Shown: piece by piece, positions 1-64,000 of the stretch
Numbering within the stretch: the stretch's first letter is position 1
Layout of the letters: each line of letters starts with the position of its first letter
DNA from: Sandaracinus amylolyticus
Lineage (GTDB): Bacteria > Myxococcota_A > Polyangia > Polyangiales > Sandaracinaceae
Assembly: GCF_000737325.1 (NCBI RefSeq)
Contig: NZ_CP011125.1
Location: 5,394,001 to 5,458,000, forward strand
Direction: 5' to 3'
Length of the DNA: 64,000 nt
Translations under genes and position numbers: made by a program
Notes under the pieces: generated by a model
What the model was told of the DNA's origin: nothing
Databases searched by the model: none
The model's input: only the letters and a program-made list of their open reading frames with translations

Positions 1-3
1 GCA

Positions 4-489
4 TCATGCCCTGGTCCCGACCTCGCGCACCACTCCCTCTTCGTGAAGGGCCCCGAGCAGGGCATCCGGCGTGAACGGCTTGCGCAGCACACGCCTGACC
101 AACGGCGTGAGCTCGGCGATGCGCGCCTCGTCGCTCGAGCTCGTCATCAGGAACCGCTTCGTCGACGGCGCGACGCGGCAGAGGTCGCGCAGCACGCGCG
201 CACCGTCGACGTCGGGCATCTCGAGATCGACCAGCACGACGTCGAACGAGACGCGCGACGCGAGCTCGAGCGCGACGCGCGCATCGCTCAGCGGCACCAC
301 CGTGAGCCCCGCACGCGCGAGCACGTCCGCGATGGTCCGCAGCAGCCAGGCGTTGTCGTCGACGATCATCACGCGCGCGCGACGCGCGGTCGCGCGCGTC
401 AGACCGCGCGGCGCCGACGATGCCTCGCTCGGCGCGGCGTCGCTCGGCGAGAGCGCGACGCTCAGTCCACGTGCGTTCCGCTGGCTCAT
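4..489 (-). CDS. Response regulator receiver-domain protein
   Basis: Single-domain response regulator of about 161 residues, likely a phosphorylation-dependent signalling protein in the cytoplasm. A receiver domain fills most of it: the acidic pair is D44/D45 (IVDDNAW), the phosphoacceptor is D88 in LVDLEMPD, the switch Thr is T116 and the conserved Lys is K137 in LRKPF. No output domain follows, so it probably acts by protein contact or in a phosphorelay. I chose the ATG at 489 because a GGGGGGTGA stretch lies just upstream. The frame stays open to 696 with other ATGs (for example 618), so a longer basic N-terminus is possible. Its cognate kinase is not in view. Confidence 0.75.
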   Translation of the reverse strand: MSQRNARGLSVALSPSDAAPSEASSAPRGLTRATARRARVMIVDDNAWLLRTIADVLARAGLTVVPLSDARVALELASRVSFDVVLVDLEMPDVDGARVLRDLCRVAPSTKRFLMTSSSDEARIAELTPLVRRVLRKPFTPDALLGALHEEGVVREVGTRA

Positions 490-945
490 GTCACCCCCCA
501 ACTGCTCGCGCAGACGGGTCTCCTCCTCGCGTCCCGCGAGAGGCGCCCACCGCGTCGTCCAGGACGGCAAGTCGCCACGCGCTCGTCGCATCGCTTGTTC
601 GATCTTGTGCTCGCGCATCGCCCCCCGGCGGATGCGCATCCCACGGGTGCCACGAGCCCGGTCGCGGTGCTTGTCCGTTCTTGCGATCGACTGCACGCGT
701 CCGCTCTTGTTGCAGCGGCGCGACCATTCGAGGCTCTTCGCGTGCGAGCACGCGTGTCGTGGGACCCTCCGCTCGCGCTCTTCGAGCGGCTACGATGAGG
801 CGTTCGGCCTGCGCTGGCGCGGTTCGCGCAAGACGGCTCGCGCCTCCGGGGACCGCTTGCCATGTTGGGAGAGGACCGGCGATGACGCGCGCTTGACGCA
901 CCGCGTCGTCGGGTCCATTTACGGGCCGGAAACCGAGGAGAAACC
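490..945. other. Intergenic or 5' extension region
   Basis: This stretch separates the leftward receiver gene from the rightward NADH dehydrogenase gene. The part up to 696 remains open in the receiver frame and could be its N-terminal extension. From about 700 to 945 I see no convincing gene. A TTGACG hexamer at 893-898 could be a -35 element for the dehydrogenase gene, but no good -10 follows it. Confidence 0.4.
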
Positions 946-2343
946 ATGCTGCGCAAGGAAGAACCTCACGTCGTCGTCCTCGGTGGAGGCTTCGGCGGGC
1001 TCGCGACGGCGCGCGCGCTCCGGCGCGCTCCGGTGCGCGTGACCTTGGTCGACCGCAGCAACCACCACCTCTTCCAGCCGCTCCTCTATCAAGTCGCCAC
1101 CGCGGCGCTCGCGGCGCCCGACATCGCGTCGCCGATCCGCCGCCTGCTCGCGCACCAGCGCAACGCGACCGTGCTCATGGGGGAGGTCGCGCGCATCGAT
1201 CCCGCGGCGCACGAGGTCTGGCTCGAGGACGGCTCGAAGCTCGCGTACGACTACCTCGTCGTCGCGACCGGCATGACGCACGCGTACTTCGGCCACGACG
1301 AGTGGGCCGCGCACGCGCCCGGTCTCAAGTCGCTCGGCGAGGCGATCGAGGTCCGCAACGACATCCTCCGCTCGTTCGAGCGCGCGGAGCGCGAGCCCGA
1401 TCCCGCGCGTCGCCGCGAGCTGACGACGTTCGTCGTGATCGGCGCGGGCCCGACCGGGGTCGAGCTCGCGGGCGCGCTCGCGGAGATCGCGGGGCGCACG
1501 CTCGCGAAGGACTTCCGCCACTTCGATCCCACCACGACGCGCGTCGTGCTGGTCGAGGCGGGCCCGCGCATCCTGCCGACCTTCGCGCCCGAGCTGTCCG
1601 ACAAGGCGCTCGCCGAGCTGAAGCGGCTCGGCGTGGAGGTCCGCCTCTCGACGAAGGTCACGAAGATCGAAGAGGGCTGCGTGCACATGGGCGACGAGGT
1701 CGTGCGCAGCAACACGATCCTCTGGGCCGCAGGCGTGCGCGCGAGCCCGCTGACGAAGGACCTCGGCACCGAGCTCGATCGCGCCGGACGCGTGAAGGTC
1801 GCGGACGACTGCACCGTGCCCGCGCGCCCCGAGATCTTCATGCTCGGCGACCTGATCTCGAAGGAGCAGGACGGCAAGATGCTCCCCGGCGTCGCGCAGC
1901 TCGCGCTGCAGACCGGACGCCACGCGGCGAAGAACATCGTGCGCTCGGTGAAGGGCCAGGAGCGGCTGCCCTTCCGGTATCGCGACAAGGGCTCGATGGC
2001 GACGATCGGACGCGCGAAGGCGATCGCCGAGATCGGACGCGTGAAGCTCGCCGGCTTCGTCGCGTGGGTCCTCTGGCTCTTCATCCACGTCATGTTCCTC
2101 GTCGAGTTCCGCAATCGGCTCGCGGTGCTCTTCGAGTGGGCGTGGGCGTACCTCACGTGGCAGCGCAGCTCGCGCGTGATCCTCGAGACCCCCTCGGCGC
2201 CGAGCACGCGCGCGGTCGCGCAAGAGGCGTCGCAGGCGCGCACCGAGATCCCGGCGCAGCCCGCGGCGAAGCTGCCTGGCGGTGCCGCGCCGACGCCCGC
2301 GGTGCCGAGCACGCGAATGCCGACCCCCGCGCCCGCCGAGTGA
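946..2343 (+). CDS. Type II NADH dehydrogenase (NDH-2), FAD-dependent
   Basis: Monotopic respiratory NADH:quinone oxidoreductase that passes electrons from NADH to the quinone pool without pumping protons; 465 residues. An FAD-binding Rossmann motif VVLGGGFGGLATA lies at about residues 10-22. The NAD-binding motif VIGAGPTGVELAG is near residue 163. The family motifs HHLFQPLLYQVAT (near 41) and MLPGVAQLALQTGRHAAKNI (near 312) are present. A hydrophobic segment rich in Trp and Phe at about 366-400 should anchor it to the inner membrane. The last 60 residues are a Pro/Ala-rich tail not typical of the family. A strong GAGGAG site sits just before the ATG. Its stop abuts the stop of the next, convergent gene. 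Confidence 0.9.
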   Translation: MLRKEEPHVVVLGGGFGGLATARALRRAPVRVTLVDRSNHHLFQPLLYQVATAALAAPDIASPIRRLLAHQRNATVLMGEVARIDPAAHEVWLEDGSKLAYDYLVVATGMTHAYFGHDEWAAHAPGLKSLGEAIEVRNDILRSFERAEREPDPARRRELTTFVVIGAGPTGVELAGALAEIAGRTLAKDFRHFDPTTTRVVLVEAGPRILPTFAPELSDKALAELKRLGVEVRLSTKVTKIEEGCVHMGDEVVRSNTILWAAGVRASPLTKDLGTELDRAGRVKVADDCTVPARPEIFMLGDLISKEQDGKMLPGVAQLALQTGRHAAKNIVRSVKGQERLPFRYRDKGSMATIGRAKAIAEIGRVKLAGFVAWVLWLFIHVMFLVEFRNRLAVLFEWAWAYLTWQRSSRVILETPSAPSTRAVAQEASQARTEIPAQPAAKLPGGAAPTPAVPSTRMPTPAPAE

Positions 2344-2829
2344 TCACCGCAGCGCGCGCAGCACCCGCGGAGGCAGGTGCGCGCGCAGCCGCATCTCGCC
2401 GCGCTTGGGCTCGCCCTCGAGCCACACGACGCCGCCCTTCTTCAGATCGATCGTGCCGCCGTGCTTCGTGTCGCCGAGCACGAGCCACGCGATCGCCTCG
2501 CCGAGCCAGGGCTGGTGCCCGACGACCGCGATCGGGCCCTCCTCGGTGTGTCGCGAGAGCGCTTCGTAGAGCGCGGGCGACGGCGCCTTCGCGAGCAGCG
2601 GCGTCTCTTCGAGGGGGCCGCTGACGACGGGCGCGAGCAGCTCGGCGGTCTCGACCGCGCGCTTCCACGGGCTGTGAAGCACGCGCTCGAACGTGACGTC
2701 GAGCGCGCGGAGCCCCTTCACCGCGCGCTCGAAGCGCCGGCGACCATCACGCGTCAGCGCGCGCTGCGCGTCGTCCTGCCCTGGCGCCGCGTCCTCCGCG
2801 ATCGCGTGACGCACCACGAACACGTCCAT
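2344..2829 (-). CDS. SixA-like histidine phosphatase family protein
   Basis: Small (161 aa) phosphatase of the histidine phosphatase (phosphoglycerate mutase-like) superfamily, closest in size and motifs to SixA, which removes phosphate from phosphohistidine on HPt domains. The catalytic RHA motif is R7-H8 (VVRHAIAED). A second Arg lies in LHSPWKRAVETAELL, and the second catalytic His is in VVGHQPWLGE. There is no signal peptide, so it is cytoplasmic. It runs tail to tail into the NADH dehydrogenase gene with no spacer and diverges from the MarR gene, whose operators lie 47 bases upstream of its start. The in vivo substrate cannot be told from sequence. Confidence 0.82.
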   Translation of the reverse strand: MDVFVVRHAIAEDAAPGQDDAQRALTRDGRRRFERAVKGLRALDVTFERVLHSPWKRAVETAELLAPVVSGPLEETPLLAKAPSPALYEALSRHTEEGPIAVVGHQPWLGEAIAWLVLGDTKHGGTIDLKKGGVVWLEGEPKRGEMRLRAHLPPRVLRALR

Positions 2830-2875
2830 GCGCGCGATCTAGTCGCGCGCCGCGCACATCTCCAGCACGAGATAG

Positions 2876-2926
2876 TTCGGAGTCCGAAGCAATTCGATTG
2901 ACGTACTTCGGACTCCGAAGCATCTT
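2876..2926 (+). promoter_or_regulatory. Promoter with twin palindromic MarR-type operators
   Basis: Two 13-bp sites, TTCGGAGTCCGAA at 2876-2888 and TTCGGACTCCGAA at 2907-2919, are each a near-perfect palindrome and are exact reverse complements of one another. Their centres are 31 bp apart, about three helical turns, so bound dimers would sit on one DNA face. A -35 TTGACG (2898-2903) and a weak -10 CATCTT (2921-2926) with a 17-bp spacer bracket the second site. A bound repressor would therefore block RNA polymerase. The MarR gene starts at 2935, so autoregulation is the simplest reading. Confidence 0.7.
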
Positions 2927-2934
2927 CACGACGC

Positions 2935-3603
2935 ATGGAGCAAGCGCCGCCGCCCGGGTCGTTCTTCGACGACCACACCGAGCCGCTCGATCAGCGCATC
3001 GCGAGCGGCCTCGCGAAGATCGGGCTCGCGCTCAAGCACCAGTCCTCGCAGGCCGCGGGCGAGCGCGGTCTCTCGCCCACGCAGGGGCAGATCCTCGCGA
3101 CGCTGCTCACCGCCGGTCCGATGCGCCCGTCGGCGCTCGCGGCGCGCCTCGCGCTGCGGCTCCCGGGCGTGAGCGAGTCGGCGCGCACGCTGGTCGAGAA
3201 GGACCTCGTCGAGAAGCTCGTCGACCCCGACGACGCGCGCGCCACGCTGCTCGCGCTCACTGCGCGTGGGCGCCGCGAGGCGAAGCGCGCCGCCGGCTGG
3301 CCCGACTTCCTCGCGACCGCGGTGGAAGCGCTCGAGCCCGACGAGCAGGCCGCGTTCTATCGCGGGCTGCTCAAGATGATCCGCACGCTGCAGGAGCGAG
3401 AGCAGATCCCGGTGAGCCGCATGTGCCTCGGGTGCACGCACTTCCGCGCGAACGCGCACCCGGGCGAAGGCAAGCCGCACCACTGCGCGCTCGTCGACGC
3501 GCCGCTCGCGAACGACCAGCTGCGTCTCGACTGCGTCGATCAGGTCCCCGCCTCGGCCGAGCTCGCGGCGAGCAACTGGGACGCGCTCACGCGCTCGCGC
3601 TGA
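2935..3603 (+). CDS. MarR-family regulator with C-terminal four-Cys region
   Basis: Winged-helix transcriptional regulator of 222 residues. The helix-turn-helix and wing cover about residues 45-115 (LSPTQGQILATLL ... PSALAARLALRLPGVSESART ... VDPDDARATLLALTARG). It is longer than a usual MarR of about 150 aa because of a C-terminal extension with C164, C167, C184 and C200 in the pattern CX2C-X16-C-X15-C, with His residues between. Such a set could hold a metal or Fe-S cluster or work as a redox switch; that is inference. Twin palindromic operators lie just upstream, and a protoglobin gene follows 86 bases downstream in the same direction. This suggests control by a gas or redox signal. Confidence 0.82.
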   Translation: MEQAPPPGSFFDDHTEPLDQRIASGLAKIGLALKHQSSQAAGERGLSPTQGQILATLLTAGPMRPSALAARLALRLPGVSESARTLVEKDLVEKLVDPDDARATLLALTARGRREAKRAAGWPDFLATAVEALEPDEQAAFYRGLLKMIRTLQEREQIPVSRMCLGCTHFRANAHPGEGKPHHCALVDAPLANDQLRLDCVDQVPASAELAASNWDALTRSR

Positions 3604-3689
3604 GCACCTCGCCACCACGCACGCGTTCCCGCGAGCCGCTCGCTCGCGGACGAAGGGCGGGCTCCGTCCCGCGGAGGAGAAAGCACGTC

Positions 3690-4274
3690 ATGACGATCCC
3701 CGGCTACACGTACGGCAGCAGCTCGCTCGCGCGCTCTCCGATCACGCTCGACGACTTCGAGCGCATGAAGCGCTCGGTGCTCTTCGGCGACGACGACGTC
3801 GCGGCGCTGCGCGCGTCGGAGCGCGTGCTCGCCGATCAGACCGACGCGATCCTGGACGTCTGGTACGGCTTCGTCGGCAGCCAACCGCACCTGCTGGCGT
3901 CGTTCTCCGACGCGACGACGCGCGCGCCGCTCCCCGGCTACCTCGACGCGGTGCGCAAGCGCTTCGGCCAGTGGATCCTCGACACCGCGCGCGCCGAGCA
4001 CGACCAGAAGTGGCTCGACTACCAGCACGAGATCGCGCTGCGCCACCACCGCGTGAAGAAGAACCGCACCGACGGCGCGAGCGCGGCGCCGATCGTGCCG
4101 TTCCGCGATCTCTTCCTGCTCGTGTTCCCGGTGACGCACACGCTGCGCCCGTTCCTCGCGAGGAAGGGCGACGCGCCCGAGCAGGTCGAGCGCATGCACC
4201 AGGCGTGGGTGAAGTCGTGCCTGCTCCAGGTGACGCTCTGGAGCCACCCGTACGTGCACCCGACCGACTACTGA
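3690..4274 (+). CDS. Protoglobin-domain protein
   Basis: Single-domain protoglobin of 194 residues, the heme-binding globin fold also used in globin-coupled sensors; it should bind O2, NO or CO in the cytoplasm. Seen in sequence: GYTYGSSSLARSPIT, an N-terminal stretch typical of protoglobins, and YQHEIALRHH (111-120), which carries the expected proximal heme His at 119 or 120. FRDLFLLVFPVTHTLRPFL and a terminal HPYVHPTDY follow. No kinase, GGDEF or methyl-acceptor output domain is attached. A strong GGAGGAG lies 5' of the ATG at 3690. It follows the Cys-rich MarR gene, so the two may form a gas-sensing or gas-detoxifying unit. Confidence 0.85.
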   Translation: MTIPGYTYGSSSLARSPITLDDFERMKRSVLFGDDDVAALRASERVLADQTDAILDVWYGFVGSQPHLLASFSDATTRAPLPGYLDAVRKRFGQWILDTARAEHDQKWLDYQHEIALRHHRVKKNRTDGASAAPIVPFRDLFLLVFPVTHTLRPFLARKGDAPEQVERMHQAWVKSCLLQVTLWSHPYVHPTDY

Positions 4275-4276
4275 GA

Positions 4277-5017
4277 TCAGCGCGAGAGCCAGTCGTCGAA
4301 GCGCGTCGCGAAGACGAGCGCGCCCTCGCCGGGCACGAGCGTCGTCTCCTCCACGTGCGCGCCGAAGTAGCCGGCGTCTTCGTCGCGCGCGACACGACGC
4401 GCGTCGCCTCGCGCGACCAGCGCCTTGCTGACGAGGTCGTCGAGGCCGTACTGCTCGGGGCCCGCGACCTCGAGCACGCCGTTCTTCGGCGCGCCGAGCG
4501 CGGCGCTCGCCATCGCTTCCGCGACGTCGTCCGCGGCGATCGGCTGCACCCGCGCGTGCGTGAGGCGCACGGTGTCGCCGACGGTCGCCGCGTCCGCGAT
4601 GCCCTTCACGAACTCGAAGAACTGCGTCGAGTGCACGATCGTGTAGGGCACGCCCGACGCGCTGATGATGTCCTCCTGCGCGCGCTTCGCGCGGAAGTAG
4701 CCGCTCTCCGTGAGCCGCTCGGTGCCCACCACCGAGAGCACGACGTGATGCCGCACGCCCGCGGCCTTCTCGGCGTCGAGGACGTTGCGGGTCGAGGTCG
4801 TGAAGAACGACATCGCCGCGTCCGCCTCGAACGAGGGCGAGTTCGACACGTCGACGACGACCTGCGCGCCCTCGAGCGCGCCCGCGAGCCCCTCGCCCGT
4901 CATCGTGTTCACGCCGGTGTTCGGCGCGGCCGCGACCGCCTCGTGGCCGCGCGCCTCCAGCCGCGCGACCAGCTTCGATCCGATGAGACCCGTGCCTCCG
5001 ATCACGACGATCTTCAC
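4277..5017 (-). CDS. NAD(P)-binding SDR/NmrA-type oxidoreductase
   Basis: Atypical short-chain dehydrogenase of the NmrA/NAD(P)H-binding type, 246 residues. The N-terminal Rossmann motif IGGTGLIGSKLVARLEA binds the nucleotide. Later elements are VVVDVSNSPSF, HHVVLSVVGTERL and GYFRAKRAQEDII (a YxxxK-like motif), then a C-terminal substrate part (VLEVAGPEQYGLDDLV). Substrate unknown. I chose the GTG at 5017 because a GGAGG site is 6 bases upstream and the fold starts there; the open frame before it lacks protein-like sequence. It is tail to tail with the protoglobin gene, two bases between stops. Confidence 0.82.
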   Translation of the reverse strand: MKIVVIGGTGLIGSKLVARLEARGHEAVAAAPNTGVNTMTGEGLAGALEGAQVVVDVSNSPSFEADAAMSFFTTSTRNVLDAEKAAGVRHHVVLSVVGTERLTESGYFRAKRAQEDIISASGVPYTIVHSTQFFEFVKGIADAATVGDTVRLTHARVQPIAADDVAEAMASAALGAPKNGVLEVAGPEQYGLDDLVSKALVARGDARRVARDEDAGYFGAHVEETTLVPGEGALVFATRFDDWLSR

Positions 5018-5188
5018 GACGACCTCCGTTCGAGCGGGCGTGATGGATCGGAGGCGGCGTGGTCGATCGCGTGCGCCGGCTCCATGCACGAAACGCGATG
5101 CGATGGACGCGCCAGCGCGCTCGATCACGTTCTCGAGAGGCGGTCCGCCCCACGAGCCGCGACTCGAGCGCGCACGGGCGACGACGGA

Positions 5189-6700
5189 TCACATCGGCGC
5201 GCGCACGACGTGCTCGCCCTCGATGCGCCACGCTTCGTTCGCGATCTTCGCCGCGAAGCGCGCGTCGTGCGTCACCACGAGCAGCGCGCCCGGGTAGCGC
5301 TCGAGCGCCTCCTCGAGCCGCTCGATCGACGGCAGATCGAGGTGGTTCGTGGGCTCGTCGAGCACCACCGCGTGCACCTCCGTCGCGAGACCCAGCGCGA
5401 TCGCGAGCTTGCGCGCCTCGCCCGGCGAGGGCTCGGGTGACGCGAGCACGCGCGCGGGATCGGCGCCCAGCGCCGCGAGCAACGACATCGCGCGACCGCG
5501 CGCATCGCCGGGTAGAGCACGCAGCGACGCGACGGTGCGCGCCGTCTCCTCGCGCGCGATCTCCTGCGGCACGAAGAGCACGCGCGCGCTCGCGTTCGCC
5601 ATCAGCGCGTGGAGCAGCGTCGTCTTGCCCGCGCCGTTCGGTCCCTCGAGGCGCACGCGATCGTGCCTCCCGAGCGAGAGGCGCACGTCGCGCAAGATCA
5701 CGCGCTCGCCCGCGCGCACCTCCTCCGCGTCGATCGCGAGCACGACGCTCTTCGCCGAGCTCTCGTACGCGAAGAGCACCGAGCGCCCCTTCGCCTTCGT
5801 GACGGGGCCGAGCGCCTCGACGCGCTCTTCCGCGCGCTCGACCGCGCCCCGCCGCACGGCCGCGCTGCGCGCGAGGCGCGCCTCCGCCCAGTCGGCGCGC
5901 GTCTGCGCGAGGATCCCGCGCGAGTCGGAGTCGCCCGGGTTGCGCATCCGCTTCGACGTCGAACGCATCGACTCCGCGCGCGCCCTCTCCTGCCGCACGT
6001 GCTCGAGCTTCCGCGCCTCCTTCTTCGCGCGATCGCGCAGCAGCTCGCGCTCCGTGCGGCGTGCGTCCTCCTCCGCGATCCACGCCTCGCGCGCGTCCGA
6101 GTACGCGCCCTCCCAGACTCGCGCGCGTCGCGCGTCGAGGCGGATCGTGCGCGCGGTGATCGCATCGAGCAGCGCGCGATCGTGCGAGACGATCACACCC
6201 GCGCCGCGGAAGCGCGAGAGCGCACGCGCGAGCGCGCGCTGCGCATCGGCGTCGAGGTGATTGCTCGGCTCGTCGAGCAGCAGCACGTCCGGCTCGCGCG
6301 CGAGCGCGCCCGCGACCTGCCAACGCTTGCGCTCGCCGGGCGAGAGCGTCGCCCAGCGCGCGAGCGAGCCGACGTCGAGCGCGAGCGTCGCGCGCAGCCG
6401 CTGCGCGTCCCCGTCGTCGCGCGACGCGAGCTCGCGCACGTGCGCGTCGATCTCGTCGACGCGCTGCGGGCAGAGCACGACGAGCGCGTGATCGACCACG
6501 ATCACACGGCCCGCGTCGGGCGCGAGCTCACCGGCGATCAGACGCAGCAGCGTCGTCTTGCCTGCGCCGTTCTCACCGACGAGCCCGTGCCAGCCGGGCG
6601 CGAGCGAGAGATCCAACGACTCGAAGAGCGGCGCTCCGTCGCCGAACGCGAACGAGAGCCCGCGCGCCTCCACGAGGCGCGACGACATCGAACCAGACAT
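5189..6700 (-). CDS. ABC-F family ATP-binding protein
   Basis: Cytoplasmic ABC-F protein of 503 residues with two fused ATPase domains and no membrane part. Members act on the ribosome in translation control or antibiotic protection. Domain 1 shows Walker A GENGAGKTTLLRL, signature LSPGERKRWQVAG and Walker B LLLDEPSNHLD. A basic, Arg-rich helical linker follows (around RTERELLRDRAKKEARKLEH). Domain 2 shows GPNGAGKTTLLHA, SPGEARKLAIAL and VVLDEPTNHLD. The ATG at 6700 is preferred over 6688 because it keeps MSGSMSSRL before the first strand; both fit. The arm is short, so it is unlikely to be a full EttA. Drug specificity cannot be assigned. Confidence 0.88.
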   Translation of the reverse strand: MSGSMSSRLVEARGLSFAFGDGAPLFESLDLSLAPGWHGLVGENGAGKTTLLRLIAGELAPDAGRVIVVDHALVVLCPQRVDEIDAHVRELASRDDGDAQRLRATLALDVGSLARWATLSPGERKRWQVAGALAREPDVLLLDEPSNHLDADAQRALARALSRFRGAGVIVSHDRALLDAITARTIRLDARRARVWEGAYSDAREAWIAEEDARRTERELLRDRAKKEARKLEHVRQERARAESMRSTSKRMRNPGDSDSRGILAQTRADWAEARLARSAAVRRGAVERAEERVEALGPVTKAKGRSVLFAYESSAKSVVLAIDAEEVRAGERVILRDVRLSLGRHDRVRLEGPNGAGKTTLLHALMANASARVLFVPQEIAREETARTVASLRALPGDARGRAMSLLAALGADPARVLASPEPSPGEARKLAIALGLATEVHAVVLDEPTNHLDLPSIERLEEALERYPGALLVVTHDARFAAKIANEAWRIEGEHVVRAPM

Positions 6701-6846
6701 GAACACCACCGTTCCGAGGCCCGGCACGCGCCGATCGCGCGGATCGCCGGGGCGGGAGAGAAGCTCGAGCGCTCGGTTCAGGCGGTGGTGGTCATCGTCG
6801 CGCACCCGGCGGCGCGCGATTTCGACTTAGCGCGGTTTCGATCCCG

Positions 6847-6875
6847 TTTCCACCGGCTCTCCGATCGAGTATCGT
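6847..6875 (+). promoter_or_regulatory. Possible promoter of the porin-amylase pair
   Basis: TTTCCA (6847-6852) and TATCGT (6870-6875) are spaced by 17 bp ahead of the porin gene. Transcription would start near 6882, directly at the GTG start codon at 6883, implying a leaderless or almost leaderless message. Both hexamers match sigma-70 consensus only in part. Confidence 0.35.
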
Positions 6876-6882
6876 CCGCGCC

Positions 6883-8490
6883 GTGCGCAACGTAGTCTCC
6901 CTGGTCTGCGTCACGCTTCTGACGCTCGTTTTGCCAGCCTTTTCGGCCCGAGCGCAGGACGCGCCGCCGCCCGGAGAGCCGCTCGAGCCGGCCGAGCCGA
7001 GCGGCTTGGAGACCCAGCCGAGCGAGGAAGCCGCCGCCGCCGACGCGGTGATCGACGCCGCCGAGGACGCCGAGGCGCCGCCCGAGGGCGCGCTCGCCGA
7101 GGCGCGCTCGACCGAGTCCGACGCCGGCGATGCGGACGACGACGACGAAGACGGCGACGAAGAAGACGGCGACGACTTCTGGAGCGGCTTCCAGTTCGGC
7201 TCGTACGGCCGCGTGGTCGCCGCGTCGGATCTGCAGGGCCGCACCGGTCGCCAGTCGCGCATCGTCTCGTTCGCGCCGCGCGTCGACGAGGACGACACCT
7301 ACGCCGAGATCGAGCTGCGCCGCGAGGACCGCATGTTCGGCATCGACACGCGCATCGTCGCGACCGTCGCGTACGCCGGGCCGCTCTTCCACTACGACGG
7401 CGAGTTCGACGAGCGCATCGCGATCCGCAACCTCTTCGCCGAGGCGAGCAACATCCTGGTGAGCGGCCTGTCGATCTGGGGCGGCTCGCGGATGGTCCGC
7501 GGCGACGACGTCTACCTCATGAACTTCTGGCCGCTCGACAACCTCAACATGGTCGGCGGCGGTCTTCGTTATGCGTTCGAGGACGACCTCGAGTTCGCGC
7601 TCTCGGTCGGCATGTCGCAGCCGAACAATCCCTTCCAGCGGCAGGTCGATCTCTTCCCAGCGCGCGCGGGCTTCCTGCCCGACGAAGTGTTCGTGCTCGA
7701 TCGCCCGCGCATCGTCGTCGCGGGCCGCGCGACGTGGTGGCCCTTCGGGCGCTTCGCCGACATGGGCCTCAAGGCCGTGCTCTACGGCGAGCAGCACTTC
7801 CTCGCGGCGGGTGAGCGTCGCCGTCCCGACGGAACGCTCGAGGGGCTTCCCGAGGACTCGGGATATGTGCTCGGAGCACAGGTCGGCGGGTACATCGGGA
7901 GCCAGCGCACGTTCGCGAACTTGTTCTTCCGCTACGGGCGCGGGCTCGGCGCGTACGACCCGCTCGGCGTCCCGTTCCGCACCGGCACCGTGATCTCGAC
8001 GGGGCGTGCCGAGGAGATCCGGCTCGCGCTCTCGGCGAACTGGGAGTGGAACGAGTCGAACGACATCGGCATCGGCGTGATGCTCGGCGCGTGGTGGCGC
8101 CTCTTCCGCGACGCGGATCCGTCGGTCTTCGATCGCAGCGCGATCTCCGAGGGCGCGATCTCGGTGCGCCCGATCGTGTGGCTCGGACGCTTCGCGGGCC
8201 TCCAGGCGGACCTGAGCTTCCAGGGCATGCAGACGACCGCGCTCAACGAGATCAGCGGCGACCCCGAGGGCGGCGCGGTGTTCAAGTTCGGGTTCATCCC
8301 GTTCGTCTCGCCGTGGGGCCGCGGCAGCTACACGCGCCCGCACATCCGGCTGCACTACGTGCTCACGGCGCGCGACGAGGGCGCGCAGCGCCTGTACAAC
8401 GACGCCGATCCGCGCTCGCGCGAGGACCTCGAGCACTTCCTCGGAGTGTCCGTCGAGTGGTGGTTCTCGAGCTCCAGCTACGCGCCTTGA
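6883..8490 (+). CDS. Maltoporin-like outer-membrane carbohydrate porin
   Basis: Outer-membrane beta-barrel of 535 residues with an N-terminal signal peptide ending near SARAQ. A Pro/Glu-rich spacer and a very acidic stretch (about residues 80-98) precede the barrel, which begins at FWSGFQFGSYGRVV. Later segments (GGLRYAFEDDLEF, RGSYTRPHIRLHYVLTA and the last strand FLGVSVEWWFSSS) resemble LamB-type porins; typical LamB is about 420 aa, so the extra length is mostly the N-terminal linker. The start is GTG at 6883. The amylase gene begins 17 bases downstream, which supports uptake of malto-oligosaccharides released by it. The family call rests on pattern and context. Confidence 0.75.
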   Translation: MRNVVSLVCVTLLTLVLPAFSARAQDAPPPGEPLEPAEPSGLETQPSEEAAAADAVIDAAEDAEAPPEGALAEARSTESDAGDADDDDEDGDEEDGDDFWSGFQFGSYGRVVAASDLQGRTGRQSRIVSFAPRVDEDDTYAEIELRREDRMFGIDTRIVATVAYAGPLFHYDGEFDERIAIRNLFAEASNILVSGLSIWGGSRMVRGDDVYLMNFWPLDNLNMVGGGLRYAFEDDLEFALSVGMSQPNNPFQRQVDLFPARAGFLPDEVFVLDRPRIVVAGRATWWPFGRFADMGLKAVLYGEQHFLAAGERRRPDGTLEGLPEDSGYVLGAQVGGYIGSQRTFANLFFRYGRGLGAYDPLGVPFRTGTVISTGRAEEIRLALSANWEWNESNDIGIGVMLGAWWRLFRDADPSVFDRSAISEGAISVRPIVWLGRFAGLQADLSFQGMQTTALNEISGDPEGGAVFKFGFIPFVSPWGRGSYTRPHIRLHYVLTARDEGAQRLYNDADPRSREDLEHFLGVSVEWWFSSSSYAP

Positions 8491-8507
8491 GATCAGGGAG
8501 AACGATC

Positions 8508-10331
8508 ATGAACGCAGCACACAAGATCTTCCTGACTGCCACTGCGCTCACCGCCTCGCTCTGCGCGAGCTCGTGCGTGCAAGGCGAGCTCGACGGCGTG
8601 CGCGACGTCGTGGTTCGCACGAACACGACGGAGTGGCGCGATCAGATCATCTATCAGCTCCTCACCGATCGATTCGCCAACGGCGACGCGTCGACGGACT
8701 ACCGCCTCGAGCCCGGCGCGCTCGCGCGCTATCAGGGCGGCGACTGGCAGGGCATCGTCGATCAGCTCGACTACCTCGAGGAGCTCGGCGTCACCGCGCT
8801 GTGGATCAGCCCGATCGTGCTCAACGTCGACTACGACGCTGGGTTCGACGCCTATCACGGCTATTGGGCGGTCGATCTCGAGCGCCTCAACCCGCACTTC
8901 GGCGATCTGGCCAGCCTGCGCGGGTTCGTGAACGCGGCGCACGAGCGCGGGATGCTCGTGATCCTCGACATCGTCACGAACCACATGGGCCAGATCTTCT
9001 ACTACGACATCAATGGCAACGGTCAGCCGGACGAGACCGTCGCGGGCTCGGGCGGCGGCAGCCCGGTGACGCGCATCAGCGAGTACGATCCCGACTACGA
9101 TCCTCGCGGCATCCAGGGCTGGACCTCGCTCGGCGAGAGCGGCCCCGCGACGATTCGCTTCTTCGACATGCCCGAGATCTTCCGAGTGCGCCCCAACCCG
9201 GCCGTGCTCGCGGATCCGTCGATGTACAACCGGCGCGGGCGAGTGACGCACTGGGACTGCCCCGGCGGCGACGCAGCGTGCCAGTCGCTGGTGCGCGAGA
9301 TGACGCTGCTCGGAGATTTCCCGGGCGGGCTCAAGGATCTCGACACCACGCGCCAGGAAGTGCGCGACGTGATGGTCGACTCCTACGTGCGCTGGGTGCT
9401 GATGACGGACATCGACGGGTTCCGCATCGACACGCTCAAGCACGTCGAATACGAGTTCTGGGACGACTTCGCGCCGCGCGTGCGCGAGCGTCTCGCCGCC
9501 GCGGGCAAAGAGAATTTCTTCATGTTCGGCGAGGCGTTCGACGGAGACGACGCGCTCATCGGGAGCTACACGCGCCCCGGACGTCTCGATTCCGTCTTCT
9601 ACTTCTCGCAGAAGTTCCAGGTCTTCGGCGACGTGTTCCAGCGCGGTGGACCGACCGATCGCATCCGCTCGCTCTACGAGCAGCGCGGCGTGAACTACGG
9701 CACCGAGCCGCAGCCCGGCGGCGTCGGCGTCGCGCCGCGCGACCTGCTCGTGAACTTCATGGACAACCACGACGTGCCGCGCTTCCTCTACGACCGCCCC
9801 GACGAGCAGGGCCCGGCCGCGATGCGCGCCGCGCTCGCCTATCTGCTCACCGAGGACGGCATCCCCTGCATCTACTACGGGACCGAGCAGGAGTATGCGG
9901 GCGGCAACGATCCGATGAACCGAGAGCCGCTCTGGTGGAGCGGATATCGGACCGACGGAGAGACCTTCCAGTGGATCGCGCGACTGACGCGCATCCGCCG
10001 CGGATATCGCGCGCTCACCCACGGTGACTTCGAGCTCGTCTACACGACCGAGGCGACCGGAGACGCGGGCGACGCGGGTGTCGTCGCGTTCGAGCGCGAG
10101 ACGAGCGAGGGCGACTACGCGCTCGTCGTGATCAACGCGCAGGGCGGCCACGCGAGCTCGATGACCGACGCGGCGCGCCGCAACGCGCTCGACGCATCGG
10201 AGGGCACCGTGCTGGTCGACCTCCTCGAGCCCGAGACGACGTTCACCGTGGGCGCGGGCGGCGCGATCGACGTGAGCGTCGGGCCGTACCAGGCGCGCAT
10301 CCTGGTTCCGCAGGACCAGCGCACCGAGTGA
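8508..10331 (+). CDS. GH13 alpha-amylase-family lipoprotein
   Basis: Secreted glycoside hydrolase family 13 enzyme of 607 residues that should cleave alpha-1,4-glucans such as starch. A lipoprotein-type signal ends with ASSC (Cys23), so it is probably membrane-anchored outside the cytoplasm. The four GH13 regions are present: DIVTNH (154-159), FRIDTLKH with nucleophile D308, FGEAF with acid/base E342, and FMDNHD with D422. A C-terminal beta domain ends at YQARILVPQ. The ATG at 8508 follows a GGGAG site. It sits in an operon with the maltoporin-like gene 17 bases upstream, a compact starch-use unit. Exact product specificity (amylase, cyclomaltodextrinase or other) is not certain. Confidence 0.92.
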   Translation: MNAAHKIFLTATALTASLCASSCVQGELDGVRDVVVRTNTTEWRDQIIYQLLTDRFANGDASTDYRLEPGALARYQGGDWQGIVDQLDYLEELGVTALWISPIVLNVDYDAGFDAYHGYWAVDLERLNPHFGDLASLRGFVNAAHERGMLVILDIVTNHMGQIFYYDINGNGQPDETVAGSGGGSPVTRISEYDPDYDPRGIQGWTSLGESGPATIRFFDMPEIFRVRPNPAVLADPSMYNRRGRVTHWDCPGGDAACQSLVREMTLLGDFPGGLKDLDTTRQEVRDVMVDSYVRWVLMTDIDGFRIDTLKHVEYEFWDDFAPRVRERLAAAGKENFFMFGEAFDGDDALIGSYTRPGRLDSVFYFSQKFQVFGDVFQRGGPTDRIRSLYEQRGVNYGTEPQPGGVGVAPRDLLVNFMDNHDVPRFLYDRPDEQGPAAMRAALAYLLTEDGIPCIYYGTEQEYAGGNDPMNREPLWWSGYRTDGETFQWIARLTRIRRGYRALTHGDFELVYTTEATGDAGDAGVVAFERETSEGDYALVVINAQGGHASSMTDAARRNALDASEGTVLVDLLEPETTFTVGAGGAIDVSVGPYQARILVPQDQRTE

Positions 10332-10332
10332 A

Positions 10333-10893
10333 TCACGCGATCTGCGCGAGCGGTCCGCTCGCCGACACGCCCTGCGCGAGCGTGTCGAGCGAGCGCATCG
10401 CCGCGCCGATCACGCTCGCGTCGACGATCGCGCCGTGCATCACGACGCGCGCGTCCTTCGCGCCGAGGAACACGCGCGTGCCGGCGGGCAGCCGCGTGAG
10501 CTCGGCGAGCGTCGCGAGCGCGGGGATGCGCGAGAGCTCGTGCAGCTCGAGCTTCAGCGGGACGGCGTCCGGCGAGGGCAGGATCGCGGTGGTGCCGCGC
10601 GGATCGAACGCGACGCGCGCCTCGGTGAACGTGCCGCCGTCCGGGTAGTACGGCGTCGACGCGGCCTGCATCACCGACACGAGCTTCGTGTCGAGCGTGA
10701 GCTGATACGCGCCGCGGTCCACGAAGATGCGGCCGCCCTCGAAGCGCCCGCCGAGCTGCTGCGCGAGCGCGCTCCACGGGCCTTCTTGCGCGGCGCGCCG
10801 CGCCTTCGCGCGGAGCTGCACGAACGCGACGACCAGCGCGATCGGAACGGCGACGAACGCCCCGAGGAACAAGAGCGGGATCAGCTCACGCAT
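10333..10893 (-). CDS. Hypothetical membrane-anchored protein
   Basis: Unrecognised protein of 186 residues. One N-terminal membrane segment (PLLFLGAFVAVPIALVVAF, about residues 6-24) is followed by a basic stretch and a soluble domain of about 150 residues with alternating strands (GGRFEGGRIFVDRGAYQLTL, ARVVMHGAIVDASVIGAAM). No catalytic motif is evident. It ends one base from the amylase stop (TGA-A-TCA) and diverges from the next gene, so it belongs to neither unit. Codon use matches its neighbours. Confidence 0.7.
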   Translation of the reverse strand: MRELIPLLFLGAFVAVPIALVVAFVQLRAKARRAAQEGPWSALAQQLGGRFEGGRIFVDRGAYQLTLDTKLVSVMQAASTPYYPDGGTFTEARVAFDPRGTTAILPSPDAVPLKLELHELSRIPALATLAELTRLPAGTRVFLGAKDARVVMHGAIVDASVIGAAMRSLDTLAQGVSASGPLAQIA

Positions 10894-10975
10894 CGACAGG
10901 CCTCCAGCGGCTCGATGTACTTCGGTGAGCGCGCGTCCCTCCCTCTCGGCCTCCGAGTTGCTCTCCGCTCAGGGC

Positions 10976-11488
10976 ATGGACACGGCGGCTCCTTCGAGTC
11001 TCGCGCGCACCGTGCTGCGCGCGACCCTGCTCGGCGCGCTCTCCGGCGGGCGCGCTGCAGCGCCGATCGCGCAGCTCGCGAAGCACGCGGAAAACGCCGG
11101 GATCGCGCAGGAGAGCGCGGCGTGGCGGGCGCTCCAGCGGCCCGCGCTGCGCCGCGCGCTGCGGCTCTCGATGTGGGCCGAGCTGGTCGGCGACATGCTG
11201 CCGGGCGTGCCGAGCCGCCTCGCGCCCCCGTCGCTCGCGGGGCGCTGCGTCTCGGGCGCGCTCTCCGGCGCCGCCGTGTTCGCCGCGGGGCGCCGGCCGG
11301 TGCTCGCGGGCGCGCTCCTCGGCGGCGTCGCCGCGTACTTCGGCGCGCTCCTCACGCATCGCTTCCGCGTGGGCGGCGACGCGAGCGATCGTCCCCATCG
11401 CCTTCGCGGGCTGGTCGAGGACGCGCTCGTCGTGGGCACGTCCTCGCGCGTCGCGCGCGCGACCGTGCACGCCGCGAGCGCGACCTGA
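10976..11488 (+). CDS. Small membrane protein, possibly DUF4126-like
   Basis: Protein of about 170 residues, rich in Ala, Leu and Gly, with several hydrophobic stretches (LRATLLGALSGGRAAAPIA, LAGRCVSGALSGAAVFAAG, PVLAGALLGGVAAYFGALL). The segment MWAELVGDMLPGVPSRLAPP followed by paired glycine-rich helices recalls DUF4126 proteins, whose function is unknown; this match is from memory of the pattern. The ATG at 10976 is chosen because hydrophobic, protein-like sequence starts there; no strong ribosome site is visible. The frame is open further upstream. The stop TGA is followed immediately by TCA, an opposite-strand stop. Confidence 0.6.
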   Translation: MDTAAPSSLARTVLRATLLGALSGGRAAAPIAQLAKHAENAGIAQESAAWRALQRPALRRALRLSMWAELVGDMLPGVPSRLAPPSLAGRCVSGALSGAAVFAAGRRPVLAGALLGGVAAYFGALLTHRFRVGGDASDRPHRLRGLVEDALVVGTSSRVARATVHAASAT

Positions 11489-11491
11489 TCA

Positions 11492-12556
11492 TCACGCGCG
11501 GCGCCGTCGCCACCGGATCCACGGGCCGACGCCGGCGACGATCGCGACGGCGAGGCCCATCACGCCCCACGCGACGCGCGTCGGCGTGCCGCCGAGCTCG
11601 CCGAAGTGCAGCGGATCGGCGGCGTGCGCCCAGCGCTCGGCGACGCCCATCGCGTCCGGCCTCCACACGCCGAGCACGCGTCCCTCGTACGGCTCGACCA
11701 ACACCTGACACGCCTGATCGCGCGCCAGCACGCTGCCGTCGTGCCCGAGCAGCGAGAGCACGGGACGGCGGGCGGTCGGCAGCGCGATCGAGTCGACGAC
11801 GAGCTCGGGGTACGCGGCCTCGCCGAGCTCGACGAGCTCGTCGAGCTCGCGCGGCTGCGCGCCGGCGCGCGCCTCGACCTGCGGCAGCCCGGGGATCACG
11901 GAGACGTGCGCCCAGCCGAGCATCAGCTCGGCCCAGTACCACGCGCCGGTCGCGCCCCAGAGCAGCGCCATCACCGCGAGCGCGAGCCCGACGACACGAT
12001 GGGCGTCGCGCAGCGCGCGCTCGCGACCGGCGCGCCAGCGGACGCGCCAGCGCTGCTTGGTGCGCAGCCCGAGCACGAGGCCGCTCAGCGTCGAGACGAG
12101 GAGCGGCGCCGCGAGCGCGCCCACGACGAAGATGCCGACGTTCTCGCCGAGGAAGAGCGAGCGGTGCAGATCGCGCGCGAAGCGCTGCACGTTCCACCAG
12201 GCGCCGCGCCCGCGCACGCGCGCGTCGCGCGGATCGAGGTAGAGCCGCTCGAAGTGTCGCGGCCCGTGACGAACGATCGCCTCGGCCGCGACGCCCGGGA
12301 CGTGCGGCGCCGAGAGCACGATCACCTGCCCGCCGTGCGCGTGCGCCTCCGCCGACGCGAGGAGCGCGCTCCAACGCGCGCGACGATCCCCAGCGCGCGC
12401 GTCGTCGATGCGCGACGCGGGCACCAGCGCGCGATCGATCGAGGGCGCGAGCGCGGCGAGCGCGCCCGTCGCGCACACGAACGCGATCGCGACGCCGACC
12501 ACCTTGCCGAGCGACGAGTGCAGCGAGAACGCGCGCTTCGGATCGATCGAGCGCAT
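11492..12556 (-). CDS. PepSY-associated transmembrane protein
   Basis: Inner-membrane protein of 354 residues with the layout of PepSY-associated TM proteins (PiuB/iron-uptake reductase-like). A first membrane helix near residues 12-35 (LGKVVGVAIAFVCATGALA) leads to a periplasmic part. The motif FARDLHRSLFLGENVG is typical of the family and supplies His residues for possible heme binding. Further helices are VGALAAPLLVSTLSGLVLG, VVGLALAVMALLWGATGAW and the C-terminal VAWGVMGLAVAIVAGVGPW, followed by RWRRRRA. Many relatives are tied to siderophore or iron reduction, but no iron gene lies nearby. Two in-frame TGA stops lie at its end. It diverges from the gene at 12623. Confidence 0.78.
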   Translation of the reverse strand: MRSIDPKRAFSLHSSLGKVVGVAIAFVCATGALAALAPSIDRALVPASRIDDARAGDRRARWSALLASAEAHAHGGQVIVLSAPHVPGVAAEAIVRHGPRHFERLYLDPRDARVRGRGAWWNVQRFARDLHRSLFLGENVGIFVVGALAAPLLVSTLSGLVLGLRTKQRWRVRWRAGRERALRDAHRVVGLALAVMALLWGATGAWYWAELMLGWAHVSVIPGLPQVEARAGAQPRELDELVELGEAAYPELVVDSIALPTARRPVLSLLGHDGSVLARDQACQVLVEPYEGRVLGVWRPDAMGVAERWAHAADPLHFGELGGTPTRVAWGVMGLAVAIVAGVGPWIRWRRRRA

Positions 12557-12622
12557 GGCGCGCTCGCATCGTGCACCGCGCTCGCGGCAGCTGCACGACC
12601 CGCGCGGAGTACGATGGGCGCC

Positions 12623-13354
12623 ATGCCGTTCCCGCCGCTCGTCACGCCTCCTTCGCGCCCGATCGACGTCGACGAGCGCGACACCTTCGTCGTCCCCGCG
12701 ACGTTCGGGACGATGGCGGGCCACGGGCGCGCGCGCGACGCGGTGACGCGCGGATGGGCGCGGCCCGCGGACGTCGACCGCGCGGAGATCGGGCCCGTCG
12801 AGCGCGTGTTCGTGCCGCTCTGGCGCTTCGAGGGATCGGCCGACGGCTTCCACGTCGGGCTCACCACGATGCCGACTGGACGCGGTCGCCCGGCGGTGCT
12901 CCCGACCGGCGGGTTCCGCCATCACGACGGCGAGATCCTCGTGCTCGCGCGCGCGCACCTCGCGATCGATCCGAGCGCGAAGGTGCGCATCGCGCGCTCC
13001 GACATGGTCGCGCTGCGCTCGGAGGATGGCGCGCAGAACGCGATCGACGATCACGAGCGCGTGCTGCCCGACGTCCCGCGCGAGGAGGCCGAGGAGACGG
13101 CGCGCGCGAGCCTTCGACGTCGCGGCGAGCCGCACGCGGCGCTCTACGCGAAGGTCGACGTGCGCATCCGCGCGGCCGCGCTCGTCTACTACCCGCTCTA
13201 CGTCGTTCGTTATCGCTACGCGGGCGAGGCGACCGGGGGCGTCGAAGGGCTGTTCCACGCCGCGATCTCCGCGCGCACCGGCGAGCTCGCGAGCGCGGAG
13301 CACCCGTCGGCGCTCAAGTCGCTCGCGGGCAGAGTGCGGCGCTGGCTCGAGTGA
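12623..13354 (+). CDS. Hypothetical protein
   Basis: Unrecognised soluble-looking protein of 243 residues. It starts with a Pro-rich lead (MPFPPLVTPPSRPIDVDE), lacks a signal peptide or clear membrane helix, and has several Arg/Glu-rich helices (PREEAEETARASLRRRGEP) followed by RIRAAALVYYPLYVVRYRY and a short C-terminal domain (GLFHAAISARTGELASAEHP). The YPLYVVRYRY stretch followed by ISARTGE resembles the ending of short proteins that chaperone or process membrane partners, but I cannot name the family. ATGs at 12614 and 12623 both fit. An eleven-unit tandem repeat array begins eight bases after its stop. Confidence 0.65.
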   Translation: MPFPPLVTPPSRPIDVDERDTFVVPATFGTMAGHGRARDAVTRGWARPADVDRAEIGPVERVFVPLWRFEGSADGFHVGLTTMPTGRGRPAVLPTGGFRHHDGEILVLARAHLAIDPSAKVRIARSDMVALRSEDGAQNAIDDHERVLPDVPREEAEETARASLRRRGEPHAALYAKVDVRIRAAALVYYPLYVVRYRYAGEATGGVEGLFHAAISARTGELASAEHPSALKSLAGRVRRWLE

Positions 13355-13361
13355 GATCGCC

Positions 13362-13800
13362 GCCGAGGCGGGGGCGTCACCGTTCGCGGAGGTCGCAGTC
13401 GCTGCCGAGGCCGCCTCGGCGGGCTCCGCACCCGCGGGAACTCGCCGGCAAGGCCGCCTCGGCGGGCTCCGCATCGCGGGAATTCGCTGGCAAGGCCGCC
13501 TCGAAGCCCTTCGCATCCCGCGAATTCGCTGCCGAGGCCGCCTCGGACGCATGTCGCGACGCGAAAGCGTGCCAAAGGCGCCTCGACGGCCCCGACGCGC
13601 GCAGAAATCGCTCCCGAGGCGGCCCAGTCGCGGCTCGCACGCGGGGAAATGCCGCCGAGGCCGCCCAGTCGCGGCTCGCACGCGGGGAAGCGCCGCCGAG
13701 GCCGCCCAGTCGCGGCTCGCACGCGGGGAAACGCCGCCGAGGCCGCCCAGTCGCGGCTCGCGCGGCTCGAGCCGTCCGCCGAGGCGGCCCAGGGACGGAA
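13362..13800. repeat. Degenerate 41-43 bp tandem repeat array, about 11 units
   Basis: Eleven tandem units start at 13362, 13404, 13447, 13489, 13531, 13571, 13613, 13654, 13695, 13736 and 13778, with steps of 40-43 bases. Each begins with a variant of GCCGAGGCCGCC. Units 7-10 are nearly identical (GCCCAGTCGCGGCTCGCACG core), while units 1-6 are diverged, and the last unit decays into unique sequence. Some units contain the perfect inverted repeat GCCGAGGC-C-GCCTCGGC. The 41-base steps break any single reading frame, so this is probably non-coding. It fills most of the 488-base gap 13355-13842. A similar-period array lies at 61444-61657. Confidence 0.88.
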
Positions 13801-13842
13801 CTTGCGGAGCGATCGCGCGTCGTAGCGCTCTCGGAGGTCCAC

Positions 13843-14295
13843 GTGCACGCACGCTCGTCCGCTCCGTCGATCGTCTGCGCGGTGCTCGCGCTCGCGCTCG
13901 CGCTCGTCTCGCTCGCGCGCGCCGACGTCCCGCCGCCGCGTCCGTGGTACGCGCTCGTGGTGCGCGAGGTGCGCGTCGTCGAGGCGCACGCGCCGACCGA
14001 GGATCGCGACCGCGCCGTCCTCGACGTGCATCGCGCGATGGCGGGGTTCGTCGAGCGCGTCGAGCGATGCGCGCGCGACCACGGCGCGGGCGCGGAGCAA
14101 GGGATCGTGCGAGCGCGCGTCCGCTTCGACCGCAGCGAGCTCCCGACGCGCACGAGCGTCGTCGAGAGCACGCTGGGGAGCGCGCATCGCGCATGTGTCG
14201 CGGAGGTGCTGCCCTCGCTCGCGATGCGCCCGGCGCCGCGCGGCGACGTCACGCTCGACGTCGTGATCGCGAGCGAGCGGCGCTTCGCGTGGTGA
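13843..14295 (+). CDS. Secreted protein with AgmX/PglI-like C-terminal domain
   Basis: Exported protein of 150 residues. The signal peptide is about residues 1-28 (VCAVLALALALVSLARA). The C-terminal half (RVERCARDHG, IVRARVRFDRSELPTRTSVV, HRACVAEVLPSLAMRPAP, VTLDVVIAS) follows the layout of the AgmX/PglI (TonB-C-like) domain common in myxobacteria, with two Cys that may pair. The start is a GTG at 13843, 5 bases after a GGAGG site; no in-frame ATG gives a better fit. It is tail to tail with the TPR gene, three bases between stops. Role unknown; relatives are linked to gliding or envelope functions. Confidence 0.65.
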   Translation: MHARSSAPSIVCAVLALALALVSLARADVPPPRPWYALVVREVRVVEAHAPTEDRDRAVLDVHRAMAGFVERVERCARDHGAGAEQGIVRARVRFDRSELPTRTSVVESTLGSAHRACVAEVLPSLAMRPAPRGDVTLDVVIASERRFAW

Positions 14296-14298
14296 GGG

Positions 14299-16353
14299 CT
14301 ACTCCTCGTCGACCTCGACCTCGGTGCCGTCGCCGTCGCTGCCGAAGAGCGTGCGCAGCGGATCGCGCGCCGAGACGTTCGAGCCGTCGAGCCCGTTCGC
14401 GTCGGCTTGGCTGAGGTCGATGCGCGGCGCGAACGCCGCCGCGTGGAACGCGGTCGCGAGCCGCGCGCCGTAGTCGTCGTCGCTCTCGGACCCGCGGCGC
14501 GCTTCCTCGGCGCACGCGAGCACCGAGCCGCTCGCGCCGATCAGACACGCACGCGCGCTGCTCGGGCTCGCCTCGATCTCGACGCGCAGCGCCGACTCCG
14601 AGCTCACGAACCGCGGGCTCGACGCGACGAGATCGCCGGCGTGCTCCGCGACCGCGCCGCCGCGCATCGTGATGCGCACCGGCACCGCGAGCTCGAGGCG
14701 CGGGAAGATGCCGGGGTCGGTCTGGAACGCCTCGTCGTAGCTCTCGAGCGCGCGCTGGATCTCGCCGCTGCGCCGCGCCGACTCCGCCGCGATGGCGTGC
14801 ATGCGCGCGCGCAGCAGCGTCTCCGCGGGCTGCAGCGCCGAGAGCGCGCGCAGGGCGAGCTCGCGCGCGCGCTGCGAGTCGCCGCTCTCGAGCGCGGCCT
14901 CGGCCTCGAACGCGTCGTAGTACGCGCCCGCGCCCTCGCGGCGATCCTCGGCGCGCGCGCGTCGCACGGCCTCGCTCGCGACGCCGGGGCCGAGCACCTG
15001 CACGAGCTCGCCGGCGAGCCACGGCGGGAGCACCGCGCTGCGCGACGTGCCGATCATGAACGTCCCGACGAGGCGGGTGTCGTCGGCGAGCGCGCGCGCC
15101 GCCTGGCGCCCCGACTTCCACGCGTCGAGCCGCAGGCTCCACGACTGCATGGTCGCCCAGACGCGCTCGTAGAACGGCGCGCCGAGCGACTCGACCACGA
15201 GCCGCTGCGCCTCCATCACGCGCGCGCGCCGATCGAGCAGCGCCGCGATCGCCTCGTCCTGCGCGGGATCGCGGCTGTTGTGCCCGCGCCGATCGGGCGC
15301 GACCACGGCGCGATGCGCGATGCGCGCGGCGTCCTGGCTGCGGCCGATGACGAGGAAGAACTCGGCGAGCGCGCGCCGCGCCTCGTTGCGGTCGCTGTCC
15401 TGCACGTGCGGCGGACGGCGCGCGCGATACCGCGGGACCTGCTTGAGCTGATCGAGCGCCTCGACGAAGCGTCCCTCGCGGACGTAGAGCTCGCCGAGCT
15501 CGACGTGCGGGTTGCCGTACCAGCTCACCTGCGCCTGCGTGGCGAGCTGATCGACGCGCTCCGCCTCGTCGAGCCGGAACACGGCGCGCGCGGCCTCGGC
15601 GAAGTTCGTGAAGTCGACCGCGCTCTGCGAGCGCGGATCACCGCCGCGCAGCTCCATCGCGGCCCGGCACGCGTCGTAGCTCGCGCGATCGTCGCCTGCC
15701 TCGAACTCGACCGCGCAGAGCGCGTTCAGCGCGACCTCGACCTGCCACGGCGAGTCGCTCGCCTGCGCGGCGCGCGCGACCTGCCGCGCCTCGTCGAAGC
15801 GGCGCAGCTTCATCAGCGGCCACGCCATCTCGCCGATCATGTCGGGGTCGTAGACCTCGTTGAACCGGCGCATCCACGCGATCTGCTCCTCGTAGTGCTC
15901 GAGGTCGGCGTGCGCGTAGACGAGGAAGCGCAGCATCATCGAGTGCCAGCGCCACGGCGCGGACGGGTTCGGCGGCTCGCCCCAGCGCGCGCTGTAGAGG
16001 CGGTACGCGCGATCGAGATGGAAGAGCGCGCGCGGGAAGTTCGCCTCGCCCTGGTGGTGCACGTAGCCGAGCACGAAGTGCCCGACGTACGAGCTCGGGT
16101 TGCGCGCGACGATGCGCTCCGCGAGCTCGCGCGCTTTGATGTGGTGGCCCTGATCGGCCTCTTGCCACGCCGCGAGCTCCTCGGGCGAGGCCTCCATCCC
16201 GGGCGGGACGAAGCGCTCGATCGCACCTAGCGCCTCGGGCCCGAGCAGCTCGCCGAGATCGTCGTCGCCGCCCTCGTCGTCCTGCGCGTGCACCACACCG
16301 CTCGCGACGAGCGCGCTCAGCGAGACGAGCAGGATCAGACGACGTGCGCGCAT
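14299..16353 (-). CDS. Exported TPR-like repeat protein
   Basis: Periplasmic or envelope protein of 684 residues with a signal peptide (residues 1-23, ending VVHAQ). After an acidic segment come helical repeat pairs typical of tetratricopeptide repeats (HHIKARELAERIVARNPSSY, NFPRALFHLDRAYRLYS, LMKLRRFDEARQVARAAQ, LRRSGEIQRALESYDEAFQT in general layout). The C-terminal 120 residues form a separate domain ending in an Asp/Glu-rich tail. It is the last gene of an operon whose earlier genes encode MoxR, a transglutaminase and DUF58; it starts 8 bases after the moxR stop. TPR partners are common in such clusters, where they may scaffold complexes at the envelope. Confidence 0.75.
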   Translation of the reverse strand: MRARRLILLVSLSALVASGVVHAQDDEGGDDDLGELLGPEALGAIERFVPPGMEASPEELAAWQEADQGHHIKARELAERIVARNPSSYVGHFVLGYVHHQGEANFPRALFHLDRAYRLYSARWGEPPNPSAPWRWHSMMLRFLVYAHADLEHYEEQIAWMRRFNEVYDPDMIGEMAWPLMKLRRFDEARQVARAAQASDSPWQVEVALNALCAVEFEAGDDRASYDACRAAMELRGGDPRSQSAVDFTNFAEAARAVFRLDEAERVDQLATQAQVSWYGNPHVELGELYVREGRFVEALDQLKQVPRYRARRPPHVQDSDRNEARRALAEFFLVIGRSQDAARIAHRAVVAPDRRGHNSRDPAQDEAIAALLDRRARVMEAQRLVVESLGAPFYERVWATMQSWSLRLDAWKSGRQAARALADDTRLVGTFMIGTSRSAVLPPWLAGELVQVLGPGVASEAVRRARAEDRREGAGAYYDAFEAEAALESGDSQRARELALRALSALQPAETLLRARMHAIAAESARRSGEIQRALESYDEAFQTDPGIFPRLELAVPVRITMRGGAVAEHAGDLVASSPRFVSSESALRVEIEASPSSARACLIGASGSVLACAEEARRGSESDDDYGARLATAFHAAAFAPRIDLSQADANGLDGSNVSARDPLRTLFGSDGDGTEVEVDEE

Positions 16354-16361
16354 CGAGGTGC

Positions 16362-17393
16362 TCAACGCTTGAGGCTGCGGCGCGCGAGCTTCTCGACCTG
16401 CGCCTTCGCGTGCTCGCGCACGACCGAGGCGGCATCGTCGACGCCGGGCGCGCACTCGAGGCGATGCGTGAAGACGTACGGCGCGAGCACCTCGAGGTCG
16501 TGCGGGGTGACGTGGTCGCGCCCCGCGACGAGCGCGCGCGCCTGGAGCGCGGGCATCATCAGCACGAGCGAGCGCGTCGACGCGCCCTGGAGCACGCGCT
16601 TGTCGTCGCGCAGCGAGCGCGCGAGGTCGACGAGCGCTTCGCGGAACGCGGCGTCGAGCGCGACGTTGGCGCGCAGCGCGCGGCGCGCGGCGAGGAGATC
16701 GTGGCGCGTGACGCCAGGCACCTCGTCGGCCAGCGACAGGTGCGGCGCGGGATACGCCGCGAGCACCTCGAGCTCCGCGTCGCGCGAGATGTGCTCCATC
16801 TTGATCTTGAAGAGGAAGCGATCGAGCTGCGGCGTGGGCAGCGGGTACGTGCCCGCGAGGTCGAGCGGGTTCTGCGTCGCGATGACGAAGAAGAGATCGT
16901 CGAGCGCGTGGGTGTCGTTGTCGACCGTGACCTGCTTCTCGGCCATCGCCTCGAGCATCGCGGCCTGCACCTTCGGCGACGTGCGGTTGATCTCGTCTGC
17001 GAGCACGACGTGCGCGAAGATCGGGCCGCGGCGGAACACGAAATTCGAGCGCTCGAGCTCGAACACGTTCGTGCCCGTGATGTCGCTCGGGAGCAGATCG
17101 GGCGTGAACTGGATGCGGCGGAACGGCGCGATGCCGACGACGCCCTGATCCTCGCGGATCGATCCGCCGAGCGCGCGCGCGAGCGTCGTCTTGCCCGAGC
17201 CGGGATAGTCCTCGAGCAGCACGTGGCCGTCGGCGAGGAGCGCGGTGAGGACGAGCTCGATCACGTCCTCGCGCCCGCGCACCACCGCGCCGAGCCGCGC
17301 CTTCAGGCGGCTCGCCACCTCGTGCGCGCTCTCGAGGCCTCCACTTCCGTTCGTCGACGGAAGGTTCTCGCTGCTGCTGGTCGTCGCGTCCAT
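16362..17393 (-). CDS. MoxR-family AAA+ ATPase
   Basis: Cytoplasmic AAA+ ATPase of the MoxR type, 343 residues, thought to act as a chaperone for assembling or activating protein complexes at the membrane. Walker A is LLEDYPGSGKTTLARALGG (about residue 60-78). Walker B is VVLADEINRTSPKVQAAMLE. Sensor 1 is FFVIATQNP and the second region of homology gives PTPQLDRFLFKI. A C-terminal lid domain follows. It is third in the operon DUF58 - transglutaminase - moxR - TPR, a gene set that recurs widely in bacteria, which supports a joint role. Confidence 0.92.
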   Translation of the reverse strand: MDATTSSSENLPSTNGSGGLESAHEVASRLKARLGAVVRGREDVIELVLTALLADGHVLLEDYPGSGKTTLARALGGSIREDQGVVGIAPFRRIQFTPDLLPSDITGTNVFELERSNFVFRRGPIFAHVVLADEINRTSPKVQAAMLEAMAEKQVTVDNDTHALDDLFFVIATQNPLDLAGTYPLPTPQLDRFLFKIKMEHISRDAELEVLAAYPAPHLSLADEVPGVTRHDLLAARRALRANVALDAAFREALVDLARSLRDDKRVLQGASTRSLVLMMPALQARALVAGRDHVTPHDLEVLAPYVFTHRLECAPGVDDAASVVREHAKAQVEKLARRSLKR

Positions 17394-17420
17394 CTCAGTT
17401 CCTCATTCCTGCGGCGCCGA

Positions 17421-19583
17421 TCATCGAGACAGCAGCCACGAGTACGGGTTCAGCGCGCCGAGCGCGCGCCTCCACCACGGGATCGTCTTCGCGAGCTCGC
17501 GCCCGAGCTCGCTCTTCGTCGCGAGCAGCGCGCGCGCGTCGTCGCTCCTGCGCTTGCTCCCCCACGCGACCGCGGCGTGCGAGGTCGTGAGCTTCGCGAG
17601 GCTCGGGAGCTCGCGGCGCACGCGCCACGCGAACGCCTCGCGCGACTCGCCCCACTCGCGCACCACGCCGCTCGACGCGAGCTGATCGAGCGCCGCGCGA
17701 TAGACGGTGTGCGGCGACGGCGAGACGCTGCCCGCGAGCCGACGCCACGCCTTGATCGCGTAGCCGAGCAGCACGAGCGAGCCGAGGAGCGCGGCGAGGC
17801 CGATCGCCAGCGGACCGCGCACGTCGTCGAGGATCTGATCGAAGGCGCGCGGCGCCTCGCTTCCGTCTTCGGGGAGCGGACGCAGCCCGCGCAGCATCTC
17901 GGCGAGCAGCTGCTGCAGCGCTTCGTCGGCGGGACCAGGCGGCGGGTCGAGCGAGCGCTCCGGCACGACGTCGACGACGACCCATCCGACGCCGTCGAGA
18001 TAGACCTCGGGCCACGCGTGCGAGTTGCCGCCCGCGATCAGGATCGCCGAGCCGCCGCGACGCGACGACTCGGGCACCATGTACCCGGTCGAGACGCGCG
18101 CCGGCAGGCCCGCCGCGCGCATCAGGTACACGGCCGCGTGCGCGAAGTGCACGCAGTACCCCGTGAGATCGCCGAACAAGAAGTGCGCGGTCGGATCCTC
18201 CGCGCTCGCGTGGCGGCTGCGCAGCGAGTACGTGCCCTCGCGGCCGAGCCACTGCGTGATCGCGAACGCCCGCACGATGGGATCGACGCGCAGGTCCTCG
18301 GGGACCTCGCCGAGGATGCGCTGCGCGAGCTCGCCGTAGCGCGGATCGCTCGGACCGCGCGTGTAGTGCGCGCGGATCTCCTCGCTCCACGCGGGGCTCC
18401 CCGCGGTGCGCCCGAGCAGGCCCCACTCGTCCGACGTGAGCACCGCCGAGCGCACGCGATAGGTGCGCCGGAAGCGCCCGCGATCCGGGTTCTCCACGGG
18501 CACCAGCTGGATCGGCGACTCGAGCCCGAACGGGCGCGGATGCTCCGCGAGCAGCCCGACGGTGGTCTCGACGGTCGTGCGCCACGCGCCGGTGTCGGGC
18601 GCGCCGGGGATGTCGATGGTGCGCGTCGGGAAGCCGGACGCGACGTCGTCGTCGACGCCGGAGATGCCCGCGGCGATCAGCCGTCGCCCGTTGTACTGGC
18701 TGAACGACTCCTGGCGGAAGTAGTAGACGCCGCTCGGCGGCGAGTAGTCGTCGTGCAAGAGCGCGATCGCGAGCGGCGTCTGCGAGCCCGACTGATCGTA
18801 CTCGTCCTGGAAGTCGGGCCCGCCCGCGCCGCCTTGGCTCTGCCCTTGGCCCTGCGCCTCGCGCTCCGCGCGGCCGGTGTCGTTGCGCAGGTTGAGCCCG
18901 TCGCCGCCCGACTGCGGCGGAGGGAGCCCGGCGATCGCCGTGGTGCCGAGGATGAGCGCGAGCAGGCACGCCGCGACCCCGAGGTGCACCGCGGAGCGCA
19001 GGAAGCTGCGCTCGCTGAGCAGGAGCAGCCCGATGACGAGCCCGGCGAGCGCGCCGATGCCGAGCATGCCGTACTCGGGGTTTCCACCGCGCACGAGGAA
19101 CCAGTCGGCGATCTCGAACGGGCGGTGGATCGCGTAGTTGCGATGCGCGACGACGAGCGCCGCGAACGAGGTCGCGATGAGCGCGATCTCGATCACCGCG
19201 AGCGAGCGGCGCCGCGCCGAGAGCAAGCGCACCGCGCTGCCGACCACGAGCGCACCGACTCCGAACGCCGCGGCCTCACCGGCGCGCAGCGCGAGCGAGG
19301 GCCCGAGCAGCGAGGCTGCCGCTGCGCTCCCGACCACGAAGTCGGCGAACGCGATCGACACGCCGAGCGCGACGAACGCGCCGATCATGACGACCGGCGT
19401 GCGCACCCGCGTGCTCGCCACGCGACGGCCGACCAGCGACCCGAGCCCGGCGCCGACGGCCGCGGCGATGACGCCCTCGGCGACCGAGAGCGGCCACGCG
19501 AACACGCCCGCGGTGAGCGCGTAGACGAGCATGCGCAGCATCGTCGAGAGCGCCGGCTCGCGCACGTCACGCGCCTCGTTCAC
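17421..19583 (-). CDS. Transglutaminase-like membrane protein (TgpA type)
   Basis: Integral membrane protein of 720 residues with an exported transglutaminase core. The N-terminal third carries about 6 membrane helices (for example VYALTAGVFAWPLSVAEGV, MLGIGALAGLVIGLLLLSE). The periplasmic domain contains the catalytic triad region: Cys in LTGYCVHFAHAAVYLMRAAG (near 475), His in GGNSHAWPEVYLDG (near 521) and Asp in WVVVDVVPE. One more helix (GLAALLGSLVLLGYAI) and a cytoplasmic C-terminal domain (DUF4129-like position) end it. This is the TgpA/DUF3488 layout. Its ATG overlaps the DUF58 stop by 4 bases, so the two are translationally coupled. Confidence 0.88.
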   Translation of the reverse strand: MNEARDVREPALSTMLRMLVYALTAGVFAWPLSVAEGVIAAAVGAGLGSLVGRRVASTRVRTPVVMIGAFVALGVSIAFADFVVGSAAAASLLGPSLALRAGEAAAFGVGALVVGSAVRLLSARRRSLAVIEIALIATSFAALVVAHRNYAIHRPFEIADWFLVRGGNPEYGMLGIGALAGLVIGLLLLSERSFLRSAVHLGVAACLLALILGTTAIAGLPPPQSGGDGLNLRNDTGRAEREAQGQGQSQGGAGGPDFQDEYDQSGSQTPLAIALLHDDYSPPSGVYYFRQESFSQYNGRRLIAAGISGVDDDVASGFPTRTIDIPGAPDTGAWRTTVETTVGLLAEHPRPFGLESPIQLVPVENPDRGRFRRTYRVRSAVLTSDEWGLLGRTAGSPAWSEEIRAHYTRGPSDPRYGELAQRILGEVPEDLRVDPIVRAFAITQWLGREGTYSLRSRHASAEDPTAHFLFGDLTGYCVHFAHAAVYLMRAAGLPARVSTGYMVPESSRRGGSAILIAGGNSHAWPEVYLDGVGWVVVDVVPERSLDPPPGPADEALQQLLAEMLRGLRPLPEDGSEAPRAFDQILDDVRGPLAIGLAALLGSLVLLGYAIKAWRRLAGSVSPSPHTVYRAALDQLASSGVVREWGESREAFAWRVRRELPSLAKLTTSHAAVAWGSKRRSDDARALLATKSELGRELAKTIPWWRRALGALNPYSWLLSR

Positions 19584-20911
19584 GCCGCCACCTGCTTGCC
19601 GTCCGCGGCGAGCGCGCGCGCCGCGCCACGGTGCGCGCTGCCGAGCCGGCGTCCGCTGCGTCGATCGATCACCACGACCTCGCAGCGCGTGGCCGCGAGC
19701 GCGCCGAGCACCGCGTCGAGCTCGTCGATCGGCGTGCCGACGCGCGGCGCTTCACGCGCGATCACCCGCTGCCACCACGTCGGCTTCGCGGACGAGTCGA
19801 TCCCGTCGACGCCGATGACCACCCTCGCCCGCCCCGCGCGGCCGCGCAGCACCGCGAGCACGCGCGCGAGCCACGGCCCGGGCCGCGGCGGCGCGAAGAG
19901 CACCAGCGACGCGGGTCCCGTGCGCTCGGCGCGATCGACGAACGACCGCAGCCCGCTGCCGCCGCGCTCTCCGACGCCCGCCGACGTCACGACGCGCTGC
20001 ACCGCGTCGCCGATCGCGCTGGCCTCACCGTCCGATCCGTCGGCGCCGAAGATCCACTCCGCGCCGAACGCGCCGCCCTCGATCGCGACGCGCGCCGCGG
20101 CCGCGCTCGCCTCGTCGTCGGGCCCGCCGACCAGATACGAGACCGTGCGCCGTGCGCGCGAGAGCGCGCGCTCGGGCATCTTCACCATCAGCTTCCGGGT
20201 GCGGCCGAAGACCTTCCAGTGGATGTGCCGCGCGGGATCGCCGGGCGCGTAGCGACGCAGCTCGACGCGATCCCCGTCGTCGAGGCCCATCGGGTGCGGC
20301 ACGTCGTCCCCGCCGGCCATCGAGACGAGCAGCGGCAGATCGCGCATCGCGCCCGCGTGCGGGAGCACGGTCAGGCGCACCGGCTCGCGCTGCCGCACCG
20401 CGACGCGCGCGAGGCCGAACGCGTCCTGGATCACGATGCGCCGCTCGACGCCCGGCACGATCCCGCGCGCGCGCACCGACGCGTCCTCGTGCAGGCGGAG
20501 CCCACGACGCGACAGCTCGAGATCCGCGCCCGGCGACTCCCACGCCCAGCGCACCTGCAGCATCGGGACGATCAGCAGGCCGGGCAGCGAGAACCCGGTC
20601 GGCAGCGAGCGCGACGTCTCGAGCGTCCGCTCCTCGCCCGCGCGATGCGCGCGCGCAGCGAGCTTGATCCGGATCGCACCGAGCACGACGAGCACGAGCG
20701 CCAGCGCCAGGAGCCCGAGCGCGCCACCGGCGGCGACGACGATCACGAGGTCGCGCTCCGCGAGCCCGACGTGCTGCAGCGCAGCCCACCCGACGACCGC
20801 GACGATCAGCCCGAGCGGCGTGATCGGTACCAGATCGGTGACGCGTCGCACACCGCGCGACACCCCCCCGAAGGCACGCCTCCACCGCTCGATTCCGCGC
20901 TCGCTCGTCAT
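19580..20911 (-). CDS. DUF58-domain protein
   Basis: Membrane-associated protein of 443 residues and first gene of the MoxR-type operon. Two adjacent membrane helices (LGLIVAVVGWAALQHVGL and VIVVAAGGALGLLALALVL) near residues 32-80 are followed by a cytoplasmic beta-rich part. The DUF58 signature VELRRYAPGDPARHIHWKVF sits near residue 225, then a von Willebrand A-like fold. DUF58 proteins are the usual partners of MoxR ATPases and transglutaminases, function mostly unknown. It overlaps the transglutaminase start (ATGA). The promoter should lie in 20912-21105, shared with the divergent gene at 21281. Confidence 0.87.
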   Translation of the reverse strand: MTSERGIERWRRAFGGVSRGVRRVTDLVPITPLGLIVAVVGWAALQHVGLAERDLVIVVAAGGALGLLALALVLVVLGAIRIKLAARAHRAGEERTLETSRSLPTGFSLPGLLIVPMLQVRWAWESPGADLELSRRGLRLHEDASVRARGIVPGVERRIVIQDAFGLARVAVRQREPVRLTVLPHAGAMRDLPLLVSMAGGDDVPHPMGLDDGDRVELRRYAPGDPARHIHWKVFGRTRKLMVKMPERALSRARRTVSYLVGGPDDEASAAAARVAIEGGAFGAEWIFGADGSDGEASAIGDAVQRVVTSAGVGERGGSGLRSFVDRAERTGPASLVLFAPPRPGPWLARVLAVLRGRAGRARVVIGVDGIDSSAKPTWWQRVIAREAPRVGTPIDELDAVLGALAATRCEVVVIDRRSGRRLGSAHRGAARALAADGKQVAA

Positions 20912-21280
20912 GCCTCCGGTCGGACCCCTTCGCGCTCGTCACCGTCTCCGAGAACCCCACTCGGATCCGAGTGGACTGCGTACCTGGGGCCCGCGCGCGG
21001 GACCGTCAGGGTGCCATCGCGATCCGGCCCGCGCCACCGCGGCCGGAGCCGCCAGACCTCGCGAACCTCTCGGGGTTCCCGGCTCTTCCGGCAGGTCTGC
21101 ATCGCTTGACACCCGTCGCTCGCCCTGGATACCTTCCGGCCTCCTTGCGACCCCCGCGTGCTCGTGTTTCCTCGAAGAAACACGAGCTTCGTCCGGGGGA
21201 GAGGCCCAAGGACGCGGAGGGAAGTTTCCTTCCCAAACGAGGAGCCACTCAGGGTTCGATCAGGAGGGCGAGGCCCGCAC
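20912..21280 (+). promoter_or_regulatory. Divergent control region with promoter and hairpin leader
   Basis: This 369-base gap holds no gene. A rightward promoter is visible: TTGACA at 21106-21111, a perfect -35, with GATACC at 21128-21133 as -10 (16-bp spacer). The transcript would carry a leader of about 140 bases with two hairpins. One is CTCGTGTTTC-N6-GAAACACGAG at 21161-21186, a perfect 10-bp stem. The other is GGGAAG-TTTC-CTTCCC at 21219-21234. Neither is followed by a T-run, so they look like leader structures and not terminators. The ribosome site AGGAGGG follows near 21262. The left part should hold the promoter of the leftward DUF58 operon, which I could not pinpoint. Confidence 0.6.
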
Positions 21281-22525
21281 ATGTCCGACGACAAGAAGCC
21301 GAAGAAGGATCTGCGAGCCCGGCTCGGTCGCACGATCTCCCCGAACACCCCTGGAGCCGCTCCGATCGCGACGCCGAACGTCGCAGGCGCCGCCGGCGCC
21401 GCTCCCGCTGCTGCTCCTGCCGCGGCCGCTGCTGCCGCCGCCGTCCCGCCGCCCGCGATCGCGCCGGTGGTCGCGCCGCCGGTCGTCGCGCCGCCGGCCG
21501 CCATCGCGCCGAAGATGCCGTTCGGCGGGCCCGACGTCGCGCCGCCGCCGTTCGCGCAGCCGAAGGCCGCGGAGTCGGTGCGTCCGAAGGCGCCGGTGGA
21601 TCCGTTCGCGGCCGGTCCCGCGGTCGCGGCGGGCCCTCAGGAGGTCCGTCTCGTCATCGACGACAAGCCGGTCGACGACTCGGAGGTCGGTCGCAAGCAG
21701 CGCGGCCGCAACTTCCTGCTGCTCGGCATCGGCCTCGTCGTGGGCGCTCTGCTCGGCGGCGGCTTCGGCTCGATGAACGGCCGCAACGTGCTCTACAACG
21801 TGACCGTTCGCGACGGCCACGAGATCTACCAGACGGTCACCGACGCGTCGGCGCGCGTGCTCGACGCGCAGACGAAGATCGACCGTCTCGTCGAGCGCGC
21901 GGCAGGTCACGGCGGTCAGCCGGCGGGCGTCGACTACGACACGATCACCGAGCTGCGCGGCATGGAAGTGCCGATCACGGCCGGCGCGTTCGCGCGGAAG
22001 AACTACGGCGCGTTCCAGCCCGGGACCGTCGACGATCTCTTCGCGTACTACAACAACGTCCAGCTGATCTGGGAGCGCATCGGGCGCCTCGCGGCGACGA
22101 CGCTGAACGAGACGCGTCGCGCCGAGCTCGATCGCACCGCGGCCGCGGCGGCGGAGTCGGCGACCGCGCTGTACGGCGTCGTGCCGGTCGCGAGCGAGGA
22201 AGCCGGCATCGTCGGCAGCCTCGTGCTCCTCGAGCCCATCGAGGGCCAGACGAAGCTGATGGCGCGTGCGCGTCGCGGCGGTCCGGGCCGCGAGCTCGAG
22301 CGCTTCGTGGCGGACACCGAGATCGGCACCACGCCGAGCACCGTGCTCGTCGTCGACGGTGCGCAGAGCGCGGGCGTGCTCTCGGAGCAGCTCGGCGCGT
22401 TCCGCCAGTACGTGCAGGACATCACCGAGCTCAAGCGGATGATGGACCAGACGGTCGAGATCCAGGGACGCCTGACCACGTCGCTGGGCGAGATCGCGCG
22501 GCTCCAGGAAGTCTTCGCGATGTGA
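21281..22525 (+). CDS. Pro/Ala-rich single-span membrane protein
   Basis: Unrecognised protein of 414 residues. A short basic start (MSDDKKPKKDLRARLGR) leads to a 100-residue low-complexity Pro/Ala tract that is probably disordered. A membrane segment follows (FLLLGIGLVVGALLGGGFG, about residues 144-162). The larger C-terminal part is helical with a conserved-looking block (YYNNVQLIWERIGRLAATTL; later VPVASEEAGIVGSLVLLEP) and ends in a predicted coiled stretch (LKRMMDQTVEIQGRLTTSLG). Topology suggests a cytoplasmic disordered tail and an exported helical domain. It is a single-gene unit: own promoter, structured leader and an intrinsic terminator just after it. Confidence 0.75.
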   Translation: MSDDKKPKKDLRARLGRTISPNTPGAAPIATPNVAGAAGAAPAAAPAAAAAAAAVPPPAIAPVVAPPVVAPPAAIAPKMPFGGPDVAPPPFAQPKAAESVRPKAPVDPFAAGPAVAAGPQEVRLVIDDKPVDDSEVGRKQRGRNFLLLGIGLVVGALLGGGFGSMNGRNVLYNVTVRDGHEIYQTVTDASARVLDAQTKIDRLVERAAGHGGQPAGVDYDTITELRGMEVPITAGAFARKNYGAFQPGTVDDLFAYYNNVQLIWERIGRLAATTLNETRRAELDRTAAAAAESATALYGVVPVASEEAGIVGSLVLLEPIEGQTKLMARARRGGPGRELERFVADTEIGTTPSTVLVVDGAQSAGVLSEQLGAFRQYVQDITELKRMMDQTVEIQGRLTTSLGEIARLQEVFAM

Positions 22526-22563
22526 TCCCGCGGGGAGCCGATGCTCCCCGTCCCCCACGAGCA

Positions 22564-22600
22564 ACGGGCGCCCCGGACGACGGGAGCGCCCGTTTCTCTT
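22564..22600 (+). terminator. Intrinsic terminator
   Basis: A perfect 8-bp stem ACGGGCGC (22564-22571) and GCGCCCGT (22586-22593) is followed by the T-rich tail TTTCTCTT. It lies 39 bases after the stop of the Pro/Ala-rich membrane protein gene, so it should end that transcript before the FHA gene. Confidence 0.8.
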
Positions 22601-22636
22601 CCGTCGGCGCGCGCGCTCTGGCACGATCCGACGCGC

Positions 22637-23587
22637 TTGCCTCGCTACCGGATCCGGTACCAGGGCTCGGACCTGGAGATGCCTCCCGGCGAGTTCGTCG
22701 TCGGGCGTAGCTCGGCCTGCCACCTCGCGCTCGACGACGCGCTCGTCTCGCGTCGGCACGCCGCGATCCACGTCCAGCCCGACGGCGTGTTCGTCGACGA
22801 TCTCGGCAGCCGCAACGGCGTGCTGGTGAACGGCGAGCGCATCCCGGGGCGACGCAAGATCGTGCACCTCGATCGCGTGACGATCGGGTCGCACGAGCTC
22901 GTGCTCGTGGAGATCCCGGATCGCCCTCTGCTCGAGGCCGCGTGCGAGACGTGCGGCGCCTCGGTCACGATGGACATGGCGTTCTGCCAGAAGTGCGGGC
23001 ACCTGCTGCACAAGGGCAGCCCGACGCTCGCGGGGATGACGCTCGAGATCCCCGCGGTGCGCCCCGACTCGATGCAGACCGCGAAGCACGACGCGCTGCG
23101 GCTCGACGGAGTGCGCGTCGACGGCGCGCGTCCGCCCTCGGCGTCGGGGGTCGGCTCGGAGGAGAGCACCGGGCGCGCGCTGCTCGCGGGCATCGCCGAC
23201 AAGGCGCTCGCGCTCGGACGCTTCGACGAGGCGGAGCGCGTGCTGGGCAAGTCGCTCCACGAGATCCTGGCGCGCGCGAAGACCGGCTCGGTCCCGCCCC
23301 CGAGCCGCATCGCGGAAGCGACGAAGTACGCGCTGCGGCTCGCCGAAGGGACGAAGCGCACGGCGTGGCTCGACTGGGTCTTCGAGCTCCACGAGGCGGC
23401 GGGGCGCCTCCTCGGCGCCGACGACATCGAGCGCGTGCACGAGCTCGTGCGCAAGCTGCGCTACACGGGCGCGGGCCCGGTGCGTCGCTACGTGGTCGCG
23501 ATGCGCGCGCGCGCCGAGGGCTTCTCGGCGTCGGAGCGGTTCCTGCTCTCGCGGCTCGAGGGCATCGAGCGCATGGTCTCGGCCTGA
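22637..23587 (+). CDS. FHA-domain protein with zinc ribbon
   Basis: Cytoplasmic protein of about 316 residues. The N-terminal FHA domain, which binds phosphothreonine peptides, shows GEFVVGRSSACHLALDD, then VSRRHAAI and DLGSRNGVLVNGERI, the classic Gly-Arg, Ser-x-x-His and Asn-Gly signatures. A zinc ribbon CETCGASVTMDMAFCQKCGH comes next, then a helical C-terminal domain. It is likely a reader of Ser/Thr kinase signalling. The start is uncertain. An ATG at 22541 is in frame but would put the upstream terminator inside the gene. I therefore favour the TTG at 22637, right before the FHA strands, although no clear ribosome site supports it. Confidence 0.8.
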   Translation: MPRYRIRYQGSDLEMPPGEFVVGRSSACHLALDDALVSRRHAAIHVQPDGVFVDDLGSRNGVLVNGERIPGRRKIVHLDRVTIGSHELVLVEIPDRPLLEAACETCGASVTMDMAFCQKCGHLLHKGSPTLAGMTLEIPAVRPDSMQTAKHDALRLDGVRVDGARPPSASGVGSEESTGRALLAGIADKALALGRFDEAERVLGKSLHEILARAKTGSVPPPSRIAEATKYALRLAEGTKRTAWLDWVFELHEAAGRLLGADDIERVHELVRKLRYTGAGPVRRYVVAMRARAEGFSASERFLLSRLEGIERMVSA

Positions 23588-23588
23588 C

Positions 23589-24437
23589 GTGCGCGGGATC
23601 GCGATCGTCTTCCTGACCGCGCTGTTCCCGGCGATCGCGAGCGCGCAGTGGACACGCGAGATCGACGTGGCGCACGGCGCGTTCGATCACGAGGGCGCGC
23701 CCGACGCGATCGTGCACGCGCCATCCGGGTTCGACGCACGCGCGCCGCTGCACCTCGTCGTGTTCCTCCACGGCTATCGCGGGTGCGCGCAGGTGCTGAT
23801 CTCCGACGCGCGCGACGCGCGGTGTCGTGCCGGCGCACCGACGCATCCCGGATGGGGCCTCGCGGCGCGTCACGACGAGGCGGGCACGCAGACGCTCTTC
23901 GTCGTGGTGCAGCTCGCGCTCTGGCAGCGCGAAGGGAGCCCGGGGCGCTTCGCGCGCGAGGGCGCGTTCCGCACGTTCCTCGACGAGATCCTCGCCGCGC
24001 TCGAGCCCGATCTCGGCGCGCGCCGTCGCGTGGACGATCTCGCGGGCATCACGATCCTCGCGCACAGCGCAGCGTTCGAGACGAGCCTCGCGATCCTGCG
24101 CGCGGGGCGCGTCGACGATCGCCTGCGGCACCTCGTGCTGTTCGACGCGCTCTACAGCGGCGGTCCTGCGTTCCTCGCGTGGGCCGCGGCGGACGCGTCG
24201 CGCAGGTTGCTCTCGTTCCACGGCGGACGCGGCACGACGCGCGAGCGCAACCGCGACCTCGCGCGACGAGCGCGTCGTGCGCTCGGCGCGCGCGCATCGG
24301 TCGGGCGCGACGCGCGCCTCGAGCACGCGCGCGATCGCCGCGTCGTGATCGTCGAGAGCGACGCGCCGCACGCCGACATCCCCGCGCGGCACATGGCCGA
24401 GACGCTGCGCGCGCTCGGCCTACCGCTGCGTCGCTGA
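23589..24437 (+). CDS. Secreted alpha/beta-hydrolase-like protein
   Basis: Exported protein of 282 residues with a signal peptide (FLTALFPAIASAQ). The fold looks like an alpha/beta hydrolase: strand plus oxyanion region LHLVVFLHGYRGCAQVL, a nucleophile-elbow candidate ILAHSAAFETSL, VLFDALYSG, and a late His in SDAPHADIPARH. It could be an esterase or depolymerase-like enzyme; the nucleophile motif departs from GxSxG, so activity is not assured. The GTG start is one base after the FHA gene stop, so these two genes are probably co-transcribed. Its last 18 bases overlap the end of the convergent phosphatase-family gene. Confidence 0.68.
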   Translation: MRGIAIVFLTALFPAIASAQWTREIDVAHGAFDHEGAPDAIVHAPSGFDARAPLHLVVFLHGYRGCAQVLISDARDARCRAGAPTHPGWGLAARHDEAGTQTLFVVVQLALWQREGSPGRFAREGAFRTFLDEILAALEPDLGARRRVDDLAGITILAHSAAFETSLAILRAGRVDDRLRHLVLFDALYSGGPAFLAWAAADASRRLLSFHGGRGTTRERNRDLARRARRALGARASVGRDARLEHARDRRVVIVESDAPHADIPARHMAETLRALGLPLRR

Positions 24438-25406
24438 CACGCGATCACCGTCGCGCCATCGGAGCACGACGCCTTCCGGCAGGTGATCGCTGACCGGGCA
24501 CCCGGGCGGGCCACCCGCGTCGCACGCGAGCGGCATCACGATCGCCGCGGCCGGCCGGATCCGCTCGTACGACGCGCGTCGATCGAGCGAGCGCACGGTC
24601 TCGAACGCATCGCCGACCGCCACGTGATCGATCGTCCACCCGAAGTAATGCGTCGCGGGCGCGCCGGGCACCGCGTCGCGCAGCGGAGGCGCGACGATGC
24701 GATCGTATCCCTCGGTCCCCGGCCACGCGTTGAGATCACCGAGCAGGATCGTGCGCGGCCCGAGCGCATCGCGCTCCACCAGCTCCTGCCTCAGCCACGC
24801 TGCCATCGCGCCGTTCGACGGATGCCACGCGAGGTGCACCACCACGAGCACGATCGAGCGCCCCGCGGGATCGTCGACGCGCGCGAGCAGCGCGCACCGA
24901 CGCTGATCCGGGAAGAGCCGCTCGAGCGAGACGCACTCGTGACCGCGCACGACGTACGGTTCGCTCACCGCGGCCGCGACCGCGCTGCGCAGCGATCCGT
25001 CGGTGCGGATCGAGCACTCGCACGCCGCGAAGAACCCGTCGTCCTCGAGCTCGCGCGAGAGCGCCTGGATCGCATCGCGCGATTGGATCTCCTGGATGCC
25101 GACGAGCGCCGGACGGCCGCCGCCGAGCGCCGTGCCCTCGCGGTCGATCGCGTCGACGAGCGCCGGGACGCGCGCGGGCTGCGAGAGCCGCCACGCGTTG
25201 ATCGTCATCACCGCGAGCTCGTCGTCCGACAGCGGTGGCGCGCTCGCCTCGATCGACACCGGCGCCGGCCCCAGCGAGTCCGGCTGCCATCGCACGAAGT
25301 ACACGCCTGCGAAGACGACCAGCGCGACGAACGCGAGGGCTTTGAGGGCTCGGTCTCTCCAGCTCCGCACGAGGTCGCTCGCTCGTGACGACCCGCGCGT
25401 CGCCAC
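24420..25406 (-). CDS. Endonuclease/exonuclease/phosphatase-family protein
   Basis: Membrane-anchored member of the EEP superfamily, 328 residues. One N-terminal membrane helix (ALKALAFVALVVFAGVYFV, about 21-39) places the domain outside the cytoplasm. EEP motifs in order: VMTINAWRLS, ALVGIQEIQSRD (metal-binding Glu), VVVHLAWHPSNG, ILLGDLNAWPG (catalytic Asp-Asn), TIDHVAVGD and a C-terminal PVSDHLPEG (catalytic Asp-His). The substrate may be DNA, a phospholipid or a phosphate ester. It starts 10 bases after ptsN and reads in the same direction, but its link with the rpoN-hpf-ptsN operon may be only positional... its start lies upstream of ptsN's end in order: gene order on this strand is rpoN, hpf, ptsN, then this gene. 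Confidence 0.8.
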   Translation of the reverse strand: MATRGSSRASDLVRSWRDRALKALAFVALVVFAGVYFVRWQPDSLGPAPVSIEASAPPLSDDELAVMTINAWRLSQPARVPALVDAIDREGTALGGGRPALVGIQEIQSRDAIQALSRELEDDGFFAACECSIRTDGSLRSAVAAAVSEPYVVRGHECVSLERLFPDQRRCALLARVDDPAGRSIVLVVVHLAWHPSNGAMAAWLRQELVERDALGPRTILLGDLNAWPGTEGYDRIVAPPLRDAVPGAPATHYFGWTIDHVAVGDAFETVRSLDRRASYERIRPAAAIVMPLACDAGGPPGCPVSDHLPEGVVLRWRDGDRVSATQR

Positions 25407-25416
25407 GACGAACGAT

Positions 25417-25893
25417 CTAGGCCCCGTCCACCTCGAGCACGATGTCGAGCGCGCGCTGCGGCGCTTCCGCGCCGAGCAGCTTCGCGCGCACCGAGTCGTC
25501 GCGCAGCGCGCGCGAGATCCGCGCGAGGCACTTGAGGTGCTCTCCCGCAGCGCGATCGGGCCCGATCAGCGCGAACAGGATCGACGCAGGGCGCCCGTCG
25601 ATCGCGTCGAACGCGACGCCGTCCTTCTGGATCCCGAGCGCGCCCACGAAGCGCGTCAGGCCGGGCAAGCGTCCGTGCGGGATCGCGACGCCGTCGCCGA
25701 CGCCGGTGCTCGCGACGGCCTCGCGCTCGCGCAGCACGCGCTCCACTTCCTCGACGCTTGGAGCGCTTCCGCCGGCGCTCGGATAGAGCCCGGACGCGAG
25801 GAGCTTCGCCATCGCGCGGATCGCGTCGCCTTTGTCGCGAGCGTCGAGGTCGGTGTCGATGCGGTCGACGGTGAGGAGCTCGGCCAGGCGCAT
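25417..25893 (-). CDS. ptsN: PTS IIA-Ntr regulatory protein
   Basis: Nitrogen-related phosphotransferase EIIA protein of 158 residues. It receives phosphate from NPr and regulates targets such as K+ transport and stress or nitrogen responses, and does not transport sugar itself. The phosphorylatable His is H73 in GDGVAIPHGRLPG. The family patterns LLASGLYPS, REREAVASTGVGDG and ILFALIGPDRAAGEHLKCLA are present. It is third in the conserved rpoN-hpf-ptsN order. A long hairpin separates it from hpf, which could set a different expression level. No npr or ptsP gene is in the window. Confidence 0.92.
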   Translation of the reverse strand: MRLAELLTVDRIDTDLDARDKGDAIRAMAKLLASGLYPSAGGSAPSVEEVERVLREREAVASTGVGDGVAIPHGRLPGLTRFVGALGIQKDGVAFDAIDGRPASILFALIGPDRAAGEHLKCLARISRALRDDSVRAKLLGAEAPQRALDIVLEVDGA

Positions 25894-25928
25894 CGTCGTC
25901 TTGCTCTCTCGGAGCTGCTGCGCAGCGG

Positions 25929-25976
25929 TCTCGACGTCGGTCGCGCGCCCTAGCCCCCGCGCGACCCACGTCGAGA
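25929..25976. other. Long perfect-stem hairpin between hpf and ptsN
   Basis: TCTCGACGT-C-GGTCGCGCG (25929-25947) pairs with CGCGCGACC-C-ACGTCGAGA (25958-25976), giving 9 + 9 bp of stem with one C-C mismatch and a 10-base loop. It lies between the hpf stop and the ptsN start. No T-run follows on the minus strand, so it is not a standard terminator. It may act in RNA stability, processing or attenuation. Confidence 0.65.
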
Positions 25977-25988
25977 CATCGCGCTTCG

Positions 25989-26324
25989 CTACTTCTCGGT
26001 CTTCCCGCTCATCTGCGAGATGCCGCCCGAGTGCTTGCGTCGGTCGGCGCTCGCGTCCTTGTCGTCGCGGATCTGACGATCGATCTTGTCGATCACCAGG
26101 TCGATCGACGCGTACATGTCTTCCGACTGGTGCGTTCCGGCGAAGCGATGACCGTCGCCGTGCACCATCACCTCGACCGTCTGCAGATGCCTCTCGACCG
26201 AGAGGATCACGTCCGCCGTCAGCGGCGCGCGAAGGTACTTCTGGAGCTTCGCGATCTTCTCGCGAGCGTAGTTCTTCACGCCCTCCGAGGGCTCCACCTG
26301 ACGGAACGTGAACGAGACCTCCAT
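25989..26324 (-). CDS. hpf: Ribosome hibernation promoting factor (short form)
   Basis: HPF/RaiA family protein of 111 residues that binds the 30S subunit at the tRNA/mRNA site and stops translation in resting cells. The sequence begins MEVSFTFRQVEPSEGVKNYA and continues AREKIAKLQKYLRAP, then VILSVERHLQTVEVMVHG and DMYASIDLVIDKIDRQIRD, all typical. The length matches the short form that lacks the dimerising C-terminal domain. It is second in the rpoN-hpf-ptsN operon, 106 bases after rpoN. A GGAGAG site precedes the ATG. Confidence 0.92.
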   Translation of the reverse strand: MEVSFTFRQVEPSEGVKNYAREKIAKLQKYLRAPLTADVILSVERHLQTVEVMVHGDGHRFAGTHQSEDMYASIDLVIDKIDRQIRDDKDASADRRKHSGGISQMSGKTEK

Positions 26325-26430
26325 GCGTCTCTCCTCCCGTGGCGCCCTCTGTTGAAGCCGAGGTGCGCCTCTCGAGGTCTACGCTACCGCACTCCGGGTC
26401 GACTCGGCGACGGCGGAGTGACGTCCCCCA

Positions 26431-27909
26431 TCAGAAGTACTTCTTGCGCTTGCTCGAGCTGAGGATGCCCAGCATCTCGCGGTACTTCGCGACCGTACGA
26501 CGCGCGATCACGACGCCGTCCTGCGCGAGGATCTCCACGATCTTCTGATCGCTGTGCGGGTTCCGCTCGTCTTCCTCGGCGATGATCTTCTTGATCGCCT
26601 GCTTGACCGACTCGCTCGCGATGTCGTCCGCGTTGTCGCGACGGATCGCGCTGTTGAAGAAGTACTTCAGCTCGAACACGCCGCGGGGCGTCGCCACGTA
26701 CTTGTTGCTCGTGACGCGCGAGATGGTGCTCTCGTGCATCCCGACCGTCTCCGCGACGTCACGCAGGATCATCGGCTTGAGGTACTCGATGCCCTTGTCG
26801 AAGAAGTCGCGCTGCTTCTCGACGATGCACTCGGTGACCTTGACGATCGTCTTGCGGCGCTGGTCGATCGAGCGGATGAGCCACTGCGCGCTGCGCAGCT
26901 TGCCCTGGATGTACTCCTTCGCCTTCGGATCGCCGGCCATCGCAGCGCGATAGAAGCCGCTGATCTTCAGGCGCGGCATGCCATCGTCGTTCGCCTGGAC
27001 GTAGTACTTGTCGCCGACCTTCGTGACGTAGACGTCCGGCACGATGTAGCGCGGCTCTTCGCTGACGTAGTCGCGCCCCGGGCGCGGCTCGAGCTCGGCG
27101 ATCACCTGCGCGACGTCGTAGATCTCCTCGACGGTCACCTTCAGGTCGCGCGCGATCGCCGCGTAGTTCTTCTTCTCGAGGTTCGTGAGGTGATCGCGCA
27201 GGACGCTGATCACCAGCTCGTCCATGCCGTGGTGCTCGGCCTGCACGAGCAAGCACTCGCGCAGATCGCGCGACGCCGCGCCGACCGGGTCGAGCTTCTG
27301 GATCATCTTGAGGACTTCTTCGGCGTCCTCGGGGTCGATCTCCGCTTCGGCGGCGAGACGCGGCACGACCTCTTCGGGCGGCGTGTCCTCGAGCTTCAGG
27401 TAGCCGTTCTCGTCGAGGTTGCCGACCACGAGCGCGACGAAGCGCATCTCGTCGTCGGTGAAGTCGGTCAGTCGGATCTGCCACGCGAGGTGATCGGCGA
27501 GGTCCTCGCTCTTCGTGAGCGTCGCCTCGACGCCGGGCATCTCCTCGTCGCTCATGCGACCGGAGCTCGGCATCGGCGCCTGCATCGCGTGGTTCTCGAG
27601 GTAGCGCTCCCAGTCGATCTCGTCGGTCTTCTTCTCTTCGCCCTTCACCGACGCTTCGGACGCGCGATCGTCGGCCTCGACGGCGCGATCGATCGACGTC
27701 GCGGCCTCGGGCGGCGCCTGCACCTCGACGCCCTGGGCGTTCACCTCGCCGGTCTCGACCTGGTCCTCGAGGACCGGGTTCTCGAGCATCTCCTCGCGAA
27801 CGAGGTCGACCAGCTCCATGCGCGACATCTGCAGCAGCTTGATCGCCTGCTGGAGCTGCGGCGTCATCACGAGCTGCTGCGTCTGGCGGAGTTGCTGCTT
27901 GATCTCCAT
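26431..27909 (-). CDS. rpoN: RNA polymerase sigma-54 factor
   Basis: Alternative sigma factor of 492 residues that needs AAA+ enhancer-binding activators; important in myxobacterial development. Region I is Gln-rich (MEIKQQLRQTQQLVMTPQLQ). An acidic linker follows. The core-binding domain carries NGYLKLEDTP and LQKLDPVGAASRDLRECLL-like motifs. The C-terminal DNA-binding part has the HTH (ESTISRVTSNKYVATPRG) and the invariant RpoN box ARRTVAKYRE near the end, then a basic tail. The ATG at 27909 begins region I precisely; longer open frame upstream looks non-coding. First gene of the rpoN-hpf-ptsN operon. Confidence 0.95.
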   Translation of the reverse strand: MEIKQQLRQTQQLVMTPQLQQAIKLLQMSRMELVDLVREEMLENPVLEDQVETGEVNAQGVEVQAPPEAATSIDRAVEADDRASEASVKGEEKKTDEIDWERYLENHAMQAPMPSSGRMSDEEMPGVEATLTKSEDLADHLAWQIRLTDFTDDEMRFVALVVGNLDENGYLKLEDTPPEEVVPRLAAEAEIDPEDAEEVLKMIQKLDPVGAASRDLRECLLVQAEHHGMDELVISVLRDHLTNLEKKNYAAIARDLKVTVEEIYDVAQVIAELEPRPGRDYVSEEPRYIVPDVYVTKVGDKYYVQANDDGMPRLKISGFYRAAMAGDPKAKEYIQGKLRSAQWLIRSIDQRRKTIVKVTECIVEKQRDFFDKGIEYLKPMILRDVAETVGMHESTISRVTSNKYVATPRGVFELKYFFNSAIRRDNADDIASESVKQAIKKIIAEEDERNPHSDQKIVEILAQDGVVIARRTVAKYREMLGILSSSKRKKYF

Positions 27910-28029
27910 CGGGCTCCGGCTCCTCACGATCTCGCAGCGGCCGACGGGTGCGTCCCGGGACCGGGAAACGAGGGCGGGGGGAAGTGCCCCACGCGCGCCC
28001 AGTCTCCGCCAATCGTGAAGTTGGTTTCG

Positions 28030-28058
28030 ACTATAGCCCCCGTGATGCCGAGAGGGAA
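28030..28058 (-). promoter_or_regulatory. Possible rpoN promoter
   Basis: On the minus strand TATAGT (28035 to 28030) fits a -10 element and TTCCCT (28058 to 28053) a weak -35, with a 17-bp spacer. They lie about 120 bases upstream of the rpoN start in the 235-base gap before the GTPase gene. Another TATAAT-like hexamer (GATAAT, 28113 to 28108) is nearby. Neither has a good -35. Confidence 0.3.
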
Positions 28059-28144
28059 CCGCTTTTGCATCTTGTGAGCTAGCTCGTGGCGGTCGTTCGC
28101 GTCCGCGATTATCCGACGCACCCCCGAGACGGCCCGCGACGCCT

Positions 28145-30958
28145 TCATCCAACGAGCTCTTCGAGCACCTCGTGCAGCGCACGCAGAGGCTCGTACGTTC
28201 GGGCGCGCAGGCGCTCCCACTCGCGGCGTGCGGCCTCACCCGTGGCGGTCACGTCCCGCTCCAGCTCGCGCAGGAGCTCCGCCGTCGCGTGCTCGAGCGC
28301 GGGTCGCAGCGACTCGCGCGGGAACGCGCGCGCCTGACCGAGCGCATCGGCGATCGGCTTCACGCTGAGCGTCGCGGTGGGGAGTACCTCGTCGAAGAAG
28401 CGACGCAGGGCACCGCCGCTCAGCAGGCCGGCTTGGAAGCCACCGAACGCTGCGACCGGCGGTGCGATCGCGGCCTCGACGCGCACCGCGATCGCGGCCT
28501 CGAGCTCGGTGCCCGCCAACGAAGGAGCGAGCGCCGCGACCAGCGCCTCGCCGAGACGCGCGGCGGTGGACTCGCTCGCTTGGTCGAGCCGGTTCTGGAT
28601 GACCTCGGCGAGGAACGCGCGGTCCTCGGGATCCGCGCCGTGCGACGCGAAGCGGTTGGTGCGCGGTCGGACGAACGAGAGCACCTCGGCCGCAGCGTCG
28701 TCGAAGGCGCGCGACTGCGCAGCCTCGAGCTCCTCGATCGCGCGCTCGATCGCGGCCTGCACCGGGCCGCCGACGCTCGCGAGCGTCGTCGCGGCGCGAT
28801 CGAGCTTCGCGCGGCGCGCCTCGAACCCGCCCTCGACCTCGGCCTCCGTGGCGAGCGCGTCGCGGAGCAGCTCGAGCAGACGTCCCGCGCACGCGCGTCG
28901 CTTGAGCAGGCGCGACTGCGAGAACACGTCGCTCTCGAGCCGCCGAACGAGCGCGGGGAAGCCGCTCGCCTCGTACGCCGCGTCGTCGTTCGCGACGCGC
29001 GCGCGCAGCGCCGCGCGTGCCGAGAGCGCGACCGGCTCGGGTCCGATCTCGGGCATCTCGCGCGCGAGCGACGCCTTCACCTGCGCGAGCTGCTCGGGCT
29101 TGAGACGATCGACCTTGTTGAGCGCGGCGATCACGGTGCGCTTGCTCGCGCGCACGCTCGCGAGGATGCGCCCCTCGCTCGCCTTGCCCGCCTGGCCCGC
29201 GTCGAACACCCAGAGCGCGGCATCGGCGCGGCGCATCGCTTCCTTCGCGAGCGCCTCGTGCTCGGGGTTCGGCGCGTTGCTGCCCGGCGTGTCGAGGATC
29301 CACACGCGCTCGAGCAGCTCGGACGGGAGCACGATCTCGACGTGATCGACGACCGCGCCCTCGCGCTCGGCATCGCCGAGGAGGCGCTTGAGATCGTCCC
29401 AGTCGCCCTCGCGGGTCGTGCCGTCCTTGCGGACGACGCGCACGCGCCGCTCCGCGCCGCCGCGCAGCACGTTGAGCGTCGCGGTCGTCGGGAGGATCCC
29501 GGTGGGCGCGACGTCGGCGCCGACGAACGCGTTCACGAGCGTGCTCTTGCCCGCGTTGAATTCGCCGAGGATCGTCAGCAAGAGCGGGCGATCGAGCTCG
29601 TCGCGCAGCGCGCGGGCGCGCGCGACCGCGTCGGTGAGGCGACGCTCTTCCGCGAACGCGAGCACGCCGTCGATCGCGGCGGCGAGATCGACCTCCTCGC
29701 GCGGTCCGCGCCAGAGCGTGCGCAGCGCGTCGCGGCGGATCGTGCGTGCGAGCTGCGCATCGCCGTTGCGCGGCCGGAGCTGCTCGCTCGCTTCACCACG
29801 ATCCATGACGGCGAGCGCGTCCTGCGGGCGGCGCTCGTCGAGCGCGAGCCGTGCGTGCGCGAGCACCTCGCGCGGCTCGACCATCTCGCCCGCGAGCAGC
29901 GTGCGGCACGCGTCGCGCTCTCCTCGGAGCAGCATCGCGTGGGCGCGCAGCGCGCGCGCGGCGGGATCCTCGGGCGACGTCGCTTCGAGCGCGTCGGCCA
30001 CACGCACCAGCTCGCGCGCATCGCGGAGCGGCACCACACGCGCAGCGCGGCGCAGCAGATCGCGATCGCCGCCCTGACGCGTCTCGGACGCCGCGAGCAG
30101 CGCCTGCGCGGCCTCGCCGTCGCGCCCCGCAGCGACGAGCACGTCGGCGAGCGTGGAGAGCGCAGCCGCGCCGCCGCCGCGCGCGACCGCCATGCGCGCG
30201 TGCCCCTCCGCAGCGGCGTGATCGCCGCGCGCGAGCGACTGCCGCGCGAGCGCCTCGAGCGCCTGCGTGTTGCCGATCTGCGCCGCACGCTCGAGCAACG
30301 GGCGCGCGCTCGCAGCATCCCCAGCGCGATGCAGCGCGAGCCCGAGCCGCGTGGTGCGCGCATCGTCGAGCCCTGCGCCTTCGAGCCCGCGCGCGGCACG
30401 TCGCGCCGCGAGCCGCTCGTCGGAGTCGACCAGCGCCTCGACGAGCGCGATGCGCGCGTCGACGTCCTCGGGGCGCGCCGCGATCGCCTTGCGCAGCTCG
30501 CGCGCCGCGCGATCGGGGCGACCGCGCATCCACTCGGCGCGCGCGCGGATCACACATGCCTCGGCGAACGCCGGACCGCCCTGCGCCGCGAGCCGCCGTG
30601 CCGCCTCGCGCGCCGCGGTCACCGCTGCGCCGGGGTCGTGCGACGCGAGCGCGAGCTTCGCCGCGAGCAGCGAGAGCTGCGGATCGTCGGGCTCCTGCTG
30701 GCGCGCCTCGGCGAGCGCGAGCCGCGCGCCCGACACGTCGCCGGTCATCTCGAGGGCGCGCGCCCATCCGATCAGCGCGCGCAGCAGCCCGGGACGCTCC
30801 TCGAGCACCCCACGGAGCAGCTTCTCCGCCTCCGCGCCGCGCCCCGCATCGAGCAGCTGCTCGGCGCGCTCGATCCGATCGCGCACCTCCTCGGGCAAGA
30901 GGAGCACGTCGTCGATGAAGCGGGCCGCCCGCCCCACGGCGCGGTCGAAAATGCTCAT
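28145..30958 (-). CDS. TPR plus dynamin-like GTPase fusion protein
   Basis: Large protein of 937 residues joining two parts. Residues about 20-440 are helical repeats of the TPR/HEAT kind (EKLLRGVLEERPGLLRALIG, GRPDRAARELRKAIAARPED, LARGDHAAAEGHARMAVARG). A dynamin-like GTPase domain follows: G1 GEFNAGKSTLVN near 461, G2 Thr in GILPTTATLN, G3 WILDTPGSNAP, G4 ALNKVDRLKP. A long C-terminal helical region has hydrophobic Gly/Ala/Phe stretches (APPVAAFGGFQAGLLSGGAL) that may insert in membrane, as bacterial dynamins do. The ATG at 30958 is chosen because MSIFDRAVGRAARFIDDVLL looks like a true N-terminus. It diverges from the diguanylate cyclase gene. A role in membrane remodelling is inferred. 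Confidence 0.82.
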   Translation of the reverse strand: MSIFDRAVGRAARFIDDVLLLPEEVRDRIERAEQLLDAGRGAEAEKLLRGVLEERPGLLRALIGWARALEMTGDVSGARLALAEARQQEPDDPQLSLLAAKLALASHDPGAAVTAAREAARRLAAQGGPAFAEACVIRARAEWMRGRPDRAARELRKAIAARPEDVDARIALVEALVDSDERLAARRAARGLEGAGLDDARTTRLGLALHRAGDAASARPLLERAAQIGNTQALEALARQSLARGDHAAAEGHARMAVARGGGAAALSTLADVLVAAGRDGEAAQALLAASETRQGGDRDLLRRAARVVPLRDARELVRVADALEATSPEDPAARALRAHAMLLRGERDACRTLLAGEMVEPREVLAHARLALDERRPQDALAVMDRGEASEQLRPRNGDAQLARTIRRDALRTLWRGPREEVDLAAAIDGVLAFAEERRLTDAVARARALRDELDRPLLLTILGEFNAGKSTLVNAFVGADVAPTGILPTTATLNVLRGGAERRVRVVRKDGTTREGDWDDLKRLLGDAEREGAVVDHVEIVLPSELLERVWILDTPGSNAPNPEHEALAKEAMRRADAALWVFDAGQAGKASEGRILASVRASKRTVIAALNKVDRLKPEQLAQVKASLAREMPEIGPEPVALSARAALRARVANDDAAYEASGFPALVRRLESDVFSQSRLLKRRACAGRLLELLRDALATEAEVEGGFEARRAKLDRAATTLASVGGPVQAAIERAIEELEAAQSRAFDDAAAEVLSFVRPRTNRFASHGADPEDRAFLAEVIQNRLDQASESTAARLGEALVAALAPSLAGTELEAAIAVRVEAAIAPPVAAFGGFQAGLLSGGALRRFFDEVLPTATLSVKPIADALGQARAFPRESLRPALEHATAELLRELERDVTATGEAARREWERLRARTYEPLRALHEVLEELVG

Positions 30959-31025
30959 CCGAGGCGCAGCGTAGCGGATCTCGAGAGCGTCGACGGGGAC
31001 GCCCCAGAGCTGTACCATCAGTCCT

Positions 31026-32006
31026 GTGGAGACCGCCCGCGGGAGCGCCCCGCCGCCGCCGGCGCGCATCGCCGTCGTCGACGACGATCGCGTCACGCGC
31101 GAGTACGTCGCTGGCCTTCTGAGGGGCCACGGGTACCGCGTGATCGCGGTCGACGGCGCGCAGAAGCTGCTCGACCTGCATCGTCAGGGGCAGGTCGATC
31201 TCGTGCTGCTCGACGTGATGATGGAGGGCCTGAGCGGCGTCGACTGCTGCCGGATCCTGAAGTCCACGACGCCGCCCGAGATCTTCGTGCCGGTGATCCT
31301 CGTCACCGGGCGCACCGATCCCGAGAGCCGCATCGAGGGCCTGCGCATCGGCGCGGACGACTACGTGACGAAGCCCTTCGACGAGCGCGAGCTGCTCGCG
31401 CGCGTCGAAGCGATGCTGCGCATCAAGCGCTCGCACGACGACCTCGGCGCGGCGCGCGAGCGCCTCCAGCGGCTCGCGGTGCAGGACGAGCTCACCGGGC
31501 TGTACAACGTTCGCTACCTGAACTCGCGCTTGACCGAGGAGTACAAGCGCGCCGAGCGCCACCGCGATCCGCTCGCGCTCGCGATGATCGACGTCGATCA
31601 CTTCAAGCAGGTGAACGATCGCTTCGGGCACGAAGCGGGCGACGCCGTGCTCCGCGAGGTCGGCGTGCGCCTCAAGAAGTCGGTGCGCGAGATCGACGTG
31701 GTCACGCGCTACGGCGGCGAGGAGTTCGTGGTGCTGCTGCCGAGCACGCACCTCGCGGGCGCGCTCGTCGTCGCGGATCGCGTCGCGCGCACGCTGCGCG
31801 AGGAGCCGTTCGACGTCGCGGGCACGAAGATGCCGGTGACCGCGTCGATCGGGCTCGCGCTCTTCCCGAGCCGCGGCGTGCACTCGAAGGAAGAGCTGCT
31901 CCGCTCTGCGGATCGCGCGCTCTATCGCGCGAAGGACGAAGGACGCGATCGCATCTGCGTCTTCCAGGAGCAGGGCTACCTGTTCGCTCCCGGAAAGACG
32001 GGCTGA
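31026..32006 (+). CDS. Response regulator diguanylate cyclase (REC-GGDEF)
   Basis: PleD-like signalling enzyme of 326 residues that would make cyclic di-GMP when phosphorylated. The receiver domain (about 13-130) shows VVDDDRVTREY, phosphoacceptor Asp in VLLDVMMEGLSG, and Lys in DDYVTKPFDE. The GGDEF domain (about 150-315) has DELTGLYNVRYLNSRL, the metal site MIDVDHFKQVNDRFGH and active site RYGGEEFVVLLP, here GGEEF, which is an active variant. No RxxD inhibitory site is evident just upstream. GTG start at 31026. Its stop directly abuts the opposite-strand stop of the ABC gene. Confidence 0.92.
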   Translation: METARGSAPPPPARIAVVDDDRVTREYVAGLLRGHGYRVIAVDGAQKLLDLHRQGQVDLVLLDVMMEGLSGVDCCRILKSTTPPEIFVPVILVTGRTDPESRIEGLRIGADDYVTKPFDERELLARVEAMLRIKRSHDDLGAARERLQRLAVQDELTGLYNVRYLNSRLTEEYKRAERHRDPLALAMIDVDHFKQVNDRFGHEAGDAVLREVGVRLKKSVREIDVVTRYGGEEFVVLLPSTHLAGALVVADRVARTLREEPFDVAGTKMPVTASIGLALFPSRGVHSKEELLRSADRALYRAKDEGRDRICVFQEQGYLFAPGKTG

Positions 32007-32948
32007 CTAGGCGCTCGCGCCCTCCGCGGCGGCGGCGCCCGCCTTCTCGAGCGTCTGGATGAACGCGCGCTCGAGCGTCTTCGTGAGCGGCGCGACGTGG
32101 CGAACCTGCTGCCCGGACGTGATGGCGAGCTCCAGGATGAACCGCGCGTCCTTGCCCGAAGGAACGCGCACCTCGAGCGTGCTCCCGTCGCGCGTCACCA
32201 CGCAGCCGCCGACTTCGAGCGCGGTCTTGAGCGAGTCGGGCTCGCCCTTCCCTCGCACCTCGAACACGCCCTCTTCGCTCGCGACGAGCGGCGCGAGCGC
32301 GCCCGCGTAGAGCACCTCGCCGCCCGCGATCACCATCACCTGATCGCACGTCTTCTCGACGTCCGGGAGGATGTGCGTCGAGAGGATGACGCTCGCCCCG
32401 GTGCGCTGCGGGATGTCGACGATCAGCGCGAGCATCTCGTCGCGACCGCGCGGATCGAGTCCGCTCGTAGGCTCGTCGAGGAGCAGCAGCTTGGGATCGC
32501 CGACGAGCGCCTGCGCGAGCCGTGCGCGCTGGCGCATGCCGGTCGAGAACGAGCCGAGCTTGCGATAGCGCGCCTCGCCGAGGCCGACGTAGTGCAGCAC
32601 CTGGTGCGCGCGTCCGATCGCTTCGCGCTTCGGGAGCCCGCAGAGCTCGCCCGCGAGCGACGTGAACTGCAGCGCGGTGAGCTCGGGGATCACCGAGTCG
32701 CCCTCGGGCATGTACCCGATGCGCGCGCGCACCTCGAACGGGCTCCGCGCCACGTCGAGGTCGAGCACCTTCACGCTGCCGTGATCGGGCGTGAGCAGCC
32801 CGAGCAGTGTCTTCAGCAGCGTCGACTTGCCCGCGCCGTTCGGCCCGAGGAGCCCGATGCGCCCTGGCTCGAGCTTCAGCGTCACGCCCTTGAGCGCGCG
32901 CAGCTCGCCGTAGCGTTTCTCGACCCCTTCGAGCTCGATGAGCGCCAT
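32007..32948 (-). CDS. ABC transporter ATP-binding protein
   Basis: ATPase subunit of an ABC transporter, 313 residues. Walker A LLGPNGAGKSTLLKTLLG, Q-loop region ARIGYMPEGDSV, signature FSTGMRQRARLAQAL, Walker B LLLLDEPTSGLDPRGRD and H-loop ILSTHILPDVE are intact. A C-terminal extension of about 85 residues resembles that of drug- or lipid-export ATPases (CcmA/NatA type). No permease gene is adjacent; the next gene on this strand (32994-33716), with several membrane helices, might partner it but does not look like an ABC permease. It ends flush against the diguanylate cyclase gene (TGA-CTA). Confidence 0.9.
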   Translation of the reverse strand: MALIELEGVEKRYGELRALKGVTLKLEPGRIGLLGPNGAGKSTLLKTLLGLLTPDHGSVKVLDLDVARSPFEVRARIGYMPEGDSVIPELTALQFTSLAGELCGLPKREAIGRAHQVLHYVGLGEARYRKLGSFSTGMRQRARLAQALVGDPKLLLLDEPTSGLDPRGRDEMLALIVDIPQRTGASVILSTHILPDVEKTCDQVMVIAGGEVLYAGALAPLVASEEGVFEVRGKGEPDSLKTALEVGGCVVTRDGSTLEVRVPSGKDARFILELAITSGQQVRHVAPLTKTLERAFIQTLEKAGAAAAEGASA

Positions 32949-32993
32949 CGCGCCGCGAACGTAGACGGCCCCGACGACGCGGGCAAATCGAGA

Positions 32994-33716
32994 TCAGCGC
33001 TTCGTCTTCGGCTGCTCGCTCGCCGGCTCGGGGCTCGAGGGGCCACCGCGCGGGATCGGGATCACGCCCAGCCGCGCGCTGCCCGCGAGCAGCAGGAGCG
33101 CCGCGATCGCGAGCACGCCAGCGCCGTACTCCACGCCGACCTCCAGCAGCCGCCCGGTCTGCGCCGACTGCTCCTCGGCGCTCTTCGTGACCTTGAGCAC
33201 CGTGTAGACGAGCGAGACCAGCGGCGCGAGCGCGAACACGACGCCGACCAGACGCGCGCCGAGCATCTCGAGCGGCGTGCGACGGCGCGCGAGGATCCAC
33301 ACGAACATCGCGGCGACGAACGGGATCGTCCACACGCTCGGCGCAGGCCCGGTCGCGGTCTCGAAGCCGCTGAACGTGCGCGTCTGCGTCGCCGTCGTGA
33401 TCGTGAGCAGCGGGAGCGCGAACCCGATCGCGGAGAGCGCGACGCCGGCCATCACGAGCCCGCGCCCGAAGCGCGGCTCGAACATCGACACCGGCTCGTC
33501 GTGCGACGGAAGGTCGCTCCCCTCGAGCTCGGGATCGCGCGGCAGCTGATCGAAGGGCACCAGCGCGAGCTCGTGCTCCGGGCACTCGCGCTCGCCTTCG
33601 AAGCACTCGCGGCAGAACGGGCAGAAGAGCAGCGGCTGCTGCTTGCCGGGATCGGGCGGCGCGTCGCGTTCGGGCATCGAGAGAGGCGGTGCTGCCGGTG
33701 CGGTGGAGGCGCTCAT
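32994..33716 (-). CDS. Multispan membrane protein with Cys-rich N-terminus
   Basis: Unrecognised protein of 240 residues. The N-terminal cytoplasmic part has a small zinc-ribbon-like knot, CPFCRECFEGERECPEH, near residues 32-48. About four membrane helices follow (LVMAGVALSAIGFALPLLTI, VWTIPFVAAMFVWILA, LVGVVFALAPLVSLVYTVL, YGAGVLAIAALLLLAGSA), and a Pro/Lys-rich tail. The ATG at 33716 precedes MSASTAPAAPPLSMPERD; the frame extends upstream but without protein-like sequence. It is 45 bases upstream of the ABC ATPase and reads the same way, so the two may be one unit. It diverges from the DUF3467 gene. Confidence 0.65.
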   Translation of the reverse strand: MSASTAPAAPPLSMPERDAPPDPGKQQPLLFCPFCRECFEGERECPEHELALVPFDQLPRDPELEGSDLPSHDEPVSMFEPRFGRGLVMAGVALSAIGFALPLLTITTATQTRTFSGFETATGPAPSVWTIPFVAAMFVWILARRRTPLEMLGARLVGVVFALAPLVSLVYTVLKVTKSAEEQSAQTGRLLEVGVEYGAGVLAIAALLLLAGSARLGVIPIPRGGPSSPEPASEQPKTKR

Positions 33717-33804
33717 CGCCGTGCTGGACACCGCCCCGGCGACGCGGTTCCCACACTGCCTGTTATAGTCGCGCGCTGCGCTCGACGAGCAGCTGGAGAG
33801 CACG

Positions 33805-34086
33805 ATGGATCAGCAGAATCCGCCCAACGCACCGCCCGCGGACATCACGATCAAGGCCGAGGACGAGGTCGCGAAGGGTCGCTTCTCGAACCTCGCGCAG
33901 GTCGGCTCGAGCTTCGACAGCTTCGTGCTCGACTTCGCGTTCGTGCAGGGCCGCGCTGGTTGGCTGCTCAGCCGCATCCTCCTCTCGCCCGCGCACGCGA
34001 AGCGCTTCCACGCGGCGCTCGGCGAGACGCTCGCGCGGCACGAGGCACGCTTCGGCCCGATCGAGCCGCCGCCCACGATCCAGTGA
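33805..34086 (+). CDS. DUF3467-family small protein
   Basis: Small soluble protein of 93 residues. The pattern ISFDSFVLDFAF-like core (SFDSFVLDFAFVQGRAGW), RILLSPAHAKRFHAALGETL and RHEARFGPIEPPP matches DUF3467, a short conserved family of unknown function that has a strand-rich fold. A GGAGAG site lies 6 bases before the ATG, and TATAGT at 33764-33769 may be the -10 element. Its stop is immediately followed by the opposite-strand stop of the kinase gene, forming TGATCA. Confidence 0.8.
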   Translation: MDQQNPPNAPPADITIKAEDEVAKGRFSNLAQVGSSFDSFVLDFAFVQGRAGWLLSRILLSPAHAKRFHAALGETLARHEARFGPIEPPPTIQ

Positions 34087-36381
34087 TCACGGCGTGACGA
34101 GGATGCGCTCCGACGTCGTGCCCTCGGCGAGGCGCACGCGCCGGATCACGGGCGCGCGTCCCGCGATCGCCGCGCGCACCTCGACCTCCTGACCGACCTG
34201 CAGGCCCGTCACCTCGATCGGCGCGGCGCCGCGCACGACGCCGTTGACCATCACCTCGGCGCCCGGCGGCTCGGTCTCGACGCGCAGCGTCGCCGGCAGC
34301 GGCGCGAGGACGACGAACTGCCGGAGCGCGCCCTCCGTCGGCGAGAGCTGCGCCGTCCACGGTTGATAGCCCGCCATCACGACGTCGACGCGGTAGCTGC
34401 GTCCGCTCTCGATCCCATCGGTGATCACGATCGGCGTGACGCCGTCGACCGGCCGGCCGTCGATCGCGACGCTCGCTCCGGTGGGCGACGAGATCACCTC
34501 GATCGCCGGTGGAGGCGCCGCGCCGAGCACCGCGGCGATGGCGAGCACGCCGAGCACGACCACCGCGACCGCGGCGATCGCGAGCATCGCCGAGCGACGA
34601 CGCGAGTCGGCCGGCTCGAACCCACCGGTCGCGCCGGGAGGGCTCGGCGGCGGCGACGCGAACGGATCGACGCCCGGCGTCGGCGCCGTGAACACGAGCG
34701 CGGTCGGCGGCGCGATGACGCTCGGCGGCTCCCAGGGCGCGCGTGGCGCCGGCGCGACCGGAGCCGCGCGCGGAGGAGGCGGCGGCTCGACCCACACGCT
34801 CGGTGGCGGCGCAGCTCGTTGCGCGCTCGCGGCCTGCGGCGGCGCGGCGTGCTGCGGGACCTTGCCTGCCCACTGCACGTTGACCCTGCCGCGCTCGCTC
34901 TGCGCCTGCTGCGCGCCCTCGATCTTCGGCGCGGCGGCGAGCAACGCCGCAGCGAGATCCCCCGCGTCGACGAGCGTCGCGTCCTGCTCGCTCCACTCCT
35001 CGTCCTTGAGGCGCGTGGGGTCGTCCCACTCGGGCGCGGAGTGCGTGTCGTCGGTCGGCTCGTCGGGCGCGCGACGAGGCGACGTCGTGCTCACCGGAGA
35101 CACCCACGCGCCGCTCGGGCCCACCACCGGCGCCGTGACCTGATCGCTCCCGCCGTTCGCCGCGCGCGGCGACGCAGCGCGCGTCGGCTCGCCTTCGACG
35201 TTGCGGCGCGGCGGGCGCAGCGTCGGCCTCCCGGTCGCCTCCTCGGCCGGGCTCGTCGCGGGCTTGGTCACGCGCTGCGCCTTGCGGAACGGCAGCACGT
35301 CGTTGCGCGTCGCGTCCTCGTCCTCCTCTGCGCCGAGCTCGAAGAGCACGCTCTTCGACTGCGCCGCGGGAGCGAGCGAGTCGCGTCCGATCGGCTCCTC
35401 GACCGACGGCAGCTTCATGATCGCGCTGTGGCGCTGCACTTCGTTCGGGAAGAGCGTGCCCATCAGCTCGGCGAGCCGCGCCGCGGTGAACGTCGGGCTC
35501 GTCTGATACAGGAACTGCGTGAGCGCCTGCGCCATCTCCTGCGCGGACTGATAGCGATCCTGCGGCTCCTTCGAGAGCGCCTTCATCACGATCGCGGAGA
35601 GCGCCTTCGGGATGCTCGGACGGCGCGTCTCGGGCGGCGCGACCTCGACCTTGCGCACCTTGTCGAGGAGCAGCGGGACGTTGTCCTCCTGGTAGAGCAT
35701 CCGTCCCGTGAGCAGCTCGTAGAGGACGACGCCCGTCGAGAAGATGTCGGAGCGGTGATCCATCGGATCGCCCCACGCCTGCTCCGGGGACATGTAGTAG
35801 TACTTGCCCTTGATCACGCCGGCTTCGGTCTGACCACTGCGCAGCGCGGCCTTCGCGATCCCGAAGTCGACGATCTTCACCTCGCCCGCGTACGAGATCA
35901 GGACGTTTTGCGGGGAGATGTCGCGGTGCACGATGCCGAGCGACGCGCCCTCCGCGTCGCGCTTGCGATGCGCGTAGTCGAGCCCGTTGCACATCTCCGC
36001 CGCGATGTGCGCGCAGAGATCGATCGGCATCGCGCGCTTCATCTCGGTCGTCCGGCGCATCACGCGATACGCATCGGCGCCCTCGATGAGCTCCATCACG
36101 ATGTAGTACGTGTCGTCGATGCAGCCGAGGTCGAACGTCTGCGCGATGTTCACGTGCGTGAGGAGGACGGAGATCTTCGCCTCCTCGACGAGCATCTGCA
36201 CGAAGTGCTCGTCCTCCGAGTAGCGCGGATGGATGACCTTGATCGCGACGACCTTCTCGAAGCCACCGAGGCCCTTGGTCTTCGCGACGTACACCTCGGC
36301 CATTCCACCGACGGCGAGTCGACGCGTCAGCGTGTACGGCCCGAATGGGCGAGGCAGGTCGAGCTCTTCGTCGATCGCCAA
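34087..36381 (-). CDS. Ser/Thr protein kinase with PEGA repeats
   Basis: Hanks-type kinase of 764 residues with one membrane span. Kinase domain (about 14-290): Gly loop LAVGGMAEVYVAK, catalytic Lys K48, HRDISPQN with D154, DFGIAK (172-177), activation segment ending YYMSPEQAW. A 250-residue Pro/Ala-rich juxtamembrane linker follows. After the membrane helix (AIAAVAVVVLGVLAIAAVLG) come two PEGA domains (IEVISSPTGASVAIDGRPVD; LRVETEPPGAEVMVNGVVRG) that would face the periplasm and may bind wall sugars or surface layers. This is a common myxobacterial architecture. It is divergent from the CNBD gene and tail to tail with the DUF3467 gene. Confidence 0.93.
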   Translation of the reverse strand: MAIDEELDLPRPFGPYTLTRRLAVGGMAEVYVAKTKGLGGFEKVVAIKVIHPRYSEDEHFVQMLVEEAKISVLLTHVNIAQTFDLGCIDDTYYIVMELIEGADAYRVMRRTTEMKRAMPIDLCAHIAAEMCNGLDYAHRKRDAEGASLGIVHRDISPQNVLISYAGEVKIVDFGIAKAALRSGQTEAGVIKGKYYYMSPEQAWGDPMDHRSDIFSTGVVLYELLTGRMLYQEDNVPLLLDKVRKVEVAPPETRRPSIPKALSAIVMKALSKEPQDRYQSAQEMAQALTQFLYQTSPTFTAARLAELMGTLFPNEVQRHSAIMKLPSVEEPIGRDSLAPAAQSKSVLFELGAEEDEDATRNDVLPFRKAQRVTKPATSPAEEATGRPTLRPPRRNVEGEPTRAASPRAANGGSDQVTAPVVGPSGAWVSPVSTTSPRRAPDEPTDDTHSAPEWDDPTRLKDEEWSEQDATLVDAGDLAAALLAAAPKIEGAQQAQSERGRVNVQWAGKVPQHAAPPQAASAQRAAPPPSVWVEPPPPPRAAPVAPAPRAPWEPPSVIAPPTALVFTAPTPGVDPFASPPPSPPGATGGFEPADSRRRSAMLAIAAVAVVVLGVLAIAAVLGAAPPPAIEVISSPTGASVAIDGRPVDGVTPIVITDGIESGRSYRVDVVMAGYQPWTAQLSPTEGALRQFVVLAPLPATLRVETEPPGAEVMVNGVVRGAAPIEVTGLQVGQEVEVRAAIAGRAPVIRRVRLAEGTTSERILVTP

Positions 36382-36468
36382 AGGAACGCACCGAGTCTAC
36401 CGGGAGCGAGAGGTCCGGCGGAAGCGCGATGCTTGCCGCTCCTCTTTGCCGGTGAGAGGATGCCGACC

Positions 36469-36990
36469 ATGAGCGACACGCGCGCCTCGATGGATCGGGT
36501 GGACCCCGCGATGCTCCGAGAGGTCGGTCTGTTCGGCGGGCTCGACGACGAGACGCTGGGCGTGCTGTGCCGCGAGCTCCCGGTCGAGCGCGTCCACGTC
36601 GGAACGCGTGTGGTTTCCGAGGGCGACCCTGCTCGCGAGATGTTCGTGGTGCTCGACGGCGAGCTCGAGGTGCTGAAGCGCACCAGAACGGGCAGCGAGA
36701 TCCGCGTGGCGATGCTCGGCCCCGGCGGATGGTTCGGCGAGATGTCGATCCTCGACGTGCAGCCGCGCAGCGCCAGCGTGCGCGCGCTGGCGCCGAGCCG
36801 CGTGATGCGGCTCAGCGCCGAGAGCGTCGATCGACTGCTCTATCGCCGCGACCTGAAGGCGTACTCGCTGTTCGTGATGAACATCGCGAGAGAGCTCAGC
36901 CGAAGGCTCCGCGTCGCGGACGGCATCCTCGCCCAGTTCGTCGGCACGATGGCGGACGAGTACGTGACGAAGACGAAGTCCGGCGGCTGA
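36469..36990 (+). CDS. Cyclic-nucleotide-binding domain protein
   Basis: Single-domain CNBD protein of about 173 residues, Crp-like in its N-terminal half but without a DNA-binding helix-turn-helix. The phosphate-binding cassette region reads PGGWFGEMSILDVQPRSASV, with Glu and Arg suited to bind a cyclic nucleotide, and the beta roll GTRVVSEGDPAREMFVVLDG precedes it. The C-terminal helix is FVMNIARELSRRLRVADGIL. The ATG at 36469 sits 9 bases after a GAGAGG site and is preferred over the ATG at 36460. Possibly a sensor that works by protein contact. It is divergent from the kinase gene, 87 bases between starts. Confidence 0.8.
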   Translation: MSDTRASMDRVDPAMLREVGLFGGLDDETLGVLCRELPVERVHVGTRVVSEGDPAREMFVVLDGELEVLKRTRTGSEIRVAMLGPGGWFGEMSILDVQPRSASVRALAPSRVMRLSAESVDRLLYRRDLKAYSLFVMNIARELSRRLRVADGILAQFVGTMADEYVTKTKSGG

Positions 36991-36993
36991 CCG

Positions 36994-38511
36994 TCAGCGG
37001 CAACGTTGGGCGACCGCGCGCGGGCCGAGCCCCGCACACGACGAGCCCGAGATGGGGGGCAGACACTCGAGGTGCTGGGCCTCTGCACCGCATGCCGGCG
37101 TCGTGCTTCCGCTCCAGCCACTCCGGCTGCGACACTGCGACTCCGTACCGCCGCCACAGGCCGTCACGTTCGTGAGCGTGTAGCGCCGCGTCTCGACGTT
37201 GTCGCAGTCGTAGTCGAAGTCGCGCGACGCCGGTGCGCCCGCGATGGGCGAGCCGAAGTACTGCGTCTGTCCGGGGAACGCGCTGCTGTTCGAGTCCGCG
37301 CAGTCCGTCTGCCCGGTCGTGGGCGCCCGGTCGGTCCACGATCCTCCGGCGCCGCACGCCGCCGGCGCGGCGCTGGGGGGCTCGCAGGCGCTCGTGGTGA
37401 CGGCGCCGCTCGCCGCGAACGTGTCACCGTCACAGTCCGCGTAGAACGTCGTTCGGACGCCGTTGTCGACGCCACCCGCGCAGTCGTTGTCCAGGCCGTC
37501 GCAGACCTCGGTGCCGCCCGGCCGACACGATCCACACGAGTCGTTGCAGTCGTCGTCGTTCGCGACGTATCCGGCCGGAGCAGCGCACGCCGTCATCGGG
37601 CTGGTCGCGCTGCCGAACGTGTCGCCGTCCAGATCGCGGTAGAAGGTCTGGAGCACACCTTCGTCCGTCGCCGTGTCGCAGTCGTTGTTCTCGCCGTCAC
37701 ACGTCTCGGCGCGCCCGGGGTGACACGCCGAGCACGAGTCGTTGCAGTCCATCGCGCGCGCGACGTAGCCGCTCGGTGCCGCACACGCCTGCATCGTCAT
37801 CGCAGCGTTGCCGTACGTGTCGCCGTCGGCATCGCGATAGAACGTCGTGGTCACCGACTCGTCGACGCGCTCGTCGCAGTCGTCGTCGACACCGTTGCAG
37901 ATCTCGTCGACCGGCGATACGACGCCCTCGCACTCACCGTACGTTCCGTCGACGCATCGCTGCGTCCCGTAGCTGCACTCGCCGACGTCCGTCGTGCCGC
38001 ACTGCACCGGCGCGCTGCCAGGAATGCACGTGCATCCAGCGTCGGCCTCGTTGCTCGCGCCGTCGCAGTCTTCGTCCTTCAGGTCCGCGTCACAGACCTC
38101 GGTGCCCTCGGGCCCGCACGCCTCGCAGTCGTCGTCGCAGTCGCGATCGTCTTCGACGTAGCCCTCGGGCGCGTCGCAGGACCTGATCGAGCTCGCGCGA
38201 TCACCGAAGCCGTCGCCGTCGGCATCGCGATGAAAGGTTCGCTCTTCGCACGCGGGCCCCGAGTCGATCCCCGAGTCCTCGGTCGTTTCCACGCCTGCGT
38301 CGTCCCACGTCATGCCGTCGAGCGGCACGACGCTGCCGTCGCGATGGCAGAGACCGTCGCGGTACTCACCGCCATTGGGGCACACGCAGATCCGCCGGTC
38401 GGGTGCTTGGCGGAGCAGCTCTCCGCACTCGAGCGGTGTCTCGCAACCGGCGGCCAAGGCGCTCGCCGCGAGCACGAGGAGAGGAGAGATCCGAACGAGA
38501 CGTCGACGCAT
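36994..38511 (-). CDS. Cys/Asp-rich lipoprotein with repeated metal-binding motifs
   Basis: Secreted lipoprotein of 505 residues: signal and lipobox LAAGC (Cys23) near the start. It contains at least four imperfect repeats of about 70 residues, each with a DADGDGFGD-type acidic loop, a CNGVDDDCD or CDGENNDCD motif and CAAPSGYV. This is the "putative metal-binding motif" (MopE-like) array found in many myxobacterial surface proteins; the loops should bind Ca2+ and the many Cys are probably paired. Frequent in Myxococcota, function unknown. Its stop is three bases from the CNBD gene stop (TGA-CCG-TCA). Confidence 0.85.
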   Translation of the reverse strand: MRRRLVRISPLLVLAASALAAGCETPLECGELLRQAPDRRICVCPNGGEYRDGLCHRDGSVVPLDGMTWDDAGVETTEDSGIDSGPACEERTFHRDADGDGFGDRASSIRSCDAPEGYVEDDRDCDDDCEACGPEGTEVCDADLKDEDCDGASNEADAGCTCIPGSAPVQCGTTDVGECSYGTQRCVDGTYGECEGVVSPVDEICNGVDDDCDERVDESVTTTFYRDADGDTYGNAAMTMQACAAPSGYVARAMDCNDSCSACHPGRAETCDGENNDCDTATDEGVLQTFYRDLDGDTFGSATSPMTACAAPAGYVANDDDCNDSCGSCRPGGTEVCDGLDNDCAGGVDNGVRTTFYADCDGDTFAASGAVTTSACEPPSAAPAACGAGGSWTDRAPTTGQTDCADSNSSAFPGQTQYFGSPIAGAPASRDFDYDCDNVETRRYTLTNVTACGGGTESQCRSRSGWSGSTTPACGAEAQHLECLPPISGSSCAGLGPRAVAQRCR

Positions 38512-38601
38512 GACCAGGCTCCGTGAGGGCTGTGTGAGATCGTGAGGTGATGCGGGCAACCGCAACCACGCTCATCGACTCGAGCTCGTCGGCGTTGCGT
38601 C

Positions 38602-38628
38602 TTGCGTCGCGACGCACCGCGCGATACA
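38602..38628 (+). promoter_or_regulatory. Possible tRNA promoter
   Basis: TTGCGT (38602-38607) and GATACA (38623-38628) could be -35 and -10 elements with a short 15-bp spacer. The tRNA begins 12 bases after the -10. A second TTGCGT at 38595 is too far for a normal spacer. Confidence 0.35.
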
Positions 38629-38640
38629 CCGCTCGTCCTC

Positions 38641-38714
38641 GGGCTCTTAGCTCAGCTGGATAGAGCGTCGGCCTCCGGAGCCGAAGGTCACAGGTTCGAA
38701 TCCTGTAGAGCCCG
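38641..38714 (+). tRNA. tRNA-Arg (anticodon CCG)
   Basis: A complete cloverleaf is visible. Acceptor stem GGGCTCT pairs with AGAGCCC (38707-38713), with discriminator G at 38714. The D arm contains TAGCTCAGCTGGATAGAGC. The anticodon arm is TCGGC-CTCCGGA-GCCGA, giving anticodon CCG for Arg codon CGG. The T arm is ACAGG-TTCGAAT-CCTGT. CCA is not encoded. CGG is a usual codon in such a GC-rich genome. It lies between a lipoprotein gene on the other strand and the GspE-N protein gene. Confidence 0.97.
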
Positions 38715-38781
38715 CTTCGCTGGCGCGTGCGACCGGCGAGATACGCAGCGCGAACACACGGACGGAGCGCGAGGGGGAGCG

Positions 38782-39453
38782 TTGGACGTCCTGGATCTCC
38801 TGGCGCGCGAGGGAGTGATCGCGCCGAGCGACGTCGCGATGCTGCGGAAGCGCGGTGGATCCGCGATCGCAGCGGTGATCGACGCCGGGCTCGCAGGCGA
38901 CGACGTGGTCGCGGACCTGCTCGCACGCGAGGCGGGAGCGGTCGTGATCGATCTCGATCGCGGCACGCTCGAGCACGAGGCCGTGCGGCTCGTTCCCGAG
39001 GAGATCTCGCGACGCCATCTCGCGATCGTCGTTGCGCTCGAGCCCAGCGGACGATCGGTGCGTGCGGCGTTCGCGAACCCGCTCGACGAGCGCGCGATCG
39101 CCGACATCGCCGCCGCGGCCGGCCGCGGTGTGCGCGCGATGGTCGCGACGGTGTCGTCGATCCGACGCGCGCTCGATCGCGAGTACGGGCCCGACGCGAC
39201 GCGCGTCATCGAAGCGCCCGCGGGCACCGACGACGAGATCGCCCCCGAGTCGACTCGTCGAGTCGCGACCGGGCGCCGCCGCGCGACCGAGCCACCCGAA
39301 GAAGTACCGCGTACGATGCCCGTGCATCGCCTCGAGCAGGAAGCGACGATCGAGCAGCGGCACGAAGCGCTGCTCCTCGCGCTGATCGAGAAGGGCGTGA
39401 TCACGCGCGCGGAGTACGGCGACGCGCTGAAGCGCCTCCTCAGTCGGCGCTGA
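38782..39453 (+). CDS. Stand-alone GspE/MshE N-terminal domain protein
   Basis: Protein of about 223 residues equivalent to the N-terminal domain of type II secretion/type IV pilus ATPases (GspE_N, MshEN): VLDLLAREGVIAPSDVAML, LAGDDVVADLLAREAGAVVI, LVPEEISRRHLAIVVALEPS and VSSIRRALDREYG. The ATPase domain is absent. MshEN relatives can bind c-di-GMP. The C-terminal part is a charged linker and a helical end (HRLEQEATIEQRHEALLLAL). The start is probably TTG at 38782 after GAGGGGGAG; the frame stays open through the tRNA upstream, but that part is tRNA read as protein and cannot be coding. Such orphan domains are common in myxobacteria. Confidence 0.75.
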   Translation: MDVLDLLAREGVIAPSDVAMLRKRGGSAIAAVIDAGLAGDDVVADLLAREAGAVVIDLDRGTLEHEAVRLVPEEISRRHLAIVVALEPSGRSVRAAFANPLDERAIADIAAAAGRGVRAMVATVSSIRRALDREYGPDATRVIEAPAGTDDEIAPESTRRVATGRRRATEPPEEVPRTMPVHRLEQEATIEQRHEALLLALIEKGVITRAEYGDALKRLLSRR

Positions 39454-39772
39454 CGATCGCCGTCAGCATCTTTACGCAACGACGCGAGCGTCGCGTTCGC
39501 AAGCTGCCGTCGAGCGAAAATCCCAGCGTTTCCGCGTGGCGTGTGTGCTGCATGCATCCCGGTCCGGCGAGGTCCGACCGGCCGGTGCGCTCGCAATGGT
39601 TTGCTCACGACGAGGCGAAGCTCCGGTGCCGGTACCGGAGCAGAGTGGCTTGACTCTGCAGTACGCCCAGCGATATGCCGCGCGTTCTTCGACGAGAGGC
39701 GGGAGGGCCTCGTCGTCCAGATCTGCGGGGCCGAGCTCGGGCGCGGCCAGCGTCGATTCGGGAGGATTCGTG
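39454..39772 (+). promoter_or_regulatory. Upstream region of the Cys-rich lipoprotein with promoter and hairpin
   Basis: This 319-base gap has no credible gene. It holds a perfect stem-loop CTCCGGT-GCCGGT-ACCGGAG (39621-39640), then TTGACT at 39650-39655 and GATATG at 39672-39677 (16-bp spacer), a likely promoter for the gene at 39773. A GGGAGG ribosome site follows at 39760-39765. The hairpin next to the -35 could be an operator. Confidence 0.5.
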
Positions 39773-41311
39773 ATGAGGAGAAGTGCTTGGTTCGCGCTGC
39801 TGAGCGCAGTCGCCATCGCCGGATCAGTCGGCTGCGGTGACGACGACGGTACGGTGATCGACGTGGACGCACAGCTTCCCGACGCCGGTCCGATGACCGG
39901 CGACTCGGGGACCGACGGCGGTGGAGCGTCTGCGTGCGGCACGACGGGGCGCGTGGGCGGCCTGTGCCGCGCCGGTGCCTGCATGGAAGGCCTGGAGTGC
40001 ATCCAGGAATTCGCGGTGTCCGGTGCGCAGCTGACGCTCCGCAACGCGTTCGGCTACCCGCAGGCCGAGGCGACCGACGCGACGAACGAGACGTTCCGCG
40101 AGGTCGAGACGCCGAACCCCGCGAACGACATCCCGATCACGTTCGCGAACGGCTCGCTCTGCACCGAGCAGTGCGACGTCAGCGCCGACACGGACATGTG
40201 CGGGTCGTGCGCCCGCTGCTCGCAGAACATCGGCGAGGACAACCTCGGCGTGCCCGTCTGGCTGTTCTTCCAGACCGCGGACCGTGCGTACGGTGAGGAC
40301 ACCGGCATCTGCCGCGGCACCTGCACGTTCGACCCCGCGACGAACGGCGGCTGCCCGACGGGCTACAGCTGCGATCCGCTGACGAACCTGTGCTTCGAGT
40401 CGTGCCGCAACAGCGCGCAGTGCAACGGCACGATCGTCATCACCGAGGAGAACAACTTCGCTGGCTGGGTCGTCCCGGACACCGGCGTGAGCTGCAGCAC
40501 CACGACCGGCCGCTGCGAGTGGGAGAACGCGGCGACGGCGACCGTCGGCGAGGCGTGTGACGCGACGACGGATTGCGCCGCCGACATCGGCCTCTGCCTC
40601 CGCGGCGGCACGTGCGCGGAAGCGCAGTGCGCGACGGCCAGCGACACGACGGCGGAAGGCGTGTGCGACGGCGGCCGCGGCATCTGCCTGCCGTTCGGCG
40701 GCAACGACGGCTCGCTCTGCGTCGACGGCTGCGCGGCGACCACGGACTGCCAGCCCGGCAACACCTGCGTGCCGCTGCAGGACACCTCGGGCAATCCGAT
40801 CAACGTCGGTGGCTTCATGGGCTACTGCTTCCCGCTCTGCGGCGGCGAGGACAACCTCACGTGCCGCGCCGGCGAGGCGTGCGAGCTCGAGCCCGCGACG
40901 GGCGGCGAGGTTCCGACGGGAACGTGCCGTCCGACGTGCGATCCGGCGGCGACGCCCGGCACCTGCGAGACGGGCGAGACCTGCGTCGCGGTCGAGGGCG
41001 AGACCTACGGGTTCTGCGAGACGCTCGGCGGGACCTGCGGCGACAGCACCGACTGCTTCCTCGACCAGGTCTGCACCGCCGACATCGTGAGCAGCGACCT
41101 CGGCCGCTGCGTCGACCCCTGCGAGGACGGGATGTGCACGCCGGACACCGACGTGTGCCAGCCCAACGTCGCGGCGTCGGGCACGCTCGCGGGCCTGTGC
41201 ACCACGCCCTGCACGATGGCCACCCAGGCCACCGACTGCGGCGCCGATCGCGTCTGCCGCGTCGCGGCCGGCGCGGACACGGGCTCGTGCGTCCGCCGTC
41301 CGCCCGCGTGA
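39773..41311 (+). CDS. Large Cys-rich lipoprotein
   Basis: Exported lipoprotein of 512 residues. The signal peptide ends in AGSVGC (lipobox Cys near residue 21), followed by an Asp/Gly-rich spacer (CGDDDGTVIDVD, DAGPMTGDSGTDGG). The rest holds more than 40 Cys in short blocks such as CGTTGRVGGLCRAGACMEG, CDATTDCAADIGLCLRGGTC and CEDGMCTPDTDVCQPN, probably disulphide-linked modules like those of myxobacterial Cys-rich surface proteins. No enzyme motif. The ATG at 39773 (or GTG at 39770) follows GGGAGG. It is monocistronic: own promoter and a strong terminator right after. Confidence 0.82.
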   Translation: MRRSAWFALLSAVAIAGSVGCGDDDGTVIDVDAQLPDAGPMTGDSGTDGGGASACGTTGRVGGLCRAGACMEGLECIQEFAVSGAQLTLRNAFGYPQAEATDATNETFREVETPNPANDIPITFANGSLCTEQCDVSADTDMCGSCARCSQNIGEDNLGVPVWLFFQTADRAYGEDTGICRGTCTFDPATNGGCPTGYSCDPLTNLCFESCRNSAQCNGTIVITEENNFAGWVVPDTGVSCSTTTGRCEWENAATATVGEACDATTDCAADIGLCLRGGTCAEAQCATASDTTAEGVCDGGRGICLPFGGNDGSLCVDGCAATTDCQPGNTCVPLQDTSGNPINVGGFMGYCFPLCGGEDNLTCRAGEACELEPATGGEVPTGTCRPTCDPAATPGTCETGETCVAVEGETYGFCETLGGTCGDSTDCFLDQVCTADIVSSDLGRCVDPCEDGMCTPDTDVCQPNVAASGTLAGLCTTPCTMATQATDCGADRVCRVAAGADTGSCVRRPPA

Positions 41312-41336
41312 TCGCGTTCGCGATGTGACCTGAGAC

Positions 41337-41364
41337 GAGCCCGGCGCCTTGCGGCGTCGGGCTC
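41337..41364 (+). terminator. Strong intrinsic terminator
   Basis: GAGCCCGGCGCC (41337-41348) and GGCGTCGGGCTC (41353-41364) form a 12-bp stem with one G-T pair and a TTGC loop, followed by TCTCGTCT. It starts 25 bases after the Cys-rich lipoprotein stop. Confidence 0.85.
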
Positions 41365-41407
41365 TCTCGTCTAGACCTTCGGCCCCTACGTTTTCGAGGA
41401 GCGAACG

Positions 41408-41557
41408 ATGTTCCTGATGATCTCGCGGAAGCCCCGCAAGCGCGACCGCTCGCGGTCCAAGCGCGCGAAGTCGAAGCTCAAGGCCAAGAACCGCCGCCGT
41501 GTGAACCGCATGGCCGGACGTCCGCTCGGCCGCGGCGGGCACCCCAGCAACAGCTGA
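41408..41557 (+). CDS. Small basic protein, 49 residues
   Basis: Short gene encoding a 49-residue protein: MFLMISRKPRKRDRSRSKR at the start, then Lys/Arg-rich sequence and an end GRPLGRGGHPSNS. About half of its first 36 residues are Arg or Lys, which suggests RNA or ribosome binding. A GAGGAG site 7 bases before the ATG is strong, and the gene is framed by two terminators. It resembles in size and charge small ribosome-associated proteins such as AURKAIP1/COX24-like or THX types, but I cannot match it to one. Its codon use fits the genome. Confidence 0.65.
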   Translation: MFLMISRKPRKRDRSRSKRAKSKLKAKNRRRVNRMAGRPLGRGGHPSNS

Positions 41558-41582
41558 GCGCGCTCCGCTCGAAATTCGTGCG

Positions 41583-41638
41583 ACGACGCGAGCCCGGGTG
41601 CTTCCTCTCACGAGGGCGCCCGGGCTTCGTCGTTCCGT
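41583..41638 (+). terminator. Probable intrinsic terminator
   Basis: A long stem is formed by ACGACGCGAGCCCGGGTGC (41583-41601) with GCGCCCGGGCTTCGTCGT (41616-41633), with a few mismatches, followed by TCCGTC. It lies 25 bases after the small basic protein gene. The tail has few T residues, so efficiency is uncertain. Confidence 0.65.
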
Positions 41639-41691
41639 CACGCTGCGGCGAGTGTCGCGAACCGTCCGGGCGTGGTAGACAAAAGAGCACG

Positions 41692-42531
41692 ATGGACGGC
41701 CACCAGATCTTCGTCGTCAGCGACTCCACCGGCGAGACCGCCGAGCGCGTGGTGCGCGCTGCGCTCCTGCAGTTCCCTCATCACCGCGTGCGCGTGCGCC
41801 TGTTCACGCGCGTGCGAGATCGCGACGCGGTCGCGGAGGTGCTGCGCAAGGCTGGCGAGGCCGGCGCGATGGTCGTGTTCACGCTCGTGTCGCCCGAGCT
41901 GCGCGAGTCGTTCCACGAGATCGCGCAGCAGGAGAAGGTCGAGACGGTCGACGTCATCGGCCAGCTCATCCACAAGGTCGCGACGTACGTCGAGGCGTCG
42001 CCGCTGAACCAGCCGTCCGCGACGATGCCGCTCTCCGAGGAGTACTTCCGGCGCGTCGAGGCGATCGAGTTCGCCGTGAAGAGCGACGACGGCAAGGAGC
42101 CCCGCAACCTGCGCAAGGCCGATCTGGTGCTCGTCGGCGTCAGCCGCACCAGCAAGACGCCGCTCTCGACGTACCTCGCGGGGCGCGGCCTGCGCGTCGC
42201 GAACGTGCCGCTGGTGCTCGGGGTGTCGACGCCCGCGGAGCTCGAGGACATCCCGTCCGAGCGCGTCGTGGGGCTCACGATCGGCATCGATCAGCTGCTC
42301 GAGATCCGCAAGGCGCGCCTGGTCCAGCTCGGCATGCCCGCGGACACCGCGTACGGCCTGCGCGAGCACGTGCGCAGCGAGCTCGAGTACGCCGAGAGCA
42401 TCTTCTCGCGCCATCCCGACTGGATGGTGATCGACGTCAGTGGTCGCGCGATCGAAGAGACCGCGACGATCATCCTCGAGTCGATCAAGGACCGCGAGGA
42501 GAAGCGGTTCCAGCAAGAGATGTCGCTCTGA
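41692..42531 (+). CDS. ppsR: Kinase/pyrophosphorylase (PpsR, DUF299)
   Basis: Bifunctional regulatory enzyme of 279 residues. In this family it phosphorylates with ADP and dephosphorylates a Thr on phosphoenolpyruvate synthase (or pyruvate phosphate dikinase), controlling gluconeogenesis. Signatures: VVSDSTGETAERVVRAAL at the N-terminus, the P-loop GVSRTSKTPLSTYLAGRG near residue 152, VANVPLVLGVSTPAEL and VIDVSGRAIEETATIIL. Length agrees with relatives of about 270 aa. It is a single gene between two hairpins; no PEP synthase gene is in the window. Confidence 0.93.
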   Translation: MDGHQIFVVSDSTGETAERVVRAALLQFPHHRVRVRLFTRVRDRDAVAEVLRKAGEAGAMVVFTLVSPELRESFHEIAQQEKVETVDVIGQLIHKVATYVEASPLNQPSATMPLSEEYFRRVEAIEFAVKSDDGKEPRNLRKADLVLVGVSRTSKTPLSTYLAGRGLRVANVPLVLGVSTPAELEDIPSERVVGLTIGIDQLLEIRKARLVQLGMPADTAYGLREHVRSELEYAESIFSRHPDWMVIDVSGRAIEETATIILESIKDREEKRFQQEMSL

Positions 42532-42538
42532 GCTTCCC

Positions 42539-42559
42539 GGGGAGGCTGCGCGCCTCCCC
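42539..42559. terminator. Hairpin between convergent ppsR and fdx
   Basis: GGGGAGGC-TGCGC-GCCTCCCC is a perfect 8-bp stem with a 5-base loop, placed 8 bases after the ppsR stop and 3 bases before the ferredoxin stop. A short TCCTC follows on the plus strand. It may serve as a bidirectional terminator; the U-tails are poor. Confidence 0.6.
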
Positions 42560-42562
42560 TCC

Positions 42563-42919
42563 TCAGCGCTCCCTGAGCTTCTTCGCGGCGGCCTTCTCGT
42601 CCGGGTGCTCGTCGAGGAACGCCTGGAAGCTCTCGTCGCTGATCTCGACCGCGACGTCGCCCTGGATCTTCGCCTGGCATCCGAGCCGCGACGACGGGCG
42701 TACGTCGAATGCCTTGTCGAGGATGTCGAACTCCTCGTCCTCCATCTCCGACGTCGCGTCGAAGCCCTTCACGACGTAGACGTGGCAGGTCGAGCACGCG
42801 CACACGCCGCCACAGCGATCGCCCTCGGGCGCGCCGATCTTCTTCGCGGCCTCGAGGATCGACGTGCCCTGGGGGACTTCGACCTCGAGGTTCTCCTTCA
42901 CGAACCGGACCTTCGGCAT
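42563..42919 (-). CDS. fdx: ISC-type 2Fe-2S ferredoxin
   Basis: Adrenodoxin-like ferredoxin of 118 residues, electron donor for Fe-S cluster assembly. The cluster ligands are C36, C42 and C45 (CGGVCACSTC) and C81 (SRLGCQ), the ISC spacing CX5CX2C. C40 is an extra Cys. The N-terminal beta grasp is PKVRFVKENLEVEVPQGTS. It is the last gene of the isc operon. Its ATG overlaps the hscA stop by one base. Confidence 0.92.
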   Translation of the reverse strand: MPKVRFVKENLEVEVPQGTSILEAAKKIGAPEGDRCGGVCACSTCHVYVVKGFDATSEMEDEEFDILDKAFDVRPSSRLGCQAKIQGDVAVEISDESFQAFLDEHPDEKAAAKKLRER

Positions 42920-44826
42920 CAGTCGTCTCTCGCCTCGGGAGGCATGTGCGCGTCGATGCCCTTCGCCGACGCGGTGTCCTTCTCGATCGTCTCGAGCTCG
43001 CGGCCCGCGAGCGCGTTCTTGATCGAACGATCCATACGGCGCCCGGCGAACGCGTGGGTCGCGTCGTCGAGCTCTTCGATGCGCGCCGCGATGATGCGGT
43101 GCTCGTCCTTCGCGGCCGCATCACGAAGACGCTGCATCGCGCGATCGATGACGGTGCGCTCGCTCGACTCGAGGAGATCGCCGTCCTCGGTGAGCGCCTT
43201 CTCGGTCGCGTGCAGGACGCGCTCCGCCTCGACCTTCTGCTCGCGGAGCGTGCGCGCGGCGATGTCGTCCTCGCCGTGCTCGTACGCGTCCATCAGCATC
43301 TTCTCGATCGCGGCGTCGTCGAGCCCGTAGCTCGGCTTCACCTCGACGTCCTGCGTGAGGCCCGTCGTGCGCTCCTGCGCGCTCACGTGGAGGATGCCGT
43401 CGGCGTCGACGCGGAAGCGCACCTCGAGGCGCGGCAGGCCCGCAGGCATCGGCGGGATGCCTTTCAGCGTGAAGCGCGCGAGCGAGCGACAGTCCTCCGC
43501 GAGCTCACGCTCACCCTGCACCACGTGGATCTCGAAGCCGGTCTGGTTCTCGGCGTAGGTCGTGAAGACCTGCGCCGCCTCGCACGGGATCGCCGTGTTG
43601 CGCGGGAGGATGCGCTCCACCACGCCGCCCATCGCCTCGATGCCGAGCGAGAGCGGGAGCACGTCGAGCAGCAGCACGTCCTCGCGCGGTCCGCTCCCAC
43701 CGAGCATGTCGGCCTGCGCGGCCGCGCCCATCGCGACGACGAGGTCGGGATCGATGTCGGCGAGAGGCTCCTTGCCGAACATCGAGGCGACGTACGCACG
43801 GACCGCGGGCACGCGCGTCGCGCCACCGACGAGGATCACTCCGTCGATCCGATCCGGCGTGGTCTGCGCATCGCGCAGCGCGCGACGGCACGCGATGCCG
43901 GTGCGCTCGAGCAGCGGCTTGATCACCGCGTCGAAGTCCGCGCGCGTGATGCGGAACGTCGTCTTCGCGCCGTCGTGCTCCAGCTCGGTCTCGACGGTGT
44001 CGTGATCGGTGAGCGCGTGCTTGATCGAGCGCGCGGCGTGCAGCGCGTAGCGGACCGCGTGAGGGCTCGTGTCGTCGCGACCGAGCGCCACGAGCACCTT
44101 CTCCGCGAGCGCGCGATCCATGTCGTCGCCGCCGAGCTGGCTGTCGCCGCCGGTCGAGCGCACCTGGAACACGCCGTCGTCGAGATCGAGGATCGTCACG
44201 TCGAACGTGCCGCCGCCGAGATCGTAGACCGCGAAGCGCCCGTTCTGCTTCTTGTCGAGGCCGTACGCGAGCGCCGCCGCGGTGGGCTCGTTGAGGAGCC
44301 GCAGCACCTCGAGCCCCGCGAGCTTCGCGGCGTCCTTCGTCGCCTGTCGCTGTGCGTCGTCGAAGTACGCGGGCACGGTGATCACGGCGCCACCGACGCT
44401 ACCGAGATCGTCTTCCGCGCGCTCCTTCAGCTCGCGCAGGATCTCGGCGCTCACCTCGATCGGCGTGACCACCCTGCCCTCGCCGACCTCGAAGCGCACC
44501 ACCGGGCCGCTCTCGCTCGCGAAGCGGTACGGGCCCATGCGCCGCGTCTCGGGATCGTCGGCGCCGCGCCCCATGAAGCGCTTCACGCTGACGATCGTGT
44601 CGCGCGGATGATCGAGCGCGAGCTCCTGCGCGCGATGACCGACGACCACGACGCGCTCGCCCGTGTAGTGCACGACGCTCGGCACGAGCGCGTGACCGTC
44701 GCAGTCGCGGATCACCACCGGCGCGCCGGTCGGCGACACGTACGCGACGAGCGAGTTCGTCGTCCCGAGGTCGATCCCGATCGCAGTGGGCTTCGCGGCC
44801 GGGTCGTGGATCTGCAGCAGGCTCAC
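42919..44826 (-). CDS. hscA: Fe-S cluster chaperone HscA (Hsp70 family)
   Basis: Hsp70-type ATPase of 635 residues specialised for transferring Fe-S clusters from IscU. Nucleotide-binding motifs: [12 protein letters not shown] (about 17-28), [16 protein letters not shown], and [14 protein letters not shown]. The substrate-binding domain follows with [20 protein letters not shown] and NTAIPC, and a C-terminal helical lid. It lies after hscB with a 4-base overlap and before fdx, the classic hscBA-fdx order, which supports HscA over DnaK. Confidence 0.92.
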
Positions 44827-45338
44827 GAGAGCGCCTCTTCTTCGATGACCTCGACCTCGTCGAGGAAGCGGCGGTAGTAGCGCATCTTCGAGAGCACGTC
44901 GGCGATGCGCGCGGGCTCCGCCTCGCGCTCGAAGAGCGTGGTGATCTCCTGGCGCGCGCGATCGTTCTCGCGACGCACCTTCTCCGCGAGCGCGCGTGCC
45001 TTCCCGACGTCGCGCGCGCTGCGCGCCTCGGAGAGCGCCTCGCGTCGCTCCATCACGTCCATCAGGAACTCGGGGTCGGCGGGCTGGCCGTCCTTCACGT
45101 CGTGGCCGCGGAGCGCGAGCAGCGCGCGAGCGCGCGCGAGATCGTCGCGCAACGTGCGGTACGCCTCGTTCACCTCGACGGCCTTGCTCAGCGAGAGGCG
45201 GCGCTCCTGCGCGCTCGCGCCGACGAAGCGGTCGGGGTGCAGGGCCTTCTGCAGCTCGCGATATCGACGCTCGATCTCCTGCGCGTCGAGATCGAAGCGC
45301 GCCGGAAGGCCCAGCGTGCGGAACGGGTCGGTGCTCAT
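44823..45338 (-). CDS. hscB: Fe-S co-chaperone HscB (J-domain)
   Basis: J-domain co-chaperone of 171 residues that delivers IscU to HscA. The J domain carries the HPD tripeptide at 34-36 ([11 protein letters not shown]) with family residues [20 protein letters not shown]. The C-terminal three-helix bundle binds IscU ([18 protein letters not shown]). It overlaps hscA by 4 bases, so translation is coupled. A gap of 34 bases separates it from iscA. Confidence 0.93.
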
Positions 45339-45372
45339 CGTTCGACTCGGGCGCGACCCGTCGCGGCGCTCC

Positions 45373-45762
45373 TCAGATCGAGAAGCTCTCGCCGCAGCCG
45401 CAGCCCTTCTTCTCGTTCGGGTTCTGGAACTTGAAGCCGTGGCTCATCAGCTTCACCTCGTAGTCGAGCACCGAGCCGCGCAGGTACACGAGGCTCTTCG
45501 GGTCGACCACGACCTTCAGCGCGCCACCCTCGAACTCGAACACGTGATCGCGATCACGGATCCGATCCGCGAACTCGATCACGTAGCTCGCGCCCGAGCA
45601 GCCGCCGCCACGAACGCCGAGGCGCAGCGCGGCCGTGGGCGTGCCGCGGCGCTCGATGGCCTTCTTCGCCATCTCGACCGCCTTCGGCGTGAGATCGATG
45701 TCCTTCGCCGGCGTGCTCACCGGCTCGGTCGTCTCGGGCGTGCTGCTCTCGTGCGCTTCCAT
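45373..45762 (-). CDS. iscA: A-type Fe-S carrier IscA
   Basis: Fe-S carrier protein of 129 residues. The three conserved Cys are C55 (GGGCSGASY) and C121/C123 (KKGCGCGESF). The fold starts at IDLTPKAVEMAKKAIERRG. An N-terminal extension of about 20 residues (MEAHESSTPETTEPVSTP) is unusual for the family. It lies 7 bases after iscU and transfers clusters to apo-proteins. Confidence 0.92.
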   Translation of the reverse strand: MEAHESSTPETTEPVSTPAKDIDLTPKAVEMAKKAIERRGTPTAALRLGVRGGGCSGASYVIEFADRIRDRDHVFEFEGGALKVVVDPKSLVYLRGSVLDYEVKLMSHGFKFQNPNEKKGCGCGESFSI

Positions 45763-45769
45763 GATTCGC

Positions 45770-46174
45770 TTACTTCTGCTCGGCCTTCTTCGCGGCCTGC
45801 TTGCGACGGTAGTCCTCGATCGCGCTCTTGATCGCGTCCTCGGCGAGCACCGAGCAGTGGATCTTCACCGGCGGGAGGTTGAGCTCCTTCACGATCTCGG
45901 TGTTCTTGAGCGACATCGCCTCGTCGACGGTCTTGCCCTTGACCCACTCGGTCGCGAGCGAGCTCGACGCGATCGCGCTGCCGCAGCCGAACGTCTTGAA
46001 CTTCGCGTCCTCGATGACGTTCGTCTCGGGGTTCACCTTGAGCTGCAGGCGCATCACGTCGCCGCACGCCGGCGCGCCGACGAGCCCGGTGCCGACCGTG
46101 TCGTCTTCCTTGTCGAGCGTCCCGACGTTCCGCGGGTTCTCGTAGTGATCGATGACCTTGTTCGAATACGCCAT
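45770..46174 (-). CDS. iscU: Fe-S scaffold IscU
   Basis: Scaffold on which new Fe-S clusters are built, 134 residues. Cluster Cys are C37 (GAPACGDVM), C64 (FGCGSAIASSS) and C107 (VKIHCSVLAEDA). The HscA recognition sequence LPPVK is present at 100-104. The N-terminus MAYSNKVIDHYENPRNVG is typical. It starts 10 bases after iscS. Confidence 0.95.
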   Translation of the reverse strand: MAYSNKVIDHYENPRNVGTLDKEDDTVGTGLVGAPACGDVMRLQLKVNPETNVIEDAKFKTFGCGSAIASSSLATEWVKGKTVDEAMSLKNTEIVKELNLPPVKIHCSVLAEDAIKSAIEDYRRKQAAKKAEQK

Positions 46175-46184
46175 CTGCAGCTCC

Positions 46185-47411
46185 TCAGTGGGCCGTCCAC
46201 TGGATCGTCTTGAGGTCGACGCCGTCCTTCCACATCTCGTAGAGCGGCGACATCTCGCGCAGGCGCTTCACCTGGCGAATCACGAGGTCGGCGACGTAGT
46301 CGACTTCCTCTTCCGTGTTGAACCGGCCGAGGCCGAAGCGGATCGACGAGTGCGCGAGCTCTTCGTCGACGCCCAGCGCGCGCAGCACGTAGCTCGGCTC
46401 GAGGCTCGCGCTCGTGCACGCGCTGCCCGAGCTCACGGCGACGTCCTTGATCGCCATCAGCATCGCCTCGCCCTCGACGAACGAGAACGAGACGTTGAGG
46501 TTGCCCGGGTGGCGCCACGGATCGTCGGCGCCGTTCAGGTGGATCTGCTCGATGTTGTCGAAGAGCTTCTTGCGAAGCCGCTCGCGCAGACCGAACGAGT
46601 GCGCGCGGTCCTTCTCGTACTCCTTCACGAGGATCTCGGAAGCCTTGCCCATGCCGACGATCCCCGGGACGTTGAGCGTGCCCGAGCGCATGCCGCGCTC
46701 GTGACCGCCGCCGTCCATCTCCGCGACGATGCGCACCCGCGGCTTGCTGCGGCGCACGTAGAGCGCGCCCACGCCCTTCGGGCCGTACATCTTGTGCGCC
46801 GAGAGGCTCGCGAGATCGACGTTCATCTTCTCGACGTCGAACTCCATGCGACCCGCGCCCTGCACCGCGTCGGTGTGGAACAGGATGCCGCGCTCGCGCG
46901 TGAGCTTGCCGATCTCGGCGATCGGCTGGACCGTCCCGATCTCGTTGTTGCAGAGCATGATCGAGACGAGGATCGTCTTGTCGGTCAGCGCCTTCTTCAC
47001 GTCGTCGGGCGAGACCTGGCCCTTCTGATCGACGTCGAGGTACGTGACGCGGAAGCCCTCGCGCTCGAGGCGCTTGCACGTGTCGAGCACCGCTTTGTGC
47101 TCGGTGCGCGACGTGATGATGTGATCGCCCTTCTCCTTGTAGAAGTGGGCGACGCCCTTGATCGCGAGGTTGTCGCTCTCGGTGGCGCCCGAGGTGAAGA
47201 CGATCTCCTTCGAGCTGCCCGCGCCGATCAGCTTCGCGACCTGATCGCGCGCGTACTCGACGGCCTCCTCCGCGGCCCAGCCGAACGCGTGGTTGCGCGA
47301 TGCGGCGTTGCCGAAGTGCGAGGTGAAGAACGGCATCATCGCCTCGAGCACCCGCGGGTCGACGGGCGTCGTGGCGTGGTTGTCCATGTAGATCGGAAGC
47401 TTGAGCGTCAT
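46185..47411 (-). CDS. iscS: Cysteine desulfurase IscS
   Basis: PLP enzyme of 408 residues that takes sulfur from cysteine for Fe-S assembly. Seen: [17 protein letters not shown] at the start, PLP Lys K207 in [12 protein letters not shown], and the mobile catalytic Cys C332 in [14 protein letters not shown]. The C-terminus has the group I ending (KTIQWTAH), typical of true IscS. It starts 7 bases after the MerR regulator and is first of the assembly genes. Confidence 0.95.
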
Positions 47412-47418
47412 CTCGGGA

Positions 47419-48006
47419 TCACTCCGCGCCGTCGGAGGCGGTCGGATGGAAGCCGGCGACGAGCACCGGCGGATGCGTTCCTTCGTCGTGGCGATCGCAG
47501 CTCGGGCACTCGTGCACGACGCGCTGCGGCTGGCAGCTGTCGCACGTCGCGAGGTACTCGAGGCTGCGCACGAGCTCGCGCTCGAGCTCGTGCAGGCGCG
47601 CGATCTGCGCGCGGGTCTCGTCGAGCTTCTGCTCGAAGACCTCGGTGACCTTCTTCATCGCGCCGGGCGCGGAGCCGCTCGAGCCCCAGCTCGCGAGGAG
47701 ATCGCGGATCTCGGGGAGCGAGAGACCGGCGTCCTGCAGGCGCGTGATCCACTCGACGCGAGTGACCGAGTCCGACGAGTAGAGCCGATAGCCGGCGTCG
47801 GTGCGGCGCGCGGGCTCGAGCAGGCCGATCTCTTCGTAGAGGTGCAGCGCGCGGACGGTCTTGCCGGTGCGCTTGGCGAGCTCGCCGACCCGGAGCGGCT
47901 CGACGTCGTGCGTCGTGCACGTCTCGACGCGCGGCGACGCCACGTCCGCCGCGATGGGCAGGCGGCGCACGGTCTTGCCGGGCGGGAGCTCGAATCGAGT
48001 GGTCAC
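47419..48006 (-). CDS. Cys-rich MerR-family regulator leading the isc operon
   Basis: Regulator of 195 residues. The winged HTH spans about 38-80 ([36 protein letters not shown]). A coiled dimerisation helix (about 120-150) ends in a CX2C-X8-CX2C group: C155, C158, C167 and C170 (CDSCQ, CPSCD), with another Cys at 30. These may bind Zn or an Fe-S cluster. It sits where IscR stands in many bacteria and is 7 bases from iscS, so it is probably the operon's own regulator. The start is GTG at 48006, but no ribosome site is seen; a start near 47955 is possible. Confidence 0.82.
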
Positions 48007-48027
48007 GGGGTTCGGAGGTTGGAGTCA

Positions 48028-48092
48028 AACCCTCACGTACGGGTAAGGGTTGAGCCGAGCTGAGGCATAGGGGGCGGCGGAATCGGTGTCAA
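48028..48092 (-). promoter_or_regulatory. isc operon promoter and dyad operator
   Basis: On the minus strand TTGACA (48092 to 48087), a perfect -35, and TATGCC (48069 to 48064) are 17 bp apart; transcription should start near 48057. Just downstream lies the dyad AACCCT-N12-AGGGTT (48028-48051), a possible operator for the MerR regulator, placed to block early elongation. Confidence 0.6.
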
Positions 48093-48208
48093 GGCGCGCA
48101 CCGGCCCAGCGGCCGGGATGGCGGACGTGGCGGCGGGTGGCGGGCGGACCGTCAGGACGCCCTGGCGAAATCATTGATGATTTCGGCGTACTAGCGACGG
48201 TACGGCGT

Positions 48209-50557
48209 GTGACCTGGCGGGCGCGGATGGGCGCGCTCGGGTGGACGGCAGGAGGGCTGGTGCTCGGCGTGGTGCTGAGCGCGGCGGCAGGTGGGGTCGA
48301 CGCGGGCTGGGTAGGCGCGGTCCTCGCGCTGGCCGTGGGCACTGGACTGGCGCTCCTGGCGAGGCGCTCGGACGCGCGGCCGCGAGCGTGGGTCGGCGTG
48401 GCGCTGGGCGTGCTCGCGTGCGCGGCGGGTGTGGGCGTCTCGCAGGGCGCCGGCGACGAGCTGGTGAGCGTCGGCACGGCCGAGGTGCGCGGGGTCGTCG
48501 AAGAGCTGCGGGCGCGCGACGATCGTGCGGACGCGATCGTGCGAGTCGACGACGCGCGCGGCGACGTCGAGCTGCGCCGCGGTGATCGCATCCGGGTGCG
48601 CGACCGCGCGTGGAGCGAGGGCACGCGCGTCGAGGGCTCGTTCGCGATCGCGCCGACCGCGGGCTTCCGCAATCCGAGCCCGCATCCGCGCTGGCCGATG
48701 ATCGATCCGGTGCGCGCCGACGCGCGGGCGATCACCGTGAGCACGGCGCGCGAGCTCGGCGTTCGTGCGTGGATCGGCGCGGCGCGAGCGCACGTGAGGA
48801 GCGCGCTCGCACGCACGCTGGACGAGCCGGCGTGTGGCGTCGCGCGGGCGCTGATCCTCGGGGATCTCGCGCTCGGTGACGACGACGAAGCAGCGGTGCG
48901 CGGCGCCGGCCTCGCGCACGTGCTCGCGGTGTCGGGCATGCACGTGACGCTCTTGATCGGCGCGCTCGTGTGGCTGCTCGGACGCGCGCTCTCGTGGGTG
49001 CCGGCGATCGCGATGCGCGTGGAGGTCGCGCGGATCGCGGCCGGGATCGGCGTGCCGCTCGCGCTCATCTACGCGCCGCTCGCGGGCGGCGCGCCGAGCG
49101 CGTGGCGCGCCGCGATCACGGGTGCGATCGCGTACGCGCTGCGCGCGTCGGGACGTCGGGCCGATGCGGTCGCGGTCACGGCGGCGGCGGTGCTGGTGTT
49201 CGGGATCGTCGATCCTGCGACGCTCGCGCGCCCTGGGTTCCTGCTGTCGATCGCCGCGACGGCGGCGATCCTCGCGCCGATCGGCGACGCGGAGGAGCGA
49301 CCGCTGCGCGCGCTGGTGGTCGCGAGCGTGCGCGCGAGCCTCGCGACCGCGCCGCTGGTGATCTGGTGCTTCGAAGGGCTGCCGCTGATGGGCGTGATCG
49401 CGAACGTGATCGTGGTGCCCATCGCGAGCGCGGTGCTGCTGCCGATCGCGGCGGTGCACGCGGCGATCGCATCGATCGCGCCGGTGCTCGCCGCGCCGAC
49501 GGGGGCCGCGATGGATCTCGTCGCGCGTGGGTTCCTCGCGTCGTGCGAGGCGTTCGCCGCGTTCCCGCTCGGTCGCGCGCTACCGCCGCTCGACATCGCG
49601 CAGGGTGTGGTGCTCGCGGTTGCGTGCGGCGCGCTGCTCGTCGTGCGGAGCGTGCGCGCAGGCGTGATCGTGATCGTGCTGGGTCTCGTCGCGATGGCAG
49701 GCGCCGAGGTCCGGCTGCGCGCGAACGAGCAGCCGCACGGCGTGCTGCGCGCGACGTTCCTCGACGTCGGTCAAGGCGACGGCGCGCTCATCGACATGCC
49801 CGACGGCTCGCTCGTGCTCGTCGATGCGGGCGGCGTCGTGGGCCCGGGGATCGATCCGGGCGAAGCGGCGATCGCGCCGACCCTGCGTGCGCGGCGTCGC
49901 GATCGGATCGACGTCGCGGTGATCACGCATCCGCATCCCGATCACTACGGCGGGCTCGCTGCGCTGATGGAGCACGTCGAGATCGGAGAGCTCTGGGACA
50001 CCGGGCAGAGCGAGGACGAGCTGCCCGACGGCGAGCTGTCGGCGATGCTCGCGACGGCGCGCGAGAGAGGGATCCCGGTGCGCAGGCCCGATGCGCTCTG
50101 CGCGCGGCCTCGCGCGTTCGGGGCGGCACGCGTGCGTGTGGTCTGGCCCTGCCCTGCGTTCGATCCGGGGTGGGACCCGAACGAGAACTCGTTCGTGATC
50201 GAGATCGCGATCGGCGCGCGACGGCTCCTGCTCGCGGGCGACGCCGAGCAACACAGCGAAGGCGTGCTCGCGCGCAGCGGGCTCCTGTCGCGCGTCGATC
50301 TGCTCAAGGTCGCGCACCATGGATCGCGCACGTCGAGCACCGCGCCGTTCCTCGACGTGCTGCGCCCGCGCGTGGCCGTCGTGAGCGCGGGGCGAGGCAA
50401 TCAGTTCGGGCATCCCCACGCCGACGTGGTCGAGCGGCTCGAGGGGAGCGCGCAGCACGTCGTGCGCACCGATCGCGACGGGGGCGCGATCATCACGACG
50501 GATGGGCGCGCGATGGACGTTCGGACCTGGTCGGGGAGAACGATCCGCGTCGAGTGA
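48209..50557 (+). CDS. comEC: DNA internalization protein ComEC/Rec2
   Basis: Channel protein for DNA uptake in natural transformation, about 782 residues. N-terminal helices and an OB-fold-like periplasmic part (AEVRGVVEELRARDDRAD) come first. The Competence domain shows AHVLAVSGMHVTLLIGALV and about 8 membrane helices. The C-terminal metallo-beta-lactamase-like domain shows FLDVGQGDGALID, THPHPDHYGGL and KVAHHGSRTSS, so all three parts of full ComEC are present. The start is uncertain: GTG at 48209 or ATG at 48227; the frame is open further up but would cross the isc promoter. It ends in TGATCA with the next gene. Confidence 0.88.
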   Translation: MTWRARMGALGWTAGGLVLGVVLSAAAGGVDAGWVGAVLALAVGTGLALLARRSDARPRAWVGVALGVLACAAGVGVSQGAGDELVSVGTAEVRGVVEELRARDDRADAIVRVDDARGDVELRRGDRIRVRDRAWSEGTRVEGSFAIAPTAGFRNPSPHPRWPMIDPVRADARAITVSTARELGVRAWIGAARAHVRSALARTLDEPACGVARALILGDLALGDDDEAAVRGAGLAHVLAVSGMHVTLLIGALVWLLGRALSWVPAIAMRVEVARIAAGIGVPLALIYAPLAGGAPSAWRAAITGAIAYALRASGRRADAVAVTAAAVLVFGIVDPATLARPGFLLSIAATAAILAPIGDAEERPLRALVVASVRASLATAPLVIWCFEGLPLMGVIANVIVVPIASAVLLPIAAVHAAIASIAPVLAAPTGAAMDLVARGFLASCEAFAAFPLGRALPPLDIAQGVVLAVACGALLVVRSVRAGVIVIVLGLVAMAGAEVRLRANEQPHGVLRATFLDVGQGDGALIDMPDGSLVLVDAGGVVGPGIDPGEAAIAPTLRARRRDRIDVAVITHPHPDHYGGLAALMEHVEIGELWDTGQSEDELPDGELSAMLATARERGIPVRRPDALCARPRAFGAARVRVVWPCPAFDPGWDPNENSFVIEIAIGARRLLLAGDAEQHSEGVLARSGLLSRVDLLKVAHHGSRTSSTAPFLDVLRPRVAVVSAGRGNQFGHPHADVVERLEGSAQHVVRTDRDGGAIITTDGRAMDVRTWSGRTIRVE

Positions 50558-51043
50558 TCACTGAACCACGGCGCAGCCGTCGAGCTCGAGGTGCGCATCG
50601 AGCGTCGCGACGCTCGTGCCCGACGTCAGCGTGCACGCCTCGACGTCGACGACCACTTCGTCGCCATCGACGTCGGTCAGCTCGACCACGCACGACGCGT
50701 CGCCGCTGTACGTGCCCGACGCGACGCGCGCCTCGACGCTGCTGCTCGACCCGTCGCTCTGCGCGCGGAGCGTCAGCGAGCGGAGGCCCTCGTCGCCGCC
50801 GCCGCCGAAGAGGTCGATGATGACCGCGTAATCCTCGTCACCGACGGGCTCGATCTCGCACGAGCCGGTGACGCCACCCGCGGCAGCGTCGCCGTCGATC
50901 CGGACGTTCATCGGGAGCTCGAAGCCCGTCCGCAGATCGTCGCTCTCGAAGCGCGCGAAGCCGCTCGCGGTCAGTCGGTGATCACCGCAGCCCACGGCGA
51001 AGCTCGCGCAGACGAGGGCGAGGAGGAGGACGCGTCGCATCAT
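50558..51043 (-). CDS. Hypothetical lipoprotein
   Basis: Small lipoprotein of 161 residues. The signal ends in FAVGC (lipobox Cys19 or so). The mature part is strand-rich with two or three Cys that could pair (VTGSCEIEPVGDEDYAVIID, ASCVVELTDVDGDEVVVDV, ELDGCAVVQ). No known motif. The ATG at 51043 follows a GAGG site. It abuts comEC at its end (TGATCA) and is not linked to it. Confidence 0.7.
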   Translation of the reverse strand: MMRRVLLLALVCASFAVGCGDHRLTASGFARFESDDLRTGFELPMNVRIDGDAAAGGVTGSCEIEPVGDEDYAVIIDLFGGGGDEGLRSLTLRAQSDGSSSSVEARVASGTYSGDASCVVELTDVDGDEVVVDVEACTLTSGTSVATLDAHLELDGCAVVQ

Positions 51044-51163
51044 GATCGCCTCGCGGTCAGCAGCTAGCGTGCCACGATGCCGCGCTCCGGGAAACGCGCG
51101 TGTCCGACCGCGCATCCGGGGCACCAGGTTCACGATCGCGCCGCGTCGACCGTGAACGCTCGC

Positions 51164-51595
51164 TCACGATCCCGGGCGAAAGATCACCAGCGCGACGACC
51201 ACGGCCGCGAGCACGACGATGGTCATCGCGACGCCCCCGAAGAAGCCCTGCGAGACCTCGCGCTCCCCGCTCGCGCCCTTGCGCACCCGGGCGACGAGCA
51301 CGCCGTGCAGCGCCGCGACGACGATGCCGATCGTGAGCTTGCCGTGCATCCACCCGGCGCGCGAGTACACGTCGAGCGCGGTGAAGAACATCGTGAGGCC
51401 GCCCGCCCACGCGAGCAGGAGCCCCGGCGTCACGATCGCGAGCAGCGCGCGACGGACCGCGAGCAGCCCTTCCTTGCGCTGCTCCGCGGACGACACGAGC
51501 GCGAGCTGCGCCGCGGTCCAGGCCGCGCTGGCGCTGCCGCCGATCCACAGCAGCACGCCGACGATGTGCAGGACGAGCGAGATCTCGCGGAGCAT
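51164..51595 (-). CDS. CopD/HemJ-like four-helix membrane protein
   Basis: Inner-membrane protein of 143 residues with about four helices: ISLVLHIVGVLLWIGGSASA, LLAIVTPGLLLAWAGGLTMF, GWMHGKLTIGIVVAALHGVL and VAMTIVVLAAVVVALVIF. The His in VLHIVGVLLWIGG and in GWMHGKLTIGI, with the R-K loop, recall the HemJ/CopD-type families (protoporphyrinogen oxidase or copper-associated proteins). Assignment to HemJ would need a search. It starts 3 bases after the acetyltransferase-like gene, forming a two-gene unit. Confidence 0.65.
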   Translation of the reverse strand: MLREISLVLHIVGVLLWIGGSASAAWTAAQLALVSSAEQRKEGLLAVRRALLAIVTPGLLLAWAGGLTMFFTALDVYSRAGWMHGKLTIGIVVAALHGVLVARVRKGASGEREVSQGFFGGVAMTIVVLAAVVVALVIFRPGS

Positions 51596-51598
51596 CGA

Positions 51599-52738
51599 TC
51601 AGCCTCCCTGCACGGCCTTCTCGTAGACGCGGTACTTCTTGTAGATGCGCGCGCCCATCGACTTGATGCCGAGGTTGATGGGTCGGTTGTCCTCGAGCGT
51701 CCAGGAGAGCTCGCCCCACTCGTAGCCGAGCTTCTCGCCGCGCTTCGCGACCTCGACGTAGAGCGCGTGCGACAGGCCCGCGTAGCGGCGCTGGTGGCGC
51801 ATCTCGCTCCGGATGCCGAGCATCACGAGGCGCGCGCTCTTCGGGCGCTTGATCTTCAGCCGCCAGATCAGCTTCCCGAGCGTGACCGGGTTCAGCTTGC
51901 CGTCGAAGTCGCGGATGACCTCGTTGAGGTTCGGCAGCGCGATGCACATCGCGACCGCCTTGCCGTCGACCTCGGCGATGAACGCGAGCTCTTTGTCGAG
52001 GATCAGCTTCAGATCCTCGCCCATCTTCTTCGCCTCTTCTTCGGTCGCCGGGACGAAGCCCCAGTTGTCCTTCCAGGCGTCGTTGAAGATGTCGAGGATG
52101 ATCCGCAGCTCGCGGTCCATCTTGCTCGGCTCGACCGAGCGCAGGCGCACCTCGGGCAGCGCCTTCGTCTCCTCCCACGCCTTCAGCGCGCGCGGCGGGA
52201 TCTCGCCGACGTCGAAGCGCCACGCGTAGAAGTCCTTCGCCTTCTCGAGGCCCGACGCGAGCGCCACGCGATCCTGCCAGGGCCGGTGGTGGTTCATCAT
52301 CAGCACCGGCGGCGTGTCGAAGCCCTCGATCAGCACGCCGAGCTCTTCGTTGATCGTCAGCGAGAAGGGCCCGCGCATGCGGTGCATGCCGCGGCGCGCG
52401 ACCCACTTCGACGCCGCGTCGACGAGCGCCTTGCCGACCTCCTCGTCGTCGACGGTGTCGAAGAACCCGAAGAAGCCGGTGCGATCCTCGTACTTGCGCA
52501 GGTGCTCGTGATCGAGCTGCGCCGAGATGCGACCGACGAGGCGACCGTCCTTCCACGCCGTGAACAGCGCGAGCTCGCCGCGGTGGAAGAACGGGTTCTT
52601 CCCGGGCGTGAGGCGCTGCTTCATCTCGAAGTCGAGGGGCTGCACCCAATTCGGATCGCCGGCGTAGACGATGCGTGGAACGCGCAGGAAGTCGCTCAGG
52701 TCCTGACCGGGGACGTGCTCGCGGATCTCGATCGCCAT
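51599..52738 (-). CDS. GNAT-like N-acetyltransferase family protein
   Basis: Soluble protein of 379 residues. The opening MAIEIREHVPGQDLSDFLRV and ALFTAWKDGRLVGRISAQLD, KALVDAASKWVARRGMHRMR and LSHALYVEVAKRGEKLGYEW (an acetyl-CoA-loop-like stretch) fit a twin GNAT fold, seen in many large uncharacterised proteins of high-GC bacteria. The central block PFSLTINEELGVLIEGFDTP is conserved in these. Substrate unknown. The ATG at 52738 is chosen; it is head of a unit with the membrane protein at 51164. Confidence 0.68.
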   Translation of the reverse strand: MAIEIREHVPGQDLSDFLRVPRIVYAGDPNWVQPLDFEMKQRLTPGKNPFFHRGELALFTAWKDGRLVGRISAQLDHEHLRKYEDRTGFFGFFDTVDDEEVGKALVDAASKWVARRGMHRMRGPFSLTINEELGVLIEGFDTPPVLMMNHHRPWQDRVALASGLEKAKDFYAWRFDVGEIPPRALKAWEETKALPEVRLRSVEPSKMDRELRIILDIFNDAWKDNWGFVPATEEEAKKMGEDLKLILDKELAFIAEVDGKAVAMCIALPNLNEVIRDFDGKLNPVTLGKLIWRLKIKRPKSARLVMLGIRSEMRHQRRYAGLSHALYVEVAKRGEKLGYEWGELSWTLEDNRPINLGIKSMGARIYKKYRVYEKAVQGG

Positions 52739-52875
52739 CGCGCTCCCTCGTGCGGCGTCGGCCTGTGCGACGCGCGGCGCGCACGTACCACGCGACGGGC
52801 GCATCGCAAGAGGGCGTTCACGCGTCGCGAGTGTGTCTTGCCGAAGCGCTTGCGCGTGTGTGTATCCTTCGGCCC

Positions 52876-55461
52876 ATGCGCTATCCGTTACTTTCCGGTC
52901 ACATTTTCGCCACAGTCCTCGTCGTCTCGCTCGGCGCGTGCGGCGACGACGACGGGATGACCGGTGACGCGGGCGCGGACTCGGGCCCGCCGCCGACCTG
53001 CGGTCAGGTCGATCCGTTCGAGACCGGCGATGCCGACGGGCACGCCGAGCCGCTCGCGACCGCGGGCCAGGCGCGCGCGGGGCGCATCGAGGAGAGCGAG
53101 CTGCCCGAGGATCGCCACGGGCTCGCGACGTGGTCGGCGGGCGACTTCGTCCTCGCGAACGATCGCGTCGCGGTGATCATCGAGGACGTCGGGCCCTCGG
53201 ATCTCTACGACCCGTTCGGCGGGCGCATCGTCGGTGTCGCGAGCCGCGAGACGGACGGCGCGCTCGTGCCCGCCGACTTCAACGAGGTGCTCTTCGGGCT
53301 CGGCGCGTACCTCGTGCGCACCGAAGCCGTCACCGTGATGAACGACGGCAGCGACGGCCAGCCCGCGGTGGTGCGCGCCACGGGTCCGCTCGCGCCGATC
53401 GACTTCGCGGGTGACCTGCTGAACATCGTGCGCGGCGACGTGAACGGCTTCCCCGCGGCGATCGAGTACGAGCTCGCGCCCGACAGTGATCGGGTGCGCA
53501 TCACGATCCACGCGGCGGAGTCGTCGGCGGCCGCGGCCAACGTGTCGAACGTCCTCCAGGGATTCTTCCAGAGCTCGCGCATGCCGCCGTGGACGCCGAG
53601 CGGCGGGTTCGACGACTTCACGGGAACCACGCCGTTCATCGCGTTCGACGACCCGAACGGCGGCGCGTCGTACGCCTACGAGCCGCCCGAGGGGCGCATG
53701 CTGAACAAGATCATCGAGCAGAGCGGCGTGCTGGTGGCGCACATCGGCCCGCAGCGGATCGAGGCTTGCGCGCGCGTCTCGGTGCCGCTCGGATCGATCG
53801 CGATCGGACGCTCGCTCGATCGCACGCAGGCGATCGCGCGCGAGGCGCTCGGCGAGGCGTCGCGCACGGTCCGCGGCACGGTGCTCGAGGCCGATGGGTC
53901 GCCGGCGACCGACGTGCGCGTGCACGTGACGAGCGGCGACACGCACCACACGCGCGGGCGCGTCGACGAGACGGGCGCGTTCGAGCTCGCGGTGCCCGAC
54001 GAGGACGTGCAGGTCTGGGCGTATCGACGCGGCACGCCGATCGCGGGGCCGTTCGCGGCGCCGCGCGGGACCGACGACGTGACGCTCACGATGGCGGCGA
54101 TGGGCACCATCGAAGTGCACGCGCGCGACGAGGCAGGCGGCGGTCTTCCAGCGCGTGTCCAGCTGTTCCCGGTGGGCACCGAGATCGCGCGGCCCGCGGG
54201 CAGCTGGGGCGAGCAGCAGGTGCCGGGCGGCCGCGCCGACGTGCTCTTCGCGGGCGCGACCGGCGACCTGACGGTGCGCGTGCCGGCGGGTCCGTGGCGC
54301 GTCGTGGTGTCCCGCGGCTACGAGTACGAGCTCGTCGACAGCACGGTCACCGTCGCCGCCGACGCGACGCAGACGATCGACGCGACGCTGGTGCGCAGCG
54401 TCGACACGACGGGCGTGCTCTGCGCCGACTACCACGTCCACACGACGCGCTCGCCGGACTCCGACGACGACGCCGCCGCGAAGGTGAGCGCGCTCGTCGC
54501 GGACGGGCTCGAGCTCGCGGTGCGCAGCGATCACGAGTTCATCGCCGCGTTCGATCCGGTCGTGCAGGAGCTCGGGCTCGGCGCGTTCGCGCTCGGTCTC
54601 GCCGGCGAGGAGCTCACGACGTTCGAGTGGGGGCACTTCGGCGTGTTCCCGGTCGAGCCCGACGACACGCGTCCGAACGGCGGCGCGCCGCGCTGGCCGG
54701 GGCGCCTGCCGCCCGACGTGTTCGCGGAAGCGCGCGCGCTGCCGGGCGCGCCGACGCTGATCATCAACCACCCGCGCTCGGGCGGGGCGTCGCAGGGCTA
54801 CTTCAACGCGGCGGGCTACGACCCCGACACCGGCATGGTCGATCGTCCGACCCACTGGGACGAGGACTTCTCGATCGTCGAGGTGCTCAACGACTCGAGC
54901 TTCGAGCAGAACCGCGACAACACGGTGCGCGACTGGTTCTCCATGCTGCGCTTCGGACGTCGCGTGTTCGCGGTCGGCTCGTCGGACAGCCACCACATGT
55001 ACTCGGCGCCGATCGGCTATCCGCGCACGTGCCTCGCGATGGGCACCGACGATCCGCGCGGCGTCACGCCGACCGAGGTGCGCGACGCGACGCGCGACGG
55101 ACGCTCGTACGTGAGCGGCGGCATCTACCTCGACGTGACCGCGGCGGGCGGCGTCGGCCCCGGCGGCGAGGTGACGAGCGCGGGCGCGCGCACCGCGATC
55201 GACGTGGTGGTTCGCGCGGCGACGTGGATCGACGTCGACTCGCTCGAGGTGATCGTCGACGGCGTGACGACCGAGACGATCCCGATCACGCCGCCCGCGG
55301 ATCGCACCGACACCGTGGTGCTCGACGAGACGATCGAGGTGGACGTCGCCGCAGCGGGCTCGTGGGTCGTGATCGTCGCCGCGGGTGACGAGGAGCTCGA
55401 GCCGGTGCACCCGGGGCGGCTCCCGTTCGCGATGTCGAACCCGATCTTCCTGACGCGCTGA
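52876..55461 (+). CDS. CehA/McbA-type PHP metallohydrolase lipoprotein
   Basis: Exported lipoprotein of 861 residues, lipobox LGAC near residue 22, Asp/Gly spacer next. The first 500 residues are beta-rich with carboxypeptidase-regulatory-like segments (TVRGTVLEADGSPATDVRVH). The PHP metal site appears near 518 in CADYHVHTTRSPDSDDDA, with further ligands in VRSDHEFIAAF, TLIINHPRSGG and VGSSDSHHMYS, a CehA/McbA-like arrangement. Likely a phosphoesterase or related hydrolase on the cell surface. Substrate unknown. The ATG at 52876 follows a TATCCT -10-like element. An intrinsic terminator follows the stop. Confidence 0.82.
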   Translation: MRYPLLSGHIFATVLVVSLGACGDDDGMTGDAGADSGPPPTCGQVDPFETGDADGHAEPLATAGQARAGRIEESELPEDRHGLATWSAGDFVLANDRVAVIIEDVGPSDLYDPFGGRIVGVASRETDGALVPADFNEVLFGLGAYLVRTEAVTVMNDGSDGQPAVVRATGPLAPIDFAGDLLNIVRGDVNGFPAAIEYELAPDSDRVRITIHAAESSAAAANVSNVLQGFFQSSRMPPWTPSGGFDDFTGTTPFIAFDDPNGGASYAYEPPEGRMLNKIIEQSGVLVAHIGPQRIEACARVSVPLGSIAIGRSLDRTQAIAREALGEASRTVRGTVLEADGSPATDVRVHVTSGDTHHTRGRVDETGAFELAVPDEDVQVWAYRRGTPIAGPFAAPRGTDDVTLTMAAMGTIEVHARDEAGGGLPARVQLFPVGTEIARPAGSWGEQQVPGGRADVLFAGATGDLTVRVPAGPWRVVVSRGYEYELVDSTVTVAADATQTIDATLVRSVDTTGVLCADYHVHTTRSPDSDDDAAAKVSALVADGLELAVRSDHEFIAAFDPVVQELGLGAFALGLAGEELTTFEWGHFGVFPVEPDDTRPNGGAPRWPGRLPPDVFAEARALPGAPTLIINHPRSGGASQGYFNAAGYDPDTGMVDRPTHWDEDFSIVEVLNDSSFEQNRDNTVRDWFSMLRFGRRVFAVGSSDSHHMYSAPIGYPRTCLAMGTDDPRGVTPTEVRDATRDGRSYVSGGIYLDVTAAGGVGPGGEVTSAGARTAIDVVVRAATWIDVDSLEVIVDGVTTETIPITPPADRTDTVVLDETIEVDVAAAGSWVVIVAAGDEELEPVHPGRLPFAMSNPIFLTR

Positions 55462-55479
55462 TCGCGACGGTGGTGCGCC

Positions 55480-56880
<1,401 letters not shown>

Positions 56881-56926
56881 GCAGCCTCGATGTGGTCCCT
56901 CGGCGCGCCGATGTCACGAGCCGCGC

Positions 56927-56957
56927 TTGACTCTCCTGCAGGGGAAGACCTCAGGCT
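56927..56957 (+). promoter_or_regulatory. MerR-type promoter with 19-bp spacer
   Basis: TTGACT (56927-56932) and CAGGCT (56952-56957) are separated by exactly 19 bp, the over-long spacer that is diagnostic of MerR-activated promoters. The spacer holds the near-palindrome CTCCTGCAGGGG, the expected operator. Transcription would start only a few bases before the MerR ATG at 56968, so the message is nearly leaderless. Confidence 0.8.
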
Positions 56958-56967
56958 CTGCGTCGCG

Positions 56968-57723
56968 ATGTCGGAACGCATGTCGATCGGACGCTTCGCG
57001 CGCGCCACGCGCCTCACGGTGAAGGCGCTGCGTCACTACGACGAGATCGGGCTCCTGCGTCCGGCGTCGATCGATCGCCGCACCGGATACCGGAGCTACG
57101 CACCGGAGCAGGTGCGCGACGCGGTCACGATCGCGACGCTGCGCGCGCTCGACGTGCCGCTCGCGACCATCGCGAAGGTGCTGCGCGATCCGCGCTCGAT
57201 GCAGGCGGCGCTCGAGGCGGAGAAGGCGCGCATCGAGCGCGAGATCGCCGACAGGCAGCGCGCGGTGCGCGGGCTCGATCGCGTGATGCGCGGCGCGGCG
57301 CCGATCACGTACGAGGTCTCGCTTCGGACCGAGCCCGCGCGCTGCGTCGCGATCGTGCGCGCGACGACGAGCGCCGAGGATCTCGAGGCCGACACCACGC
57401 GCCTCGTCCGCGAGTCGCTCGCGACCGTTCCCGGCGCGCGCGATCCGGTGATGGCGATCCTCCACGCGTCGATCGACGACGAGACGATCCCGATCGAGAT
57501 CGCGGTCACGGTCGACGACGGGATCACCATGCCCGCGACGCGCTGCGCGCTCGTGCGGCACGTCGGGCCCTACTCGGAGCTCGCGCACGCGCACCACGCG
57601 CTCTGGGCGTGGGCCGACGCGAACGACGTCCCAGCCGGCCCGATCCGCGAGATCTACGTGAACGATCCCGACGAGGTCGCGCCCGACGCGCTCGTCACCG
57701 ACGTGCTCCTCCCGCTCGCGTGA
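56968..57723 (+). CDS. MerR-family regulator with GyrI-like effector domain
   Basis: Regulator of 251 residues. The N-terminal MerR HTH (SIGRFARATRLTVKALRHYD, TGYRSYAPEQVRDA) spans about 5-75; a coiled helix (ALEAEKARIEREIADRQRAV) links it to a GyrI-like ligand domain (TYEVSLRTEPARCVAIVRAT to the end LVTDVLLPLA). Such BltR/TipA-type regulators bind small hydrophobic or cationic drugs. It probably activates its own promoter, which has the 19-bp spacer, and the VOC gene 64 bases downstream. Starts at 56968 or 56980 both possible. Confidence 0.88.
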   Translation: MSERMSIGRFARATRLTVKALRHYDEIGLLRPASIDRRTGYRSYAPEQVRDAVTIATLRALDVPLATIAKVLRDPRSMQAALEAEKARIEREIADRQRAVRGLDRVMRGAAPITYEVSLRTEPARCVAIVRATTSAEDLEADTTRLVRESLATVPGARDPVMAILHASIDDETIPIEIAVTVDDGITMPATRCALVRHVGPYSELAHAHHALWAWADANDVPAGPIREIYVNDPDEVAPDALVTDVLLPLA

Positions 57724-57787
57724 AGCGCGCTCGTGCGCGGCTGCGCTCGGAGGGAGTCGTCCGTCCACCACCCGAAGGAGAGGATCG

Positions 57788-58207
57788 ATGTCCCAGCCCA
57801 CCCGTGGTCTCTATCCCGTCATCGCATCGCGCGACGTCGCCGCGTCCGCGACGTTCTTCGCGTCGCTGCTCGACCTGCGGCGCACGTTCGAGAACGACTG
57901 GTACGCGAGCCTCGCGTCGCACGACGAGCCGACGCTGCAGCTCGGCTTCGTCGCGTTCGATCACGCGTCGATCCCCGAGCCCGCGCGCGGCGCCCTCCCC
58001 TCCGGCTTCTTCGTCACGGTCGAGGTGCCCGACGTCGACGCGATCCACGCGCGCGCGCTCGACATGCGCCTGCCGATGCTGGTCCCGCTGCGCGACGAGC
58101 CGTGGGGGCAGCGCCACTTCATCACGCGCGGGCCCGACGACGTGCTGATCGACGTGGTCACCGTCATCCCTCCCAGCGCCGAATTCGCGAGCGGGTACCT
58201 GGGCTGA
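57788..58207 (+). CDS. VOC-family (glyoxalase/bleomycin-resistance) protein
   Basis: Small protein of 139 residues with two beta-alpha-beta-beta-beta modules ([58 protein letters not shown]), typical of the vicinal oxygen chelate superfamily. It may be an enzyme or a drug-binding protein. A GAAGGAGAGG site precedes the ATG. It lies after the MerR gene, so the pair may form a small ligand-responsive defence unit. Confidence 0.85.
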
Positions 58208-58232
58208 GGACGCGCGCTATGCTCGCGCCGCC

Positions 58233-59897
<1,665 letters not shown>

Positions 59898-59936
59898 CGA
59901 AGAAACGAGAGAGAGGGCGACGTATCCTCGCGCGTG

Positions 59937-61376
59937 ATGTCGATGCGCGCGCTCGCGTCCTCTCTCTCGCTGTGGCTCGTCGTCGCGTGCTCGTCGGGCG
60001 CGCGCGACCCCGAGCCGGCTGCGCCGGTCGCGCCGCCCCCCGCACCTCCCGCGCCGACGTCGATCGCCACGCCCGCGCCTCCGCAGCTCGACGAGCGCGC
60101 GGCGCGCGCGCTGCTCGACGAGTGGGCGCGCGCGCAGAACGAGGGCGACTTCGACGCATACGCGCGGCTCTACGCGACGCGCTTCGAGGGCAGCAAGCGC
60201 TCGGGGCCGCGGCTGCGCACCTACGCGCGCGAGGGCTGGCTCGAGGATCGCCGCCGCATGTTCACGCGCCCGATGCGCGTCGAGATCTCCGAGCTGCGCC
60301 TCGCGGCGAGCGCGACGACGGTGATCGCGACGTTCGTGCAGCGCTGGTCGGCCGCGACGTACGAGGACGTCGGCACCAAGTCCATCCTGCTCGTGCCCGA
60401 GGGAGACGCGCTGCGCATCGCGCGCGAGGAGATGCTCGACTCGTCGATCGTGTCGGAGCAGGCCGAGGCGGGCGCGCGCGATCCGCTCGCCCTCGCGCCG
60501 GTGATCGACGCCGGCGGGCTGTACGTGGTGCTCGCGACGCGCGTCGATCCCGCTTGGTCCGAGGGCGAGCCCCGCCTCCTCGTCGACGCGCCGCCGATGG
60601 TCGCGGCGCGCTCGATCGTCGACGAGCGCGTGCCCGACGCGCTGCGCCGGCTCCGCGGTCGCGCGCTGCAGCTCCACGGCGCGACGGGCCCGACGTGCAC
60701 CGCGACGATCGGCGCGCTCCACGAGCTGCGGCGCGTGCGCCCGCACTTCGGCTCGGTGCAGCACTGGAACGGCTTCGAGACCGGCGTGGCCCAGCCGCGC
60801 GACGTGATCGCGCGCGAGCTGTGGCCGATGGGCGAAGGCGGCGCGCTCCTCGTCGGCACGCTCACGACGAGCGGAGACTGCCGTGGCTCGAGCTGGGCGC
60901 GCGCGAGCGACGCGCCGCCGCCGGCGATCCTCGCCGAGGTCGCGACCGATCCCGCGCACGCCGCCGAGGCCTTGCGGCTGCTCCGCGAGACCGACGTGCA
61001 CCGCGCGCTGCAGCGCGACCACGACGAGCTCGAAGACGTCGCGCGCGGCGTTCCCTGGGACGAGGGCGGCACGCGAACGGTGCGCACGTTCGTCGACCCG
61101 ACGGGCGCGCGCGCGATCGTCACCGTCACCGTCGTCGTGAACGAAGGGTGCGAGAGCTTCGGCGGGCGCGCCTGGGCAGCGTTCGAGGTGCGCGACGGAG
61201 CGCTCCAGCTGCGCACCGCGAGCGCCGACGTCGCGCACGAGCCGCTCGCGGCCGTCGACGCCGACGGCGACGGAACGATCGAGCTCGTCACCGCCGACGG
61301 CGTGCTCCGCTGGACCGACGACCGCTACGCGCTGACGCCCGTGATCACCCCGCGTGATCTCGACTGCGGTTGCTGA
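59937..61376 (+). CDS. Lipoprotein with SnoaL/NTF2-like domain
   Basis: Exported lipoprotein of 479 residues. Lipobox VVAC lies near residue 19, and a Pro/Ala spacer follows. Residues about 55-170 form an NTF2/SnoaL-like fold (LLDEWARAQNEGDFDAYARL, ISELRLAASATTVIATFVQRW), often seen in ketosteroid-isomerase-like proteins. The C-terminal 300 residues are strand-rich and unassigned, ending LDCGC. It starts 39 bases after the fumarase. Function unknown. ATG at 59937 or 59943. Confidence 0.72.
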   Translation: MSMRALASSLSLWLVVACSSGARDPEPAAPVAPPPAPPAPTSIATPAPPQLDERAARALLDEWARAQNEGDFDAYARLYATRFEGSKRSGPRLRTYAREGWLEDRRRMFTRPMRVEISELRLAASATTVIATFVQRWSAATYEDVGTKSILLVPEGDALRIAREEMLDSSIVSEQAEAGARDPLALAPVIDAGGLYVVLATRVDPAWSEGEPRLLVDAPPMVAARSIVDERVPDALRRLRGRALQLHGATGPTCTATIGALHELRRVRPHFGSVQHWNGFETGVAQPRDVIARELWPMGEGGALLVGTLTTSGDCRGSSWARASDAPPPAILAEVATDPAHAAEALRLLRETDVHRALQRDHDELEDVARGVPWDEGGTRTVRTFVDPTGARAIVTVTVVVNEGCESFGGRAWAAFEVRDGALQLRTASADVAHEPLAAVDADGDGTIELVTADGVLRWTDDRYALTPVITPRDLDCGC

Positions 61377-61443
61377 CGCCAGCTGCGCCACCGCGGCGCG
61401 CGCACGGACGTGCGGTGTGCCACCGCGGGCGCCGCGGGAGCGC

Positions 61444-61657
61444 GAGATCGCGTCCAGCGCGCCCCGGAGCACGCTGCGCGAGCACGAGATCGCGTCCAGC
61501 GCGCCCCGAACGACGCCGCGCGAGCGCAGGAGCGTGATCCGGGCCGCCAGAACGCCGCTGGGCGATCCCACGGACGTCATCCGAGCCGCCAGAACGCCGC
61601 TTTGCGATCGCCCGGACGTGATCCCAGCCGCCAGAACGCCGTCTTGCGATCGCGAAA
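61444..61657. repeat. Second 42-44 bp tandem repeat array, five units
   Basis: Five units begin at 61444, 61486, 61530, 61573 and 61615 (steps 42-44). The later three share CCGCCAGAACGCCG and a GATCG-type tail; the first two share GAGATCGCGTCCAGCGCGCC. The array lies inside the 323-base gap 61377-61699. A reverse-strand open frame crosses it and would encode 14-residue repeats rich in Arg (RRRSGGWDHVR), but this is likely only a product of the 42-base period. Period and core sequence resemble those of the array at 13362-13800. Confidence 0.8.
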
Positions 61658-61699
61658 GTCACGTCGTGGCACACCGGATCGCCGCCGCGCGGTCGGGGG

Positions 61700-62161
61700 T
61701 CAGGGCCGGGCGCGGTCGGCGGCGATCCGCTCGCGCAGCCACGACCTCGCGTCGTGGGTGCTGGTGAACACGCGCATGTCGGTGGGCGCGGGGCGGATCC
61801 AGAGCAGCGCCGTGATCGCGCCGCGCTGCAGCTCGCCGCTGACGATCGCGGCGTGCGCGATGAGGAGCTTCTTCATCTGCGCCTCGCGCGCCTTCACCCA
61901 CTCCGCGAAGCGCTTCCGGCGCAGGGCGTCGATCTTCCCGGCGCGCCGCACGTCGTGCATCGTCGCGAAGCGCTCGCCCTTCTCGAGCAGCGCGTCGACC
62001 TCCTCGAAGATGCTCGCTTGCACGAGCTGCTCGGGATCGGCGCCCGGAGGCACGTCGAGGGCGACGAGCGGCCACTCCGACGTGTCGCAAAGCCAGCGTA
62101 CCGACAGGGCCCACCTCCCTTCGTACGGAGAGCGTATCGTGAATCCGATCGCGCCGATCAC
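61700..62161 (-). CDS. Hypothetical protein (STAS-like size and ending)
   Basis: Soluble protein of 153 residues. After a strand pair (LSVRWLCDTSEWPLVALDV) it has a helix-rich part (VDALLEKGERFATMHDVRRA, KRFAEWVKAREAQMKKLLIA) and an ending MRVFTSTHDARSWLRERIA. The layout (strand, helix, strand with RVFTSTHDA) is like small STAS/SpoIIAA-like proteins that myxobacteria hold in numbers; this is a loose resemblance. It diverges from the PAP2 gene, with only 40 bases between starts, so they share a control region. Confidence 0.6.
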   Translation of the reverse strand: MIGAIGFTIRSPYEGRWALSVRWLCDTSEWPLVALDVPPGADPEQLVQASIFEEVDALLEKGERFATMHDVRRAGKIDALRRKRFAEWVKAREAQMKKLLIAHAAIVSGELQRGAITALLWIRPAPTDMRVFTSTHDARSWLRERIAADRARP

Positions 62162-62201
62162 GAGGGGTTGTGGAGCGCCCGGTGGCTCGCAGATAGCCGA
62201 C

Positions 62202-63152
62202 GTGCGTCTCTCGATACCTCTCGTGCTCTGCGTGACGATCGTCCCCGCGATGCCGATCGCGGCGCAGGACGTCCCGCGTGATCCGGCGCCGCAGCCCGCG
62301 ACGGAGACCCAGGTGCGGACGCCGATCTCGCCGGTCGCGCCGTACGCGGCAGGGCTCGCGGTGTGGGCGACCGCGCTCGGGATCGGGCTCTACGAAGCGC
62401 CGTGGAGCAACGGCAGGGTCGACGCGGGCTGGGCCGACGCCGCCCTCGTCGAGCCGGTGATCCCGCCGCTCGACGAGCTCGACGACATCGATCGGGACGA
62501 GGCGACGCTCCGCACGATCTCCGACGGCACGCTCGTCGGGACGATGCTCTACACGCAGCTGATCGACATCGTGCTGGTGCCGCTGATCCAAGGCGACGTG
62601 CACCTCGTGTGGCAGGCGACCTCGGCGCACTTCCTCGCGCTCGGCACGTCGCTCTCGATCGACGCGATCGCGAAGCACGCGACGTCGCGCGAGCGCCCGT
62701 ACGGCCAGCGGCTGTGCCCCGACCACCCCGACTTGCCCCAGTGCAACAACGACGATCTCTACGCGAGCTTCTTCAGCGGGCACACCGCGCTCTCGTTCAC
62801 GTCGGCGGGCACGTCGTGCGCGCTGCACCTGTCGCGCGGGCTCTACGGGAACCTCGCGGCCGACATCATCGGCTGCGCGATCCCGGTGGCGGGCGCGGCG
62901 ACGACCGGCGCGCTGCGCGTCGCATCCGACAGCCACTACGTCACCGACGTGCTGGTGGGCATGACGGTGGGCTTCGTGAGCGGCTACCTGATCACGCTCG
63001 GCGTGGTGCCGTCGCGGGTGCGCGTGCCGGTCGGAGAGGTGGCGCAGGCGAGCTCCGACTTCACGTGGGCGGTGGTGCCGACCGCGTCGGTCTCGCACGA
63101 GCAGGAGGTGGTCCGCACGACGGTCGGCGCGGCAGCGACGGGCACCTTCTAA
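62202..63152 (+). CDS. PAP2-family phosphatase, exported
   Basis: Membrane phosphatase of 316 residues with a signal peptide (LVLCVTIVPAMPIAAQ). The PAP2 motifs are KHATSRERPYGQ (the K-x6-RP signature), FFSGHTALSFTSAG (SGH) and SDSHYVTDVLVG (S-x5-H, active-site His), in order. Hydrophobic helices lie between. It should remove phosphate from lipids such as undecaprenyl diphosphate or phosphatidate. The start is the GTG at 62202; the previous frame is open but not protein-like. Confidence 0.85.
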   Translation: MRLSIPLVLCVTIVPAMPIAAQDVPRDPAPQPATETQVRTPISPVAPYAAGLAVWATALGIGLYEAPWSNGRVDAGWADAALVEPVIPPLDELDDIDRDEATLRTISDGTLVGTMLYTQLIDIVLVPLIQGDVHLVWQATSAHFLALGTSLSIDAIAKHATSRERPYGQRLCPDHPDLPQCNNDDLYASFFSGHTALSFTSAGTSCALHLSRGLYGNLAADIIGCAIPVAGAATTGALRVASDSHYVTDVLVGMTVGFVSGYLITLGVVPSRVRVPVGEVAQASSDFTWAVVPTASVSHEQEVVRTTVGAAATGTF

Positions 63153-63219
63153 CCCCCCGAGAGCTTCGTCATCGCGCGTACTTCCGGGCGCGTCGCCGCT
63201 GCGCTACGGTGCCGCCCTC

Positions 63220-64000
63220 ATGAGCCCAGGGCCCATCTTCCGTCGCCTCTTCGTGGCGAACCGAGGCGAGGTCGCGGTGCGCGTCGCGCGAGCGTGCGAC
63301 GCGCTCGGCATCACGCCGGTGTTCGGCGTGTCCGAAGCGGATCTCGACGCGCCGTACCTGAGCGGGCGCGAGCGCGTCGTGCTCGGTCCGGGGCGCGCCG
63401 CGCTCAGCTACCTCGACATGACGCGCGTGGTGCAGGCCGCGAAGCAGTCGCGGTGCAGCGCGCTCCATCCGGGCTGGGGCTTCCTCAGCGAGAACCCGAC
63501 GTTCGCGGCGCTGTGCGAGCAGCACGGGATCACGTTCGTCGGTCCGCCGGCGCGCGCGATGGCGCTGATGGGCCGCAAGACGCCCGCGAAGGACGCGATG
63601 CGGCGCGCGGGGCTCACGCTCATCCCGGGCAGCGACGGCGTGCTGCGTGATGCGGACGCGGCGCTCGAGGCCGCGGAGCGCACGGGCTATCCGGTGCTCT
63701 TCAAGGCGGAGAGCGGCGGCGGCGGGCGCGGCATGCGCATCGCGCGGTCGCGCGACGAGGTGAAGAGCGCGTTCGACGACGCGCGCGCCGAGGCGACCGC
63801 CGCGTTCGGCGATCCGCGCGTGTACATGGAGAAGCTGCTCGAGGGCGGCCGTCACGTGGAGATCCAGCTCATGGCGGATCGCTACGGCGACGTGATCCAC
63901 GTCGGTGAGCGCGACTGCACGGTGCAGCGCAACCACCAGAAGCTGATCGAGGAGTCGCCCTCGCCCGTGCTCTCGGAGAGCGAGCGCGCGCGGACGCTCG
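63220..64000 (+). CDS. Biotin carboxylase subunit of acyl-CoA carboxylase (partial)
   Basis: The first 260 residues of a biotin carboxylase; the gene continues beyond the window. Motifs: FRRLFVANRGEVAVRVARAC, LHPGWGFLSENPTFAALC, GPPARAMALMGRKTPAKDAM, the ATP-grasp Gly loop FKAESGGGGRGMRIARSRDE and VYMEKLLEGGRHVEIQLMAD, then IHVGERDCTVQRNHQK. These hold the ATP, Mg and bicarbonate sites of AccC/PccA/MccA-type enzymes. Which acyl-CoA is used cannot be told without the downstream genes. Confidence 0.92.
   Translation, partial: MSPGPIFRRLFVANRGEVAVRVARACDALGITPVFGVSEADLDAPYLSGRERVVLGPGRAALSYLDMTRVVQAAKQSRCSALHPGWGFLSENPTFAALCEQHGITFVGPPARAMALMGRKTPAKDAMRRAGLTLIPGSDGVLRDADAALEAAERTGYPVLFKAESGGGGRGMRIARSRDEVKSAFDDARAEATAAFGDPRVYMEKLLEGGRHVEIQLMADRYGDVIHVGERDCTVQRNHQKLIEESPSPVLSESERARTL

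Follow-up and report, generated by a model that had tools for sequence, protein, structure and literature searches.

What regulates Fe-S cluster assembly in Sandaracinus amylolyticus, in which a MerR-family gene stands before the isc operon in the position of iscR? The question arises from a stretch of 64,000 nucleotides of its genome (the window, which means this whole stretch), for which a sequence-only reading had proposed that a cysteine-rich MerR protein acts in place of IscR. To our knowledge, most of what is known about the control of Fe-S assembly comes from Rrf2 proteins and SufR. The Fe-S-loading repressor families described earlier are the Rrf2 proteins IscR, RisR and RirA and the cyanobacterial-type SufR. 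The published myxobacterial model is RisR, in a species that has both ISC and SUF, and SUF has been stated to be the sole system in most Deltaproteobacteria (PMC9973013). In the openly accessible literature we found no MerR regulator of isc or suf.

The isc genes of the window, identified with family models, are complete and in the order iscS-iscU-iscA-hscB-hscA-fdx, with gaps of at most 34 bases and two overlaps (Table 1). The best match of Fdx is its own equivalog model, yet its score is under the cut-off of that model. The MerR gene lies upstream, with a 7-base gap between its stop and the start of iscS; coordinates, cysteine motif and family models agree with the earlier description of a Cys4 MerR gene directly before a complete isc operon. 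It is the only regulator gene adjoining the isc genes in this genome. The sequence-only reading had seen no Rrf2-family IscR in the window, and had named a separate iscR elsewhere that binds this promoter as one finding that would tell against it. The absence extends to the entire 10.3-Mb genome, in which no IscR- or RisR-like Rrf2 protein, and so no separate iscR, was found. The sole Rrf2 gene over the Pfam cut-off (G000:C1:4558181-4558741, listed at G000:C1:4558241) adjoins cysK. It was rejected as an IscR, being without the three-cysteine site and under the IscR and CymR cut-offs, and is probably a regulator of cysteine metabolism. No SufB/D core was found in the genome either, which leaves ISC as the only recognised Fe-S assembly system there.

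Table 1. Features of the MerR-isc locus, in positions of the window
Feature	Position	Strand	Remarks
-35 box TTGACA	48087..48092	minus	by reading; perfect match
presumed -10 box TATGCC	48064..48069	minus	by reading; weak
operator AACCCTTACCCGTACGTGAGGGTT, 24 bp	48028..48051	minus	~+6 to +29 from predicted start
Cys4 MerR-family regulator gene	47419..48006	minus	GTG start at 48006, stop at 47419, 195 aa
MerR protein layout (residues)			1-36 variable N-terminal tail; 38-110 winged HTH; 113-153 dimerization helix; 155-170 CX2C-X8-CX2C
iscS, cysteine desulfurase	46185..47411	minus	above IscS cut-off
iscU, scaffold	45770..46174	minus	above IscU cut-off
iscA-like A-type carrier	45373..45762	minus	passes TIGR00049 subfamily cut-off, fails IscA equivalog
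hscB co-chaperone	44823..45338	minus	above curated cut-off
hscA chaperone	42919..44826	minus	above curated cut-off; 4 bp overlap with hscB
fdx, [2Fe-2S] ferredoxin	42563..42919	minus	1 bp overlap with hscA

The regulator is a member of the MerR family (PF13411, 61.9 bits against a cut-off of 21.6; PF09278, 52 bits), and a family-model search gave no match of the protein to the Rrf2 domain. It falls outside every named subfamily tested. The SoxR model TIGR01950 scores 48.3 bits against a cut-off of 116.9 and the motif is CX2C-X8-CX2C, not CX2CXCX5C; the CueR, CadR-PbrR, ZntR and MerR metal-sensor equivalogs score 61-67 bits against cut-offs of 143-168. The four cysteines, which read C155-D-S-C158-(8)-C167-P-S-C170 in the protein of the window, are invariant in an alignment of 73 MerR homologues, and nearly all remaining invariant positions are in the DNA-binding domain. 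H173, after the two CX2C pairs, is frequently conserved and is missing in Nannocystis-type members, which keep all four cysteines. The AlphaFold model of the protein aligns to HiNmlR, CadR, SoxR and CueR with Z of 10-13. It predicts a MerR fold with the Cys4 group immediately past the dimerization helix, at what would be the ligand position of SoxR, CueR and CadR (metal-site comparison per PMC9909328). CadR, ZntR and CueR are among the nearest relatives in both sequence and fold.

The regulator is gained and lost together with ISC. Among 57 relatives, an orthologue (E at most 4e-38) was found in 39 of 39 genomes with ISC and in 0 of 18 without it (39/0/0/18, with one IscU gene that is split over contigs included in the count); Fisher's p is 3e-15 for genomes that are not independent. 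The 18 relatives without MerR and IscU carry SUF, and the change between MerR-ISC and SUF is seen even within the family to which the window belongs. One SUF locus was read in detail, and there an Rrf2 gene above the ‘SUF system regulator’ cut-off precedes sufB. ISC and SUF are almost mutually exclusive in the order, there being one weak SUF match in an ISC genome among the 57 relatives; M. xanthus differs from this in that it has both.

Conservation of the gene order and of the cysteine set in Myxococcota had been suggested as a check, and both are found: the cysteines are the invariant ones described above, and in 73 of 75 genomes the regulator gene shares the strand of iscU and precedes it by 1.25-1.8 kb, and in the remaining two the genes are on separate contigs. 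These 75 are the genomes with both genes among 284 Myxococcota genomes, in which MerR was found in 85 and IscU over the cut-off in 99. Two families account for most of the 24 genomes with IscU and no MerR. For one of them, f25, two loci were read, and in both an Rrf2 gene that has three cysteines takes the exact MerR slot (L126:3995-4393, L128:2886-3278); in an IscS tree the f25 sequences fall among the MerR-linked ones with modest support. It looks as though one regulator family has here been exchanged for another. A scan of named relatives with one genome per species gave 80 loci (Sandaracinus, Labilithrix, Nannocystis, Polyangium and many MAGs), and iscS is downstream of MerR on the same strand in 77 of them; one stops at a contig end. 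Among named sequences, the IscS closest to that of the window comes from an uncultured Sandaracinus. Two of the 80, from Candidatus Eisenbacteria MAGs, have the order merR-iscA-sufC-sufB, to which the longer one adds sufD-sufS-sufU. The Eisenbacteria MerRs are in the same clade (100/100 for the isc/suf/iscS-linked group) and have the same operator. The locus L113, labelled as a Klebsiella pneumoniae MAG, carries a myxobacterial merR-isc operon and is evidently mislabelled. In family f48 (L119, L120, L121) a relative of MerR that has kept the Cys4 group stands before a single IscS-like gene (36-41% identity) that has neither iscU nor any further isc gene beside it. Family f37 (L123, L124, L125) has a second copy of a Cys4 MerR gene that is not near isc and is preceded by a TTGAC and a dyad of its own; its neighbours in L123 and L125 are a deoxynucleoside-kinase-like gene and one that resembles QueG, an Fe-S enzyme.

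The putative operator is conserved as well. The sequence AACYCTTACGNNNNCGTAAGRGTT is upstream of 84 of 86 non-redundant merR genes, with matrix scores above 12, the highest score in shuffled regions being 4.8. When the 57 whole genomes were searched with a degenerate pattern at up to one mismatch, sites were found in 30 genomes, every one of them MerR-bearing, and no site within one mismatch was found in the 18 MerR-less genomes. All sites are at merR-isc, bar one orthologous site in three species of the genus g30, which lies ~65-70 bp before a gene passing the cut-off of ErpA, an A-type Fe-S carrier. Weaker but clear matrix sites precede erpA in three more genomes from two families (G032, G022, G015), and the erpA genes of six MerR-less genomes examined have no operator site. 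Because the only other home of the operator is another Fe-S assembly gene, this is independent evidence of function. The predicted targets of MerR are exclusively Fe-S assembly genes, isc, suf and erpA, and the operator predicts a small regulon, that is, isc, plus erpA in some clades.

In the window, the dyad AACCCT-N12-AGGGTT was indeed found just past the promoter boxes, where the sequence-only reading had placed it, and it is the sole match there at up to three mismatches (0.01 expected). It is unique in the 10.3-Mb genome, the next best sites having three mismatches and poor matrix scores. The promoter had been called strong, which holds for the perfect -35 box and overstates the rest: the -10 box, after a spacer of 17 bp, agrees with TATAAT at 3/6 positions only, and a sigma-70 consensus scan requiring 4/6 at the -10 box found no promoter in this region. 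The promoter, with a predicted transcription start near 48057, and hence the exact position of the operator, should be read as predictions. A three-mismatch site 43 bp before the rrf2-cysK gene was considered as a target, and with a matrix score of -1.8 it was treated as chance. The erpA gene of this genome has no operator site, and the regulon here appears to be the merR-isc operon alone. A perfect 20-bp palindrome, CGAAATCATTGATGATTTCG, is found at 48166-48185, before a divergent comEC-like gene, and is partly kept in the congener L005.

The proposal that a MerR protein stands in place of IscR is supported by the co-occurrence, the adjacency, the conserved operator, the site at erpA and a genome with neither an IscR-type Rrf2 protein nor SUF. 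MerR is very probably the dedicated regulator of the isc operon, and it probably represses it; that an Fe-S cluster is its signal is the part we favour less firmly. Taken whole, our best reading, to which we give a probability of roughly 0.6, is that of a MerR-family feedback repressor of its own operon, with an Fe-S cluster loaded on the Cys4 group. A MerR dimer would bind the 24-bp dyad at ~+6 to +29 and stand in the way of RNA polymerase; the promoter, with its 17-bp spacer, would require no untwisting. The Cys4 group at the end of the dimerization helix would most likely receive its cluster from the ISC proteins. With an ample supply of clusters, loaded MerR would repress isc; when iron or clusters are short or oxidised, empty MerR would release the DNA and isc expression would go up. 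From the operon, the four cysteines, the operator and its predicted position, the co-occurrence, the further site at erpA and the link of the regulator to SUF operons, all of which are read from DNA sequence, we infer the binding of the operator, the repression, the Fe-S cluster and the form of MerR that binds DNA. The ISC, SUF and erpA targets share only their product, which makes Fe-S feedback through the Cys4 group the simplest reading.

The position of the operator bears on whether MerR represses or activates. In 36 of the 84 loci a TTGAC box precedes the operator by 38-44 nt, which would put the dyad at about +5 to +30, and in 8 of the 84 it precedes it by 26 nt, so that the -10 box overlaps the left arm of the operator; both spacings are predicted repressor positions and the geometry fits simple occlusion. 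The geometry is not uniform, since several genomes of family f5 have a second dyad upstream, around the TTGAC box, and the pooled operator alignment gave no fixed-distance promoter consensus because the spacing varies among clades. SoxR, in work by Hidalgo and Demple from 1997 that PMC9909328 lists, reportedly became a repressor once its spacer was shortened. Canonical MerR activators bind inside a spacer of 19-20 bp and untwist the DNA (PMC9909328). The window, with its predicted 17 bp spacer and a dyad past the -10 box, differs from this, as do many homologues, and the canonical geometry was rejected on the operator positions across loci; repression, which the earlier reading had preferred to untwisting, is supported by the operator position in dozens of loci. 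It could still be argued from the family rule of 19-20 bp spacers (PMC9909328; PMC5045206), and from the TTGAC that touches the edge of a dyad in some f5 genomes, that an unrecognised promoter has the dyad in its spacer, where liganded MerR would untwist the DNA and turn isc on. We consider this quite improbable, as the TTGAC of the 36 loci, with its 17-bp spacer, is too far upstream for a spacer operator, the operator of the 8 others begins inside the -10 box, and no conserved -10 box was seen past the dyad. Still less probable is an autoregulated MerR of some other function that merely shares the isc operon: it would account for the MerR before a lone IscS-like gene in f48 and for the second copy not beside isc in f37, and is opposed by the strict gain and loss together with ISC, the SUF operons that it heads in a different phylum, the operator site before erpA and a genome without an IscR-type Rrf2 protein.

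What the cysteines bind is a separate matter. CX2C-X8-CX2C is a common zinc pattern too. It is possible, though in our view unlikely, that the regulator and operon are as proposed but that the Cys4 group binds zinc, in a structural role or as a redox switch of the zinc-thiolate type, with oxidants or metal and not the supply of clusters as the input. The two CX2C pairs followed by the frequently conserved H173 look zinc-like, and the closest sequence and fold relatives include CadR, ZntR and CueR. There is also a second CX2C-X8-CX2C MerR clade, conserved in the order (G000:C1:9097850-9098263, L132, L134 and L136-L143) and present in the window's genome as well, which is distinct in the tree from the isc-linked MerR. 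Its neighbours are GTP cyclohydrolase I/II-like (folE) genes and genes for a Lon-N-domain protein, which have no evident connection to Fe-S clusters. The existence of this clade means that the motif predates its presumed isc role or extends beyond it; the motif alone therefore does not imply Fe-S sensing, and zinc or thiol sensing becomes possible for the isc MerR. It is plausible that the cysteines sense the status of the clusters, and this idea is weakened by the Cys4 proteins beside the GTP cyclohydrolase genes. Against zinc, the predicted targets are only the Fe-S assembly genes isc, suf and erpA, Nannocystis-type members have all four cysteines and no His173, and it is cluster occupancy that the characterised isc regulators of M. 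xanthus and E. coli sense (PMC9973013).

The proposed feedback repressor may be viewed, by inference, as a functional counterpart of IscR and RisR and not as their relative. Like IscR, the Rrf2 protein of E. coli and its relatives, MerR is encoded by the first gene of the isc operon, has cysteine ligands and has a conserved predicted operator at the isc promoter, and negative feedback is predicted for it. It differs in its MerR fold, in having four cysteines in place of the CX5CX5C-H of IscR, in its operator and in having seemingly one or two targets, as against the global regulon of IscR. RisR of M. xanthus is an Fe-S repressor that lies over the -10 box and start site of isc and represses when loaded (PMC9973013). 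It belongs to Rrf2 subgroup IS6 and resembles MerR in its phylum and in regulating isc near the start site, where repression by MerR is likewise presumed. Unlike MerR it is an Rrf2 protein encoded with suf, controls both isc and suf and recognises the palindrome TNGAC-N7-GTCCN (PMC9973013), whereas the window's genome is without SUF and its operator is unrelated. SoxR, a [2Fe-2S] protein, shares with MerR the fold and, according to the model (Z about 11), the Cys4 group right after the dimerization helix, but it has the CX2CXCX5C motif, senses redox state and is an activator whose dyad lies between the -35 and -10 boxes. CadR/PbrR, ZntR and CueR are the best family-model relatives and have dyads of a similar flavour, the operators of CadR/PbrR having ACCCT-AGGGT arms; unlike MerR they control efflux genes from promoters with 19-20 bp spacers. 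Precedents within the MerR family for occlusion at ordinary promoters are CarH/CarA and GlnR/TnrA, of which CarH is found in myxobacteria (PMC9304148), although their sensory domains and targets are other than those of the window's MerR.

On balance we lean, by a little, towards a third independent family in which Fe-S loading, here on a MerR-fold Cys4 group, represses Fe-S assembly; it would have been recruited once, would act as a roadblock, and would have spread with ISC through Myxococcota and moved to SUF in Eisenbacteria. If this is true, the Cys4 group may represent a new kind of Fe-S sensor site for the MerR fold, and the protein would act as a start-site repressor. The replacement of a regulator in an essential pathway offers a testable case. 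Our results suggest that a swath of Myxococcota lives on ISC alone, under what we take to be a regulator of the MerR family, whose operator is sharply defined, and that a large myxobacterial group appears to have evolved a separate switch for the essential Fe-S pathway.
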